A DNA stretch of 64,000 bases. It comes from Burkholderiales bacterium. Its GTDB lineage: Bacteria > Pseudomonadota > Gammaproteobacteria > Burkholderiales > Burkholderiaceae_D. The DNA is taken from NCBI GenBank assembly GCA_016200845.1, contig JACQDW010000046.1:1-64000 (forward strand), in the 5' to 3' direction. The notes below the pieces were generated by a model that saw nothing but the letters and a program-made list of their open reading frames with translations, was not told the DNA's origin and searched no databases. The position numbers and the translations under genes were made by a program. Shown one piece after another: positions 1-64,000 of the stretch; within the stretch, counting starts at the first letter, position 1; each line of letters starts with the position of its first letter.

Positions 1-54
1 GATCCCGCAGCGAAATGTAGTTGTTTAGCTCGCTATTGAGAACAAAGAGAATTC

Positions 55-681
55 ATGAAAAACGAAACAAACAAATGGCGTGGTTTATATTTGGTGACGC
101 CCAATTGGGATGACACCGCGCGCTTATTGCAGGTGACAGAGCAGGCTTTGGAACGCGGTGTTTGTCTTTTGCAGTATCGCCACAAAACAGCCGATGCGGC
201 TTTGCGCCTGGAGCAGGCGAGTGCTTTGCAGAGCTTGTGCCGACGCTATGGTGTGCCTTTTATCATCAATGACTATCTGGACTTGTGCCAAGCGCTTGAT
301 GCAGATGGTTTGCATGTGGGCGGCACTGATATGTCTGTGGCCGAAGCGCGTGCGCAATTGGGTGTCGATAAAATCGTCGGAGCTTCATGCTATGGTGATT
401 TAGCTCTGGCACAGCGCGCATTTGAAGAGGGAGCGAGCTATATGGCGTTCGGTGGTTTTTACCCTTCTGTTGTAAAAAAATATCCCGTTACCACACCGCA
501 CACGATTGTTACAGAAGCGAAAGCGAGCATACCACTCCCCTTAGTGGTCATAGGTGGAATGAATGCTGTTTTGGCTAAGCCCTTAGTCGAGCAAGGCGCT
601 GATATGGTCGCTGCCATCAGCAGTGTTTATCTGGCGGATGAAGTTGGCATCGCGGTGCAAGGGTTTCGAGACTTGTTTTGA
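55..681 (+). CDS. thiE: Thiamine-phosphate synthase
   Basis: ThiE-like motifs (LLQYRHK, PFIINDYLDL, DGLHVGGTD, VVIGGM). Confidence 0.9.
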   Translation: MKNETNKWRGLYLVTPNWDDTARLLQVTEQALERGVCLLQYRHKTADAALRLEQASALQSLCRRYGVPFIINDYLDLCQALDADGLHVGGTDMSVAEARAQLGVDKIVGASCYGDLALAQRAFEEGASYMAFGGFYPSVVKKYPVTTPHTIVTEAKASIPLPLVVIGGMNAVLAKPLVEQGADMVAAISSVYLADEVGIAVQGFRDLF

Positions 682-800
682 GTTGAGCTCGATAAGACCA
701 GTTGCTGATCAGTGTTGTGTATTCGCGCAAAAAAGCCGCCGCGCATCGGAAAACTATTAAAGTTTACGCACTTTTTTAATGGTAGTGACGCCTTTATTGT

Positions 801-1715
801 ATGATCCTTGGAACGATCAAACCGATCCCCTGTTTAGGTTTTACAAAAATGACTCAATCCACATCAATGGTGGCTGCAATTAATACGAATCGTCGCTTTA
901 TCCTGGAAATGCGCGGGTTTACCGACGCCGAAAAGAATATGCTAGCGTCAACTTTCCGGCTGACTGGCCGTCGCGAAATGTGCTACGTCGAACCGTCCGA
1001 GGGACATCAGCGCGCAGATATTTACCTGATCAATGCGGATAATCCCGAAGAAATAGAGTCTCTTTTACGTCAACAGATTGGCGTTCCTAATTCATATGCT
1101 CCAGCCGTCGTGATTGGACGTACAGCAGTAGAAACGCGCTGGCCTTTTGTTGCCAAGCCTATACATTGGATGCGGTTGTTTGAAAAACTCGATGAAGTGA
1201 TGCAGCGTGCATTACAAGAGCGCGATAAGCGTGCGCAAAAGCGAGTGGAAAGCTGGGATGGCAAGACGTTCCGCCGCTCATGCGATACTAAAGCGCCTCC
1301 CGTGCAAGAAGTGATTCCAGACGCAAAGCGCGAGACAGTTTTAGTCGTTGATGACAGTGCCACCGTGCGTGCTTTCATGCGCATCAAATTATCCCCTTTT
1401 AATTTTGATGTTGATTTTGCGGAGAGCGGTGAAGAGGCTGTTCAGAAGGCGCGCCGCAAACCTTTTACCTGCATTTTCCTCGACATCATGATGCCGGGCA
1501 TCGATGGCTATGAAGTTTGCAAACGCATCAAAGGCAATTCATCGACCAAGAAAACAGCGGTCGTGATGTTGACCAGCAAATCGTCAATGATCGATAAACT
1601 GCGTGCCAATTGGTCGGGCTGCGATGCTTTTCTTAGCAAACCTGTCGCCGAAGACGATTTGCTCGCCACTATCGCCAAATTTCTGCCTAGTGCGCGCGAT
1701 AGCATGAAAGATTAA
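801..1715 (+). CDS. Response regulator with N-terminal receiver-like region and C-terminal REC domain
   Basis: REC motifs VLVVDDSATVRAFMR, CIFLDIMMPGIDGYEVC, VVMLTSKSS; the start may be the internal ATG near 849 (MTQSTS). Confidence 0.8.
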   Translation: MILGTIKPIPCLGFTKMTQSTSMVAAINTNRRFILEMRGFTDAEKNMLASTFRLTGRREMCYVEPSEGHQRADIYLINADNPEEIESLLRQQIGVPNSYAPAVVIGRTAVETRWPFVAKPIHWMRLFEKLDEVMQRALQERDKRAQKRVESWDGKTFRRSCDTKAPPVQEVIPDAKRETVLVVDDSATVRAFMRIKLSPFNFDVDFAESGEEAVQKARRKPFTCIFLDIMMPGIDGYEVCKRIKGNSSTKKTAVVMLTSKSSMIDKLRANWSGCDAFLSKPVAEDDLLATIAKFLPSARDSMKD

Positions 1716-1928
1716 GATCTGTTGATAATCAAAACCCGTCGATATCGAGTCGGGTTTTGATTTTGTTTTGCCTCGCCATTCGCTGATCTTCCTCCGCGGT
1801 AAACTTTTCTTCCATTGTTTACTAAACACACTAAACTAAACTCAATTCCCTGTCTTTAATTGCTCTCAGATATTGAGACGATTAAGATCGTTTTGGTGTT
1901 TTTACCTTCTTCTTGTGTTTAATAAACC

Positions 1929-2927
1929 ATGCCGATCACCATACGCGATTTAGCGAAAGCAACCGGGCTGTCTTTAGGCACGATTTCGCGCGCGCTGAAG
2001 AATCAGGCGGGTTTGACCGAGAGCACGCGTGAGCGCGTGTTTGATGCAGCGCGTTCTTTGGGGTATGACTTATCTAAACTCAAAACTGGGCGCATACGCC
2101 GCATCGCTTTTCTTTTACATCGACAGCACAATACTTTGTCGAGCAGCCCTTTCTTTTCTCCTGTGTTGCATGGTGCCGAAGCGGCATGCCGGCGAGAAGG
2201 CATCGCGCTGTCATTCGTGGCGGTCGGTCCTGCCGAACCAGTGATGGAACAAATCCGCGTGCATCAACCTGATGCGATATTGTGCGCAGGATTTTTTGAG
2301 CCTGAGTTATTGCAGGCTTTGCGGGTGTCGGGCAAACCGATGGTGCTGATTGATATGCAATTGGCGGGCTATACCTCGATTAATCCCGACAACCGCTTGG
2401 GCGGCTATCTGGCGACCCGCCACCTGATCAAAACCGGCCGCAAGCGGATTGCCATGCTGTCTGGACCTGCCGCGCACTACAGCATACAAGAACGGGTGCA
2501 TGGCTTTCGCAAAGCTTTATTCGATTCCAAAATGCTGGCCAATCCCGAGCTGGAAATTGCGATTCCCCATCACGCCAACGAAGAGCAAACCGTCAAGCGT
2601 GCGATGCGCAGTTTGCTGGCCTTGAGCCAGCCTCCCGACGCTGTATTTTGCTACAACGATAGTACCGCTTTGAGCGCGATGCAGACTTGTCTGGAAGCCG
2701 GTTTGAAGATCCCGCATGATATCGCCATCATCGGCTTCGACGACATCAGCGCCGCAGCGAAATCAAATCCGCCTTTGAGTAGCTTGCGCGTCGACAAAGA
2801 AGCGCTGGGCGCAGAAGGCGTCGCCATGTTACTGCGCAAAGCGCAAGATGAAGTCGTCGAAAAAATCCTCAGCGTGCAATTAGTCGTTCGTGAAAGTAGC
2901 ACTGACGATTTGCCTTTGCGTTCTTAA
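1929..2927 (+). CDS. LacI-family transcriptional regulator
   Basis: N-terminal HTH MPITIRDLAKATGLSLGTISRALKNQAGLTESTRERV and periplasmic-binding-like domain. Confidence 0.92.
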   Translation: MPITIRDLAKATGLSLGTISRALKNQAGLTESTRERVFDAARSLGYDLSKLKTGRIRRIAFLLHRQHNTLSSSPFFSPVLHGAEAACRREGIALSFVAVGPAEPVMEQIRVHQPDAILCAGFFEPELLQALRVSGKPMVLIDMQLAGYTSINPDNRLGGYLATRHLIKTGRKRIAMLSGPAAHYSIQERVHGFRKALFDSKMLANPELEIAIPHHANEEQTVKRAMRSLLALSQPPDAVFCYNDSTALSAMQTCLEAGLKIPHDIAIIGFDDISAAAKSNPPLSSLRVDKEALGAEGVAMLLRKAQDEVVEKILSVQLVVRESSTDDLPLRS

Positions 2928-2957
2928 ATCCATTTTCCCCTAGAACCGTTTCCTGTT

Positions 2958-5321
2958 TTGGAGTCGCCTATGTTTACCCGTAAGAATTTGAGTAGCTTGT
3001 CTATTATTGTGATGCTGATGAGCCTCAGTAGCGCTGCCATCAGTGCGCCAGCGACTACGCCGAGCTCATCGTCGCGCCCGGTTGATGCTGTCAATGTCTT
3101 CATAGGCACAGGTGGTGATGGCCACACGTTTCCCGGCGCGACACGACCATTTGGTATGGTGCAATTAAGCCCCGATACGCAAGTACGTCACTTCAAACAG
3201 AGTTATCCCTGGGCGGCCGGTTATCGCTATGAAGACGACAGCATTCTCGGCTTTTCGCACACGCATTTTTCTGGCACCGGACACTCCGATTTAGGTGATG
3301 TGTTGGTGATGCCCTATAGCGGTGAAACCAAGTGGGAACCCGGCTATCCCGAGCGCGCCTTTAGTGGCTATCGCTCGCGTTTTAGTCATCAAGAAGAGCG
3401 TGCCGAGCCCGGCTATTATGCGGTGAAATTGCTTGATCATGAGGTCGATGTCGAGCTGACCGCCAGTGATAGAGTCGGCCTGCATCGCTATCAATTTTCT
3501 AAAGGCGCGAGCGCCAAAATTCTGGTCGATCTGCGTCAAAGTATTTACGACTATAAAAACAAAAATCTGTGGAGCAGCATGCGCGTGCGCAGTTCACAAT
3601 TGGTGACCGGTATGCGTGTTACGCGTGGCTGGGCAGCGGGTCGGCAGCTGTATTTTGCGATGCAATTTTCTCGCCCTTTCTTAAATCGTGACATACAAAA
3701 TCGCGAAGACGCAGTCGAGTATCGCGGCTTTGCTGGCCCCGGCACTGGCGGCAAAGAGAAGATGCAAGTCGAAGGCAAGGGCATCGTCGCTGCTTTTGAT
3801 TTTGGCGTGCCTAGCGACCATACCGTGATGGTGAAAGTAGCGATCTCGGCGGTCAGTGAAGACGGCGCTATCGCTAATCTCTCCGAAATGCCCGACTGGG
3901 ATTTTGCCGCCGAGCGCAGAAAAGCCAGCGCTGCCTGGAACGATGCGCTAGCTGTGGTCGATATTAGTGCGAAGCCAGAGATGCGCACCTTGGCCTACAC
4001 GGCGCTTTATCACAGCATGATGGGGCCGAGTTTGTTTATGGATGTCGATGGTCGTTATCGTGGTGGTGACAATCAAGTGCATCAGGCACACGGTTTTCGT
4101 TTTCACTCGACCTTTTCTTTGTGGGACACTTATCGCGCCTTGCACCCCTTGCTGACGCTATTGCAGCCAGCACAGCGCAATGCCGATTTTGTGCAATCAC
4201 TGGTCGCCTCGCAGCAGCATAGCCCCGATGGCATCTTACCGGTCTGGCAGTTCCACGGATTGGAAACCTGGTGCATGATAGGTTATCACGCAGTCCCTGT
4301 AATCGCCGACGCCTATATGAAAGGCATCACAGGTTTTGATGCCGAAGCAGCTTTGAACGCCATGATCAACAGTGCAGAATACGGCGCTTATGGCGGCTTA
4401 AAACACTATATGAAACTCGGCTATGTGCCCATCGATCTGGAACCAGAAGCCGCCTCCAAAACAGTGGAATATGCCTTCGACGACTGGACCATCGCACGCA
4501 TGGCAGAGAAGATGGGCAAGCTTGATATCGCGCAAAAATTCTATGCCCGTGCGCAAACTTATCGCAATGTGTTCGACACCCAAACAGGCTTTATCCGTGC
4601 CCGTAAATCAACGTGTGAATTCCGCGTTCCCTTCGATCCAGCGATTTCCAACTTTGGCAGTGACTATACCGAAGGCAGTGCCTGGCAATACTCGTGGTAT
4701 ATGCCTCACGATAATGCTGGCTTGAGTCATTTGCTGGGAGGCGATACGGCGGCAGCGGCCAAGATCGATCAAGTGTTCGATGCCAAAGTCGATGAAAAAG
4801 TGTATGCGCACATGGAAGATATTTCCGGTCTGATCGGACACTACGCGCATGGCAACGAGCCCTCGCATCATGTCGCCTATCTCTACAATTATTTTGGCGC
4901 GCCATGGAAGACGCAACAACGCTTGCAGCAAATTGTGAGCTCGCAATATCATGCCAAGCCAGACGGCTTGTCGGGCAATGATGATCTCGGTCAAATGTCG
5001 GCATGGCTGATGTTCACCAGTCTGGGCTTTTATCCTGTCGCGCCGGGCAGCAATGAATACATCATAGGGCGACCCTTTCTCGATCAAGCGGTGCTGACTC
5101 TGCCGAATGGAAAACGCTTCACCATACGCGCAAAAAATTTGAGTGCAGATCATCCGTATGTCGCCAGCGTAAGCTTGAACGGAAAACCCTTGGAGCGCAG
5201 CTTCCTGCGCCATGAAGAAATCATGGCTGGCGGCGAATTAGTCTTCACCATGCAAGCGCAGCCGAATAAGCAATGGGGCAGTGCCAAGAGCGCGCGGCCT
5301 TATACGCAAACGGCGTATTGA
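2958..5321 (+). CDS. GH92-family alpha-mannosidase, secreted
   Basis: GFSHTHFSGTGHSDLGDV, HGNEPSHHVAYLYNYFGAPWKTQ, GNDDLGQMSAWLMFTSLGFYPVAPG; N-terminal signal peptide. Confidence 0.92.
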   Translation: MESPMFTRKNLSSLSIIVMLMSLSSAAISAPATTPSSSSRPVDAVNVFIGTGGDGHTFPGATRPFGMVQLSPDTQVRHFKQSYPWAAGYRYEDDSILGFSHTHFSGTGHSDLGDVLVMPYSGETKWEPGYPERAFSGYRSRFSHQEERAEPGYYAVKLLDHEVDVELTASDRVGLHRYQFSKGASAKILVDLRQSIYDYKNKNLWSSMRVRSSQLVTGMRVTRGWAAGRQLYFAMQFSRPFLNRDIQNREDAVEYRGFAGPGTGGKEKMQVEGKGIVAAFDFGVPSDHTVMVKVAISAVSEDGAIANLSEMPDWDFAAERRKASAAWNDALAVVDISAKPEMRTLAYTALYHSMMGPSLFMDVDGRYRGGDNQVHQAHGFRFHSTFSLWDTYRALHPLLTLLQPAQRNADFVQSLVASQQHSPDGILPVWQFHGLETWCMIGYHAVPVIADAYMKGITGFDAEAALNAMINSAEYGAYGGLKHYMKLGYVPIDLEPEAASKTVEYAFDDWTIARMAEKMGKLDIAQKFYARAQTYRNVFDTQTGFIRARKSTCEFRVPFDPAISNFGSDYTEGSAWQYSWYMPHDNAGLSHLLGGDTAAAAKIDQVFDAKVDEKVYAHMEDISGLIGHYAHGNEPSHHVAYLYNYFGAPWKTQQRLQQIVSSQYHAKPDGLSGNDDLGQMSAWLMFTSLGFYPVAPGSNEYIIGRPFLDQAVLTLPNGKRFTIRAKNLSADHPYVASVSLNGKPLERSFLRHEEIMAGGELVFTMQAQPNKQWGSAKSARPYTQTAY

Positions 5322-5341
5322 GTTTGTTCTGGTGAGAAAAT

Positions 5342-5484
5342 AAAACCCCTCAACGCCGAGACGCCGAGGCGCTGAGTAAAACCTCGAATGAGAGGATACC
5401 CTTTGTATCGATGGTGAAAAGGAGAGTTCGCTTGCTCTTTGTCCGCCTTTCTCAGCGCCTCAGCGCCTCGGCGTTGAGGGGTTT
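5342..5484. repeat. Long inverted repeat (35 bp arms) built from CGCCGAGR micro-repeats
   Basis: aaaacccctcaacgccgagacgccgaggcgctgag ... ctcagcgcctcagcgcctcggcgttgaggggtttt. Confidence 0.85.
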
Positions 5485-5579
5485 TGTCTTTATCGATCCA
5501 CTGACTGAACTGTTAAGTTTGTTCCGCAAAGTAAACTAGGGCACAATGCCCCACGATCTTTTTTATTTGGAGTGCATCC

Positions 5580-6911
5580 ATGAAGTCTCAGCTTGCGATC
5601 AAACTTGGTATCACCTTTTCCTTGATGTTGAACCTGTCGGCACAAGCGCAAAATGTCGAACTGCAAAAGGCGATTGCGCAGAATTATCAGAGTCAATTAC
5701 GGCCTTTGTTCGAGCATTTTCATCAGAACCCTGAGCTCTCTTTTATGGAGACCAATACCTCAGCGCGCCTGGCAAAAGAGTTGCGCGCGATTGGGTATGA
5801 GGTGACCGAAGGCGTGGCAAAAACAGGTGTGGTTGCCATACTCAAAAATGGCCCAGGCCCTCTGGTCATGCTGCGCGCTGATATGGATGGCCTGCCGCTA
5901 GAAGAAAAATCAGGTCTACCGTATGCTTCAAGAGTGCAGCAAAAAGATGGCGAAGGCAAAACGCAATTTGTCATGCACGCCTGCGGCCATGATGTGCACA
6001 TCACCAGCCTGATTGGCACCGCCGTGCAAATGATGGCGCGCCGTGCGCAATGGTCGGGCACCTTGATGTTGATAGGACAGCCAGCAGAAGAGCGCGTCGG
6101 CGGTGCGCTGGCGATGATGAAAGATCAGGTGTGGCAACGCTTTGGCAAACCTGATTATGCCTTAGCGTTTCACGTCGATGCAGGTAGTGAAGCGGGCAAG
6201 ATTACTGCTGTAGAAGGCTCCCCGTACTCTGGTGTAGATACGGTGGAGATTACTGTGCATGGTGTCGGTACGCATGGCGCATATCCACATTTAGGTAAAG
6301 ATCCTGTCGTCATCGCCGCACAAATTGTGCTCGCTCTGCAAACCATCGTCACCCGCGAAGTCGCACCGCGCGAGCCTGCCGTGATTACCGTCGGTTCCTT
6401 CCATGCGGGCACCAAATCGAATATTATTTCTGATCAAGCGAAATTGCAGCTCAGCGTACGCAGCGAAAATAAAGCGACCCGTGCCTTACTTTTGTCCGCC
6501 ATCAAACGTGTCGCCAAACATACCGCGCTCGCCGCTGGATTGCCAGATAGTCTCTTACCCGAAGTGGTCGAAGTCGATACCCCGACACCGCCGACTCTCA
6601 ACGACATTCCATTGACGCAAAGACTCAAAAAAGTCTGGGCAGAGCGCATAGGCAAAGACGCCTTCGCCACCGATAAAATGCGCGACGGCATGGGCGCAGA
6701 AGACTTCCCCTTTTTCACCAGCGAGCCATATATCCCTAGCGTCTATTTCTCCATAGGCGGGACACCAAAAGAAGATTTCGACAAAGAGAAAAGTGGCGGC
6801 ACAAAAGTACCGGGACACCACAGCCCCCTCTTCAAAATCACACCAGAACCAGCGATACGCGCAGGGGTGGAAGCGAGCGTGGTGGCGCTGATGGATTTAC
6901 TCAAAAAGTAG
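5580..6911 (+). CDS. M20-family amidohydrolase/peptidase, predicted exported
   Basis: LRADMDGLPLEEKSGLPYAS, MHACGHDVH, GMGAEDFPFF motifs; N-terminal signal peptide. Confidence 0.9.
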   Translation: MKSQLAIKLGITFSLMLNLSAQAQNVELQKAIAQNYQSQLRPLFEHFHQNPELSFMETNTSARLAKELRAIGYEVTEGVAKTGVVAILKNGPGPLVMLRADMDGLPLEEKSGLPYASRVQQKDGEGKTQFVMHACGHDVHITSLIGTAVQMMARRAQWSGTLMLIGQPAEERVGGALAMMKDQVWQRFGKPDYALAFHVDAGSEAGKITAVEGSPYSGVDTVEITVHGVGTHGAYPHLGKDPVVIAAQIVLALQTIVTREVAPREPAVITVGSFHAGTKSNIISDQAKLQLSVRSENKATRALLLSAIKRVAKHTALAAGLPDSLLPEVVEVDTPTPPTLNDIPLTQRLKKVWAERIGKDAFATDKMRDGMGAEDFPFFTSEPYIPSVYFSIGGTPKEDFDKEKSGGTKVPGHHSPLFKITPEPAIRAGVEASVVALMDLLKK

Positions 6912-6921
6912 ATGATCGTAG

Positions 6922-6939
6922 GGCGGGTTGCAACCCGCC
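6922..6939. terminator. Perfect 18 bp palindrome between convergent genes (REP/terminator-like)
   Basis: ggcgggttgcaacccgcc between the M20 peptidase stop (6911) and the TonB receptor stop (6950). Confidence 0.5.
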
Positions 6940-6949
6940 ACCACGCAAC

Positions 6950-8916
6950 TTAAAAACCGTGATCAAACGTCAAACGCAATTGACGGTAAGAGCGAAACTT
7001 CGACGTTTGCCAGATTTCGCCATCGGCGTTAAACCATTGCATCAGGTTTTCGCTTTGGCGATTGAGTAGATTGTCGATGGCAAAGCGTAGCTTGGTTTTG
7101 TGAGTGAATTTCCACAGTGTGTACAGGTCTAAATCGACTGAGCTGTGTGGAGAAAGTCGTTGATTAAGTATTGAATATTAAGATCGACGCGCTTGCTGAT
7201 TGCGTCGCCAGCATTCACGACTTGTCGCCACCAGAATTGATCAATGATTTTAGCCTGCATACGATGAAGGTCTGTAATTTCTCGCACAATAGCCTTTACG
7301 CTGTAGGCAAATTCCTGGGCATCATTGTGCTCGTAACTGGCCTCGAACGACCAAGCGAGTTCGGGCTTTAACATTGGGTTGCCACGTACACTGGGATTTT
7401 GTTCCGAGTTATTGGGAAGTACGAATCTTGGATGAACTAAGAAAAAATTCCCCGGAGCTTTGAAGGTGCGAGAGACACCAACCCGTAACCGATCTGAATT
7501 CTCAGAATTGAGTTGCCATAGTGTTTGTATGATGGGGCTCCATACACTTGACGTATTTTGGGCTGCAATCTGCTCACTACCTTCACTGGATACATTCACG
7601 TTCTCCCAGCGCAGGCCGAAATAGGCGGAAGATTCCTTACGAAATTTCCATTCGTCTTGTACAAAGGCGGCGTAGTTATTGACGACGGAATGGGTAGCCT
7701 GATGTTTAACGCTATCGCCAATTAGTTCGGGCGGCGTGTTGATAACTGTAAGTTCCTGATTGCGTTCGTTACGATTATTAACGCTCGAAAGCGTGATCCC
7801 GCCAACGATGTCATGTTCTTCATTGCTAGGTGCTGTTAACTTAAGTGAAGTAGCGACCCGGTTTTCTAGCTCATGCAAATAAACCTGTCGGGCAAATAGC
7901 AAGTGTTCTTGTAGGTCGAAATTACTGTCTTTGTCGCGAAAATTGCTGCGTCTCCCAGATAAATTGATGCTGAAATCTAGTTTGGTTGCTTCGCCTAGTT
8001 TGTCTAAGAGCTTGATCGTGGTGCCACTATTCACGTCTTGAAGTTGATTGTTTCGTCGTATGTGTGGATATGGCAGCGGATCACCTTTTTGAAAGGTATA
8101 TGTTTCTCTAGCAGTATTCTTTCCATCGCTGGTCAGAAGATGACTCGTCACTTTGAGATTAAAGCCATCTGGTTTTCTATATTGAATAACCGGGTTGATA
8201 GAGAAGCTCTGTATCGGATATTCAGATTTGTCAGCGCGAGAATATTCACGCACCGGTTCATTTTTTAGATCGCGTTCATAGGTGTGAGAGTCACCCAATG
8301 AAGACGAGACATACTGCCTCGCCGACGCGGTAATCGAGTACGACCAATTATCCCATTTGTCCGAACTAGTCCAACTAATTTGCGGCGTAGTTTTCGTTTC
8401 GTGTGAAAGCGCAAGTGTGAGATTGTTCTGCTTACTCTGCGGCACCTTCTTCAAAATAATATTGATCGTCCCAGCTACGCCCTGACTGCTAAATTCCGCA
8501 CTGCCCAAGCGATAGATCTCTACGCGTTCTATGCTTTGCATGGGAATGTCGTTGATGCTGATGCCGCGTGGTGGTTCGCCATCGACCAGAATTTGCGTGT
8601 AGCCGCTGTTTAAACCGGGCAATTGCATCACGCCTTTGACCACGATTACGCCAGGCACACGCTTCATCGCTTCGGTGATGTTGGTGTCGCCATAGCGGAT
8701 TAAGTCGGCATTGCTGACGATGCTTTTGGCGGCGGCATCGCGTCGTTGATTTTCGACTTCGCTCTTGGCCTTAACTTCGATCTCTTGTGTTTTTGTTTTA
8801 TCGCTGTCTTGTTTGACGCTGGGTGCCGCTGCTTGATTTTGTGCTGCTGTTGGCTGGGTAAAAGTGATGGCAGCAGCTAGCAATGCGCAAGGCAAAAGTG
8901 ACTTGTGACTGGACAT
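6950..8916 (-). pseudogene. TonB-dependent receptor with a frameshift near 7156-7166
   Basis: ORF 7129..8916 has signal peptide, plug and beta-barrel; the missing barrel C-terminus (SVDLDLYTLWKFTHKTKLRFAIDNLLNRQSENLMQWFNADGEIWQTSKFRSYRQLRLTFDHGF*) is in another minus-strand frame at 6950..~7155. Confidence 0.8.
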
Positions 8917-9013
8917 GAGAATTTGAAAAAATTAGCAAGCGGACATTGTCGCGGCGGCTTAACTTAGTGTCAATCGTTTAATCGTTTCAGTATATCGCTG
9001 TGTCGTTAGCGAC

Positions 9014-9667
9014 CTACACCACTTCATCCAAAGCACACACATCCAAATGCCCACGCTCGCCCCAGTTGATCAGGTTAAATTGCCCGTCTTGAATGTGAAA
9101 ACGATTGATGCTGGCGTTGTAGATGGTGATGCTGCGCTCGGCGTTGAGTGGGAGTTGCATGGCTTCTCGATAGGCGCATTCGAGCACGCCGCCGTGGGCG
9201 ACGATGGCGATGGTTTTGCCTTCAAATTGCTTGGCATAGTGGCGTAGGCAATCGATAGTCCGTTGATGAAATTCGCGTATGCTTTCGCCGCGATTATTCG
9301 GCTCGTCTGGCTTTGCTGGGAAGTGAAAATCGGGGTCGCGTTGTCGCCATTGTGCGTATTCTTCGGGATAAAGTTCAGGCAGTTCGCTATACAGCTTGCC
9401 TTCAAAATCGCCAAAGCAGCGTTCGCGTAATTGTGGATCTAGGCGCGTGGGCAAAGCTTGCAGGCGCGCGATTTCGCCTGCGGTTTGCACGGCGCGTTGT
9501 AAGTCGCTGGAGAGAATGGCGGCGAGCTTTTCGCCTTCTAAAGCAGAAGCTAAAGCTTTAGCCTGACGCCGACCTTCGGCGTTCAAGGGAATATCGAGAT
9601 GCCCTTGCAAGCGTCGCACCGCGTTCCATGCAGTTTCGCCGTGGCGTATCAATAAAATCTGGGTCAT
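9014..9667 (-). CDS. Histidine phosphatase family protein (phosphoglycerate mutase-like)
   Basis: ILLIRHGETAWN, VAHGGVLE. Confidence 0.9.
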   Translation of the reverse strand: MTQILLIRHGETAWNAVRRLQGHLDIPLNAEGRRQAKALASALEGEKLAAILSSDLQRAVQTAGEIARLQALPTRLDPQLRERCFGDFEGKLYSELPELYPEEYAQWRQRDPDFHFPAKPDEPNNRGESIREFHQRTIDCLRHYAKQFEGKTIAIVAHGGVLECAYREAMQLPLNAERSITIYNASINRFHIQDGQFNLINWGERGHLDVCALDEVV

Positions 9668-9677
9668 TGATACATCC

Positions 9678-10121
9678 TTACACTTTACTCTGCAGCCAAA
9701 ACGTCACCGGTCCGTCATTACACAAGCTGACCTTCATGTCAGCACCAAATTGCCCGGTCTCGACTTGGCTATGTTTGTTTTTGGCTTGCGTCACAAAATA
9801 GTCGAACAATTGCTTGCCTAATTCAGGTGCGGCTGCGGGAGTGAACGAGGGGCGTGTGCCCGATTGGGTATCGGCGGCTAAGGTGAATTGCGGCACTAAG
9901 AGTAAGCCGCCTTGCACATCTGTGACGCTGCGATTCATCTTGCCAGCGTCGTCGCTAAACACGCGGTAGCTCAGTAATTTATTCAGCAATTGATCCGCGT
10001 GTTTTTCGGTGTCGTTACGCTCGGCGCACAGCAAGACCATCAGCCCGGCCTCAATTGCGCCTGTCGTCACACCATCGACGACGACATTGGCGTGGCTGAC
10101 TCTTTGTAATAAAGCGATCAT
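9678..10121 (-). CDS. dtd: D-aminoacyl-tRNA deacylase
   Basis: [43 protein letters not shown]. Confidence 0.93.
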
Positions 10122-11389
10122 GCGGATAAATGCACTTTGGCGAACTTGCGCTTGCCCACTTGCAGCACGACGGTGCCTGCTTGCACTTGTAATTGCTTGT
10201 CGCTGATGACGGTGCCATCGATACGCACGCCACCTTGATCCACCATGCGCATCGCTTCGGATGTGGAGGCACAGAGATTAGCTTGCTTGAGCAGTTGAGC
10301 GATACCCATCGGCGCGCCGTTGATGTTCATTTCGGCTATATCGTCGGGAATCCCACCTTTAGAGCGATTGACGAAATCGCTGAGCGCATCTTCAGCCGCT
10401 TGTTTGTTGTGGAAGCGCGTGACGATTTCCTGGGCGATCGCGACTTTGATGTCGCGCGGGTTTTGTCCCTCGGCCACCGATTTTTTGTAGTGCGCGATTT
10501 GCTCTAATGAGCAGAACGACAGCAGATCATAGTAACGCCACATCATCTCGTCGGAGATGCTCATCACCTTGGCGAACATGGTGTTGGCAGGTTCGGTGAT
10601 GGCGATGTAATTGTTTTTGGATTTGGACATTTTTTCGACGCCATCCAAACCTTCCAGCAAAGGCATAGTGAGTATGCATTGCTGTTCTTGTCCGTAATCT
10701 TTTTGCAGTTCGCGACCGACTAAGAGATTGAACTTTTGATCGGTGCCGCCCAATTCTAAATCGGCGTGCAGCGCGACAGAATCGTAGCCCTGCATCAGCG
10801 GGTAGAGAAATTCATGCACAGAGATCGGTGTGCCTGCTTTGAAGCGCTTGGTGAAATCATCGCGCTCCATCATACGTGCCACGGTGTATTTGGACGAGAG
10901 TTGAATCAGTCCGCGTGAACCAAGCGGATCGCACCATTCAGAGTTGTAACGGATTTCGGTTTTGCTCGCATCCAATACCAAGGAAGCTTGCTTGAAATAA
11001 GTTTGCGCGTTCGCTTCAATTTGTTCGCGCGTCAGTGGTGGGCGAGTGGCATTGCGTCCCGATGGATCGCCGATCATGGACGTGAAGTCACCGATCAAAA
11101 AAATCACGGTATGACCAAGGTCTTGCAATTGGCGCATTTTGTTGAGCACCACCGTGTGACCGAGATGCAAATCAGGCGCAGTCGGGTCTAAGCCGAGTTT
11201 GATACGCAAAGGTTTGCCGCTTTTTTCACTGCGGGCTAATTTTTGGGCGAATTCTGATTCAATTAAGAGTTCATCAACACCGCGTTTGGTGACAGCAAGC
11301 GCATGTTGCACTGCGTCAGAAAGAGGAAGAAGTGGCGTGTTGATCGTGGCACTGGCTGCCGATGTTGAGTTTTGTTGTGGCGATGTCAT
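10118..11389 (-). CDS. tyrS: Tyrosyl-tRNA synthetase
   Basis: [47 protein letters not shown]-terminal S4 domain. Confidence 0.95.
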
Positions 11390-11504
11390 GATTCGTTAAA
11401 CTTCGTTCTAAAAAAATTCGGATTCGACCTTAGGTTGGCTTGCTTTATTCGTCATTTGCTTTACAATCAGGCGACAATTTTTAGCCCCACCTCAAGTTAA
11501 ATGA

Positions 11505-11581
11505 CAGGAAGAAAGCTCATGGCGTGAAGACCTGAGATGAAAGCTTCCTGGTGATCACAGAGTGGGTTTGCAAACACTCTG
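11505..11581 (+). promoter_or_regulatory. Two consecutive hairpins in the leader of the M23 peptidase gene
   Basis: caggaag(11505-11511)/cttcctg(11544-11550) and cagagtg/cactctg (11558-11581). Confidence 0.4.
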
Positions 11582-11631
11582 TTCGGTGGATGAATTTTAT
11601 TTCAACCGTCGAAACATCAATTTTAACTTAT

Positions 11632-13053
11632 TGCATGCGTTTATCCGATAATTTCCGTCATCTGGCAGCAACTGCGCAAGTTAAAGCACAGGCTGTCATG
11701 CAGATGTCTCAGGCCAAGTCCGCGCAGTTGCTGCAATCTATGCGTACCATGCGCCCCTCTCGTGTTATTTCTTTTACTGCTTTGTTCTTTGCTGTGTGTG
11801 CCGTGGGTGCGGTCGGCGTTGCTCCATTAGCACCTGATGCAGCGCAATTGCCGGTCAAGACCATCACCCAGGATTTAGCGTTGCCCCAGTTGGACGAGCA
11901 AATCGCCAAAATCATCTTGCAACAGCAGCATTACATCAAAGAAGAAAAAATCCAGCGTGGCGACACGCTTGCGGCTTTGTTGCAACGTCTTGGTGTCGAT
12001 GATGCAAATGCCACCAATTTTATGAAATCAGACAGTCTGGCGCGCAGCGTGATGCAAGCGCGTGCTGGTAAATCTGTGCGTGCAAAAACCACGGACGAGG
12101 GTAGTTTGGAATGGTTGCGTGTCGGTTTGGGCGATGGTTCAGAGAAGGCTGCCAAGACTTTGCTGGTAGCGCGCAATGAAATGGGGCAGTTCGTTGCTTC
12201 TGAAATCACCGAGAGCTTAGAACGCCGCATAGAGATGCGTTCTGGCGATATTCAATCTTCATTGTTCGTCGCGACTGATAAAGCATTGATTCCTTCCCCA
12301 GTGGCCGATCAACTCGTCAAAATGTTTGAAACCAGTGTCGATTTTCGTCGTCTGCAACGCGGTGATTTTTTCAACGTGGTGTATGAAACCTTTTGGCAAA
12401 ATGGTGAGATGGTAAAAACCGGTCGTTTGCTCTCAGGTGAATTCAATAATTCAGGCAAGTTGTATCAAGCTGTCTGGTTTGATGAAGGCGGTGGTGAAGG
12501 TGGTTATTATAGCTTTGACGGCAAATCGTTGAAGAAAGCGTTCTTGAAATCACCGCTGGAATTCTCCCGTGTGTCTTCTGGTTTTGCGATGCGCGTCCAT
12601 CCGATTTCTGGTAAATGGAAACGTCATACCGGTATCGATTTTGCGGCCGTGAGTGGCACCCCGATCCGTGCTTCTGCGGATGGAACGATTGAGCATGCAG
12701 GTCCGCAGGGAGGCTATGGCAATATGGTGATCATCAAGCACTGGAATGGTTATAGCACTGCGTACGCGCACATGAGCCGTTTTGCTGCTGGAACACGTAA
12801 AGGAACACGGGTCTCGCAGGGGCAGGTGATTGGCTATGTGGGTTCAACAGGCTGGTCAACCGGACCACATTTGCATTATGAATTCCGCGTGAATAACGAG
12901 CCGCGCGATCCGAATACCATTAGTGTGCAAAGTGCCGCTGCGCTGGCTGCGCATGATTTGTCGCGCTTTAAATCTGTGGCGGGTGATATGGCACATCGGT
13001 TTGAATTATTGCGACCAGAGCGTGGCGCCTCAATGCGTGTTGCCGCGCGTTGA
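11632..13053 (+). CDS. M23-family metallopeptidase (LytM domain), membrane-anchored
   Basis: MRVHPISGKWKRHTGIDFAAVSGTPI, YGNMVIIKHWNGYSTAYAHMS, TGPHLHYEFRVN; start taken at MRLSDNF within ORF 11551..13053. Confidence 0.88.
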   Translation, partial: CMRLSDNFRHLAATAQVKAQAVMQMSQAKSAQLLQSMRTMRPSRVISFTALFFAVCAVGAVGVAPLAPDAAQLPVKTITQDLALPQLDEQIAKIILQQQHYIKEEKIQRGDTLAALLQRLGVDDANATNFMKSDSLARSVMQARAGKSVRAKTTDEGSLEWLRVGLGDGSEKAAKTLLVARNEMGQFVASEITESLERRIEMRSGDIQSSLFVATDKALIPSPVADQLVKMFETSVDFRRLQRGDFFNVVYETFWQNGEMVKTGRLLSGEFNNSGKLYQAVWFDEGGGEGGYYSFDGKSLKKAFLKSPLEFSRVSSGFAMRVHPISGKWKRHTGIDFAAVSGTPIRASADGTIEHAGPQGGYGNMVIIKHWNGYSTAYAHMSRFAAGTRKGTRVSQGQVIGYVGSTGWSTGPHLHYEFRVNNEPRDPNTISVQSAAALAAHDLSRFKSVAGDMAHRFELLRPERGASMRVAAR

Positions 13054-13084
13054 TCGCGCTAAGCTCGGTTAACACTGAGCGTCT

Positions 13085-14191
13085 ATGCAAAATCCTATTT
13101 ATCTTGGTTTGATGTCCGGCACCAGTCTCGATGGTGTCGATGGCGTCGCGGTGCAGTTTTTTGAAGATGAACACGGCGTAGCAACTCTGCTAGCGCATGC
13201 CCATTTGCCTTACACGCCCGAGCTGCGCCAGCACGCTTTAGACTTACAACAAGCGGGCGATAACGAAATCCATCATGAAGCCTTGTTAGGCAATGCACTT
13301 GCGCATATCTACGCCGATTGTGTGCAGGCTCTGCGAACACAATTGGCAGGCGATGCGAAAATTCGCGCGGTCGGCGTACATGGACAAACCATACGCCATC
13401 GCCCTGAGCTCGGATACACCCGTCAAACGAATCAACCCGCTTTGTTGGCAGAGCTGTGCGGCATCGATGTGATCGCTGATTTTCGTAGTCGCGACATTGC
13501 TGCTGGCGGCCAAGGTGCGCCTTTAGTGCCTGCTTTTCATCGCGCCGTCTTTGGACAAGCTAATCAAACCCGCGTGGTGCTCAATATTGGCGGTATCAGC
13601 AACATCAGTATTTTGCATGCTGACGGCAGCACCTTGGGTTTTGATACGGGCCCCGGAAACGTGTTGATGGACGCATGGATTGCGCGACACCTGCAGCAAA
13701 CTTATGATCACGATGGTGCCTGGGCAGCCAGTGGTCATTGCCATGCAGCCTTGCTGCACGTTTTGCTGCAAGAGACTTATTTTGATTTGCCACCGCCCAA
13801 AAGCACGGGGCGTGATTTATTTCACCTTGCTTGGCTAGAGCAACAATTGCAGAAATTTCCGCCGATCAGTCCCGCCGACGTGCAAGCGAGCTTGGCACAA
13901 TTCACGGTGACTTCGATTGCTGATGCGATCAAAAAATATGCACCCGATTGTAGTGCTGTTTATGTTTGCGGTGGTGGTGCGTTCAATGCACATTTGATGC
14001 AAAACTTAAGTCGCGCTTTGACCGGAATGCAGGTGGCCAGCACAGCCGAATTAGGAATAGCACCGCAGCATGTGGAGGCGATTGCCTTTGCTTGGCTGGC
14101 CGCACGCTTTGATCAACGTCTGCCGGGAAATCTCAGCGAGGTCACAGGCGCCCGCGGTCCAAGAATTTTGGGTGCTTTGTATCCAGCATAA
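13085..14191 (+). CDS. anmK: Anhydro-N-acetylmuramic acid kinase
   Basis: [42 protein letters not shown]. Confidence 0.95.
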
Positions 14192-14203
14192 AATCAAATT
14201 CAA

Positions 14204-14863
14204 ATGACCCCACCAAAATTTCTCTATATCGCCGATCCCATGTGTTCATGGTGTTACGGTTTCAGCCCAGAATTGCGCGCATTTTTATCGCACTTTCCCA
14301 ACTACGATTTAGACATCGTGTTAGGCGGTTTGCGCGCTTATCAAACCCAGCCTCTCGATGACACCATGCGCGATATGCTGTATGGGCATTGGGACAAAGT
14401 CGCACAAGTCTCGGGCCTCGCATTTGATCGTGCGGCTTTGCGTCGTCCGAATTTTATCTATGACACAGAGCCCGCTTGCCGCGCCGTCGTTACCGCCAAA
14501 TTGTTAGCTGATGATCTGCCTGCGATCGGGCTTTTGGATGTGTTTCAGGCGATCTCGCACGCTTTCTATGCACAGGCGCGCGATATCACTGACGAGACTG
14601 AGTTAGCAGACATTCTCACTGCGGCATTAAACGCAGCGGCAGGCGACGAACACTATGATCGCACCAGTTTAAAAGAAACGCTGACAGCCGCTGCCACACG
14701 CGAAGAAACCAGACTCAATTTTGAACAGATACAACGCTGGGGGATACGTGGCTTTCCCATGCTGCTGTTAGTCACAGACGGAGGTTTGCAAATTGTGGCG
14801 AATGGGTATGGTAAGGCTGAACAATTATTGAAGGCGTGGGCTGAATTGGATGTAAGTCAATAG
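14204..14863 (+). CDS. DsbA-family protein (thioredoxin-fold, CSWC)
   Basis: YIADPMCSWCYGFSPE, RGFPMLLL. Confidence 0.85.
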   Translation: MTPPKFLYIADPMCSWCYGFSPELRAFLSHFPNYDLDIVLGGLRAYQTQPLDDTMRDMLYGHWDKVAQVSGLAFDRAALRRPNFIYDTEPACRAVVTAKLLADDLPAIGLLDVFQAISHAFYAQARDITDETELADILTAALNAAAGDEHYDRTSLKETLTAAATREETRLNFEQIQRWGIRGFPMLLLVTDGGLQIVANGYGKAEQLLKAWAELDVSQ

Positions 14864-14973
14864 TTTGCTGTTAATTTGATACATTAACTCAGTTCAGTTG
14901 AAATATTGACATTGCTACGGTTATAATGAGCGCCCAAACTTTTTTGGGTTAAATTTGAAACGGATCTTATAAA

Positions 14974-15336
14974 ATGAAAAAAACAGTTTTATTGTCAGCA
15001 TTGTTGGCTGTCGTTACTTTGTCAGGTTGTGCTTCTATTTTGAATGAAAAGACACAAGCCGTGAATGTTACTGCGTCCAATGGTAAAGAAATCGTCGGAA
15101 CGATTGATGGCGCAGAATTCAAAGCTCCTGGTATCGTTAACGTTGTTCGTGAAAACAAAAACAAGACAGTGTTAGTGACAACAGATGGTTGCGCAAAAGA
15201 AACTTCCTTGGAAAAATCTGTTGATTCTAAGTTCTTCATCAATATCATCAGTGGTGGTGCATTTGGTTCTACAACTGACTACATGACAGAAAAAATGTGG
15301 CGTTATTCTGAAAACGTTGTTGTTTCATGCAAATAA
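14974..15336 (+). CDS. Small predicted lipoprotein
   Basis: MKKTVLLSALLAVVTLSGCASILNEKTQAVNV lipobox. Confidence 0.75.
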   Translation: MKKTVLLSALLAVVTLSGCASILNEKTQAVNVTASNGKEIVGTIDGAEFKAPGIVNVVRENKNKTVLVTTDGCAKETSLEKSVDSKFFINIISGGAFGSTTDYMTEKMWRYSENVVVSCK

Positions 15337-15344
15337 TCAGTTTG

Positions 15345-17240
15345 ATGCGTTTGAAAAAAAGCGGCTGTCTAGCCGCTTTTTTTTCTTTTATTTTGCAGGT
15401 CTTGGCGCTGAGCATGAGCGCAACAGTATCTGCAAGAGAATCTGTCGCGGAACAGGCGGCGATTCGACCTGCCCTGAGCGTAAGTCTGAGTAAAGCAATC
15501 ATTGATTCGAGAGAGTCTGGTTTAGCAAACGATCCGGTGTGGTCGGCCTTGCTTCATGTGGATAAGGGACGTGCGAATATTCAAGATGCGGCGTTTTTGT
15601 TGAGTTCTCCTGATTTCTCCCTGCAGGGTGAACTAGAGGCTACTCTGATCCAATTATATGTGGCAAATCCAAGTCAATTGTGTCGGTTCCCAGCACGCTA
15701 TTTATGGCTGCAACAACGCTTGAATTTGCCAGAGCTCGCGCTCGATTCCTGTCCCGAATTGTCTGAGTTTAGTCAGCTTGCACCCGCAGAAAAAATTGAT
15801 CTTGTGTTCGCATCAGAAAATTTAGCGCAAGCGGCGAGCATGATGGGACACGTGTTTCTTAAACTGAGTGGGACTCGCCCCGATGGGCACGCTGTTGAGC
15901 ATGCGATTTCTTTCTATACAGATGCAGGCACGATCAATCTTCCAAAATTATTTTTCGACAGCATGGTTATTGGTAAGACCGGCTACTTCACTTTGTCGCC
16001 CTATCATGAAAAACTGCAACAGTATTTGCGTGATGAACAGAGAACAATCTGGGAGTATGAGTTGCGTTTGGATGCGCAACAACGGCGTTTAATTCAGGCC
16101 CATCTGCTGGAGTTGAAACAGGCGAAATTGATTTATTTTTTTCAGAACTACAATTGCGCGACTGTCGTTGATTTTATTGTGGCATTGGCGAGAAAAGAAG
16201 GCTTGGAACAGCAAGGGTTTTGGCTCACACCGAAAGATGTTGTGAAGCGAGCTTATGCGGCGCAATTGGTTGAGAGCTCAAAATTAATTTCGCCGCCACG
16301 TTGGCTGGCGCGCGTCTTAAGCGATCAGTTGAGTTCACAAGATGTACTTGAAGTTAAAAATTGGGTGGTGCACGAGAGTTTGCCAGAACCCGCATTGAGC
16401 GCCGAAAAAAATACGCGCGATTATTTGAAACTCGAATTGGCGAAAGCTTTTCAAGCCTATCGCTTAGATACCGGAATGGTCACTACAAGTTCGGCAAAAA
16501 ATTATCAGGCTAATTTAAATACTTATGTGCGTTCGCAATTTCCTGAGCGGCAGTTAAGCGTGGATCAGTCTACTAATCCAGTCGAGACGCCACAAGATTC
16601 TCAGATGGAATTGGGTATGGTTCGTCAGCACGGGGCTAATTATGTGAAGCTGGGTTTAACGCCTGCTTCGCATCATCTTGAAGATGATAATCGACATTAT
16701 TTGGGTGAAAGTGAACTTCTCCTTTTTGATTTGTCGGTGCTAAAAAAATTGGAAGGGCGTGAACTTTCACTCGATCGGTTTGTGATTTATGGCACCAAGT
16801 CGCTTTTACCTTATGATGCGCTGACTGGAGGGTGGTCGGGGGCGATACGCCTCGGTATGGAAACTCAGGACAGCAAGCGTATGTCTCCACAAAAAATGAT
16901 GTTTGTGGAAGGTGGTGTCGGCGTGACGAAGCGTTACTTGAGTGACCTTGATGCCTATGCATTGATGAATGCGGGCCTTGGTGCCCAAGGTGGATATGGT
17001 CAAATTTATGTTCAACCAGAGTTTGGTGTGATTTTGCGAGAAGTGTACGATATGAAAACGGCTTTTTCCGCCTCGTATCGACACGCAATCGTGGGGAATG
17101 CTGATGCCAGTGTGCATTATCGTTTGACTCAATCAAAATTTTTAGCATCGCAGTTGTCTTTGCACGTGCGGATTGATAGCAACAAGTCAGGAAGGGTGTG
17201 GCATCATGCGTTTGAAATGAGCGTTAAGAAAGTTTTTTGA
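15345..17240 (+). CDS. DUF4105/Lnb-like outer-membrane-associated protein
   Basis: Signal peptide MRLKKSGCLAAFFSFILQVLALSMSATVSA; LVFASENLAQAASMMGHVFLKLSG; YNCATVV; ORF given as 15327..17240. Confidence 0.75.
   Translation: MRLKKSGCLAAFFSFILQVLALSMSATVSARESVAEQAAIRPALSVSLSKAIIDSRESGLANDPVWSALLHVDKGRANIQDAAFLLSSPDFSLQGELEATLIQLYVANPSQLCRFPARYLWLQQRLNLPELALDSCPELSEFSQLAPAEKIDLVFASENLAQAASMMGHVFLKLSGTRPDGHAVEHAISFYTDAGTINLPKLFFDSMVIGKTGYFTLSPYHEKLQQYLRDEQRTIWEYELRLDAQQRRLIQAHLLELKQAKLIYFFQNYNCATVVDFIVALARKEGLEQQGFWLTPKDVVKRAYAAQLVESSKLISPPRWLARVLSDQLSSQDVLEVKNWVVHESLPEPALSAEKNTRDYLKLELAKAFQAYRLDTGMVTTSSAKNYQANLNTYVRSQFPERQLSVDQSTNPVETPQDSQMELGMVRQHGANYVKLGLTPASHHLEDDNRHYLGESELLLFDLSVLKKLEGRELSLDRFVIYGTKSLLPYDALTGGWSGAIRLGMETQDSKRMSPQKMMFVEGGVGVTKRYLSDLDAYALMNAGLGAQGGYGQIYVQPEFGVILREVYDMKTAFSASYRHAIVGNADASVHYRLTQSKFLASQLSLHVRIDSNKSGRVWHHAFEMSVKKVF
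15354..15384 (+). terminator. Intrinsic terminator-like hairpin downstream of the lipoprotein gene, inside the next gene's signal-peptide codons
   Basis: aaaaaaagcggctgtctagccgctttttttt. Confidence 0.7.
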
Positions 17241-17301
17241 TCATCCATAAAAACTGCGCGCTTTCTCTCTCGGGAAAGTGGGCGACAAATAGGGAAATTC
17301 G

Positions 17302-18237
17302 ATGTCACAGATCCAATCGACTGCAACAGATCAATTGCAATCCCCTCGGATAAAGCTTGCAGAGCAAGGCCCCGAGTTTTCTCAAATCGTGTTAGGTTTG
17401 TGGCGTTTGTCGTCGTGGCAGATGTCGGTGGCCGAGCGGGTGCAGTTTTTGCGGGAAGCGTTGGCGTTGGGGATTACGACCATCGATCAGGCTGATATCT
17501 ATGGTGATTACACCAGCGAAGTGTTGCTCGGAGAAGCTTTTGCAGAGGCGCCTGATTTGCGTGCTCAGTTTCAGATTGTGACGAAGTGCGGTATACAGTT
17601 TCCGTCTGCAAATCGGCCAGCGCAGCACGCGCATATTTACAATACTTCGCGTTCGCACATCATCGCTTCTGCCGAGCAGTCTTTGCGTAATATGCAGGTC
17701 GATGTTGTCGATGTGCTGTTGATACACCGCCCCGATCCCTTGATGCAGGCAGATGAAGTTGCCGAAGCATTTTTGCATTTGCAGAGTGCAGGGAAAGTGC
17801 GGCATTTTGGCGTGTCCAATTTTAGTCCTGCACAATTTGCGTTGTTGCATAGTCGTTTTCCTTTGGTGACGAATCAAGTGGAATGTTCTTTGATGCAGAT
17901 GCACGCATTGGAAGATGGCTGTTTTGATCAATGTCAGAGTGTGGGAATTAAGCCCATGTTATGGTCGGCGCTGGCGGGTGGGGCCTTGTTAAGTGCGGAC
18001 ACTGAGCAGGGGCGGCGTTTGCGTGCGACCTTGGAGTCGATTGCAGAAAATCAGGGTGTGAGTGTCACTGTGATTGCCTTGGCGTGGTTGTTGCGTCTGC
18101 CGGTACAGCCTTTGATTTTGACTGGCTCGAGCCGGGTTTCGGTTTTGCGTGAAGCTGTCGCAGCGACCCAATGCGAATTAAGCCGCGCTGAATGGTTCGA
18201 TTTGTGGCGAGCGTCAAAGGGCTTTGATATAGCGTGA
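17302..18237 (+). CDS. Aldo/keto reductase family protein
   Basis: TTIDQADIYGDYTSEVLLGEA, LLIHRPDPLM, VRHFGVSNFSPAQF. Confidence 0.9.
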   Translation: MSQIQSTATDQLQSPRIKLAEQGPEFSQIVLGLWRLSSWQMSVAERVQFLREALALGITTIDQADIYGDYTSEVLLGEAFAEAPDLRAQFQIVTKCGIQFPSANRPAQHAHIYNTSRSHIIASAEQSLRNMQVDVVDVLLIHRPDPLMQADEVAEAFLHLQSAGKVRHFGVSNFSPAQFALLHSRFPLVTNQVECSLMQMHALEDGCFDQCQSVGIKPMLWSALAGGALLSADTEQGRRLRATLESIAENQGVSVTVIALAWLLRLPVQPLILTGSSRVSVLREAVAATQCELSRAEWFDLWRASKGFDIA

Positions 18238-18409
18238 TGCGTTTCCATGCCATTTAAAGTTTCTGATGCTTGTGTTGATTTTACAAATGATGCCTTCTCA
18301 GCCTTGGGGAAACAGCGTATAAAAGGGTTCCGGTTCGTCACAATCAAATAATAATAGTGGGAGTTAAACCGTCATTGCTAAAAAACTTGCCGAGGCAGGG
18401 GGATGCTAA

Positions 18410-20749
18410 TTGAAGATTATTCAGCCGTTTTTACGCCGTTTTTTGCGTGCGCAACGTTTGCCTTCCAAAGATTTGCATTTGTGGCGCGATCAAATGTTGT
18501 CGGCGATCTTGCTGATCTCTTTAATCCTAGGCGTCGTCGCTGCTATCCCCAGTATTTTGATGGCGATCAGCGATCAATTGTATTCAGTGATTGTGGTCGA
18601 TGCCCTTGCTCTGTTGTGGTTGACGACACTATGGCGTTGGACGGCGCTTAGTTATGTGGCGCGAAGCTGGAATTTTCTGGCGATCATTTATTTCATCGGT
18701 GTTTTCTTTATTTTTAAGGTGGGTTTGGTCAGTCAGATTTATTTGATTGCCGTGCCCGTTCTTGCCTCGGTGTTGCTTGATTTGCGTTCGGCAGTGATGT
18801 TGCTGGTGCTTAATGCGGTCACGCTTTTTTTCGTCGGCTATCAATTTCAAATTGACCTTCCTTTCCATCATCTGCAGGAACATGCGATGTTGCGTTGGGC
18901 AGTGATTAGTGTGAATTTCACGTTCATCAGTGCAGTAATGACGATTACTTGTGGTGCCTTGCTGCGTCGTTTTGAAGAATCCTTGCGGACGCAAATTAGA
19001 ATCAGTGCTTCGCTCAAAAAAGAGCAACGTAGTTTGCAAAGAGCGAACGAGGAGCTGCATCTGGTGTCAGCAGCGATTGATAATCTCAATGATATGGTCT
19101 TGATTACCGATAGTCAGCTTGGTGCCGGTGGGCCGCGCTTGCTGTTCGTGAATCACGCCTTTGAACGCAGCACAGGATATACGCGACACGAGGCCTTGGG
19201 GCAAAGTCTGGAAATGCTCAATGGGGCTAATTCTGATCCCTGCGAAATCAACCGGATACGTAATGCGATGGCGATGCGGCAAGCGATTCGGGCGGAACTC
19301 ATTAGTTATACAAAAGAGGGCAATGAATTTTGGTTGGAGGTCGATGTACAGCCGATTATCGATGGGCATGGAAAGTGTACTAACTACGTCGCGGTGAAGC
19401 GAGATATTACTGATAGAAAGCGAGCGGAATTTGATATCTATCGACTGGCTTTTTTTGACGTGCTGACGGGTTTGCCTAATCGGCGTTTATTGCGTGATCG
19501 TTTGAGTGTGATGCTGGCAACTGCGCAAAGAACATCTTGTTTTAGCGCGGTTCTGTTTATCGATCTCGATCATTTTAAAACCATCAATGACGCGCGCGGA
19601 CATGCGATCGGTGATGTGTTATTGATTGATGTGGCGAAGCGTTTGTCGGGCTTGTTGCGCGAAGTGGATACGGTGGCACGCATCGGCGGCGATGAGTTTG
19701 TGGTCTTGCTCGATCACCTCGATGCACAGCTTGATCACGCAGTTAAAATCGCATTGACAGTCGCAGAAAAAATTCGGATGGCATTGAGTCAGGACTTTGT
19801 GATCGATAAGCAGAGCTATAGTTCGAGTTGCAGTATAGGCGTGACGCTCTTGCCAAAACCAGGGCAGACTGTGGATGACCTGTTACGAGAATCGGATACC
19901 GCGATGTATCGCGCAAAATCGGCGGGGCGCAATCAAATCGCCTTTTTTGAAGGAACCATGCAAACCGAAGTGGAAGAGCGAATGACTCTGGAGCGCGATC
20001 TGGCAAAAGCGCAAGAGTTAGGCGAGTTGGCAATGGTGATGCAAGCGCAGGTTAATTTGCAAGGTGAAACCGTGGGCGCAGAGTTGTTGATGCGTTGGCA
20101 CAGCCACGAGCGAGGGACGGTCTCGCCAGTGGTGTTTATTCCGCTGGCGGAAGAGTCCGGTTTGATTGTGAAGTTGGGCGACTGGGTTTTGCAGCAAGCC
20201 TGTCAGACACTGCAACAATTGCATCAACATGGTTGTCGTTTTCCGCTGTCGATTAATGTCAGCCCCAAGCAATTTCATCAAAAAGATTTTGTCGATAAAG
20301 TATGCGCCACTTTGGCACACTATCAAACCGATGCAACACAATTGATTTTTGAAGTGACCGAAGGTTTGTTCATCGACAATCTGCAAGAAACCATTTCCCG
20401 CATGCGCGTTCTCTCCGCACTTGGTATTCGTTTTTCTATCGACGATTTTGGCACTGGTTATTCCAGTATGAATTATCTGAAACGTATGCCGCTCTATGAA
20501 TTGAAAATCGATAAAAGCTTCGTGCAAGATATTCCGGATGATGCGAATGGCACGGCGATTGTGCGTACCATTTTATCGATGGCAAAACAGTTTGGACTTA
20601 AGGTGGTGGCAGAAGGCGTAGAAACCGAAGCGCAGGCCGATTATCTGATCGCGAATGGCTGCCATTCTTTGCAAGGTTTTTTATATTCACGTCCACAGCC
20701 TTTGGCGAGCTGGTTGGAGCAGCAGACGCAATTAGAGCGTAGCGCCTAG
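18410..20749 (+). CDS. Membrane-anchored PAS-GGDEF-EAL protein (cyclic-di-GMP metabolism), TTG start
   Basis: N-terminal TM helices; RIGGDEFVVLLDH; AELLMRW; NVSPKQF; DDFGTGYSSM; VVAEGVET. Confidence 0.92.
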   Translation: MKIIQPFLRRFLRAQRLPSKDLHLWRDQMLSAILLISLILGVVAAIPSILMAISDQLYSVIVVDALALLWLTTLWRWTALSYVARSWNFLAIIYFIGVFFIFKVGLVSQIYLIAVPVLASVLLDLRSAVMLLVLNAVTLFFVGYQFQIDLPFHHLQEHAMLRWAVISVNFTFISAVMTITCGALLRRFEESLRTQIRISASLKKEQRSLQRANEELHLVSAAIDNLNDMVLITDSQLGAGGPRLLFVNHAFERSTGYTRHEALGQSLEMLNGANSDPCEINRIRNAMAMRQAIRAELISYTKEGNEFWLEVDVQPIIDGHGKCTNYVAVKRDITDRKRAEFDIYRLAFFDVLTGLPNRRLLRDRLSVMLATAQRTSCFSAVLFIDLDHFKTINDARGHAIGDVLLIDVAKRLSGLLREVDTVARIGGDEFVVLLDHLDAQLDHAVKIALTVAEKIRMALSQDFVIDKQSYSSSCSIGVTLLPKPGQTVDDLLRESDTAMYRAKSAGRNQIAFFEGTMQTEVEERMTLERDLAKAQELGELAMVMQAQVNLQGETVGAELLMRWHSHERGTVSPVVFIPLAEESGLIVKLGDWVLQQACQTLQQLHQHGCRFPLSINVSPKQFHQKDFVDKVCATLAHYQTDATQLIFEVTEGLFIDNLQETISRMRVLSALGIRFSIDDFGTGYSSMNYLKRMPLYELKIDKSFVQDIPDDANGTAIVRTILSMAKQFGLKVVAEGVETEAQADYLIANGCHSLQGFLYSRPQPLASWLEQQTQLERSA

Positions 20750-20807
20750 CAGCCTGGAAATCTGGGATAATGCGGAACTTCACGTTTGACGTAATTGAAA
20801 TTTGACT

Positions 20808-21329
20808 ATGACCAAGCAAGCTAGCAACGCAAAAAAAATGATCCTGATCGCGCTCGTTTCTATAGCCGTGATCGCGGGTCTTTTTGTGTTTTCTTCCTTA
20901 AATCAACATCAGGCCGCGCCTGCTGCTCAGTTTAAAAACATTAAGGGCGAACAACTCAGTATCACTGCGATGCGTGGCAAAGTGCTGGTGGTCAATTTCT
21001 GGGCGACCTCGTGCGCGACCTGTATCAAAGAAATGCCCGAGATGATCCACGCGTACGAGCGCTTTCATGCACAAGGTTTGGAATTCGTCGCCATCGCCAT
21101 GCGTTATGATCCGCCGAATTATGTACTCAATTTTACAGAAACCCGGGGCTTGCCTTTTCATGTGGCGTTAGATGTCGATGGTTCTTTGGCGCGAGCGTTT
21201 GGCGATGTGACATTGACTCCAACAACTTTCCTAATTGATCGTCAAGGGCAGCTCATCAAACGCTATGTCGGCATGCCTGATTTTGTAGAATTCCAACAGT
21301 TGCTCGAAAGCGAATTGGCGAAAAGCTGA
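20808..21329 (+). CDS. TlpA-like thioredoxin-fold protein
   Basis: VVNFWATSCATCIKEMPEM, TPTTFLIDRQGQLIKRYVG. Confidence 0.88.
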   Translation: MTKQASNAKKMILIALVSIAVIAGLFVFSSLNQHQAAPAAQFKNIKGEQLSITAMRGKVLVVNFWATSCATCIKEMPEMIHAYERFHAQGLEFVAIAMRYDPPNYVLNFTETRGLPFHVALDVDGSLARAFGDVTLTPTTFLIDRQGQLIKRYVGMPDFVEFQQLLESELAKS

Positions 21330-21514
21330 GGCCTTCCTCCGACTCGCTGCGCTCCGCAGTGGGTGCCGTATCGTTTTATAAATGCTATTAAAAATTTTCT
21401 CAAAATTGAAAAATATTGTTCAATGTTGAGCACAGTTTTGCCGATTATTTAGGCAGCTTTCAGGTAGAATAGCGCTTCTCCGAAATTCTTCCCGATTCCC
21501 AAGGTGTTTATATC

Positions 21515-22537
21515 GTGCAAATTGGCTCTTATCAGCTGAAGAATCAACTATTTGTCGCGCCTATGGCGGGCGTCACAGACAGACCGTTTCGTCAATTATG
21601 CAAAGACTTGGGTGCAGCCTACGCTGTATCTGAAATGGCCGCGTCCAACCCCAAATTATGGGAAACCGAAAAATCCACCCGTCGCACTAATCACGATGGC
21701 GAGATGGAACCGAAGGCAGTGCAAATCGCCGGTGCCGATCCACAGATGTTGGCCGAGTGTGCCAAATACAATGTCGATAAGGGCGCGCAGATTATCGACA
21801 TCAATATGGGCTGTCCCGTCAAAAAAGTATGCAACGCATGGTGTGGGTCTGCGCTGCTTCAAGATGAAAAATTAGTTGCACAGATTTTAGACGCGGTGGT
21901 CGCTGCGGTCGACGTACCAGTGACCTTGAAATTCCGCACGGGCTGGGACAGAGCGCACAAAAACGCTTTGCAAATTGCCCGCATCGCAGAGTCAGCTGGC
22001 ATCGCCATGCTGACCTTACATGGCCGTACCCGCGCCGATGGCTATAAGGGCGACGCCGAATATGACACCATCGCCGCCGTCAAAGCGCAAGCGCGTATAC
22101 CTGTGGTCGCCAACGGCGATATCACGACGCCAGAAAAAGCAAAATTCGTCTTGCAAGTGACAGGTGCAGATGCCATTATGATTGGTCGTGCCGCGCAAGG
22201 TCGACCGTGGATTTTTCGTGAGATTGATCATTATTTAAAGACGGGGACGCACTTGCCACCGCCTTTGGTATCCGAGGTCAGTCATTTGTTGGATCGGCAT
22301 TTACGCGAGCATTATGCGTTTTATGGCGAGTTTATGGGCGTAAGGACTGCACGGAAGCATATCGGTTGGTATGTGCAAGATTTAGTCGATGGCGAAGAGT
22401 TCAGACAGCAGATGAATAAATTAGAAAGCTGTGATGAACAATTAGCAGCGGTCAAAATGTTTTTTGATAGTCGTACCTCAGAACGGTTACAATACCGCCC
22501 CTCCGAGCTAGAGTTGATGAATATGTTGGCAGCATAA
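21515..22537 (+). CDS. dusB: tRNA-dihydrouridine synthase B
   Basis: PMAGVTDRPFRQLC, DINMGCPVKKVCN, LHGRTRADGYKGDA; adjacent to fis. Confidence 0.95.
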   Translation: MQIGSYQLKNQLFVAPMAGVTDRPFRQLCKDLGAAYAVSEMAASNPKLWETEKSTRRTNHDGEMEPKAVQIAGADPQMLAECAKYNVDKGAQIIDINMGCPVKKVCNAWCGSALLQDEKLVAQILDAVVAAVDVPVTLKFRTGWDRAHKNALQIARIAESAGIAMLTLHGRTRADGYKGDAEYDTIAAVKAQARIPVVANGDITTPEKAKFVLQVTGADAIMIGRAAQGRPWIFREIDHYLKTGTHLPPPLVSEVSHLLDRHLREHYAFYGEFMGVRTARKHIGWYVQDLVDGEEFRQQMNKLESCDEQLAAVKMFFDSRTSERLQYRPSELELMNMLAA

Positions 22538-22644
22538 AGCATCATTCAGCACTTGGTTTGAAGAACAAGGCCAGTGGTAGGTATTGTTTTATTTAGAATA
22601 ACCGGCTATGAAAATAGCCCTAACCAATAAGAAGAAAATTCGGT

Positions 22645-22878
22645 ATGAGCAAAGAAAGCATTCAAGAAGCGGTTCAAAATAACTTAGAAAAGTATTTCCG
22701 CGATCTGGGCGAACAGCCTGCTTCCAATATTTACGATATGGTGGTTCTGGCGGTCGAAAAACCTATGTTGCAAATGGTGATGACGCGCACAGAAAGCAAT
22801 CAATCACAAGCTGCAGAATTGCTAGGGATAAATCGCAATACCTTGCGAAAGAAATTGCAGCAACACGGTCTTCTTTAA
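22645..22878 (+). CDS. fis: Fis-family DNA-binding protein
   Basis: NQSQAAELLGINRNTLRKKLQQHGLL. Confidence 0.95.
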   Translation: MSKESIQEAVQNNLEKYFRDLGEQPASNIYDMVVLAVEKPMLQMVMTRTESNQSQAAELLGINRNTLRKKLQQHGLL

Positions 22879-22899
22879 TTTTATTTTTACTACACAATC

Positions 22900-24465
22900 A
22901 TGATCAAACAAGCTCTCTTATCCGTTTCGGATAAAACTGGTGTGCTCGAATTTGCGCGCGAACTTAATGCCATGGGCGTCAAGCTCCTGTCCACAGGCGG
23001 CACCGCCAAATTATTAGCGGATAACGGTTTGCCTGTCACAGAAGTCGCTGACTACACTGGTTTCCCAGAGATGCTGGATGGTCGTGTCAAGACTTTGCAT
23101 CCTAAAGTCCATGGCGGTATTTTGGCGCGTAGGGATTTCCCTGAGCATCAAGCTGCCTTGGAAAAGCATGGCATCCCGACCATCGACATGGTCGTGGTCA
23201 ATCTCTATCCTTTCCAGGCCACTGTCGCGAAAGCAGAATGCTCTTTGGAAGACGCGATAGAAAACATCGACATCGGCGGCCCAACGATGTTGCGCTCGTC
23301 TGCCAAGAATCATAAAGACGTGGTCGTGATTTGCGATCCAGCTGACTACAGCGTCGTGCTGGCCGAAATGAAGGCAAATCAAAACACCGTTGCTTATGAC
23401 ACTAAGTTCATGCTGGCAAAAAAAGTATTTGCGCACACTGCACAATACGACGGCGCCATCACTAATTATCTGACCAGTTTGGGCGAAGATAAAGCGCACA
23501 CTACACGCAGCGCCTATCCACAAACCTTGAACATGCATTTTGAAAAAGTACAAGAAATGCGTTACGGTGAAAACCCACATCAATCCGCTTCTTTCTATCG
23601 CGATTTGAATCCGGTTGCTGGCGCTTTGGCGAACTACACGCAATTGCAAGGCAAGGAGCTTTCCTATAACAACATCGCCGATGCTGATGCGGCGTGGGAG
23701 TGCGTCAAATCTTTTGAGAGCACGGCCTGCGTGATCGTTAAACACGCCAATCCATGCGGCGTTGCCATGGGTGTCAATGCTTTGGAAGCGTATAGCAAAG
23801 CACTGCAAACCGATCCAACATCGGCCTTCGGCGGCATCATCGCTTTCAATACCGTGTGCGATGGCGCAGCAGCGGAAGCGGTTGCTAAGCAATTCGTCGA
23901 AGTCTTGATCGCACCCTCCTTTACGCCAGAAGCGAAACAAATTTTCGCTGCCAAACAAAACGTGCGCTTGTTAGAAATCCCGCTAGGTAGCGGCCTCAAT
24001 CAATACGATGTTAAACGCGTCGGTGGCGGCTTATTGGTGCAAGCACCTGACTTCAAAAATGTCGCAGAAAACGAATTGCGCGTCGTTACCAAATTGCAGC
24101 CAACGCCACAACAAATGGCCGACCTGATGTTCGCGTGGCGCGTTGCCAAATACGTCAAATCCAATGCCATCGTGTTCTGCGGTAATGGCATGACTTTAGG
24201 CGTAGGCGCAGGCCAGATGAGTCGCATCGATTCCGCCCGCATCGCCTCGATCAAGGCACAAAATGCAGGCTTAACTTTGAATGGTTCCGCAGTCGCGTCC
24301 GACGCGTTCTTCCCGTTCCGTGACGGCTTAGATGTGGTCGTCGACGCTGGCGCAACATGCGTGATTCAACCAGGCGGTTCCATGCGCGACCAAGAAGTCA
24401 TCGACGCAGCGGATGAGCGTGGTGTGGTGATGCTGTACACTGGTACGCGTCACTTCCGTCACTAA
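22900..24465 (+). CDS. purH: Bifunctional AICAR transformylase/IMP cyclohydrolase
   Basis: [57 protein letters not shown]. Confidence 0.97.
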
Positions 24466-24480
24466 AAAGATACGCCTATA

Positions 24481-24532
24481 ATCAAATTCTCGGGCGCATT
24501 TCAGCATTGCAAATGCATCCCGATAATTTGAT
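24481..24532. repeat. Imperfect hairpin in the purH-ruvC intergenic region
   Basis: atcaaattctcgggcgcattt ... aaatgcatcccgataatttgat. Confidence 0.65.
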
Positions 24533-24577
24533 GCTAGGTTAATCTTTATCGCCTTTGATGATTCAAAAGACATATCA

Positions 24578-25120
24578 ATGAAAATTCTAGGCATAGACCC
24601 TGGCCTACGCACCACAGGCTTTGGTGTCATCTACAAGCAAGGTAGCAAACTCAGCTACATCGCCTCAGGCACCATCAAGACGGCGGAAGGCTCTTTGCCC
24701 GAGCGCTTAAAAACGATACTCTCCGGTGTCTCGGAAATTATCCATACCTATCAACCCGATTGCGCCGCGATTGAAAAAGTCTTCGTCAATGTCAATCCAC
24801 AATCGACACTGTTGTTAGGGCAAGCGCGCGGCGCTGCGATTTGTGCTTTGGTGAGTGCCGATTTGGCCGTTGCTGAATATACTGCGCTGCAAGTCAAGCA
24901 AGGTGTGGTCGGGCACGGCAAAGCCAAAAAAGAACAAGTGCAAGACATGGTTCAACGCCTGTTAGCCTTGTCAGGAACACCCAGCAGCGATGCCGCCGAT
25001 GCCCTAGGTGTCGCTATTTGTCATGCTCATAGCGGCGACACTTTGAAGACGTTGGGTGCGATAGCACCAGAGCTAGCTAGGAAGGGCTTGCGCGTGAAGG
25101 CTGGCCGCTTGATTGGTTGA
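24578..25120 (+). CDS. ruvC: Holliday junction endonuclease RuvC
   Basis: [55 protein letters not shown]. Confidence 0.97.
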
Positions 25121-25203
25121 GTGTTCGATCAAGGCGACTTGAGGCCGCATATTATTCCCCCCCAAAAAAAATCCCCTTATATCCTATCGAAAACCCATCT
25201 GTC

Positions 25204-25247
25204 TTATACAAGATGACTTATAAAACACACTTGTATAAAAAGTGTGT
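25204..25247. promoter_or_regulatory. Overlapping, mutually exclusive inverted repeats
   Basis: ttatacaag(25204-25212)/cttgtataa(25230-25238) overlaps acacactt(25225-25232)/aagtgtgt(25240-25247). Confidence 0.4.
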
Positions 25248-25295
25248 GAGATTTCTGTGGTGCAATGTTACCATGTATCAAGTTTCCAAATAAAT

Positions 25296-25398
25296 AGGAC
25301 TTACGCAAAATTGCGCTGGCTAGGCGTGGAGCCGAAGACAGTGCAATTGCACGGCGAGGCGAACACAACAACGCCAGCGTCTGTTTTGCGTAAGTCCT
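25296..25398 (+). repeat. Hairpin element copy 1: arms aggacttacgcaaaa/ttttgcgtaagtcct around a shared core
   Basis: Arms at 25296-25310 and 25384-25398; core at 25319-25371 matches the reverse complement of the 33.6 kb element. Confidence 0.85.
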
Positions 25399-25654
25399 AA
25401 TAAAAATGGATACTTATTTGGGGCGCCTCTTTATTTCACCTCAAATCTGAGGCATGTTTTCTTTACGCTTCTCACGAAAAATACCTCTTTAGTTTCACTC
25501 GGTCGGTCAAGTCACGAATTTCAATTTTCTCGTGTTTTTGTCGTCCAATAAAGCCCCACGATACGCATTTCAAATGATCAAAAAACAGATTTAAATGTGA
25601 ACGATAGTTCACTCCACGGTGTTTTCCCATAACTAGTAATTCACAAGTGAGTAA

Positions 25655-27313
25655 ATGATGACTTTGCGATTTAGATTATTAGTAGTGTTTGGCTTCCTTT
25701 TTATCCTGACAGTTAGCTTGAGCGGCATTGGCCTGTTTGGTATCTCCAAATCAAATGATGGCTTAAAAACGGTTTACGAAGACCGAACTGTGGCGCTCGA
25801 ACAAGTATCGCGCATAGATCGCCTTTTGGTTGCGGATCGCTTGGCAATGACTAATGCCTTATTGATGCCCGCTCACGCAAAAGAAGAAATTGTTCAGGTT
25901 GAAAAAAATAAGAGCGAGTTAGATCAAGTGTGGAAAGAATACATGGCCACTTATCTGACCCCGGAAGAGTCTGTGTTGGCAGAGAAATTTCAATCTGATC
26001 ATCGCGCATGGCTGCAAAATTTTTTGCAGCCAGAACTCAATGCTTTGAGCGCTGGAGATCAGGAGCGCGCCAGAAGTCTGCATGAAAATGGCAATGCTTT
26101 TATCGAACAGGTGTATACCGATATTCGTAAATTGCGGCAATTGCAGGTTGATGTCGCAAAATCAGAATATGAGCTTGCAAACGCCCGTTACAGCACGCTT
26201 AAATTGACGATGATTTTGACGATAGCCATAGGTGCGGTGCTGGCGACGTTGAGTGTCGTGATCTTGATTCGCGGTGTATATCGTGACTTAGGCGGGGAGC
26301 CAGATTATGCAGCCAGTGTTGTGCACCAGATTGCAGCACATGATCTGACTCAGATAATCGAAATCAATCCCGACGATAAACACAGTTTGCTATTTGCGAT
26401 GAAGCATATGCAAAGCAACTTAATTCAGTCATTGCGCAGCATCGCACTATCATCTGACACCATCGCCAACGCCACCCGCGAAATAGCGACCGGCAATCTT
26501 GATTTATCTGGAAGAACGGAAGAGCAAGCCAGCGCATTGGAGGAGACCAGTTCTTCCACAGAATCGATGGCGATGACGATCAATCATAATGCAAAGATGG
26601 CGAAAGAAGCGACGGCACAAGCTGAGGCCGCTAGTGTCATCGCGCAGCGTGGTGGGCAGCTGGTGAGTCAGGTGGTGACCACCATGAATTCTATCCACGG
26701 CTCCGCACAAAAGATTGCGGATATCAATGGCGTGATCGATGGAATCGCATTTCAAACCAATATTCTCGCCTTAAATGCCGCTGTGGAAGCGGCCAGAGCC
26801 GGTGAGCAAGGACGTGGATTTGCGGTGGTGGCGACCGAAGTCAGAAATCTGGCGCAACGTTCTGCCAGCGCCGCGAAAGAAATTAAAAGCCTGATTGATC
26901 ATTCAGTCAGCCAAGTTGAAAGCGGCGCCAAGCTAGTTGATCAAACCGGGGCGACGATGCAAGAGATCGTTGAGAGCATACAACGCGTCGCGCAAATGCA
27001 AGCGCAGATTAACCACGCCAGTTCTGAGCAGAGTGTGGAGATCGAGCAAATTAATGCTGCGATCAGCCAGGTCGATACCATCACCCAGCAAAATGCAGCC
27101 TTGGTTGAAGAAGCGGCAGCGGCTTCCGCCTCGTTGGAAGATCAGGCACAAAATTTACTCGCAACGGTGAATGGTTTTGTTTTGCCTCTAGGTGGGGAAG
27201 TGGACGAGGCGCCGCATTTAGCGGTCTTGAGCAGACACTTGAGCGAGTCGCAAGTAATGCCCTTGGAGTTGGAAACGAAACTTGCTTTGAGTGCGCCTAG
27301 AAGAATCGCATAA
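25655..27313 (+). CDS. Methyl-accepting chemotaxis protein (4-helix-bundle sensor type)
   Basis: Two TM segments; signalling hairpin [44 protein letters not shown]. Confidence 0.95.
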
Positions 27314-27568
27314 AAACGATGCTGGTAATACTGTCTGGCGCAAGTAAGGTCAGCGAAATACATCAACCAATTCTGATCCGGATAAGTAGGCGCGCTAATT
27401 CATTTGGCTTTGCCTATTTTTTTGGGGATAAAACTAGAAACTAGTTTAGAAACTGCGCGTCATTGTTGACGCAATGTCACCTTTAAAGTCGTCGATGGCG
27501 TATTTTAAATAATCCCCGCCCTATGTCTGATGATCACTCGTCAATTCTCTAAGAATAGTTTACTATCA

Positions 27569-27584
27569 CTGTTTATTTATACAG
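27569..27584. promoter_or_regulatory. LexA/SOS box upstream of ruvAB
   Basis: CTGTttatttatACAG, extended to ACTG...CAGT; 14 bp upstream of the ruvA ATG. Confidence 0.8.
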
Positions 27585-27598
27585 TATGAGAGCGCAAT

Positions 27599-28180
27599 AT
27601 GATAGGTCGCATTTCAGGGACGTTGATAGAGAAAAATCCGCCGCAGATTTTGCTTGATTGTCAGGGTGTGGGGTATGAGATTGATGTGCCTATGAGTACC
27701 TTCTACAACCTGCCCGTTTTGGGCGAGAAAGTCGTGTTGTTGACGCATTTGGCGATACGTGAAGATGCGCATGTATTGTTTGGTTTTGGTACTGCGGAAG
27801 AGCGTGCTACGTTTAAGCAATTGATCAAAATTAGCGGCGTCGGCGCGCGCACGGCTTTGTCGATTTTATCTGGCATGTCGGTGGCCGATTTGGCGCAAGC
27901 GATTACTCTGCAAGAAGCTGGACGTTTGACGCGCGTGCCAGGTATAGGTAAAAAGACGGCAGAGCGATTACTGTTGGAATTGAAAGGCAAGCTGGGCGCC
28001 GATTTGGGTGCGGCGGGTGGTGCGGCGGTGCCGGGTGACCATAGTTCGGATATTTTGAATGCTTTATTGGCGCTCGGTTATTCTGATAAAGAAGCCTTGG
28101 CGGCATTAAAGTTGGTGCCAGCGGGAGCTGGAGTTTCTGATGGGATCAAGGCAGCTCTTAAAGCACTTTCTAAGAATTGA
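27599..28180 (+). CDS. ruvA: Holliday junction DNA helicase RuvA
   Basis: [61 protein letters not shown]. Confidence 0.97.
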
Positions 28181-28196
28181 ACAACGCTAGCAAAAA

Positions 28197-29267
28197 ATGA
28201 GCATACAAACAGACAATCTCTCTTCGCATGTCGTCGATACCCGCATTATCGCCGCGACGCCTGCTTCGCCGAACGAAGAGGCGATCGAGCGCGCATTGCG
28301 GCCTAAGCAGCTTGAAGAATACGTAGGGCAAGAAAAAATCCGTGATCAGTTAGAGATTTTCATAGGCGCGGCACGCCAGCGCAAAGAAGCGCTCGATCAT
28401 ACTTTGTTGTTTGGCCCTCCGGGTTTGGGTAAGACCACGTTGGCACACATTATTGCGCGTGAAATGGGAGTGAATTTACGTCAGACTTCTGGCCCAGTCT
28501 TAGAGCGTGCCGGCGACTTGGCGGCGCTATTGACCAATCTTGAGGCGAACGACGTTTTGTTTATCGATGAAATCCATAGGCTCTCTCCCGTGGTCGAAGA
28601 AATTTTGTATCCCGCGCTTGAAGACTACCAGATCGATATAATGATAGGCGAAGGCCCCGCGGCGCGTTCAGTGAAGCTTGATTTGCAGCCGTTCACGCTG
28701 GTCGGTGCGACGACGCGCGCTGGGATGCTGACCAATCCTTTACGCGATCGCTTTGGTATTGTGGCGCGCTTAGAGTTTTACACCTCGGAAGAATTAAGTC
28801 GCATCGTGACGCGCTCAGCGTCTTTATTGGAAGTGCCGATCAAGCCCGATGGCGCACTTGAAATCGCCAAGCGTGCACGCGGCACCCCCCGCATCGCCAA
28901 CCGCTTACTGCGCCGCGTGCGCGATTATGTGCAGGTCAAAGGCAATGGCGAGATCACCAAGGCGATGGCCGACGCGGCCTTGAAAATGTTGGATGTCGAT
29001 GCTGTCGGTTTTGACTTGATGGACAGAAAGCTGCTAGAAGCAATCCTGTTCAAATTCGGCGGTGGGCCAGTCGGTCTCGATAACGTCGCCGCAGCCATAG
29101 GTGAAGAGCGCGATACGATAGAAGACGTGTTAGAACCCTACTTGATACAACAAGGCTATTTGCAACGCACGCCAAGAGGGCGGATTGCTACTGCCAGCGC
29201 CTACGAACATTTTGGATTGACCGCACCACGTCCGAACGCGAATGGGGATTTGTGGGGCGGGAATTAA
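28197..29267 (+). CDS. ruvB: Holliday junction DNA helicase RuvB
   Basis: [58 protein letters not shown]. Confidence 0.98.
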
Positions 29268-29567
29268 ACTCAACATCAGCCCACTTGAACGATGGGCGAG
29301 TTGGGATTGCTGCTTATTTCTTCATCGTTCTAAAATAAATACAGCGTATTGTATTTAATACGCATTGCAAATTCTGCGATCCCTCATAGAGAAAAAAATA
29401 TTTTCTCAAACCTTGTTTCCCCTCATTGTATTTATTTCGATACAGGCTATTCTGTTAAAATTCAGTTGTGATGCCTTAAGTCTTTGATTTTGTGAGGCGG
29501 CGGGTGCTTTTTCTGTCTGGCATGGCAATTGCTATTCAGAAGCAGCTTGAGTTTGAATGGGGTGAAT

Positions 29568-30689
29568 ATGCAACAAGAAGCTGGGCGCGCTGGCGCTCTG
29601 TTAACGATAGATTTGAAAGCCTTGCGCGCGAATTTTCGCTATTTGCAAGCGCGTTTGGGACGTGCTGTCTGCGGTGCTGCGGTGAAGGCCGATGCCTATG
29701 GCTTGGGGGCGATTCCTGTTTCTAAGGCGCTGGTGGCAGAAGGTTGTCGACACTTATTTGTGGCGCAATTGGAAGAAGCGATTAGTTTGCGCGCACATAT
29801 TGCGCGGGACGTGGCAATTTATGTGATGCATGGCTCTCCGGTTGGTTATGAGGCCGAGTTCGTCGAATATGGCTGTACACCGGTTTTAAATAGTCTCGAT
29901 CAAATCGCGGCCTGGCGCAATCTGGCGCAAGAGCGCATGACCAGTTTGCCCGCCATCATACAAATCGATACGGGCATGGCACGCATGGGTTTGTCGCAAG
30001 CGGAGTTGCGCGCTTGGCTGAATGATTTTTCTCTGACTGATGGCATAGACGTGCAGTATGTGATGAGCCATCTGGCTTGTGCTGAGGATCAGCTTGATCC
30101 TATGAATGGCATGCAATTGCAAGCGTTTAAAAATGTGCTGGCGCAGTTACGCTTGCAATTTCCCAATTTGAAGGCGAGTTTTTCTAATTCGTCTGGCATC
30201 TTCCTTGGTTCTGACTATCACTTTGATTTGGCACGTCCCGGCGCTGCTTTGTATGGTGTCGCGCCCGTTGCGGGCCAAGAGAGTCCTATGCAATCCGTGG
30301 TGCAACTACAAGGCCGCATTATCCAAACCCGTGAAATCCCTATGGGCGCGAGTGTGGGTTATAGCAAAACTTGGCGTGCGACTCAGCCCTCCCGCATCGC
30401 GACGGTGTCGGTCGGCTATGCCGATGGTTGGTTGCGCAGTTTAAGTAATTGTGGCGTGGCGCATATCGCTGGGGTGGAAGTGCCTATGGTGGGCAATGTC
30501 TCTATGGATACGATCACGTTGAATGTCAGCCATGTTGCACCGGAGCTTTTGTACCCCGGCGCGCTGGTTGATTTGATTTGTCCCGACAATACCGTCGATC
30601 AAGTAGCGAAACAGGCGGGCACGATAGGTTATGAAATTTTGACGAGCTTGGGGCCGCGATACCAGCGCCATTATGTTGACGAAGTTTAG
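29568..30689 (+). CDS. alr: Alanine racemase
   Basis: LRANFRYLQARLGRAVCGAAVKADAYGLGA; PMVGNVSMDTI; start at MQQEAGRAG within ORF 29529..30689. Confidence 0.94.
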   Translation: MQQEAGRAGALLTIDLKALRANFRYLQARLGRAVCGAAVKADAYGLGAIPVSKALVAEGCRHLFVAQLEEAISLRAHIARDVAIYVMHGSPVGYEAEFVEYGCTPVLNSLDQIAAWRNLAQERMTSLPAIIQIDTGMARMGLSQAELRAWLNDFSLTDGIDVQYVMSHLACAEDQLDPMNGMQLQAFKNVLAQLRLQFPNLKASFSNSSGIFLGSDYHFDLARPGAALYGVAPVAGQESPMQSVVQLQGRIIQTREIPMGASVGYSKTWRATQPSRIATVSVGYADGWLRSLSNCGVAHIAGVEVPMVGNVSMDTITLNVSHVAPELLYPGALVDLICPDNTVDQVAKQAGTIGYEILTSLGPRYQRHYVDEV

Positions 30690-30732
30690 ATAGAGTACAA
30701 GCAGCATAGAATTTAAATTCTGAAGGAAGCGT

Positions 30733-32010
30733 ATGAAAATAGTGATCTTGGGTGCAGGCGTAATCGGAACGGCGAGCGCGTATTTTTTGGCGAAAGCTGG
30801 ACACGAAGTGACCGTGATTGAGCGTCAGCCGGGCGCGGCTTTGGAAACGAGTTTTGCCAATGCGGGCGAAGTCTCTCCCGGCTATTCTGCACCATGGGCG
30901 GGACCCGGTATTCCATTGAAGGCGATCAAGTGGCTGATGATGGAACACAGCCCTTTGGCAATACGTCCTAGTCTGGATCCTGCTATGTGGCGCTGGGTGT
31001 TTCAGATGCTGACTAATTGCACGACCAAGCGCTACGAAATCAATAAAGCCCGCATGCTGCGCATGGCGCAATATAGCCGTGATGTGCTGGAACAATTGCG
31101 TGATGACACCGGCATCTCCTATGATCAGCGCACTCAGGGAACCCTGCAATTATTCCGTACTCAGCAGCAGTTGGATGCTTCGCAAACTGATATCGATATC
31201 TTGAATCGCTATGGCGTGCCTTATGAGGCTTTGAGTGCCGATGATTGTCTGCGCGTGGAGCCAGCTTTGGCAAAGGTGCGCGAGAAATTTGTCGGTGCTT
31301 TGCGTTTGCCTGGCGATGAGACGGGTGACTGTTTTAAATTCACCCAAAATCTGGCAAAGCTGGCTGAGGCATTGGGTGTGAAATTTGAATACGGCGTCAG
31401 CATAGAGCGCGTGTTAGCACAAGGTGATCAGGTCACTGGTGTGCAGACGTCTAAGGGCATGTACACCGCCGATAAATTCGTGTTGGCCTTGGGTAGTTAT
31501 TCGCCTTTGATGTTGCGCGAATTGGGTATCAAGATTCCTGTGTATCCAATTAAGGGTTATTCGATTACGGTGCCGATCACCGATGCCAGTGGCGCGCCAG
31601 AATCCACCGTGATGGATGAGACTTACAAGGTTGCGATTACGCGTTTAGGTGACAGGATACGTGTCGGTGGTACCGCCGAAATTACAGGCTATAACCTCGA
31701 TCTGCGCGAATCTCGTCGTAAGACTTTGGTGCACTCTGTGACTGACTTGTTCCCGCACGGCGGTGATGTCGCCAAGGCAGAATTCTGGACCGGATTGCGC
31801 CCGATGACACCAGACGGCACACCTGTGATAGGCCCGACACCTTATCGTAATTTATTTCTGAATACCGGCCATGGAACTTTGGGCTGGACCATGTCTTGTG
31901 GCTCTGGGCAATTCTTAGCAGATCTGATTTCAGGCAAAAAGCCAGCCATCTCGACTGAGGGCTTGTTCATGGACAGATACGGTAGTGTGAATCGTCCGAT
32001 TGCGGTTTGA
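30733..32010 (+). CDS. dadA: D-amino acid dehydrogenase small subunit
   Basis: [75 protein letters not shown]. Confidence 0.95.
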
Positions 32011-32034
32011 TATTCGTCGTTAAAGAGACTAGCA

Positions 32035-33594
32035 ATGCGCGTCAATATTCCCTTTGAAGATCGTGTTGGTATCGCCCATGAAATTTTGGCGGTATTGGCA
32101 CGTCAGGGTTTGAATGTGCAGGCGGTGGAAGTGGCGCCGCCGAATATTTACATCGATATTCCCGAACTCAAACAGGGTATGCTGCCCGCATTGCAAGCCG
32201 ATTGCGATCAGGTGGCGGGTGTGGGGACGATAGAGGTGGTCGATATTTTGCCGGGCATGCGCCGTAGTCTCAATCTCGATACCATCATGGCGGTGATGGA
32301 AGACCCGGTGATTGCGATTGATGCCTTGGGGCGTATCGTGATTGCGAATGCGGCGGCGGCTGAAGTGGCGCGCTGTACTGAACAGCAGTTGTGTGAAAAA
32401 TCTCTGTATCAGGTGCTGCAAGATAGCACGATACAGCACGAACTGATCGCCAATGAATTTTGCGCACCTACGCGCGAAGTGCTGTTGAATGGCGAGCCGT
32501 TTTTGATGGACGTGACGCCGGTGTTTGAACCTTTGTCCGCTGGCACAGCGAGCGATGGCAAGGCGGTCGGTGCTTTGCTGACCCTGACTGCGCCTAAGCG
32601 TATCGGCGAGCGCCTGCATGCCATTTCCCGCGCGGAGGTCGGAGGTTTTGAAGCCATCATCGGTGAGTCCGAGCAAATTCGTGTCTTGAAAAAACGGGCA
32701 GCGCGGGTGGCGGTGGTCGATGCGCCTTTATTGATCACAGGCGAAACTGGCACGGGCAAAGAGTTGTTGGCGCAGGCGTGTCATGGCGTCAGTGCGCGCC
32801 ATCATGCACCATTTTTGGAGCTCAATTGCGCCGCCTTGCCCGAGAGTTTGGCCGAGAGTGAATTATTCGGCTATATGGCGGGCGCTTTCACTGGCGCTAA
32901 TCGCGGCGGCAAGCCGGGTCTATTTGAAATGGCCGATGGTGGCACTGTGTTTCTCGATGAAGTCGGCGAGATGTCTTTGTATCTGCAGGCAAAGCTGCTG
33001 CGCTTTTTGAATGACGGTAAATTTCGCCGCATCGGTGGCGAGAAAGAAGTGCAAGTCGATGTGCGCATCATCAGCGCAACCCACAGGAATTTACGGAAGA
33101 TGGTGCAAGAAGGCAGCTTTCGTGAAGACTTGTTTTATCGTTTAAATGTCCTGCATTTAGAAATGCCTGCTCTGCGCGAACGTTCCGACGATATTCTTTT
33201 ATTGGCACGCCACTTCATCGAGCGTGCGTGTACGCAGGCACAAAAGCCAGTTTCACGATTAAATCAAACCGCCACCGCGGCCATGCTAAATAATCGCTGG
33301 CCGGGCAATGTGCGGCAATTGCAAAACGTGGTGTTCAGGGCGATTACCATGTCTGATCAACGCGTACTTGATGCGGCGGATTTGGATTGGGCGGAGGATT
33401 CAATGGCCGGTGAAAATGTGGTCTTTGAGCAGGCTGACACTTGGGAAGACTCCATCAATCAATTTGAAGCGGCGCTGCTCAGTAAGCTATATCAGGAATA
33501 TCCGTCCAGCAGAAAACTGGCAGCACGCCTCGCGACTTCACATTCCATGATCGCGACTAAGTTGCGCAAGCATGGGATACCTAGTCGAAAGTGA
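32035..33594 (+). CDS. TyrR/PhhR-like sigma-54 interacting regulator (ACT-PAS-AAA+-HTH)
   Basis: MRVNIPFEDRVGIAHEIL; LITGETGTGKELLAQACH; ELFGYMAGAFTGA; C-terminal HTH. Confidence 0.9.
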   Translation: MRVNIPFEDRVGIAHEILAVLARQGLNVQAVEVAPPNIYIDIPELKQGMLPALQADCDQVAGVGTIEVVDILPGMRRSLNLDTIMAVMEDPVIAIDALGRIVIANAAAAEVARCTEQQLCEKSLYQVLQDSTIQHELIANEFCAPTREVLLNGEPFLMDVTPVFEPLSAGTASDGKAVGALLTLTAPKRIGERLHAISRAEVGGFEAIIGESEQIRVLKKRAARVAVVDAPLLITGETGTGKELLAQACHGVSARHHAPFLELNCAALPESLAESELFGYMAGAFTGANRGGKPGLFEMADGGTVFLDEVGEMSLYLQAKLLRFLNDGKFRRIGGEKEVQVDVRIISATHRNLRKMVQEGSFREDLFYRLNVLHLEMPALRERSDDILLLARHFIERACTQAQKPVSRLNQTATAAMLNNRWPGNVRQLQNVVFRAITMSDQRVLDAADLDWAEDSMAGENVVFEQADTWEDSINQFEAALLSKLYQEYPSSRKLAARLATSHSMIATKLRKHGIPSRK

Positions 33595-33602
33595 AGCTGA
33601 TT

Positions 33603-33698
33603 CCATTTCTAAATCATTCGTGTGGTTGTTACCTTCGGCTCGCCGTGCTATAGCACTGTCTTCGCCTCGTGGCCTAGACACGAATGATTTGGAAATGG
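33603..33698 (-). repeat. Hairpin element copy 2: arms ccatttctaaatcattcgtgt/acacgaatgatttggaaatgg around the shared core
   Basis: Arms at 33603-33623 and 33678-33698 (1 mismatch); core matches 25319-25371 in reverse complement. Confidence 0.85.
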
Positions 33699-33708
33699 CC
33701 CGAATACT

Positions 33709-33894
33709 CTATTCAGCCGTCGCTGAGTCGTCTAGATCTGCAGGTAAATTGACAGCAGGAATGGTGTATTTCTCTTCCGCCCAAGCGCCAAGATCGATCT
33801 GTTTGCAGCGCTCAGAGCAAAAAGGACGAAAGCTATTTTCTGGCACCCAGTTGACCTTAGCGGCGCAAGTGGGACAATTAACGACAGTAACCAT
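33709..33894 (-). CDS. yacG: DNA gyrase inhibitor YacG (zinc-binding)
   Basis: [39 protein letters not shown]. Confidence 0.95.
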
Positions 33895-33906
33895 GGTAGT
33901 GAAATC

Positions 33907-34662
33907 TTAAAAATTGCAGAGCGTCAGATCGAAGGGAACGTCTGCATCGAAAGGGCGTGGTTTCATATCACCATCTTGCGACATGATACGTATCCAAAGC
34001 ATGTATTTGTTGGCGGAGATTTCAGGAATGGCGCCCAGCTCTTGCGGCAAGCTGACGCGCAATAATTGATAGACTTTTCCCTGTAGCATTTGCTGATAGC
34101 TACCGCCTTGGGCAATCACTTTTGTAGTGCTGCCTGCTTCACGCAACAAGCGTAATACGATGGCGATGGCATCAAACAGTGGCGCAATTGGAGCAAACCA
34201 ATTGGTGATGTCGTTAATGCGTTTTTCGGTGGGGTTCTTTTTCCAAGCGTGATAGCTCGGTAAATCGAATTCACAAGCGCCACCCGGAATAATTGTGCGG
34301 CCACGGATACTCATTAGCCATTCATTGTCACGAATATGCTGTCCTGTTTTGCCGGTGGCTGCCATCAGTCTTGCACTGGCGCGCTCCACGTCAGCAATAA
34401 TCTGATCTAGCATGTCGGCTTGCACATTGGGATTGGATTTAAAACCAATCAGGGTATTTTTTTGACGATCTAGTTCTTGCAGTAAATCTGATTTTAAGTC
34501 CGCGCGACCAGCGACCTCGAGCATTTCGAAGATGGTAGCGATCGCGATGTGATGCTGCAAAGGGTCAGACTGATGCAAGAAGAAAGAAAATTTCTCGTAC
34601 AGGTCTTCTAGCCGCAATAACGTGCGTATGCGCTCGTTAAAAGGGTACTCGTAAACGATCAA
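33907..34662 (-). CDS. zapD: Cell division protein ZapD
   Basis: [21 protein letters not shown]; context coaE-zapD-yacG. Confidence 0.95.
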
Positions 34663-34796
34663 AATAAATTTCCTGTCAAATGATGCAGACGAAGGTGCGG
34701 ATTAATGGGCAAACTTGGCAGCGTGGGGGCAGCAAAAATGGCTTCACGTGATTCTGAACCAAGCGCGAGAAAAATACAAACATTGCGTGCGCTCAA

Positions 34797-35405
34797 TTAG
34801 CGAGAAAGCGCCAATTTTTGATAAATTGCGTGGAGACGCGTGACTTCGATGCGCACATGCGACAAATCCAGGTCGGTATTGATGATATCCGTCGCCGCTT
34901 GCAGCCTTTGCTCGCGACAGGCTTGCGCTTGCAAGATGGATTCAACCTGCTCACGTGAAAAACCATTGCGTGCCATCACACGATCAATTTGCGTTTGTAT
35001 CGGACAGTCTGCGACCAAGATGCGACTGACACGCTGCGCCCAGGTGCCTGATTCGACTAGTAAGGGCACGACGAACATTGGATAGCAGGCATGCGCTTGG
35101 TTTGCCTGTTCCTCACATATCTGACGAATCAGGGGATGGATGATAGCTTCCAGATCGCGTTTCGCCTGAGGCTGACTGAATACCAATTCACGCATCTTAT
35201 CGCGTCGCATGGCACCCTCGGATACGTAATCGGGCCCGAATCGCGCGGTAATGTGAGAAATAGCAGCTCCGCCAGGCTGGGTCAGTTGATGAGCAATCTC
35301 ATCAGTGTCGATGATGGTGGCACCCAATTCGGCAAACATGGTGGCAACGGTTGTTTTACCGCTGCCTATGCCACCCGTCAGACCGACGCTAAACTGCGCT
35401 GACAT
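34797..35405 (-). CDS. coaE: Dephospho-CoA kinase
   Basis: VGLTGGIGSGKTTVATMFAELGATIIDTDEIAH. Confidence 0.96.
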   Translation of the reverse strand: MSAQFSVGLTGGIGSGKTTVATMFAELGATIIDTDEIAHQLTQPGGAAISHITARFGPDYVSEGAMRRDKMRELVFSQPQAKRDLEAIIHPLIRQICEEQANQAHACYPMFVVPLLVESGTWAQRVSRILVADCPIQTQIDRVMARNGFSREQVESILQAQACREQRLQAATDIINTDLDLSHVRIEVTRLHAIYQKLALSR

Positions 35406-35406
35406 G

Positions 35407-36273
35407 TCAATGGAATAGTCCGAGGTAGGTGGCGGTAATATTGTGCCCGTACACTAGGGCAATCAATCCCGCGCCAGCCAGATAAGGGCCAAAAGGAATT
35501 TGCTTACTAAATCCCATTTTACCGAGGACGATCATAGTTAGTCCGATGACAGCGCCGACCAATGACGACAACAGGATAATTAACGGTAGCATACTCCAGC
35601 CCATCCACGCACCGAGTGCAGCTAATAGCTTAAAATCACCATAGCCCATTCCTTCTTTGCCGGTCAAAAGTTTGAACAACCAGTAGACCGACCATAAAGA
35701 AAGATAGCCTAAAATCGCACCAATCACCGCGCTTTCAAGTGAAGCAAAAATTCCATAGATGTTAATGCCCAAGCCTATCCACATCAGTGGCAAGGTCAGA
35801 TCATCGGGTAGTAATTGGGTATCGCTGTCTATCATCGTCATTGCAATCAGGAACCAACAAAATACGACCGCAGCCAGCCCCATGTAACCACTGCCAAAAT
35901 GCCAGATCATATAGGCAGAAAGTACACCTGTTACCGCTTCAACGATGGGATAGCGTGGCGATATTGGGGCTTTGCAGGCACTGCACTGGCCGCGTAGAAC
36001 CAGATAACTGACAACGGGAATATTCTCCAAAGCACCGATCTGATGTTGGCAGTGCGGACAGCTAGAACGAGGCACCATCAGATTGTAAGGATCTGTATGT
36101 GGCAAGTCTTTTCCCGACTCACTGGCAACATAATTATCCGATTCCCTTTGCATCATTTTCGGCAATCGAAAAATAACGACATTCAGGAAGCTGCCGATCA
36201 ATAAACCAATCACGGCGAAAAATACAGTGCTGATGATGTCATCAGGCTGAGTGAAGAAAATAAGATCGAACAT
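35407..36273 (-). CDS. pilD: Type IV prepilin peptidase
   Basis: GLLIGSFLNVVIFRLPKMMQRE; CPHCQHQIGALENIPVVSYLVLRGQCSACKAPIS; GKEGMGYGDFKLLAALGAW. Confidence 0.95.
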   Translation of the reverse strand: MFDLIFFTQPDDIISTVFFAVIGLLIGSFLNVVIFRLPKMMQRESDNYVASESGKDLPHTDPYNLMVPRSSCPHCQHQIGALENIPVVSYLVLRGQCSACKAPISPRYPIVEAVTGVLSAYMIWHFGSGYMGLAAVVFCWFLIAMTMIDSDTQLLPDDLTLPLMWIGLGINIYGIFASLESAVIGAILGYLSLWSVYWLFKLLTGKEGMGYGDFKLLAALGAWMGWSMLPLIILLSSLVGAVIGLTMIVLGKMGFSKQIPFGPYLAGAGLIALVYGHNITATYLGLFH

Positions 36274-37508
36274 TAGACCACCGAGCCCAGTTTGAAAATT
36301 GGAAGATACATGGCGACAACCAAGCCGCCAATAACGACACCCAAAATCACCATGATTAAGGGTTCCATTAAACTCGATAAAGTCGCGACAGCTTCATCAA
36401 CTTCTTCTTCGTAGAAGTCAGCAACTTTACCTAACATACCGTCGAGTGCGCCGGATTCTTCGCCAATGGCGACCATTTGAGTCACCATCGTCGGGAACAC
36501 GTTGGTGTTTTGCATTGCAACGGTCAAACTGGTGCCTGTGGTTACTTCAGTTTGGATCTTAATAGTTGCATCGAGGTACACAGCGTTACCAGAAGCGCCA
36601 CCTACGGAATCAAGTGCCTCAACCAAAGGAACACCGGCCGCGAACATGGTTGCCAAGGTACGTGTCCAGCGTGCAATGGTTGCTTTACGAATTACATCGC
36701 CAAAGATGGGGGCTTGCAACAAGAGTCTATCCATTGTTCTTTGCATCTTGATCGATCGCTGCCAAGATTGAAAGAAAAAATACAGGCACCCAAACATGCC
36801 ACCAAAAATCAAATACCAATTCTTGACAAAGTAATCGGAAATGGCCATCACCATTAGTGTGGGCGCAGGCAAATCAGCCCCGAAACTTTCAAATACAGTT
36901 TTAAAGGCCGGCACAACCCAAATCATAATCACGGCGGTAACTATAAACGCAATACTCAGAATCGCAATTGGGTAGGTTAGTGCGGACTTAATTTTCGCTT
37001 TGATCGCCAGGGTTTTTTCTTTGTAGATGGCAAGTCGATTTAGTAAGTCTTCCAAAATACCTGCTTGCTCACCGGCAGCGACAAGATTGCAAAATAAAGC
37101 GTCAAAATAAAGCGGGTACTTGCGAAACGCCTGATTTAAGCTGGTTCCTGTTTCTACATCTGAACGTATGTCTAGCAATAACTTTGATACGGATGGATTG
37201 GCGTGGCCTTTACCGACAATGTCGAAGGATTGAAGTAAAGGCACGCCAGCTTTCATCATCGTTGCTAGTTGCCGAGTGAAGAGCGTAATGTCTTTATCGG
37301 TAATTTTTTTGCCTGAGCTATAGGACTTTTTCTTTATTTTTTTAACTAAAACGCCTTGGCGGCGCAAGGTAGCTGCAACAATGGTCTCGCCACTGGCGCG
37401 CAGTTCGCCGGTGACTTTTTTTCCTTGCTTGTCAACGCCTTCCCATGCATAGACAAACTCTTTAATTTGATTTGATTTCGCAGGCTTACTTCTCGATATT
37501 GTTGCCAT
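36273..37508 (-). CDS. pilC: Type IV pilus assembly inner-membrane protein
   Basis: FTRQLATMMKAGVPLLQSFDIV; T2SF domain repeats. Confidence 0.95.
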   Translation of the reverse strand: MATISRSKPAKSNQIKEFVYAWEGVDKQGKKVTGELRASGETIVAATLRRQGVLVKKIKKKSYSSGKKITDKDITLFTRQLATMMKAGVPLLQSFDIVGKGHANPSVSKLLLDIRSDVETGTSLNQAFRKYPLYFDALFCNLVAAGEQAGILEDLLNRLAIYKEKTLAIKAKIKSALTYPIAILSIAFIVTAVIMIWVVPAFKTVFESFGADLPAPTLMVMAISDYFVKNWYLIFGGMFGCLYFFFQSWQRSIKMQRTMDRLLLQAPIFGDVIRKATIARWTRTLATMFAAGVPLVEALDSVGGASGNAVYLDATIKIQTEVTTGTSLTVAMQNTNVFPTMVTQMVAIGEESGALDGMLGKVADFYEEEVDEAVATLSSLMEPLIMVILGVVIGGLVVAMYLPIFKLGSVV

Positions 37509-37524
37509 GTCTTATCCTATGTTC

Positions 37525-39252
37525 TTATTCATTCGTGCAGCCTAGCACTTCTTCCAGGCTGGTAAGACCTTGTCTGACTTTTTGCAGGCCGGAGCGGCGT
37601 AAGCCTTTGACGCCTTCTGATTCAGATTGCTTTCTGATTTCCAGTGCGGTTCCGTTTGCCAGAATGATTTTTTCGATTTCTTCGGTAATGGGCATGATTT
37701 GATAAATGCCGACGCGCCCTTTATAGCCTGACCCGTTGCAGCGTTCACAACCAATCGGGCCGTAAGGCTTCCAGGTGCCATCAAGTTCTTCATCGAGAAA
37801 GCCAGCCGCTAGTAAAACTTCGTCCAAAATCTCAACTGGTTTTTTGCAAGTGCACAGCCGACGAGTCAGTCGTTGCGCCGTAATTAAAATCACGGAAGAA
37901 GCAATATTAAAAGGCGCAACCCCCATATTCATCAAGCGCGTCAGTGTAGATGGCGCATCGTTGGTGTGTAAGGTGGAAAAAACCATGTGACCGGTTTGTG
38001 CAGCTTTGATCGCAATATCAGCAGTTTCCAGATCGCGAATCTCACCGACCATGATGATGTCAGGATCTTGTCGCAGGAAAGACTTGAGTGCTGCAGGAAA
38101 AGTTAACCCGGCGCGGTCATTAATGTTGACTTGGTTCACCCCCGGCAAGTTAATCTCGGCCGGGTCTTCCGCGGTCGAAATATTAATGCCAGGTTTATTA
38201 ATCACGTTTAGACAAGTGTAGAGGGAAACGGTCTTGCCTGAACCGGTCGGGCCTGTGACCAGTACCATGCCATAAGGACGGGTAATGGCGTCTAGCAGGA
38301 TCTCTTTTTGATCGGGATCGTAGCCTAGGGCATCAATACCCATTTGCGCTTGCGATCCGTCGAGAATACGCATGACGATCTTTTCGCCGAAAAGCGTTGG
38401 CAAGGTGCTGACGCGGAAATCAATCGCTTTGCTGGCCGAGAGAACCAATTTCATGCGGCCGTCCTGCGGCACGCGTTTTTCGGAGATGTCGAGTTTGGAA
38501 ATAACCTTAATGCGAGAAACTAATTTTTCGCGAATCGCCAAAGGCGGCTGCGCAATCTCGCGTAACTCGCCATCGATGCGAAAGCGGATGCGATAAAATT
38601 TTTCGTAAGGCTCAAAGTGCAAGTCAGACGCGCCCATGTTGATAGCGTCAACCAGCATCTTTTGCAAAAATTTGACGATAGGTGCATCGTCAATTTCCGC
38701 TGCTTGAACGTCAGCCACACCAGAATTTAGATCCTCTTCTTTAAATTCTAGATCGAGATCATCTGCCGCGAGATCGTTGAGAGATTGCTCCGATGTTTTG
38801 CTGAGTTTGTCGATAAGCTTAAGTAAGACATCGTGTTGAGCGATGACGATATCAACACCGAGACCCGTTTGAAACTTAATTTGATCAATCGCTACCGTAT
38901 TGGTTGGATCGGAAATCGCCACCGATAGTTTATTGCCTTTTTTTGAGAGTGCGACCACTCTCTGCGACAGCATCATCTTCGCGTCGACGACTTTTTCGGG
39001 TAGGAGACTCTCGTTAAAAACTTGCAGATCAACTTGGGGATAACCAAAAGTTTCGGAACAAAAGCTAGCCAGATCGCGCGAATTAATTGCGCCACTTTGG
39101 AGTAGACCATCTAAAAATTGACTCTTATCGAGTTGTGCTTTTTTTTGTATCGCATCGATTTGTGCAGGCGTCACCAAATTTGCCTGTGCTAATGCACGCG
39201 CTAAACCCGAAGTGGGCAGGGTGGGAACGGAATTCGGTGGAACAGCGGACAT
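37525..39252 (-). CDS. pilB: Type IV pilus assembly ATPase
   Basis: VTGPTGSGKTVSLYTCLN, SFLRQDPDIIMVGEIRDLETADIAIKAAQTGH, CERCNGSGYKGRVGIYQIM; start at MSAVPPNS within ORF 37525..39303. Confidence 0.95.
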   Translation of the reverse strand: MSAVPPNSVPTLPTSGLARALAQANLVTPAQIDAIQKKAQLDKSQFLDGLLQSGAINSRDLASFCSETFGYPQVDLQVFNESLLPEKVVDAKMMLSQRVVALSKKGNKLSVAISDPTNTVAIDQIKFQTGLGVDIVIAQHDVLLKLIDKLSKTSEQSLNDLAADDLDLEFKEEDLNSGVADVQAAEIDDAPIVKFLQKMLVDAINMGASDLHFEPYEKFYRIRFRIDGELREIAQPPLAIREKLVSRIKVISKLDISEKRVPQDGRMKLVLSASKAIDFRVSTLPTLFGEKIVMRILDGSQAQMGIDALGYDPDQKEILLDAITRPYGMVLVTGPTGSGKTVSLYTCLNVINKPGINISTAEDPAEINLPGVNQVNINDRAGLTFPAALKSFLRQDPDIIMVGEIRDLETADIAIKAAQTGHMVFSTLHTNDAPSTLTRLMNMGVAPFNIASSVILITAQRLTRRLCTCKKPVEILDEVLLAAGFLDEELDGTWKPYGPIGCERCNGSGYKGRVGIYQIMPITEEIEKIILANGTALEIRKQSESEGVKGLRRSGLQKVRQGLTSLEEVLGCTNE

Positions 39253-39430
39253 AGTCTTCGATTCGAAATTATGGGAAACATTCGTTGCTTTGTGATAATG
39301 CAACTAAGTAAGCCGTTTGTAAATAGGAATGCTGTAAATCCACCTCAGCCGTGTTGTGTCGCGCGTGTTTCTCGTTGACTTCCTTTCAGAAAATTGCCGC
39401 AGTATACGACCGCATATTGCTTTTGATTTT

Positions 39431-40489
39431 CTAATGATTTCGATTCACAGCCAAAAATGCTAGATCTAATAAGGCCGTTTTGTAGGGGGACGCTGGTAAG
39501 TCGTTCAAGGCATCGGCTGCTGCTTGCGCCGCGCTCACCGCCGCCGATTTTGTATAGTCTAATGCACCTGACTGCGTGATTGCCGACAAAATTGCGTCAA
39601 ATTTTGTTTCGTCGCCTTCTTCTATGCATGTTTTTACCAGAGCCTGCTGTTCTGGGCTGCCATTTTTCATCACATAAATTAACGGCAGAGTTGGCTTTCC
39701 TTCGCGTAAATCGTCCCCCACGTTTTTGCCGATTTCCTCTGCCTTGCCCGAATAATCAAGTACATCGTCGATCAACTGGAACGCTGTGCCAAGCGAACGA
39801 CCATATTCTCCAGCAGCTTCTATCTGAATCTCATTAGCTCCACTAATTAAGGCGCCGATCTGTGCGGCTGCCTCGAATAATTTGGCTGTCTTACAGCGTA
39901 TGACTTCCAGATAGCGCTCTTCAGTGACATCCGGGTCGTGCATATTAAGTAGTTGCAATACTTCGCCTTCGGCGATGACATTGGTCGCGTCGGCCAAAAT
40001 GCGCATGATGCGCATGCTATCGATAGACACCATCATTTGAAACGCCCGCGAATACAAAAAATCACCGACCAGAACCGAGGCCGCATTGCCAAACAAGGCA
40101 TTGGCGGTTTGGCGTCCGCGCCGCATCGATGATTCGTCCACGACATCATCGTGCAATAAGGTCGCCGTGTGAATAAATTCAATGATGGCGGCCAGATCGT
40201 AGTGATGCTTGCCCTGATATTGGTAGGCGTTTGCCATCAGCAGAACCAATACCGGGCGGATACGCTTACCACCTGCATTGATAATGTACTCAGAAATCTG
40301 ACTGACTAGCGCAACATCAGAATGCAACTGCTGGCGGATCACGAGATTGACGGCATCCATGTCGGGTGCGATCAATTGATTGATAGATTGTTGATTAGGC
40401 GTGGCGGACAAGGTGAATCCTGCAAAAAATCTAAGGAAATGGTTGATCTTTATGAACGCATTCAGCGCCCTTCGACGAAACCCGGACAA
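39431..40489 (-). CDS. ispB: Octaprenyl diphosphate synthase (start uncertain)
   Basis: GGKRIRPVLVLLMA, LLHDDVVDESSMRRG, FQLIDDVLDY; upstream of rplU-rpmA. Confidence 0.9.
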   Translation of the reverse strand: MSGFRRRALNAFIKINHFLRFFAGFTLSATPNQQSINQLIAPDMDAVNLVIRQQLHSDVALVSQISEYIINAGGKRIRPVLVLLMANAYQYQGKHHYDLAAIIEFIHTATLLHDDVVDESSMRRGRQTANALFGNAASVLVGDFLYSRAFQMMVSIDSMRIMRILADATNVIAEGEVLQLLNMHDPDVTEERYLEVIRCKTAKLFEAAAQIGALISGANEIQIEAAGEYGRSLGTAFQLIDDVLDYSGKAEEIGKNVGDDLREGKPTLPLIYVMKNGSPEQQALVKTCIEEGDETKFDAILSAITQSGALDYTKSAAVSAAQAAADALNDLPASPYKTALLDLAFLAVNRNH

Positions 40490-40736
40490 TTAATTTGCCG
40501 TGATTATACGATGCACGTTCAAAGTTTTAAAAATCCAGAAGGAGGATACGTCGTTTTCTCATGAACGAGCGTTCCCGGTTGGCATGCATTTAGAGGGCGG
40601 TGCTGAAAAAATGTGCAAATAGGCTTTGACCGTCCCGCAGCACTTATGTATAATCCGCAGTTCCCTTGAATTTTATTGGCAATGCCAATCAAAGCATTCT
40701 GGGGAAATCCCTATTATTTATTTGATGAGGTTTCAC

Positions 40737-41048
40737 ATGTACGCGGTCATAAAAACCGGTGGCAAACAATATAAAGTTGTCGCTGGTGAAAAACTTAAAG
40801 TAGAACAGATACCTGCAGACATTGGCTCCGAACTCACTATCGATCAAGTACTCGCCATGGGCGAGGGAGAGACCATTAAATTTGGTACTCCATTGGTTGC
40901 AGGTGCAACGGTGCTGGTTAAGGTAATCGACCACGGTCGTCACGACAAAGTGCGCATTTTCAAAATGCGTCGTCGTAAGCATTACCAAAAGCGCCAAGGT
41001 CATCGCCAAAACTATACTGAACTGCAAATCGTCTCTATCAACGGTTAA
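40737..41048 (+). CDS. rplU: 50S ribosomal protein L21
   Basis: [25 protein letters not shown]...; internal ATG of ORF 40626..41048. Confidence 0.97.
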
Positions 41049-41099
41049 TCCCGTAGAGCTACGTAAGCAATTTCACCAGAATATTTAAGGAGCTATTAA

Positions 41100-41354
41100 A
41101 TGGCACACAAAAAAGGCGGCGGCACCACGCGCAACGGCCGTGACTCAGAGTCGAAACGCTTAGGCGTTAAAGTTTACGGCGGCCAAGCAATCAATGCTGG
41201 CGGTATCATCGTTCGTCAACGCGGTACAAAAGTACACGCAGGCGAAGGCGTTGGTATGGGTAAGGATCACACTTTGTACGCTCTGGTCACAGGTAAAGTA
41301 CAATTTGCGATCAAAGGCGCGTTGAAGCGTCAAACAGTGATGGTTGTTGCTTAA
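41100..41354 (+). CDS. rpmA: 50S ribosomal protein L27
   Basis: [29 protein letters not shown]. Confidence 0.98.
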
Positions 41355-41378
41355 TTCATTAAGCACATCATTCGCTGT

Positions 41379-41410
41379 AAAAAGGGCTCCGCCATTGGTG
41401 GAGCCTTTTT
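41379..41410 (+). terminator. Intrinsic terminator after rpmA
   Basis: aaaagggctccgccattggtggagccttttt. Confidence 0.85.
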
Positions 41411-41555
41411 AGTTTTTAGAATACTATTTGCGTTTAGCCCCGTATGGTTAAGTGCTTAAAACCTCTCAGCACAGAGGTTTACTATGTACCCACGCTAAAT
41501 GCCCGATTTGCGCGCGTTGATGCACTGTGCATTTTCTCCCTCCTAGGTGGACAAC

Positions 41556-42665
41556 ATGAAATTTATTGACGAAGCAAGAATCGAAGTTATCGCAGGTGAT
41601 GGCGGCAACGGCGTTGCTTCTTTTTGCCGTGAAAAATTCCGCCCGTTCGGTGGCCCTGATGGTGGCGACGGTGGCAAAGGTGGCAGCATCTACGCTGTTG
41701 GTGATCGCAACATCAATACGCTGGTCGATTTCCGTTTTTCAAAACTGCATAAAGCCAAAGATGGCGAAAACGGTCGTGGCGCTGATTGCTATGGTAAAGG
41801 CGCTGACGACATTCACTTGCGCATGCCAGTGGGTACCTTGATCATTGATCGTAATACTGACGAGCTGATCGCAGATATTACTGAGCACGGTCAGGAAGTT
41901 TTGTTGGCACGTGGCGGTGAAGGTGGTTGGGGTAATATCCATTTTAAATCGTCGACTAATCGCGCACCGCGTCAACGTAGTGATGGCAAAGAAGGCGAAC
42001 GTCGCGAACTCAAATTAGAATTAAAAGTGTTGGCCGACGTCGGTTTGTTGGGCTTGCCCAATGCCGGCAAATCAACCTTTATTACGGCGGTATCAAATGC
42101 CCGCCCAAAGATTGCGGATTATCCTTTCACCACCTTACATCCGAACTTGGGTATGGTACGTGTCAGTCATGAAAAGAGTTTTGTGATTGCCGATATCCCG
42201 GGTTTGATCGAAGGCGCGGCTGATGGCATCGGTTTGGGTGTGCAATTTCTCAAGCATTTGCAACGCACAGGCTTACTCTTGCATATCGTTGATTTGGCAC
42301 CGTTTGATGAAGGTGCAGATGCGGTTAAAGATGCGAAGGCATTGATTAAAGAACTGCAAAAATACGATGAAACCTTGGCCGACAAGCCACGTTGGTTGGT
42401 CTTGAATAAGCTGGACGTATTAAGCGAAGAAGATCGTAAAAAGCGTGTCAAAGATTTCGTGAAACGCTTCGGCTGGAAAGGTCCCGTCTTTGAAATTTCT
42501 GCGCTGAATCATGAGGGTTGTCAGGCCTTGGTCAACGATATTTATCTGCATCTGGCAGAGAAACGTCTGGCCGAACAGCGCTCACAAGAAACCCAAATGA
42601 AAGAAGAAGCGCAGGGGATTTTGTCGATTGATCCGGATGATCCGCGTTTTAAAGTGATTGACTGA
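41556..42665 (+). CDS. obgE: GTPase Obg/CgtA
   Basis: [55 protein letters not shown]. Confidence 0.96.
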
Positions 42666-42694
42666 GATATTCAGACTAATTTACATAAGAAGTG

Positions 42695-42727
42695 AAAAGA
42701 GCCGACTTGTTCGGCTCTTTTTTTGTT
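42695..42727. terminator. Intrinsic terminator after obgE
   Basis: aaaagagccgacttgttcggctcttttttt. Confidence 0.85.
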
Positions 42728-42740
42728 TGGCTGATCTGAT

Positions 42741-43181
42741 TTATATCCACCGTCGCGTTTGCGTCTTGTACTCGGCATAGCTTGCGCCAAAAGCCTCCGC
42801 TACCATCTGCTCTTCACGTGGGATGACGATGTCGTTCATGACGAGGAAAAAGCTGATTGGGAAGATCAAGCCAACGAGTGAACTCAGTGCTAGTTGTGCA
42901 CCGATGAGTGTGAGCAGCATGCCCAAATACATGGGGTTGCGGCTGAGTTGGTAGAGGCCTGTGGTGACTAAGTGATCTGGTGCTTTGGTCGGGTCGATTG
43001 TGGTGCCGATTTTTTTAAAGAGACCCGCTGCGCTCAGTATCAGCGCGATGCTAGCGATGAACAGCATGTATCCAGCGATTTTGATGGGGAGTAGATTGAT
43101 TTGTTCTGTTGGCAGAATCAGGCCAAGCGGCCAGGAAAAAGCGAGAAAGACAAACATGATTAGGAGGGGGTAACGATTCAT
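42741..43181 (-). CDS. Isoprenylcysteine carboxyl methyltransferase-like membrane protein
   Basis: LVTTGLYQLSRNPMYLGMLL; REEQMVAEAFGASYAEYKTQTRRWI. Confidence 0.85.
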   Translation of the reverse strand: MNRYPLLIMFVFLAFSWPLGLILPTEQINLLPIKIAGYMLFIASIALILSAAGLFKKIGTTIDPTKAPDHLVTTGLYQLSRNPMYLGMLLTLIGAQLALSSLVGLIFPISFFLVMNDIVIPREEQMVAEAFGASYAEYKTQTRRWI

Positions 43182-43335
43182 AGCTGGCTCTCGAAGTGAA
43201 TTTGTCTCATCATAAACTTAATTCGGTGAAAATGCCTGATCAAAACAAAATTCTGAAAACGACTTTCAACTTTGAATAATGTATAATTTCATCTGTAAAT
43301 TTCCAAACTAAACTTAGTTTAATTATTATTTCATT

Positions 43336-44454
43336 ATGTCTTCTCTGATTCAAAACGCTCAACGTCTGATTATTAAAGTCGGTTCTTCTCTGGTGACCAA
43401 TGATGGCCGTGGTTTGGACCCGGAGGCGATTGCGAATTGGGCGCGACAGATTGCGGCTTTGCGGGCGATGGGGAAGGAAGTCGTGCTGGTGAGTTCGGGC
43501 GCGATTGCCGAGGGGCGGGTGCGTTTGGGTTTTGAGACAAGGCCTACTGGGGTGCATGAATTGCAGGCTTGTGCGGCGGTTGGGCAGATGGGCTTGGCGC
43601 AGATTTATGAGAGTAGTTTTCGGGCGCATGAACTGGGAACGGCGCAGATTTTATTGACGCATGCAGATATGGCAGATAGAGAGCGCTATTTGAATGCGCG
43701 TTCGACTTTGTTGACCTTGTTGCGCTTTGGTGTGGTGCCTGTCATCAACGAGAACGACACGGTGGTGACCGACGAAATCAAGTTTGGCGACAACGATACC
43801 TTGGGTGCACTAGTCGCGAATTTGGTGGAGGCGGAAGCCTTGATTATTTTGACTGATCAACGTGGTTTGTATACGGCTGATCCACGTAAAAATCCATCAG
43901 CGCAATTTGTGCATGAAGCACGTGCTGGTGATCTGGCATTAGAAGCAATGGCGGGTGGTGCTGGGAGTAGCCTTGGTAGTGGCGGCATGTTGACTAAAAT
44001 CTTGGCGGCCAAGCGCGCTGCACGTTCGGGTGCGCATACCGTGATTGCCTGGGGGCGCGAAGACAATGTCTTGCTGCGGCTGGCGCAAGGTGAAGCCATT
44101 GGAACCCAATTACACTCAGACAGAGCGCCTTTAGCGGCGCGCAAGCAGTGGATGCTCGACCATTTGCAGACTTCTGGGCAAGTAGTGCTGGATGCGGGTG
44201 CCGTGGGCAAATTGCGCGATGAGGGAAAGTCTTTACTCGCGATTGGTGTATGTGAAGTGCGCGGTGAGTTTAGTCGCGGCGCAGTGGTCACTTGTGTCGA
44301 TCTGGCGGGGCAGGCGATTGCGCAAGGTCTGTGCAATTACGGCAGCGGCGATGCACGCCGCATCATGCGCAAAGCGTCTTCAGAGATCGAGAGTATTTTG
44401 GGTTTTGTGGAAGAGCCAGAATTAATCCATAGGGATAATTTGGTGTTGATGTGA
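43336..44454 (+). CDS. proB: Glutamate 5-kinase with PUA domain
   Basis: [56 protein letters not shown]. Confidence 0.96.
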
Positions 44455-44511
44455 GTGCTTGCAGGCGGGTGCGGAGTAAGTCTCTTCTCGCCCGGCCTGC
44501 AATTCAATTTC

Positions 44512-46350
44512 CTATAAACTAAACCGCTGACGAATCGACGCTTCAATTCCCTGTGCATTGAGTCCACACTGCGCCAACAACAGCGCCGGGTCGCCGTGAT
44601 CGATGAAGCGGTCTGGCAGCCCTAACATCAGTGCGGGTTTGCTAAGTCCTGCTTGCGCTAATGCCTCCATTACTGCCGAGCCTGCGCCGCCCATGATGCA
44701 GCCTTCTTCGATGGTGACGATGGCATCGTGGCTGTTTGCCATGTCCATAATCATCTGTGTATCGATAGGTTTCACAAAGCGCATGTTGACCACGCTGGCG
44801 TCGAGTTGTTCTGCTGCTTGCAAGGCGGGATGAAGCATAGAGCCGAAGGCGAGAATGGCGATTTTTTTGCCCTGACGTTTGAGTTCTGCTTTGCCTATTG
44901 GCAGCGTCGTGAGTGTCTTCTCGATCGAAGCGCCTATGCCGCTGCCGCGTGGGTAGCGAATCGCAGCTGGGCCTAGATAATGATAGCCCGTGGTGAGCAT
45001 TTGGCGGCATTCGTTCTCATCACTTGCTGCCATCACCACCATGTTGGGAATGCAGCGCAGATAAGCGAGATCGTAATTGCCAGCATGGGTTGCGCCATCG
45101 GCACCGACCAGACCAGCGCGGTCAAGTGCGAAGGTGACGTCCAAATTTTGCAGGGCCACATCGTGAATTAATTGATCGTAAGCGCGTTGTAAAAACGTGG
45201 AGTAAATCGCCACCACAGGCTTGAGCCCTTCAGTTGCCAGGCCACCTGCAAAAGTCACGGAATGTTGTTCTGCAATGCCGACGTCGTAATAGCGTTTCGG
45301 AAAGCGCTGCTCGAACTCCACCATGCCAGAGCCTTCGCGCATGGCGGGTGTGATGCCTATCAGTTTGTCATCCGCCGCTGCCATATCGCACAGCCAATCG
45401 CCGAAAATTTGGGTGTAAGTTTTCTTGCTGCTGGCGGCTGGCTTGATGCCTTCTTCTGGATTGAATTTGCCCGGGCCGTGATACAAAATAGGATCGGCTT
45501 CGGCGAGTTTATAGCCTTGTCCTTTTTTGGTCACGACGTGTAAGAACTGTGGGCCTTTGAGCTGCTTGATGTTCTGCAGAGTCGGGATCAATGAGTCGAG
45601 ATCATGACCGTCGATAGGACCGATATAGTTAAATCCAAATTCTTCAAACAGCGTCGCCGGAACCACCATGCCTTTGGCATGTTCTTCAAAGCGGCGTGCC
45701 AGTTCTAGCATCGGTGTAGGCAACACCGATTTGCCGACATTGCGCGCAGCGGCATAAAATTTACCCGACATCAAACGTGCCAAATAACGATTCAATGCAC
45801 CGACTGGCGGCGAGATCGACATATCGTTATCGTTGAGCACGACCAGCATATTGATGTCGTCATAGACACCGGCATTATTCATCGCTTCGTAGGCCATGCC
45901 TGCCGTCATCGAACCATCGCCAATGATGGCGACCGCATGACGCGATTCGCCCTTGGTGCGAGCAGCCAGAGCCATACCCAGTGCAGCAGAAATCGAGGTG
46001 GAGGAATGTGCGGTGCCAAAAGTATCGTATTCGCTTTCATCGCGACGAGGAAAGCCCGAGATGCCACCTAACTGGCGCAGGCTGTGCATTTGGTCGCGCC
46101 GCCCGGTCAAAATTTTGTGCGGATAAGTTTGGTGGCCGACATCCCATACCAGACGGTCTTCTGGTGTGTTGAACACATAGTGGAGTGCGATGGTGAGTTC
46201 AACTGTGCCCAAATTGGAAGATAAATGCCCACCGGTTTTGGAGACGGATTGAATCACAAACTGGCGTAGTTCATCTTTTAGTTGTCCTAGCTGGGCACGA
46301 CTTAAACTGCGCAAATCTGCAGGCGATTGTATGGTGTGAAGTATGGACAT
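44512..46350 (-). CDS. dxs: 1-deoxy-D-xylulose-5-phosphate synthase
   Basis: [66 protein letters not shown]. Confidence 0.97.
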
Positions 46351-46352
46351 GG

Positions 46353-47240
46353 TTATGCTTTCCGCTGCACGATAAGGTCGGCCAGATCATGCAAATGTTG
46401 CGCGGATTCTCCGAAAATGTTGAGTGCCTGATGCGCTTGCTGGCAGAGTTGATCTGCCAGTTGGCGTGACTCGGACAGGCCGAGTAAAGAGACGTAAGTG
46501 GGTTTGTTGTTGGCGGCATCTTTACCGGCTGTTTTGCCCAGAGTCGCCGAATCAGCGACAGCATCTAAGACATCATCGACGACTTGAAATGCAAGACCGA
46601 TGGCGCGCGAATAAGTGTCGAGTGCGGCGACTTCCGTATCCGATAACTGCTTACCACTCATCGCGCCCAACAACACCGAGGCACGCAATAGCGCGCCGGT
46701 TTTGAGTCTATGCATCTGTTCCAGTTCAGGTAAGCTCAACGCAACACCAACACTAGCCAAATCTATCGCCTGACCACCACACATGCCGACCGAGCCTGAA
46801 GCTTGTGCCAGCAATTGCAGCATGGGGAGCTTGTGATCAGCGCAGGCAGTTGCTTCGGCTAAAACCAAGAAAGCTTGTGCTTGCAATGCATCGCCGACAA
46901 GCAATGCTGTCGCTTCATCGTATTTCTTATGAACGGTGGGTTTGCCACGACGAAGTGCATCATCGTCCATGCAAGGCATGTCATCATGTACTAAGGAATA
47001 GGCGTGAATCATTTCGACTGCGCAGGCAGCGCGGCTTAATAATTCGCTCGGCGCTTGAAATAATTTTCCAGCGGCGAAGACCAGTAAAGGCCGTACGCGC
47101 TTGCCACCGTCGAGCACCGCATATGCCATTGCTTCGTGCAATTGCTGAGGAATGAGATCACTACCGGGAAGAAAATTGGCGAGAGAGATTTCGACGTCTT
47201 GTTGTACTGATTTCATCCAGCTTTGAAAATCACTGCTCAT
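46353..47240 (-). CDS. ispA: (2E,6E)-farnesyl diphosphate synthase
   Basis: [44 protein letters not shown]. Confidence 0.95.
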
Positions 47241-47503
47241 GCCGGATCTCCGTCTTCGCTATTGTTTGTGTTTTGTGGAGTAAAAGGTTTGAGCATGCCA
47301 GCGTCCAGAATTTTGACTTGTTGTTCGACTTTTTCTAACTGGGCTGCGCAAAATTGAATGAGCTCAGAACCGCGTTGATAGGCAGCGACCGAGGCTTCTA
47401 ATGGGAGTTGTCCGCTTTCCATTTGCGACACCAGTTCGGCTAATTCTGCCATGGCGTTTTCAAATGACGCGGGGGTCGCAGTGGCCGATGATTTTTTTGA
47501 CAT
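47237..47503 (-). CDS. xseB: Exodeoxyribonuclease VII small subunit
   Basis: SFENAMAELAELVSQMESGQLPLEASVAAYQRGSELIQFC. Confidence 0.95.
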   Translation of the reverse strand: MSKKSSATATPASFENAMAELAELVSQMESGQLPLEASVAAYQRGSELIQFCAAQLEKVEQQVKILDAGMLKPFTPQNTNNSEDGDPA

Positions 47504-47975
47504 AGATAACTTTGCAGGGTAGATTGCAGGAGGGGCTTGCGAATTCGGTCAGCCTGACTCTGGGGCGGCTTTAAAATTCAAATTTCTTCGCTCAATAATT
47601 TGGCGTCGAAATAATGAGTATTTAGAGATGCCTACAAAAACCCTGTATTTTAGAGCAAAGGGAAAGACTGTGGCGATACTGTGAAGTGCAACACGACACG
47701 GATATGGAATCGGATAAGAAAAATACACAGTGAGAAGAGAATTTGCCGCCAGTGATGCTGGGAATGTTATGCTGTTTGGAGAAGTCTTTTATTTTTAGTG
47801 TTAGTCAGCACAGCCGAGGGGGAAAATCGGGAAAATGCTTAAAAAATGAGCGGAATTGCGTTTCAAACATTTCCATGTGGAAATTAATTGAATATAGTCT
47901 CTGAATGCGCTGTTGCAGATGATGATCGCGTCCAATCAAGTGTGAGTCCGGATTTTGCGTGCTTAGAATTTATTT

Positions 47976-50378
47976 ATGTTGAAGAACCAAGTTAATTCAT
48001 CCGTAGTTGGTCAAGCCGGTGCAGTCGGGAAACCCTCTGTGGTTCCGCCTTTGGCGAAGCTGGAGACCTGGCAAACTTTGGTTCGTCATACCGAGCAATT
48101 ATGCCACCCCCAGATCGATGCATTTTCTGCACGCTTATCGCACGCGATGTTTGTTAAATCGGAAGAGGCGACCGATGCGAAAGATGCCAATCTGTATTTC
48201 CACGGCGCGCAACTGTTAAAGAATAGCGCCTACACCTACTACTATTTGTGCACCACCATCTTGGAAAAGACCTTGCAATCGGAATTGCAAGCTTTGAGTC
48301 ATTTGCATGCATCTGCAAAACCAGTTGTCGTCACTAACGATATTGCGATGAGTCTGGTGTCTTATGAAGAGATGGAGTTAAAACTCAGTTTTAGCAGAGC
48401 ATGTCGCGCATTGGAACTCGCTCATGCGGAACCGCTGGCGGCACTCAATATGCGTCTGGCGAGTTTGTTGGGCGAAGAGTCATTGAATCTCTCTCAAAAC
48501 CCCTTCCGACCTGAAGTTTTCGTACGCGCTTTTCATGCAGCGTGGGTCGAGTTTAATCCCGAAAAGGCGAGCCATAGTTCGGTGTTGCCTATGTTGAGTG
48601 AATTGATTTTTGATCTGGCACCGATTTATCACAGCCTTAACGAGCTTCTGGTCATTCGGGGAGTTTTGCCTGACCTTCAGGAGACTTATCGCAAAAAACG
48701 GCAGCAAAGTCGCGGACATTCAGGCCGATTTGTTGACGGTAGCAAAAACGATGTTGCGCGCAAGTTAGAGCAGTATTTTTCTGATGGTAGCGATGATGTT
48801 GCGAGTGGAGAGGGACATTCCAGTGGCTATCCATCGTATGCTGCAGAAAACCTTGGATTTAACCCCGCCAGTTCCGAACTGTTCCAATACCTCGCCGATA
48901 TACAGAAGAATATGGCGATCCATCAATTGGTGTCAGGCGCGCAAAATGCGATGCGTTTGTCGCAATTGCGCCAAGAAATGCCCGGCATGTTACGTTCTGG
49001 CGTGGAGCGCAATACCTTTGATCTGTTGTCGCAGGTATTTGACGGCGTCACCGGTGATCAGGAAATTGCCGCACCGATCAAGGAATTGATCAATGGCTTG
49101 CAGGTGCCCGTCTTAAAAGCGGCGCTCATGGATAAAAATTTCTTTTTTCAAGATGAGCATCCCGCCCGCCGGTTCATTGATTTATTGTCCAAATATAGTG
49201 CTTCATTCGACCCGGCAAAAGGCGAGGATGACCCTCTATTTCAGGCGATGCAACGCAATGTGTTGCGGGTGCAAAGGGAATTTGATCAGCAGCTGAGTTT
49301 GTTTGACGAGGTCGCAACTGATCTCGAAAATTTTGTTCGCAAAGAAGAAGCCGCGACGATGGAAGCCTTGCAGGCGCCGATTAATCGCGCTTTGCAAAAA
49401 GAAAAATTCAAGCAAGCGAGTATCGCTGCCAATCATGAAGTATCGATGCGCATCGGCACTGGTGAGGTATTAGCATTTGTCGAAACCTTTCTGGAGAATC
49501 GCTGGACCAAGGTATTGACCCTCGCCTATAGCGTCAAGGATGAAAAGCCACATGCCTTAGAAGACGCCCTGAAAACTATGGACGATTTGATCTGGAGTAT
49601 CAAACCCAAGATCACGCTGGCGCAAAGACAGGAAATGATCAATCGTCTGCCGGGCATTTTGGCGCGTCTGAATAAATGGTTGAGCCTGATCAAATGGGAA
49701 GACGCAGATCGCGTGCAATTCTTTGCTGATCTGGCGGAGTGCCATGCCTCTATCGTCCGTGCCCCGTTAGAATTATCGCCAGAGCGACAAGTTGAAATCG
49801 CGGTCGAAGCGGCACAATTGGCGACAGAGCGACGCTTAGAAAAACGCGCCAAAGCCGAGGCCGAAGAAAAAGCAAAAGCCGATGCGGCTGAAACAGAAAA
49901 AGCACGTTTGATTGCACTTGCACTGGAACAGGCAAAGGCAGCGGAAAGCATCAAAGCCACCACGTCAGCTTCAGACGGGCTCACAACGACTGAGCAAGCC
50001 AAGGTATCTGCGTCGCCTGCACAAGCAACAGCAGCACCATCGACCGTTGACGAAGCCGCTTTGATGGAAGCGGTCACGGAAAAAATAGAGAGTGCCGCTG
50101 ACCTTGTCGCTGCTCTGGAACGTGGTGAGTGGGTGGAATTTACCAAGCCCGATCATTCCCAACAAAAAGTCAGACTGGCATGGATTAGCCCTATGCGTAG
50201 CCTGTACATCTTTACTTCCAGTCAAAAAGAAATGTCGTTTTCTATCCCGGCAGAAGAGCTGGAAAAGAATTTTAAAGAAGGTAAGGCCAGAGTCATCGTT
50301 TTGGATAAGCTTGTCGATCGAGCCTTGGTGCAGGCCATGGGTGATAAGAAAACCAAAAGCGAAACCGCAATCGCCTGA
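47976..50378 (+). CDS. DUF1631 family protein
   Basis: Family-like pattern of an ~800-aa protein with C-terminal PilZ-like RVIVLDKLVDRALVQAM; assigned from memory. Confidence 0.75.
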   Translation: MLKNQVNSSVVGQAGAVGKPSVVPPLAKLETWQTLVRHTEQLCHPQIDAFSARLSHAMFVKSEEATDAKDANLYFHGAQLLKNSAYTYYYLCTTILEKTLQSELQALSHLHASAKPVVVTNDIAMSLVSYEEMELKLSFSRACRALELAHAEPLAALNMRLASLLGEESLNLSQNPFRPEVFVRAFHAAWVEFNPEKASHSSVLPMLSELIFDLAPIYHSLNELLVIRGVLPDLQETYRKKRQQSRGHSGRFVDGSKNDVARKLEQYFSDGSDDVASGEGHSSGYPSYAAENLGFNPASSELFQYLADIQKNMAIHQLVSGAQNAMRLSQLRQEMPGMLRSGVERNTFDLLSQVFDGVTGDQEIAAPIKELINGLQVPVLKAALMDKNFFFQDEHPARRFIDLLSKYSASFDPAKGEDDPLFQAMQRNVLRVQREFDQQLSLFDEVATDLENFVRKEEAATMEALQAPINRALQKEKFKQASIAANHEVSMRIGTGEVLAFVETFLENRWTKVLTLAYSVKDEKPHALEDALKTMDDLIWSIKPKITLAQRQEMINRLPGILARLNKWLSLIKWEDADRVQFFADLAECHASIVRAPLELSPERQVEIAVEAAQLATERRLEKRAKAEAEEKAKADAAETEKARLIALALEQAKAAESIKATTSASDGLTTTEQAKVSASPAQATAAPSTVDEAALMEAVTEKIESAADLVAALERGEWVEFTKPDHSQQKVRLAWISPMRSLYIFTSSQKEMSFSIPAEELEKNFKEGKARVIVLDKLVDRALVQAMGDKKTKSETAIA

Positions 50379-50581
50379 ATTCGAAGCTTGCTTTCTGGTA
50401 ATGCTCAGGAAAAACAAGACCTTAGCGATTCCTTCAGGTATAATCCCGCGTTCTGTCCAAAATTTCCTCTTCAATCAGGTTTGTTTAGTTTGAATTTTCA
50501 ATGCGTCTGGTGGCGCTTGAAAACAGGTATTTGTGGATTCTTTCTCCTTTAGGTTGGTGCAAATTAATTTGGGGGGTGGGG

Positions 50582-51697
50582 ATGTCCGATCTGGCTTCTT
50601 TGTCTATCTTGGCGCGTTCTGACGCGCAACTTCCGGTTCATGTCTATTTTGATCAAGGCTTATTAGAGCGCGAGATCAAACAATTATTCCATGCGGGTCC
50701 GCGTTATGTCGGACACGAACTTATGGTTCCCAACGTGGGCGACTACGCCACACTCGCTTCTGAAAACGAAGGCCGTATGTTGGTGCGCAGCGCGCAGGGA
50801 ATTGAACTGCTTTCCAATGTCTGTCGCCATCGCCAGGCACTGATGTTTGGCGGCCCCGGCACGACCGGACGCGGCAATGCGAATCACATCGTCTGCCCAC
50901 TGCATCGCTGGACTTATGACTTAAAGGGCGAACTGGTTGGTGCACCGCATTTTGCCGATACACCTTGTCTTAATCTGTCACGCACACCGATACAAAACTG
51001 GAATGGCCTGTTGTTCGAGCAAAATGGCTACAAGGTCATGGAAAAAATGGCGACGCTGTCGGTGACCAAAGATCTCGATTTCAGCGGCTATATGCTCGAT
51101 CACGTTGAAGTGCATGAGTGCGACTACAACTGGAAAACCTTCATCGAAGTTTATCTCGAAGACTATCACGTCGAACCTTTCCATCCCGGTCTTGGCAGCT
51201 TTGTCACTTGCGACGATTTACGGTGGGAATTCGGTGAAGACTACAGCGTGCAAACGGTGGGTGTTCACAAGGGTTTGCAAAAATCTGGCTCAGCCAAATA
51301 TCAAGCATGGCAAGAACAAGTCTTGAAATTCCGTGGTGGCGAGCCACCTAAATATGGCGCGATCTGGCTCACCTTGTACCCCAACATCATGGTCGAATGG
51401 TATCCGCATGTGTTGGTGGTCTCGACTTTGTGGCCGACCGCTACAGGCAAAACTAAAAACGTCGTGGAATTTTACTATCCCGAAGAGATCGTTTTGTTTG
51501 AACGCGAATTCATCGAGGCGGAACGCGCAGCCTATATGGAAACCTGCATCGAAGACGATGAAATCGGCATGCGCATGGACGCAGGCCGCAAGGCTCTGAT
51601 GGAGCGTGGCGAAAACGAAGTCGGTCCGTATCAATCACCGATGGAAGATGGCATGCAGCATTTCCACGAGTGGTATCGAGCGCGAATGAAGTTTTAA
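50582..51697 (+). CDS. Rieske-type aromatic ring-hydroxylating dioxygenase alpha-subunit family protein
   Basis: CRHRQALMFGGPG...HIVCPLHRWTYDLKGELVGAP Rieske motif; EVYLEDYHVEPFHPGL; start at MSDLAS within ORF 50501..51697. Confidence 0.9.
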   Translation: MSDLASLSILARSDAQLPVHVYFDQGLLEREIKQLFHAGPRYVGHELMVPNVGDYATLASENEGRMLVRSAQGIELLSNVCRHRQALMFGGPGTTGRGNANHIVCPLHRWTYDLKGELVGAPHFADTPCLNLSRTPIQNWNGLLFEQNGYKVMEKMATLSVTKDLDFSGYMLDHVEVHECDYNWKTFIEVYLEDYHVEPFHPGLGSFVTCDDLRWEFGEDYSVQTVGVHKGLQKSGSAKYQAWQEQVLKFRGGEPPKYGAIWLTLYPNIMVEWYPHVLVVSTLWPTATGKTKNVVEFYYPEEIVLFEREFIEAERAAYMETCIEDDEIGMRMDAGRKALMERGENEVGPYQSPMEDGMQHFHEWYRARMKF

Positions 51698-51756
51698 GGC
51701 TTGGTCTAGGTCCATCCTTATTGTTTTAAACTCGCACAAGATGCCTCGCATTAAGT

Positions 51757-52053
51757 TCAATTCCAATCACACCGTGATTGGAATTTTTTCCATGACTGCC
51801 AGCACGTGAATCCAGTTCTTAGCATCGATATTGTCCGCTTAGGTTGGATGATAAAGATGCCAGCCACGGCGCCTAAGCCGATGATCCAAAATTGACTTGT
51901 GCGTTTTGCCGAAACTAAGCTTGTTTCAAATGTGTCGACCGTGTTGCAGATATCACGCGCAGCCAAGATCAAACTTGCACGTTCTTCCTGAATTTGCGCA
52001 CACAAACTGAGGCGTCGTTGCGCTGTCGATGATTTCATTTTGCGGGTCTTCAT
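51757..52053 (-). CDS. YqjK-like small protein
   Basis: Position after yqjD/yqjE-like genes; short helical protein with TM segment. Confidence 0.5.
   Translation of the reverse strand: MKTRKMKSSTAQRRLSLCAQIQEERASLILAARDICNTVDTFETSLVSAKRTSQFWIIGLGAVAGIFIIQPKRTISMLRTGFTCWQSWKKFQSRCDWN
51759..51790. terminator. Hairpin terminator downstream of the Rieske gene, overlapping the yqjK-like 3' end
   Basis: aattccaatcacaccgtgattggaatttttt. Confidence 0.75.
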
Positions 52054-52415
52054 CTGTTATCGCGTAGCGTGGCAATATCGCTCTTGAACTCGTTCAAGGT
52101 CGCATTGAATAAGGGCGGTTTTGTTTTCATCGATCGATAAATCACAGCAAATATGCTCGTGCCTGCGAGCGCAAATAAACCTATCATTCCAGCCAACACC
52201 CAGACGCGGTGCGTGTCCCAATACACGACAATGACCAATAATATGACCAAGAGCACGGCCACAAAACTGCAAAACAAAGCAACCAGAGACCAGATCAAAT
52301 AGCGCGTATAGCGTGCTAATTCTTCCTCGATCTCGATCGACACCAGCTCCAAGCGCGTGCGAACTGTGTCAATCAGTGTGGCAGCAAAGCGCGCCAAAGA
52401 TGTGGTGATGGCCAT
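52050..52415 (-). CDS. YqjE-like / phage holin-family membrane protein
   Basis: LARFAATLIDTVRTRLELVSIEIEEELARYTRYL; two TM helices; start at MAITTS within ORF 52050..52496. Confidence 0.8.
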   Translation of the reverse strand: MAITTSLARFAATLIDTVRTRLELVSIEIEEELARYTRYLIWSLVALFCSFVAVLLVILLVIVVYWDTHRVWVLAGMIGLFALAGTSIFAVIYRSMKTKPPLFNATLNEFKSDIATLRDNR

Positions 52416-52423
52416 CGCCTTGC

Positions 52424-52738
52424 CTATCCTTTGTTGCGTCCGATCAGTACACCTATCAGCAGACCAACCCCAGCGGCGATGCCCGCTGTTTTCCACGGAT
52501 TTTCGCGCACATAGCCGTCGGTGTTATGGGCGATCTCTTTGCTTTTTCGGACTACCGCGTCTTCCATGTGATGGATTTCGGCTTTGGCGTTTTTGAGAGT
52601 CGATTCCAGCTTTTGTTTGGTCGATTGATAACCCTCACTCGCTTGTTCGCCAGAATGCTTGACGAAGTCTTCGGCATCCTTCAGTACCTGAGTTAATTCA
52701 GAGAGCAGTGTTTCTTTATGTTGTTCGGACGAGCCCAT
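52424..52738 (-). CDS. DUF883 family (YqjD/ElaB-like) protein
   Basis: VRENPWKTAGIAAGVGLLIGVLIGRNKG C-terminus. Confidence 0.92.
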   Translation of the reverse strand: MGSSEQHKETLLSELTQVLKDAEDFVKHSGEQASEGYQSTKQKLESTLKNAKAEIHHMEDAVVRKSKEIAHNTDGYVRENPWKTAGIAAGVGLLIGVLIGRNKG

Positions 52739-52982
52739 GTCAAACTCCTTTGAAAGTGGTGTAAGTTTAGTCTAGGACGAATTAATAAAAGGGGTTTGCG
52801 AAAAATCAATGCTTGTCACTCCGGTCTCAAATGAGTTGTGACGTGCGAGTGGGGGCGCTGTGCGGTGCGATGCCTCTGACGATCTGCCTAGACAATTTCG
52901 TGTAATATTCCGACTCATTGTGGGCTGCCAGGTTTGGCGCCCTCGCTATTTGTGCTTCATTTTTTGGTATCGGATTTTTGCT

Positions 52983-53915
52983 ATGCAAGCTCTTTGGATG
53001 TTGGGCGCGACCTTTTTGTTTTCCTTGATGGGCGTGTGCGTCAAGCTGGCATCTGAAACTTATAGTACGGCCGAGATTGTGACTTGGCGTGGAGCGATCG
53101 GCGTATTGGGGATGTTTTTGCTGATGCGTTGGCAGCGTGGTAGCTTGCGCAGCACGATGGTGCGTGGGCATATGTGGCGCGGCATTTTTGGCGTGGTGTC
53201 TTTGTGGCTGTGGTTTTATTCGATCTCTAAATTGCCTTTGTCTTTGTCGGTGACTTTGAGCTATATGTCGTCGATTTGGGTGGCGGTGATTTTGTTTGTG
53301 CAGTCGTGGTGGAAGCATAGAGGCGAAGATGTAGTGCACTTGCCTGCGAATTTGTTGTGGTCGATTTTGTTGGGTTTTGTTGGCGTGGTGATGTTGCTGC
53401 GCCCGACTATTCGTGCTGATCAGATTCCTGACAGCATGGTGGCTTTGTGTTCTGGTTTTGTGGCGGCGCTGGCGTATTTGCAGGTGCGACAAATGGGTGT
53501 GGCTGGTGAGCCAGAATATCGCGTGGTGTTTTATTTTTCTTTGGTGTGTGCAGTGATGGGCGTGCTGGGGCAGTTGTTCCAGTTTAATGTGCTGTCCGAA
53601 AGCCAGACACTGGCGCATCAACAGCGGCATTTGTTTGACGTAAAGGGTTTGGCCTTGTTGCTCGGCGTCGGTGTGTTTGCGACTATTGCGCAATTGGCGA
53701 TGACGCGTTCCTATCGCTTGGGAAATCCTCTGGTCGCGGCCAATTTGCAGTACGTGGGGATTGTGTTCACCAGTGCGCTAGACGTGATGATTTGGAATTT
53801 GAATTTGAGTTGGATTAGTTGGTTGGGCATTGCGGTTATTTTGTGTAGCGGTATGATTGCTTCTTCGTTTAATAGTCAGCCTAGTTTGAATAACCAGGCG
53901 GAATTAGAACTGTAA
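52983..53915 (+). CDS. DMT (EamA) family transporter
   Basis: MQALWMLGATFLFSLMGVCVKLASETYSTAEIVTWRG; ~10 TM helices. Confidence 0.88.
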   Translation: MQALWMLGATFLFSLMGVCVKLASETYSTAEIVTWRGAIGVLGMFLLMRWQRGSLRSTMVRGHMWRGIFGVVSLWLWFYSISKLPLSLSVTLSYMSSIWVAVILFVQSWWKHRGEDVVHLPANLLWSILLGFVGVVMLLRPTIRADQIPDSMVALCSGFVAALAYLQVRQMGVAGEPEYRVVFYFSLVCAVMGVLGQLFQFNVLSESQTLAHQQRHLFDVKGLALLLGVGVFATIAQLAMTRSYRLGNPLVAANLQYVGIVFTSALDVMIWNLNLSWISWLGIAVILCSGMIASSFNSQPSLNNQAELEL

Positions 53916-53920
53916 AGGAT

Positions 53921-54778
53921 TTGTTGATGTTGACGACTTTGATTTCAGCGCAAGAGTTAGTAAATCTGATGCCGACGACCAAGCTAAGAATCGTCGATTG
54001 CCGGCACGATCTGATGGATGCCAAAGCGGGCTTGAACGCCTATGCCGCCGGGCATATTGAGGGTGCCGTGTTTGCGCATTTGGATGAAGATTTGTCCGGT
54101 GCCAAAACCAATGCGGAGGGTGTGTTTTGTGGGCGTCATCCTTTGCCAGCGATGCCAAATTTGTTGAGCGCTTTGCGTCGTATGGGCATTGATGACGATA
54201 CGCAGGTGGTGGCGTATGATGCGCACGGCGGGATGTTTGCGGCACGTTTGTGGTGGTTGTTGCGCTCGGTTGGGCATGAGGCTGTCGCGGTGCTGGATGG
54301 AAGCTTGGCGGCATGGATCGCATCGGGGCAGGGTTTGCAAACTGAGACCAACAGCTATGCGAGCGGAAATATCGAATTAAAGCCGGCACTAACGCGTCAA
54401 GTTGATGTGACGACCGTGCTAGCCAACGTGGGGCAAAATGCAGCTTTACAAGTGGTCGATGCGCGTTCGCCAGATCGTTTTCGCGGTGAGAATGAAACCA
54501 TGGACCCGGTGGGTGGGCATATTCCCGGTGCGAAGAATCGCTTTTTTAAAGACAATCTGCAGCTTGACGGATGTTTTAAGACTGCGCAGCAATTGCGTCA
54601 GGAATGGTCGGAGATTGTGGCTGATCCAAGCCTATCGGTAATGCAATGTGGCTCGGGTGTGACGGCTTGCCACAATTTGCTGGCGTTGGAAGTGGCGGGT
54701 TTATCTGGCGCTGCTTTGTACCCCGGCTCCTGGAGTGAGTGGTGTGCTGATGTAAGCCGCCCAGTGGCGCGTGGCTAG
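53921..54778 (+). CDS. Sulfurtransferase (two rhodanese domains)
   Basis: VVAYDAHGGMFAARLWWLLR; VVDARSPDRFRGENETMDPVGGHIPGAKN; MQCGSGVTACHNLLALE. Confidence 0.93.
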   Translation: MLMLTTLISAQELVNLMPTTKLRIVDCRHDLMDAKAGLNAYAAGHIEGAVFAHLDEDLSGAKTNAEGVFCGRHPLPAMPNLLSALRRMGIDDDTQVVAYDAHGGMFAARLWWLLRSVGHEAVAVLDGSLAAWIASGQGLQTETNSYASGNIELKPALTRQVDVTTVLANVGQNAALQVVDARSPDRFRGENETMDPVGGHIPGAKNRFFKDNLQLDGCFKTAQQLRQEWSEIVADPSLSVMQCGSGVTACHNLLALEVAGLSGAALYPGSWSEWCADVSRPVARG

Positions 54779-55503
54779 TGCCTGTGTTGGGTGACAAAGA
54801 GTACGAGCGCCACACCACAGGCAATGAGAAAGATCTGCGGAACGGTTTCTTTGAGGGTGGCGCGGCGCTGCATTTGCGGCATGAGATCGCTCACCGCAAT
54901 ATAAATAAATCCCGATGAGGCAAACACCAGCACATAGGGAATCATGCTGCTGGCTTTGTCGAGGGTGAAATAACCGAGCACGCCGCCCAACACCGCCATC
55001 AAGCTAGAAATCAAGTTGTAGCAATAAGCGCGGGTGCGGCTGAAACCCGCGTTTAACAAGACGATGAAGTCGCCAATTTCTTGTGGGATTTCATGCGCGA
55101 TAATCGCCAGTGCAGTGACCATGCCAAGGCCAGGGTCGGCTAAAAATGCCGCTGCAATCAAGATGCCATCGGTGAAGTTGTGCATGCCATCGCCGATCAA
55201 AATCATCCATCCCGACTTGCCCGCTTCGTGCGCATCGTGACCGTGTTCATGGTGATGCCCATCGCCTTCGTGGTGATGAGAGTGGCGCAGAATGGCGAAT
55301 TTTTCTAAGAGAAAAAACGCCAGCAAGCCAGCCAGCAAAAAAGCAAACAAGGTACGCGGATCAGCATCGGATTCAAAGGCGCTGGGCAGGGCGTGCAAAA
55401 ATGAGGTTGAGAGCATGATGCCGACCGACAGACTGACCATGCGTTCGACTAGCTTTGAGAGTAGCGAAAACGAAAAAATCGCTGCAAAGCTAATGCTCAG
55501 CAC
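54775..55503 (-). CDS. ZIP-family metal transporter
   Basis: His-rich loop HSHHHEGDGHHHEHGHDAHE; GDGMHNFTDGILIAAAFLADP; AIIAHEIPQEIGDFIVLLNAG. Confidence 0.92.
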   Translation of the reverse strand: MLSISFAAIFSFSLLSKLVERMVSLSVGIMLSTSFLHALPSAFESDADPRTLFAFLLAGLLAFFLLEKFAILRHSHHHEGDGHHHEHGHDAHEAGKSGWMILIGDGMHNFTDGILIAAAFLADPGLGMVTALAIIAHEIPQEIGDFIVLLNAGFSRTRAYCYNLISSLMAVLGGVLGYFTLDKASSMIPYVLVFASSGFIYIAVSDLMPQMQRRATLKETVPQIFLIACGVALVLFVTQHRH

Positions 55504-55696
55504 ACCGGCGATGGTGGTGGTGAACAGTATGGAAGTCAGGACGGATTGAATTTTAAGCCTCGGATGGAATAGGGATCAGATGCGAACGGCTTGGCTCTGA
55601 TCGTCAACGATGTTGATGCAACTTGGTTGCAATTAGACCATAAATGAGCTTGTTTTGCAATTGCAGCCCGGTGCGAAACGAATTGAAAAGGGGCTG

Positions 55697-56158
55697 CTAG
55701 GGCGTATTTTTGCAGTGCTTAGTTTGTTCAGTTTTTTCCTTAAGCTCGGCAAGTCGCTTGCCATCATCCATGAGAATGGCTTGCCCCTGACTATCCTTGC
55801 CTGTGATGAGCGGCAAACCGCTACTCAGCTCTAGCAGGCGCTTTTGATCTTGATAGCATTGTTCTTCGACTGCTCTTTGTTTGTCGCGCTCAGCGTTTTC
55901 TGCATCTGCTTTTGCTTGTTGGCGGTCTTTGAAACCGAGGTTAGCCTGACGCCAGTTGGCTGCCTTGTTGTCTTTGCTTGGGGTCGGTGGTTTGAAAGGA
56001 ATGACTTCGATTTCGCGCACTTGTTTGCTTTGATTGGGACAACTTTGGCTAAATATTTTCTTGCCGTCTTTGTCCTTGCACTCAAAGACTTGTGCAGTAG
56101 AGTTGGCTGACAAAGTGATGAGGGCAAGGGCAAGACCAATTGTGCGGCGCGCGGTCAT
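55697..56158 (-). CDS. DUF4124 domain-containing protein
   Basis: AQVFECKDKDGKKIFSQSCPNQSKQVREI. Confidence 0.75.
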   Translation of the reverse strand: MTARRTIGLALALITLSANSTAQVFECKDKDGKKIFSQSCPNQSKQVREIEVIPFKPPTPSKDNKAANWRQANLGFKDRQQAKADAENAERDKQRAVEEQCYQDQKRLLELSSGLPLITGKDSQGQAILMDDGKRLAELKEKTEQTKHCKNTP

Positions 56159-57291
56159 ACGATACCTAAATGCTGAGTGCCTGCTGACAAGTCGCGGTTG
56201 CTGGCGTCTTTGCCGCGCAGCTTGATGGCGAGGCGCAGCTCGTTGACCGAGTCGGCATTACGCAGCGCGTCTTCGTAAGTGATGAGATCGGCTTCGTGCA
56301 GGTCGAACAGAGATTTGTCGAAAGTCATCATGCCCAGCTCTTCTGATTTTTTCATGATCTCTTTGATTTCGTGGACGTCACCTTTGAAGATGAGATCAGA
56401 AATCAGAGGCGAATTGAGCATAATCTCTATCGCTGCGACCCGGCCTTTTTGTCCACGTAGCGGAACCAGACGTTGTGAGATGACGGCTTTTAAGTTGAGC
56501 GACAAATCCATCAATAATTGGGCGCGACGTTCTTCGGGGAAGAAGTTGATCATGCGGTCTAAGGCTTGATTGGCGCTATTGGCGTGCAAGGTCGCTAAAC
56601 ACAAGTGACCTGTTTCGGCAAAAGCGATCGCTAAGTCCATGGTCTCGCGTGAGCGAATCTCGCCGATCTGTATCACGTCGGGTGCCTGGCGCAAGGTGTT
56701 CTTCAGCGCGATTTCCCAATCATCGGTGTCGATGCCGACTTCGCGCTGCGTGATGATGCAATTGCCGTGCGGGTGCACATATTCAATCGGGTCTTCGATG
56801 GTGATGATGTGGCCATAGCTATTCGCGTTGCGATGCCCCACCATGGCCGCCAAGGTGGTCGATTTACCAGAGCCAGTGGCACCGACCATAATCACCAAAC
56901 CGCGTTTGGTCATGGCGATTTCTCTGAGTTGATTCGGCAGGCGTAGTTCTTCAAAGGTCGGGATAGCCGAGGTAATAGTACGCAATACCATGCCAACTCT
57001 GCCTTGCTGCAAGAATGCAGAAACACGGAAGCGTCCCAATCCCGGTGGATTAATCGCGAAGTTACATTCTTTGGTCGATTCAAATTCAGACGCTTGGCGG
57101 TCATTCATGATGGCGCGCGCCAGATCGACCGTGTGCGCCTGGGTGAGAACTTGATTGGAAACGGGCGTGACTTTGCCGTCGATTTTGAACGCAGGTGGAA
57201 AGTCTGCGGTGATAAAAAGATCGGAGCCATTTTTACTCAGCATCAGCTTGAGTAAGTCGTTCATAAATTTGGTGGCTTGATCGCGTTCCAT
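56155..57291 (-). CDS. pilU: PilT/PilU-type twitching motility ATPase
   Basis: MVGATGSGKSTTLAAMVGHRN; IQIGEIRSRETMDLAIAFAETGHL. Confidence 0.93.
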   Translation of the reverse strand: MERDQATKFMNDLLKLMLSKNGSDLFITADFPPAFKIDGKVTPVSNQVLTQAHTVDLARAIMNDRQASEFESTKECNFAINPPGLGRFRVSAFLQQGRVGMVLRTITSAIPTFEELRLPNQLREIAMTKRGLVIMVGATGSGKSTTLAAMVGHRNANSYGHIITIEDPIEYVHPHGNCIITQREVGIDTDDWEIALKNTLRQAPDVIQIGEIRSRETMDLAIAFAETGHLCLATLHANSANQALDRMINFFPEERRAQLLMDLSLNLKAVISQRLVPLRGQKGRVAAIEIMLNSPLISDLIFKGDVHEIKEIMKKSEELGMMTFDKSLFDLHEADLITYEDALRNADSVNELRLAIKLRGKDASNRDLSAGTQHLGIV

Positions 57292-57326
57292 GAAACTTCC
57301 TTCTTGTTTTCTGTTTTGAGTGTAGC

Positions 57327-58370
57327 TTAACCTGGGAAATTCTCAGGAATTTTTGCAGCGGCGCGCGCAGTGCTGGCAGAGATTACGTTTCTTCTGACCA
57401 GATCCGACAAATTTTGATCCAGCGTTTGCATGCCCATGTTGCTGCCAGTTTGAATCGCAGAATACATTTGGGCGATTTTGGCTTCGCGTATCAGATTGCG
57501 AATCGCTGGCGTGCCGACCATGATCTCATGCGCAGCGACGCGGCCAGAGCCATCTTTGGTCTTGAGTAGCGTTTGCGAAATGACCGCTTGCAAGGATTCG
57601 GACAACATCGCGCGCACCATTTCTTTTTCTTCCGCAGGGAAGACGTCCACAATACGATCGATGGTTTTGGCTGCTGACGACGTATGCAAAGTGCCAAACA
57701 CCAAGTGACCCGTTTCTGCAGCGGTCAGGGCTAAGCGTATGGTTTCCAGATCGCGCAACTCACCGACCAGAATCACGTCCGGATCTTCACGCAGCGCAGA
57801 GCGCAAAGCATTGGAGAAAGAGTGCGTGTGTGGGCCGACTTCGCGCTGATTGATCAGACATTTTTTGGAGTCGTGCACAAATTCAATCGGGTCTTCCACT
57901 GTCAAAATATGACCGTATTCGCTTTCATTGACGTGATTCACCATCCCCGCCAATGTGGTTGATTTGCCAGAGCCAGTCGGCCCCGTCACCAGCACCAGAC
58001 CGCGCGCCTTGAGTGCGAAATCGGCAAAGCATTTGGGCGCATTGAGTTGTTCCAACGTCAGGATTTTGGAAGGAATCGTACGCATGACCGCTGCCGCGCC
58101 GCGCTCCTGATTAAAGGCATTAACACGAAAACGCGCCAAACCCGGAATCGAAAACGAAAAGTCGCATTCCAGATGTTCTTCATATTGCTTGCGCTGACTA
58201 TCGTTCATGATGTCATAGATCAGCGCATGAACATCTTTGTGCTCCAGCGGTGGCAAGTTAATCCGTCGCACGTCGCCATGCACGCGTATCATGGGCGGCA
58301 AACCAGACGATAAGTGTAAATCGGACGCGTTATTCTTGACCGAGAATGCGAGAAGTTCTGAGATATCCAT
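57327..58370 (-). CDS. pilT: Twitching motility retraction ATPase
   Basis: VTGPTGSGKSTTLAGMVNHVN; ALREDPDVILVGELRDLETIRLALTAAETGHLVFGTLHT. Confidence 0.95.
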   Translation of the reverse strand: MDISELLAFSVKNNASDLHLSSGLPPMIRVHGDVRRINLPPLEHKDVHALIYDIMNDSQRKQYEEHLECDFSFSIPGLARFRVNAFNQERGAAAVMRTIPSKILTLEQLNAPKCFADFALKARGLVLVTGPTGSGKSTTLAGMVNHVNESEYGHILTVEDPIEFVHDSKKCLINQREVGPHTHSFSNALRSALREDPDVILVGELRDLETIRLALTAAETGHLVFGTLHTSSAAKTIDRIVDVFPAEEKEMVRAMLSESLQAVISQTLLKTKDGSGRVAAHEIMVGTPAIRNLIREAKIAQMYSAIQTGSNMGMQTLDQNLSDLVRRNVISASTARAAAKIPENFPG

Positions 58371-58385
58371 TTATAATTCCTATTA

Positions 58386-59153
58386 TTGTTCGTCGCCGCA
58401 GAGATGCACTCGTCTGTAGCCCATTTCCCCCCGATTATGTCCTTAATCTCTCACAACTTGCAAGCCGTCAACGAATCAATCGCGCACGCCGCGCAGCGCT
58501 ATGACCGGAATCCAACTGAAATTGCTTTATTGGCAGTGTCAAAGACCTTTCCAGTTGACGCCATTTACGAAGCATGGCAAGCCGGACAAGTTCGTTTTGG
58601 TGAAAACTATGTGCAAGAAGCGCTAAATAAAATTGCCGCCTTGCCCGCACTGATCGCCGATTCTGAAAAAATCAAACAAGTAGAATGGCATTTCATCGGC
58701 CCCATACAAAGCAATAAAACGCGCCCCATCGCAGAAAATTTCGCCTGGGTGCATTCGGTAGAGCGCGACAAAATCGCCTTGCGTTTATCCGAGCAACGCC
58801 CCGCGCATTTGCCTGATTTGCAGATTTGCCTGCAAGTGAATGTCAGCGGCGAAGCGAGTAAGAGTGGCGTCACATCCGCACAACTACCCGCGCTGGCGCA
58901 TTATGTCAGCACGCTGCCGCGACTACGATTGCGCGGCCTGATGGCGGTGCCCGAAGCGAGTGACGATGTAGCGCAACAGCGCGCCGCGTTTAAACAACTA
59001 GCGCAGTTGAAACAAGACCTGTGTGAGCAGGGCATCAAACTTGATACGCTGTCGATGGGCATGAGCGGCGACATGGACGCCGCCATCGCCGAAGGCAGCA
59101 CCTTGGTGAGAATTGGTAGTGCTATATTTGGAAAGCGAAACTATGCAGTCTGA
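58386..59153 (+). CDS. YggS-family PLP-binding protein
   Basis: EIALLAVSKTFPVDAI; RFGENYVQEAL; WHFIGPIQSNKTRPIAENFAWVHSVER; LSMGMSGDMDAAIAEGSTLVRIGSAIFG. Confidence 0.95.
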   Translation: MFVAAEMHSSVAHFPPIMSLISHNLQAVNESIAHAAQRYDRNPTEIALLAVSKTFPVDAIYEAWQAGQVRFGENYVQEALNKIAALPALIADSEKIKQVEWHFIGPIQSNKTRPIAENFAWVHSVERDKIALRLSEQRPAHLPDLQICLQVNVSGEASKSGVTSAQLPALAHYVSTLPRLRLRGLMAVPEASDDVAQQRAAFKQLAQLKQDLCEQGIKLDTLSMGMSGDMDAAIAEGSTLVRIGSAIFGKRNYAV

Positions 59154-59967
59154 TTTAAAAATTGGTTTTATCGGCGGCGGCAATATGGCAGGCGCGCTGA
59201 TCAGTGGTTTGGTCAAGCAAGTCAATCATGCGCAACAATTGTTGGTGGTGGATTTGAATGCAGATAGTCTGCAAAAACTGTCGTCCACATTTGGCGTCGC
59301 CACAGCGCAGCAAATTGACCAGCGTCTGGCAGAGATGGACGTCATCGTGTTCGCCGTCAAACCCCAGCAAATGCAAGCGGTGGTCAAAAGTGTACAACCC
59401 TTTGTGCGCACACAATTGCTACTATCAGTCGCAGCCGGAATCCGCGCTAGCGATATGGCGCGTTGGTTAGGCGACTATCAAAAAATCGTGCGCGCCATGC
59501 CCAATACCCCCGCCATGATAGGGCAGGGCATGACAGGATTGTTTGCACTAGAAGCAGTAAGCGAGCAAGAAAAAAACGCAGCACAAGCGATCATGCAAGC
59601 AGTCGGGCAAACCATCTGGGTAGAAAACGAAAGCCTGATCGACGCCGTCACCGCCGTCTCCGGCAGCGGTCCCGCCTACGTGTTTTATTTCATCGAAGCC
59701 CTACAACAAGCCGGCATCGCCTTAGGCCTCAGCGAAGCGCAAGCCAAACAAATGGCACTCGCCACCTTCAACGGCGCAGCTCAATTGGCGCAGCAATCAG
59801 AAGAACCGATTCATGTGTTGCGTGAGCGAGTGACCTCTAAAGGTGGAACGACCTACGCTGCACTCACTAGCATGGAAGCGGATGGCGTCGCCAACGCGAT
59901 TGTGCGTGCGGTGCATGCGGCGGCGAATCGGGGTAGGGAGTTGGGGGAGGAGTTTGGGCAGGGGTGA
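59143..59967 (+). CDS. proC: Pyrroline-5-carboxylate reductase (3' part possibly replaced)
   Basis: LKIGFIGGGNMAGALISGL; VVFAVKPQQM; VRAMPNTPAMIGQGMT; VTSKGGTTYAAL. Confidence 0.96.
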   Translation: MQSDLKIGFIGGGNMAGALISGLVKQVNHAQQLLVVDLNADSLQKLSSTFGVATAQQIDQRLAEMDVIVFAVKPQQMQAVVKSVQPFVRTQLLLSVAAGIRASDMARWLGDYQKIVRAMPNTPAMIGQGMTGLFALEAVSEQEKNAAQAIMQAVGQTIWVENESLIDAVTAVSGSGPAYVFYFIEALQQAGIALGLSEAQAKQMALATFNGAAQLAQQSEEPIHVLRERVTSKGGTTYAALTSMEADGVANAIVRAVHAAANRGRELGEEFGQG

Positions 59968-60200
59968 TGGTTTGTGGCTGAATTATTTTTGAGCTTGGAT
60001 GTTTTTGTGGAATGGATTTGAGTTGGGCGGGCTCTAGGTTCTCTGTGCGCACTGTTTGCAGGTTCGGTTATACCTTCGCTTTAGACAACGCGACTACTTT
60101 AAGCAAGTGGGAATGCGGGTTTTAAGTGATTTGAAATCATTTGCGTTTGAATGCTTGGTCGGGTATCTTTGCATCTTGCAAATTAAAACACGTAGGCCAA
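59752..60200 (+). repeat. Direct repeat copy A: proC 3' end plus downstream leader
   Basis: Homologous to 62025-62473 at constant 2,273 bp offset; strong at both ends (proC tail; ttgaaatcatttgcgtttgaatgc). Confidence 0.85.
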
Positions 60201-60781
60201 TGCCAATAATTAAGCTTCGCTCCCTGTTTCAATCTAGATCGAACGGCAGTCTCGGTAAAACGGGCGGTGCTTACACTGTTACGGAGCGCGACTCTGTCGT
60301 ACGACTTAGTGACGTTCCACAATCGTCAGTTGGCGCTCCGCTGCCCTGTGTTATCGCGACGGAGCATTCCCTTGCGGTTGCCTTCTTACTTCAAGAAAAT
60401 GACCCAAACTGGGATGGATCGTATGTGCGGGTTGTTTCGCAAGAGTCTGATAACGAACCTATTGGGATAGTCCGTTTTACACATGCAATTGCTCATTTTT
60501 TTGGCCCGCCGAACGACGAAGCATTTGGTGGTCACCCCTTGGCCGAACGAGGTCTTGAGCCATATGGCGCTTTTGAAGTCACATCCTCTGCATGGATTCA
60601 TGCCCTTGAACGTATGAATGCGGTTCATCCATATCACAAGCCGGAGCACTTCAAAGACTATAAGCACTTCGTCCTCTCATTTCATGACACAACGTTTGAG
60701 TGCGTTGCAGTTAGTTACTCTTGCGAGGTTCATAGAGGTAATTTGCAGCAGGTTATGGTTGAATTATTTCAGTCTCAATGA
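60200..60781 (+). CDS. Hypothetical protein (cargo ORF 1)
   Basis: MPIIKLRSLFQSRSNG..., internal ATG of ORF 60056..60781; upstream codons lie in the repeated leader. Confidence 0.6.
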   Translation: MPIIKLRSLFQSRSNGSLGKTGGAYTVTERDSVVRLSDVPQSSVGAPLPCVIATEHSLAVAFLLQENDPNWDGSYVRVVSQESDNEPIGIVRFTHAIAHFFGPPNDEAFGGHPLAERGLEPYGAFEVTSSAWIHALERMNAVHPYHKPEHFKDYKHFVLSFHDTTFECVAVSYSCEVHRGNLQQVMVELFQSQ

Positions 60782-60804
60782 GTGCCAAACAAATATGGCC
60801 TCAA

Positions 60805-60849
60805 CGAGTAAGCTTGTTGGGCGGGTGTAACGCGCGTAGGGCTTACTCG
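60805..60849. repeat. 9 bp perfect inverted repeat after cargo ORF 1
   Basis: cgagtaagc ... gcttactcg. Confidence 0.6.
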
Positions 60850-60917
60850 CATGAATGCGTCGTGAATTCTTGTTTGCGCGCCTCGCGCAGCGGAGGAAAA
60901 TTCTTTAGGAGGGAATT

Positions 60918-61274
60918 ATGAAGAAAACAGAAACAGTAGAAGTGGCTCGAGTACGTGGTGCAACCATCGTCAAAATCGTCACCTTGGGATCTGTGATTGG
61001 TTGGGCGTTGATGTCATCATTGTTTGGAGTTGCGGCACTCTTTGGTGTCGAGGTCATCAAGTGGAATGGAGCTTATTTGACTGGCCTTGCAGGGTTGTTG
61101 GCATCACCGTTCGTGGGCGCATTCGTTGGTCTGGTGTTTGGTTTGCTTACCTCTTTGTTTGCGTATGCTGGACTTCGGTTCTACTCGCTATTTCGAACGT
61201 TGACGGTGGAGTATATTCCTTCTGAAAATCAAGTTCAGACTAATATCATCACAGTATCTGAATCAGGTGTGTGA
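60918..61274 (+). CDS. Hypothetical membrane protein (cargo ORF 2)
   Basis: Preceded by aggaggg RBS; two hydrophobic segments. Confidence 0.7.
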   Translation: MKKTETVEVARVRGATIVKIVTLGSVIGWALMSSLFGVAALFGVEVIKWNGAYLTGLAGLLASPFVGAFVGLVFGLLTSLFAYAGLRFYSLFRTLTVEYIPSENQVQTNIITVSESGV

Positions 61275-61588
61275 TCGTCGCCTAAAATGTACGGTTTTCC
61301 AATCATTTTAGGATTGAAAGGCTGATTCGCCGCAGTGCCCCGGGGATTTTCTTGTTGCGTTTGGGCGTTGCCAATGCTGTGGTGATTTTGGCGGTATCCG
61401 ATCGAAGAAGGAAAGTTTTCTGTTTCCGGCGGGTGTTCTATAACGGTGCAGCAAGCGATGACCCAAGCAATAAATCGAAGAATACGAAGACGTTTTCGAA
61501 CTCTCTACAAAAAGTGTGGTACGAGATATGAAAAATCGAGCTTGTTTCGCTGCAATGTGACTCTTAAAATAGCGACGTTTCTCCAACC

Positions 61589-62023
61589 ATGAAGAACACT
61601 TATTTTTTCAGCTATGAGAAAGATTGGCGCAAAGCACCCCTCGCTTTCTGGGTGCATGTACCGATTCCGGGAACTGATAGACTTTGTTCGCCGCCAGCTC
61701 CAGAGGAAATTCCGCACAAGGGGTATTTATTCTTACATGTGGAGTTTGAAGCACATGATTTTGTGTTTAGCTCGCCCGCCCAACTTGATCATTTTATCGA
61801 TGTCTTGGCGTCAAAACCATTGCCAACCTCAACTCAACTTTCATTGCGCCGTGGGCAACCGGTAGGACCGAACAGTCATTGGCTTAGCAGGCTTCCGGCG
61901 ACTGTCAAATCACCGCGCAGGCGAGAAAAGCTGGTTGATCTATTGCGTGCGATTCGTGTTGACGTTGTTAATGAATCGGCCGGTCATGTTTTTCAGCCGA
62001 AACCTTTCGTACGAGCGACCTAA
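61589..62023 (+). CDS. Hypothetical protein (cargo ORF 3)
   Basis: 144-aa ORF; stop lies 1 nt upstream of the proC-fragment junction. Confidence 0.6.
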   Translation: MKNTYFFSYEKDWRKAPLAFWVHVPIPGTDRLCSPPAPEEIPHKGYLFLHVEFEAHDFVFSSPAQLDHFIDVLASKPLPTSTQLSLRRGQPVGPNSHWLSRLPATVKSPRRREKLVDLLRAIRVDVVNESAGHVFQPKPFVRAT

Positions 62024-62024
62024 A

Positions 62025-62203
62025 ATGGAACTCGCTACCTTCCACGGCGCAGTACAATTAGCGCAACAATTAGACGAGCCCATCCACCTACTCCGCGAAC
62101 GCGTCACCTCCAAAGGCGGCACCACCTACGCCGCACTTACCAGCATGGAAGTCAACGACGTCGCCAACGCCATTGTGCGCGCAGTGCATGCGGCAAGTAG
62201 TTG
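62025..62203 (+). pseudogene. proC 3' fragment (direct repeat copy B)
   Basis: Encodes MELATFHGAVQLAQQLDEPIHLLRERVTSKGGTTYAALTSMEVNDVANAIVRAVHAASS*, matching the ProC C-terminal part. Confidence 0.92.
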
Positions 62204-62341
62204 AGGGAGGAGTTTGGGCAAGTTTGAAGCAAGCGTGGTCTGATGCTGTGAACAATGGCTGTAGTTGAAAAAGCCATTGCTGTGAAATGGGTAAGACGGG
62301 GAAGTTTTTTCTTTTTCGATGTGCACTTTTTTCGATTCGGT

Positions 62342-62473
62342 AGTGCCTTTGATTGATGCAACGTGACTACTCTAAGAAAGTATCGATGTGGGTTTTAAGA
62401 GGTTTGAAATCAATTGCGTTTGAATGCGTGGTCAGGTATTTTTATTTTGAAAACTAAAACATGTTGGGCGGCT
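62342..62473 (+). repeat. Direct repeat copy B, leader part
   Basis: acgtgactactctaag...gggttttaagaggtttgaaatcaattgcgtttgaatgcgtggtcaggtat; corresponds to ~60085-60200. Confidence 0.8.
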
Positions 62474-62826
62474 CAATGAAACTGTTAATTCTCGTATCAG
62501 CGCTTTTACTGTCGCTACCTGCTCAAGCCGAAGTCCTTGTACTTAAGACTCAATCTTTCATAGTGAAGATTGATGTTCGCTGTGCTGAAGGGAATGTCAC
62601 GTGCGAGTACGTGCTCTACACTGGCACGAGCCGAAGAACTGGAAAATCTATTTCTGTCAAAGGTCACACAATGCATTCGAAATGCGCTGATGGTGTAACA
62701 CCATGCCGATTTCAGGGCTACACGTTTGACAACGGTAAGATCAATTACACGGTGTACGAAGATGGTGGCTTGGTTGTTATGAACGGCGACAAGACTTTGG
62801 CTAATGAAAAGGGCGTTTGGAAATAA
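62461..62826 (+). CDS. Small predicted secreted protein (start may be 62476)
   Basis: MKLLILVSALLLSLPAQAEV signal peptide; four cysteines. Confidence 0.7.
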   Translation: MLGGSMKLLILVSALLLSLPAQAEVLVLKTQSFIVKIDVRCAEGNVTCEYVLYTGTSRRTGKSISVKGHTMHSKCADGVTPCRFQGYTFDNGKINYTVYEDGGLVVMNGDKTLANEKGVWK

Positions 62827-62881
62827 CTATGCTCAACCGTACCATCAAGTGGACCGCGGCTGCGCTCGGGAAAGCATAGTT
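62825..62881. repeat. 57 bp intercistronic element bounded by a 9 bp perfect inverted repeat
   Basis: aactatgct(62825-62833) ... agcatagtt(62873-62881), exactly between stop 62826 and ATG 62883. Confidence 0.6.
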
Positions 62882-62882
62882 T

Positions 62883-63317
62883 ATGAGACAAATGAATAGC
62901 GACGCCTACCTCCGAGAACAGATTGAAAAAATACTCGGTGGAGACAAAAAACGAGTGGCAGAACTGTTTTCTGACGAGGTTCTATTTAATGTTTTAGTCA
63001 GACATGGATGCGATGGTGATTGGCTTCATTACACAAAAAGAGACCTCTGCACAACCGTCGCGAGCGTCCGAAGTTCGGGTTGAGGAGCGCACCTGTGCTA
63101 GGGTACAACGAGCACCGCAGACCCGAAATTCGGACGCGCAGTAGGTTGTGCAGGGGTCTCAAAAAGAACGTTTGATGGTTGGTATCTTGTTAGAGGTGAT
63201 GTTGGGTTTGAGGTTTACTGTCAAGATCGTGGCGCGAAAAGCGGTCATCGAATTTTTGGTTCTATCCAAGAAGCTGCAAAATATTTTTTCAAAGAGAATG
63301 GCTATGTTTACTCATAA
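62883..63317 (+). pseudogene. Small hypothetical gene interrupted by a MITE-like element
   Basis: 62883..~63039 plus 63166..63317 rejoin in frame to MRQMNSDAYLREQIEKILGG...HYTKRTFDGWYLVRGDVGFEVYCQDRGAKSGHRIFGSIQEAAKYFFKENGYVYS*. Confidence 0.85.
63040..63160. mobile_element. 121 bp non-coding MITE-like element
   Basis: Imperfect TIRs gagacctctgcacaacc/ggttgtgcaggggtctc; aaaaa on both flanks (63035-63039, 63161-63165); largely palindromic. Confidence 0.85.
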
Positions 63318-63388
63318 CTGGTCGGTCGGTTGGGATTGTTGTGGTGCCTTACAACTTGCGCGGTTAAAACACACAAGAAAGGCGCGTT

Positions 63389-63670
63389 GTGCAGAGAGTT
63401 TGTGAAATATGTGGTGCCAACACTATTGAGCTTGAAGGTCGATGTGAGTTCAATGTTCCCGAGGAGATTGCGCCTTGGCTAGATGACTACAAGGCGATGA
63501 ACTTAGGTTTGATGAGCCACGCCGAACATCAGGCTATCGTAGCTAGGTGGACGCTTCATCATTCTCAAGATAAGAGTGACAAGGTCTTGGGGACATATGC
63601 TGAGATCGTTCGCTTGTATTGGGGAAGGTCTTTGATATTAGCGAGAGAATTACCTGGTATGGCCGAGTGA
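63389..63670 (+). CDS. Hypothetical small protein with N-terminal CxxC (GTG start)
   Basis: MQRVCEICGANTIELEGRCEFNVPEEI. Confidence 0.6.
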   Translation: MQRVCEICGANTIELEGRCEFNVPEEIAPWLDDYKAMNLGLMSHAEHQAIVARWTLHHSQDKSDKVLGTYAEIVRLYWGRSLILARELPGMAE

Positions 63671-63676
63671 GCTTCA

Positions 63677-63741
63677 AGGGCGGGTGCAACCCGCGCGGCT
63701 CAGGTGCGCGTTAGATTGGCGGCGCGGGTTGCACTCGCCCT
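63677..63741. repeat. REP-like inverted repeat
   Basis: agggcgggtgcaacccgcgc ... gcgcgggttgcactcgccct; related to the palindrome at 6922-6939. Confidence 0.7.
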
Positions 63742-63859
63742 ACGATTTTGTCATGCCTGATCGTAGTGACGACGCCCCGATGCTCAGAGTTTAACGGAGT
63801 GACCATTCAAGATGCGGTTGAATTGCTCATCCGTGCTTCCAAAGCTTTACCTCGCCACC

Positions 63860-64000
63860 TCACCGCATCACATAATCCACCACCACCCCAATAAACACCG
63901 CAGCACCCAGCCAGTTATTCTGGCGGAAGGCTAAAAAGCATTGCGCTGGTTGGCGGTGTTTGATGAGGGTGTAGTGGTAGATGGCTTGTAGTGCGGCGAT
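63860..64000 (-). CDS. ubiA: 4-hydroxybenzoate octaprenyltransferase, C-terminal part (runs off window)
   Basis: Reverse strand reads IAALQAIYHYTLIKHRQPAQCFLAFRQNNWLGAAVFIGVVVDYVMR*. Confidence 0.85.
   Translation of the reverse strand: MAALQAIYHYTLIKHRQPAQCFLAFRQNNWLGAAVFIGVVVDYVMR

Follow-up and report, generated by a model that had tools for sequence, protein, structure and literature searches.

Correia repeats (CREE, or nemis) have been known since the 1980s, and both the function of their core and their mover have been unsettled since discovery. Among other repeats, BOX in Streptococcus pneumoniae and ERIC in enterobacteria are small interspersed elements whose folded body is modular, while REP/REPIN sequences with their RAYT transposases and integron attC sites are conserved hairpins with unpaired positions; attC sites, REP sequences and IS200/IS605 ends are recognised as single-stranded DNA hairpins. 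The occurrence of Correia repeats is described as confined to Neisseria and their mobilising mechanism as undetermined, and their transcripts are bound and cleaved by RNase III (PMC2649163). BRE is presented, in the available part of its description, as an intergenic betaproteobacterial repeat of about 90 bp known from Bordetella, Polaromonas, Delftia and others, one published B. pertussis position being 3605317-3605401. Its copies stand in tandem in Bordetella and in Comamonadaceae, and the repeat is reported not to be co-oriented with the fork of replication (PMC3110155).

Judging by its sequence, the window analysed here, a 64-kb stretch of DNA taken as a whole, belongs to an Undibacterium (Oxalobacteraceae) whose draft genome measures 3.43 Mb; among named records that bear the core, Undibacterium species are the nearest. 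It contains two elements that are members of two distinct MITE families, A and B. Copy 1, from family A, extends from 25295 to 25399, one base beyond the limits given in the first-pass annotation at each end, and is flanked by a perfect 5-bp target-site duplication, ATAAA (25290-25294 and 25400-25404), that this annotation had overlooked. Its left terminal inverted repeat (TAGGACTTACGCAAAA, 25295-25310, + strand) and right repeat (25384-25399, - strand), both recognised from end matches across the genome, enclose an inner left arm that forms helix P1 (GCGCTGGC with its lead-in, 25311-25320, + strand) and that pairs and covaries with the inner right arm, P1' (25373-25383, + strand; covariation in other copies). 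Between the arms lies a conserved core of 52 nt (25321-25372, + strand), delimited by pattern matches, the covariance models R1 and R2 and pair counts, with the layout TAGGC-P2-GA-P3-GAAGACA-P4-nnnn-P4'-GGCGA-P3'-GAA-P2'-AACAAC. The 5' side of the inner internal loop, GMAGRCA (here GAAGACA, 25334-25340, + strand), is near-invariant except for two covarying positions, and the 3' side, GRCRA (here GGCGA, 25353-25357, + strand), shows non-Watson-Crick covariation with it. The family B element, identified from sequence and by BLASTN, occupies 33601-33700 on the - strand with ends TTCCATTTCYAAATCATTCGTGTC, the one at 33700 being decayed (GGCC in place of GGAA). Its TNA duplication reads TGA on the left (33598-33600) and, imperfectly, CGA on the right (33701-33703), and its core (33625-33676, - strand) is an exact match to the helix-free pattern described below (R2 E 5.5e-16).

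When the 33.6-kb copy is reverse-complemented, the stretch of copy 1 from CTAGGC to AACAAC is identical to it at 43 of 53 positions without a gap, which confirms the earlier count, and BLASTN of one copy against the other gives an E value of 5.7e-8. All ten differences lie in helices P2 and P3 or in the apical loop, and none in the internal loops. The palindromic tips of both copies and the C..G to G..C swap between them, likewise noted earlier, were borne out, and the same swap recurs in many further copies. Run on the 64-kb window, R2 matched exactly these two cores (E 1e-22 for copy 1 and 5e-16 for the 33.6-kb copy). In each element, either strand folds much better than shuffled sequence: the z values of the folding energy are -8.0 and -7.4 in copy 1 and -6.0 and -4.8 in the 33.6-kb copy. 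Sigma-70 promoters and terminators near the window element are about as numerous as in shuffled sequence. No Rfam family reaches its gathering score over the element, whether in the window, in the long forms or in the further lineages tried, and a permissive Rfam search on the window element gave no match.

The window elements have the features of MITEs: they are small and multicopy, lack a transposase gene, and carry terminal inverted repeats and a target duplication. The family A element is 105 bp long with 16-bp ends. The source genome contains at least 40 copies that match it well and share its ends, and the ends have 177 matches there with two mismatches or fewer in 3.43 Mb, and the ends occur in 40 of 44 congeneric genomes. 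An exact 5-bp duplication accompanies 23 of 79 copies, compared with none of 200 random pairings. Family B is also multicopy, with its own conserved arms and ends TTCCATTTCYAAATCATTCGTG, and its 3-bp TNA target duplication has match fractions of 0.66, 0.77 and 0.89 over 35 copies. In short form, the ends are TAGGACTTACGC in family A and TTCCATTTC in family B. Within each family the arms are therefore ordinary terminal inverted repeats, yet one core is found inside unrelated ends. The two duplication lengths imply two different transposition systems, although the core is identical in kind. The first-pass annotation had proposed that conservation is lower in the arms than in the core, which holds between families A and B but not within a family. 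It had also reckoned that shared fixed arms, together with a degenerate 33.6-kb outlier, would speak against its reading: the arms are indeed fixed, but the 33.6-kb copy belongs to a second multicopy family and so is not a degenerate outlier. The idea of locus-specific arms was dropped, as at least 40 copies of the source genome share the arms of copy 1.

No autonomous partner with the family ends was found in the draft genome itself, among the congener matches listed or in viral contigs; the plasmid collection gave no match to the element, and no core was found in viral contigs. A search for a strict empty site found the element beside ruvC in none of 19 congeners, with unalignable intergenic sequence in the eight compared; the only weak match among the 19 lies more than 600 bp from the ruvC match. 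The core shows no preferred orientation to flanking genes (40 versus 44).

Almost all of the copies that went into model R1 are from Undibacterium. Within the order the model has matches in 96 of 399 genomes and 50 of 158 genera, mostly with several copies per genome; elsewhere in the phylum it matches only a few genomes. A second model brings in multicopy element families from other families of Gammaproteobacteria, and the weaker of these element families have chiefly the outer loop in common with the core. The ends of the elements vary by lineage, and most elements with traceable ends are about 100-108 bp long. R1 also matches three Correia repeats (L244, L319 and L320; E 1e-10 to 7e-13) that end in TATAGTGGATTAA or a close variant. 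The first of these bears the TCAGGACAA core end reported for Correia repeats (PMC2649163), and neisserial uptake words adjoin L244 (GCCGTCTGAA) and L319. On the strength of these matches, the core is homologous to the Correia repeat core of Neisseria.

The window families resemble CREE further in comprising elements of about 105 bp and a longer class, in being non-coding and flanked by terminal inverted repeats, in reaching about 100 or more copies and in having a directional core; the characteristic CREE core is homologous to that of the window element, R1 matching neisserial copies at E 1e-10. CREE also have short deletion forms of 69-73 bp, and a 69-bp form occurs here (L114). CREE fall into size classes of 104-108 and 153-157 bp, whereas here 105 bp agrees with the shorter class and the long form, in family A, measures 183 bp and carries another added hairpin domain. 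CREE end in TATAGTGGATTAA (the 26-bp Correia repeat) and duplicate TA; in contrast, the window families end in TAGGACTTACGC or TTCCATTTC and duplicate 5 bp (A) or TNA (B). BRE, compared by description only, is likely the same family: the available part of its description reports a repeat of about 90 bp that is intergenic, tandem, Betaproteobacteria-wide and suspected of mobility (PMC3110155), and tandem arrays occur here in L100, L183 and L264. The fold, the terminal repeats and the link to CREE are absent from that part of the BRE description (PMC3110155). The likeness to BOX and ERIC is an analogy of body plan only, drawn from descriptions rather than from compared sequences. The attC boxes RYYYAAC ... 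GTTRRRY at the hairpin base are absent from the window elements, whose ends are those given above, and an attC identity was dropped; the DDE-type target duplications further distinguish the window elements from both REP/REPIN and attC. CREE and BRE are known in the literature searched, but no account was found there of a shared fold, exchanged ends or a fixed pst copy, and core words searched in paper texts gave only chance primer matches.

A helix-free pattern, in which only the loops are fixed, has 59 matches in the genome with three mismatches or fewer, compared with none for a control pattern. Among 60 diverse copies (set A1), 93.0% of helix cells are paired versus 78.5% after shuffling, and slid controls pair at 41% or less. 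In set A3 (104 copies from 45 genomes and 17 families), whose alignment was fitted to the covariance model and is hence biased to it, 94.6% of helix cells are paired versus 71.8% after shuffling, with 418 double-changed cells versus 108; all four Watson-Crick types are seen at many helix pairs in this set and the internal loops are invariant. Slid controls reached 47% at most across the fold tests. The Undibacterium and pstB-phoU ortholog sets were aligned without the covariance model and are free of its bias. All counts treat related copies as separate, so that the p-values carry no phylogenetic correction. For structural covariation, which the first-pass annotation had read from two copies, the support is strong within Undibacterium, over the 45 genomes and at the fixed orthologous locus. 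The covariation includes positions of the GMAGRCA/GRCRA loop: at one position A·G, C·A and A·A are seen and C·G never (Fisher p 8e-33, uncorrected for kinship), with A·G in nine families and C·A in 16, and at a second position A·G is exchanged with G·A. The set A·G, C·A and A·A is presumably compatible with a trans Hoogsteen/sugar-edge pair, which serves as a lead. A K-turn was considered and dropped because the spacing does not fit.

The core is also found at a fixed place. In one gammaproteobacterial family, taken from its sequences to be a candidate Pseudomonadaceae, 61 of 149 genomes have a core match, mostly as a single copy. At 13 of 31 inspected loci (L240, L243, L247-L249, L386-L388, L390-L393 and L396, at about 1489-1580) this single copy, with covarying arms, lies between pstB and phoU in constant orientation, the core strand being antisense to the operon; the PstB and PhoU genes were confirmed with NCBIfam models. 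The ortholog set shows both-side changes at 13 pairs and 96.4% of cells paired versus 86.4% after shuffling, the outermost arm pairs lying outside the search model. Read on the core strand, G·T occupies 33 cells, spread over nine pairs, versus one for A·C, and in the two copies tried this strand folds better than its complement. The asymmetry between G·T and A·C points to selection on the folded core strand; these copies are the best evidence for such selection, and this evidence is independent of transposition. The pstB-phoU copy is orthologous and possibly domesticated, and it provides a single-copy test case, accessible in harmless laboratory strains, in which the likely phenotype is phosphate control.

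The feature is probably a Correia-type MITE with a core that is selected for its fold, more likely than not as RNA. A transposase acting in trans, of the cut-and-paste, DDE type, would recognise the ends and duplicate 5 bp (A) or TNA (B), and the conserved hairpin core would have come to be joined to several unrelated transposon ends while being selected as the fold of one strand. This fold may act in RNA transcribed from promoters nearby or in the element itself; its long arms may be a substrate of the RNase III type, as has been reported of Correia repeats (PMC2649163), and its internal loops would bind a putative protein or shape the fold. The core would be carried by any transposase that recognises the ends it has at the time, and would occasionally be retained at a useful place, such as between pstB and phoU. 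The presence of the core in about 50 genera with exchangeable ends and compensatory changes makes the core the selected part, and an alignment over these genera is the basis needed for testing core selection. As to the level of selection, RNA is somewhat favoured, a single-stranded DNA hairpin is doubtful and selection at neither level more doubtful still. The strand asymmetry of G·T at the pst locus and the effects of RNase III on Correia transcripts (PMC2649163) argue for RNA; against it stand the scarcity of wobble in the core helices of the wider set (G·T 7, A·C 4) and the near equality of G·T and A·C in those of Undibacterium (28 versus 20), both untypical of functional RNAs, together with the lack of a preferred gene orientation and the antisense position of the folded strand at pstB-phoU. 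The joint reading is evenly balanced between being right and wrong: it holds that a conserved domain with a function as nucleic acid, most likely an RNA whose loops contain non-canonical pairs, is passed between unrelated transposon ends across beta- and gammaproteobacteria, that its many forms include Correia repeats and probably BRE, and that it was domesticated at pstB-phoU, in the phosphate operon, in one gammaproteobacterial family.

A structured RNA is likelier than a single-stranded DNA-hairpin element, which had also been proposed at the outset and found no direct support. Such an element, with a core recognised by a recombinase or Y1-type enzyme and terminal repeats that provide accessory movement, would fit the likeness to known single-stranded sites, seen in core helices that are almost purely Watson-Crick and keep certain positions unpaired, and it would suit the palindromic character of the elements over their whole length and the existence of tandem arrays. 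It is nevertheless unlikely, because the 5-bp and TNA duplications are DDE-type, the window elements have neither attC boxes nor a gene orientation bias, no partner gene was found in the sequences searched, and BRE is reported not to be co-oriented with the replication fork (PMC3110155).

The covariation might instead have arisen without selection, if replication or repair copies one hairpin arm onto the other. The transposase-binding ends, too, have matched double changes (11 same-change pairs among 53 copies of the source genome, versus 1.3 expected), which shows that some arm-to-arm copying or pair selection acts outside the core too, and such copying may account for part of the covariation. 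As the whole explanation it is decidedly unlikely: copying would erase the asymmetric internal loops, which are conserved, and it fits neither the non-Watson-Crick covariation with C·G avoided nor the G·T excess at the orthologous pst locus; moreover, paired changes outnumber single ones in the core helices (27 to 10), with the reverse in the terminal ends (11 to 45). The presence of both families in the same genus would agree with ordinary selfish MITEs, family B having taken the family A core by recent recombination with nothing selected, but the core occurs with many unrelated ends in 50 genera and at an orthologous position in one gammaproteobacterial family, which makes this account very improbable. 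Another early suggestion, an element that creates inverted repeats by duplicating the DNA beside it, would account for the different arms of the two window copies; with the same arms at 40 or more loci, the same ends in 40 of 44 congeneric genomes and fixed ends bordered by 5-bp or TNA target duplications, it is refuted for practical purposes.

Some family A copies carry an added 81-bp branched hairpin domain at one of two core sites (site 1 in L042, L043, L051, L058 and L112; site 2 in L056, L115, L117, L122 and L123). This domain comes in two versions related by compensatory changes, and a different domain is added in family B, at the tip. Several genomes contain tandem head-to-tail arrays of whole hairpin units with a spacing of 103-125 bp (L100:6051-6463, L183:900-1450, L180:950-1400, L091 and L264). 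Relatives of about 195 bp with family A ends and several added hairpins are present in two other Undibacterium genomes (L191-L193). Family A ends also surround a third, distant core with different inner arms (L116:102-205, L120:1-104, L227:2098-2201 and L228:1932-2035), two of these elements lying in IMG/VR viral contigs. In another viral contig (L225:1972-2072), TAGGACTTACGC-type ends about 101 bp apart flank an unrelated interior, which is possibly a different MITE with the same ends.

Follow-up and report, generated by a model that had tools for sequence, protein, structure and literature searches.

Dispersed integron attI units and a duplicated proC tail in a Burkholderiales genome

A CALIN is a cluster of at least two attC sites with no intI and no attI. 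The integrons described in the literature have one attI each, adjoining intI (PMC3607928, PMC9024848), and IntegronFinder detects attI only for class 1 (PMC9024848), so that attI sites with cassettes but no intI would be missed by it or called CALIN or SALIN. attG sites are divergent from both attI and attC and are broadly spread (PMC12901181, PMC12444791), and Delta-attI-type cassettes are mobile with IntI1 (PMC12901181).

Here we describe a locus in a 64,000-bp stretch of DNA from a Burkholderiales bacterium (positions 1 to 64,000 of contig JACQDW010000046.1, assembly GCA_016200845.1; hereafter the window), at which the 3′ end of proC and the leader downstream of it occur twice, each time in front of different genes. 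An earlier note on this DNA had proposed that the proC 3′ end and the leader together act as a portable handle for the swapping of small genes. Our analysis retains this role for the leader, as a shared 5′ recombination region, and does not retain it for proC.

The direct repeat at proC

The two copies, 59752–60192 (copy A) and 62025–62465 (copy B), form one colinear repeat at an offset of 2273 bp, as the earlier note had claimed. In particular, a direct-repeat search returned two blocks at this same offset, 59750–59945/62023–62218 with 76% identity and 60063–60170/62336–62443 with 80% identity, and copy B matches copy A with E = 2e-54 (blastn against the same genome). Aligned at this offset, the bases immediately ahead of 59752 are 23% identical (random pairs average 25%), and identity is 77% over 59752–59930, about 40% over the intergenic positions 59931–60045, 52% over 60046–60091, 70% (ungapped) over the leader at 60092–60192, and 26% after 60192. 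The homology has an abrupt left edge within proC, and its right edge is the recombination core of each copy (the G at 60192 in copy A and the G of GTT at 62463 in copy B). The cargo ATGs, at 60200 and 62476, lie a few bases past the end of homology, which bears out the earlier statement that homology stops at the start of different ORFs and places the stop at the core.

The genes and sites of the locus are all on the forward strand. A complete proC (pyrroline-5-carboxylate reductase; 59143–59967; Pfam P5CR_dimer, 2e-37) contains copy A of the duplicated tail as its last 216 bp, from 59752, as defined by the repeat analysis. It is followed by attI copy A (60046–60198), which comprises a left box (60046–60074), a body (60092–60192), and a core, GTAGGCC (60192–60198), with one T fewer than the consensus GTTAGGC. 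The site matches profile R1 with 92.3 bits at 60093–60193; R1 was seeded with six sites of this genome, including copies A and B, and seed sites match by construction. A promoter-like pair found by reading (TTGCGT, 17 bp, TATCTT; 60141–60169) is a candidate cassette promoter and is absent from the list of a stricter consensus scan. Cargo A consists of a first ORF of 193 aa and unknown function, starting 8 bp past the core G (60200–60781), a second ORF of 118 aa with the look of a membrane protein (60918–61274), and a third ORF of 144 aa (61589–62023), the end of which is the left junction of copy B. The first ORF has no Pfam, NCBIfam, or PADLOC match, and its distant hypothetical relatives, with up to 36% identity, are on Paraburkholderia plasmids.

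Copy B begins with a displaced proC 3′ tail (62025–62204) of 59 codons and a stop, which carries the signature of past purifying selection and matches P5CR_dimer with 2.4e-12 at profile positions 42–99 of 105. The tail is followed by attI copy B (62322–62469; R1 match of 82.6 bits at 62366–62464, likewise a model seed), comprising a left box (62322–62347), a body (62366–62464), and a core, GTTGGGC (62463–62469), which fits GTTRRRY. A promoter-like pair (TTGCGT, 17 bp, TATTTT; 62414–62442) was again found by reading. Cargo B is an ORF of 116 aa with a signal-peptide-like start (62476–62826), followed by a possible attC 5′ half identified by eye (GCTCAAC .. ATCAAGTGGACC; 62831–62868), the 3′ half of which is absent. 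Searches of the cargo ORFs against Pfam, NCBIfam, and PADLOC gave no family over cut-off, and an Rfam scan of 59700–63800 gave no family. Our attC scan found no complete attC in the window, with either cargo A or cargo B, its sole match being a palindromic MITE. The locus would work like a cassette site, yet without a complete attC we do not class it as a complete one.

Other repeats are present nearby. The MITE-like palindromic element, about 118 bp long (63044–63160; GAGACCTCTGCACAACC .. GGTTGTGCAGGGGTCTC), interrupts a small ORF after cargo B, and a REP-like inverted repeat, GGGCGGGTGCAACCCGCG, is present at 60805–60836 and 63664–63741 and also near an attI site of the related genome G134.

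Several classifications of the locus were considered and rejected. The window has no tRNA, which excludes integration of the tRNA 3′-end type; an island with its own integrase at a gene 3′ end was rejected because there is no recombinase among the cargo ORFs and no tRNA. The locus is not a CALIN, since the window has no complete attC, and the two copies are not attG sites, since both match the attI profile, of which they are seeds, over 100 bp.

The leader as an integron attI site

The leader beside proC is an attI site of an integron. Elsewhere in this genome, it follows aminotransferase-like (contig C95), rsmI-like (C205), and 2-hydroxyacid-dehydrogenase-like (C120) genes and is present on C51, and R1 also finds it behind a xerC-like recombinase gene (C50) and on C41; these gene names are readings of the sequence and not database results. 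On C51, the leader has on one side a divergent intI truncated to 152 aa, which lacks its C-terminal part (integron integrase model, 3e-50), and on the other an array in which attC hairpins can be recognised; this is where attI is situated in an integron. In three relatives (G133, G143, and G149), an R1 site lies 60–70 bp from a full-length intI that is divergent from the cassettes. At C51 and in these three genomes, the R1 site adjoining intI has a GTTRRRY core, as does the attI adjoining the intI of a second clade in G126, G134, and G132. Both window copies align along their length with the intI-linked copy. Across the genus, intI exceeds the TIGR02249 cut-off in 12 of the 44 genomes, and clear attC sites are present on C51 and in G149, G129, G038, and G104.

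The first cassette after attI, which contains a LexA-like box (ACTGTATGTTTATACAG), is the same on C51 of this genome (L046) and on C4 of G126 (L131), in two species and behind the attI of two different intI clades.

The attI unit is self-contained and about 150 bp long, and it occurs at many chromosomal sites behind unrelated genes without an adjoining integrase gene. It comprises a left box, a palindrome, a promoter-like pair, and a GTTRRRY-type core. The left box, with a sequence like TGCACTTTTTGTCGATTTGGTTA, begins 131–146 bp before the core in 67 of 89 sites. It is the reverse complement of the start of intI (ATG GAC AAA AA..), so that the dispersed copies resemble a unit excised from an intI–attI junction. 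Information is near zero just left of the box, with some subfamilies sharing about 20 bp more. A sigma-70-like promoter pair is present in 53 of the 89 sites (60%), compared with 37 of 356 background windows (10%).

Two further observations concern the sequence in and before the unit. The left box is strongly conserved in copies that lack intI, more so than the adjacent stretch. Before attI, strand composition flips: GT-skew is between about −0.1 and −0.16 at 600–1000 bp upstream and +0.11 in the last 200 bp at eight sites of this genome, and it goes from −0.08 to +0.10 in relatives (81 sites, n = 80 for this value); in several of this genome's genes before attI, third positions are very C-rich and G-poor and become G-rich in the last 22 codons.

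Dispersal, cassette change, and moved gene tails

R1 gave 147 matches in 25 of the 44 genomes of the genus, with up to 16 per genome, and only 4 of the 147 sites adjoin intI. The genus-wide R1 and R2 searches used stricter filters, at the loss of weak matches, and their E-values are rough, having been obtained with a shortened calibration. R1 matches were confined to 6 of 44 genera when 296 genomes from across the family were sampled. The different attI of the second intI clade (..TTCACTTTAAAACAAGTT) is likewise scattered. The genes 5′ of the sites include those for a class II tRNA synthetase (here asnS), a histidine kinase, a MutY-like glycosylase, an RlmL-like methyltransferase, pirin, a lipoamide-dehydrogenase-like protein, and methylmalonyl-CoA mutase, among others. 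The 2-hydroxyacid dehydrogenase site is common to this genome, G032, G128, and G149, and positions can therefore be old. At proC, profile searches found neither an R1 nor an R2 site in the 43 other genomes of the genus. proC is thus one port among many and not special, and it is this result, together with the presence of the leader behind many unrelated genes, that leaves proC unsupported as the proposed handle. A pattern scan for the attI motif in a wider contig collection, which may omit related records, gave 0 matches. We found no report of multiple, orphan, or dispersed attI in the open-access full-text literature, an absence that is not proof.

Comparison of the flanks of the 89 sites revealed many orthologous pairs that keep the host gene and attI and do not keep the cargo. 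In 27 orthologous pairs, from groups picked by hand in this comparison, identity averages about 0.72 as far as the core and falls to 0.39, then to about 0.3, beyond it. Arrangement and cargo thus differ among relatives, and what varies is the cargo behind a conserved gene and leader, as expected of the shared region for small-gene swapping that the earlier note had envisaged. In most cases, the first ORF past the core begins no more than about 30 bp from it. Within 2.5 kb of the core, attC-type hairpins (score of at least 12) are 5–6 times denser on the downstream side than on the upstream side. Several are textbook attC structures; some dispersed sites have no recognisable attC downstream. 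The attC scan was home-made and insensitive, combining a loose fold with anchored-arm scoring, and its match to the MITE in the window is false; scoring with full R″/R′ pairing was dropped because it missed the C51 control. The breakpoint at the core, the nearby ORF, the attC hairpins, and the promoter-like pair are the features expected of cassettes inserted downstream of an attI that carries a promoter. On C120 (L045:1–142) and C95 (L043:1–141) of this genome, 140 identical bp follow the core behind different genes and run to both contig ends; the shared segment is either the same cassette or an insertion sequence.

Duplications of a gene tail together with attI recur at other genes. G123 has a full asnS and, about 1.3 kb further on, an asnS tail (116 codons) with its terminator, attI, and a cassette. 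In G133, an asnS tail with terminator and attI has moved behind a prolyl oligopeptidase gene, and in G143, an apparent asnS terminator precedes attI behind a peptidase-family gene. G123 also has three tandem tails of a gene read from its sequence, and not by database search, as helicase-like, each with a second-type attI and different cargo. In G117, the nearest relatives of the asnS tail differ from those of the rest of the gene, making the gene a mosaic. We infer that these duplications would have arisen when attI modules were exchanged between species by way of homologous gene tails, one of the junctions being illegitimate or made by IntI. Both homology-facilitated illegitimate recombination and the movement of integrons and cassettes through natural transformation have been described (PMC8116780, PMC3410848).

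At the asnS loci L335–L345, what follows the shared asnS terminator varies among close relatives: attI of one type or another, a truncated attI, or no attI. GGGGTCA/TGACCCC motifs, which resemble sequences beside REP-associated transposases, are present at or near the left junctions of the moved tails in L175 (G123), L153 (G133), and L155 (G143); among the 89 sites, GGGGTC REP-like motifs gave only 6 matches between −700 and −150.

Explanations and known systems

On the sequence evidence, we consider it likely that the system is a chromosomal integron with multiple attI sites on which IntI acts in trans, with the duplication at proC as a secondary event. Cassettes are inserted at the attI core and would probably be read from the candidate promoter within the site. 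Most likely, a single IntI made elsewhere in the cell would recombine the attC of a cassette with all attI copies in trans. At proC, a proC 3′ end with attI and cargo may have arrived on DNA from a related species, either by pairing of the proC tails or by recombination at attI, and a tail with its attI would then have been left displaced downstream with its own cargo.

It is possible, though unlikely, that every site is instead the remnant of a complete integron that lost its intI, with nothing acting in trans now. Truncated intI genes on C51, on C3 of G126, and in G145 agree with such decay. No intact intI was found in this genome, the assembly of which is 70.6% complete, or in G117, G123, G063, G104, and G129, which are near-complete and have many sites. 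The LexA-like box points in the same direction: it is present in intI-linked attI (CTG N10 CAG in most), whereas most dispersed copies keep the outer palindrome arms and have a changed LexA core. However, the dispersed copies have a common left box near the intI start rather than random remnants of intI, and up to 16 sites per genome would require equally many full integrons and similar deletions. Moreover, the cassettes of close relatives differ at the same intI-less site, indicating that exchange continued without intI there. The shortage of intact intI in many site-rich genomes counts against live use, and many sites may be idle. Specifically, the window copies look old or inactive, and the window locus may be a fossil, with intI truncated in an incomplete assembly; if the system is live at all, its working form would be found in relatives with intact intI such as G133, G143, G149, and G126.

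Homologous exchange as the only process, in which transformation replaces segments from a gene tail to the next gene and the leader is merely a conserved sequence, is very improbable. Such exchange does occur, as the duplicated tails and the mosaic asnS of G117 show, and the different attI types at one asnS locus in close relatives fit it as well, but the breakpoint lies at the core in many loci, attC hairpins lie downstream, and the same site is linked to intI.

A simple tandem duplication of the proC tail and leader in this lineage, followed by a change of cargo, would yield colinear blocks at a constant offset, and we nonetheless give it very little credence, because the cargo is wholly different and the two tails have diverged as genes do under selection. 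The tails differ by 23 synonymous and 11 nonsynonymous codon differences, with 29 of 41 changes at third positions, in line with the mostly synonymous differences reported earlier. dN is 0.106–0.107 and dS is 1.05–1.40, giving a dN/dS of about 0.1. Both tails therefore evolved for a long time in working proC genes, unlike a dead duplicate, and the displaced tail came from a functional proC, as had been suspected; a dS above 1 also excludes a recent simple tandem duplication. The tails share 77% nucleotide identity with each other, and either has at most 68% over the tail with the 29 proC genes of the genus compared; they therefore belong to related but distinct lineages. As to which tail is native, A is slightly nearer to relatives, and codon style and identity gave no decision.

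Least probable of all is a role of the leader as a scattered promoter or regulatory element that has nothing to do with recombination, since its conserved promoter-like hexamers are accompanied by linkage to intI in four genomes, a GTT core, attC-bearing cassettes, and a homology break at the core, and it matches no Rfam family.

We see an even chance that the system amounts to a multi-port integron, in which one integrase would serve many self-contained units of attI and promoter spread through the chromosome. The units would sometimes carry 3′ ends of host genes, cassettes would be captured and expressed in parallel at a dozen sites, and each intI clade would have its own family of ports. 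If attI sites are scattered and used in trans, many genes now regarded as orphan hypotheticals or as degraded CALINs would in fact be first-position cassettes that are expressed, and expression in this genus would not be limited, as the rule has it, to cassettes near a single attI. Common software ignores attI sites other than the one beside the integrase. The related species offer natural experiments, with the same gene and the same attI in front of different cassettes, and the origin of attI, its spread, and its matching to integrases become testable.

Compared with known systems, the sites share with sedentary chromosomal integrons an attI between divergent intI and cassettes, a LexA-like box, a GTTRRRY core, and attC hairpins, features that are found on C51 and in G133 and G149; the difference is that a genome here can contain as many as 16 attI copies, almost none of them accompanied by intI. 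As in a CALIN, cassettes are present without a nearby intI, whereas here each site begins with attI and often has a single cassette. As with attG sites, cassettes are present at many chromosomal places, whereas here the sites form a conserved attI family of 150 bp and are inherited at fixed positions. Finally, the 2.27-kb unit between copies A and B is delimited by attI rather than by attC, like the Delta-attI-type cassettes of class 1 and class 2; those cassettes lie inside mobile integron arrays, whereas the attI units described here include the tails of host genes and occupy many chromosomal loci.
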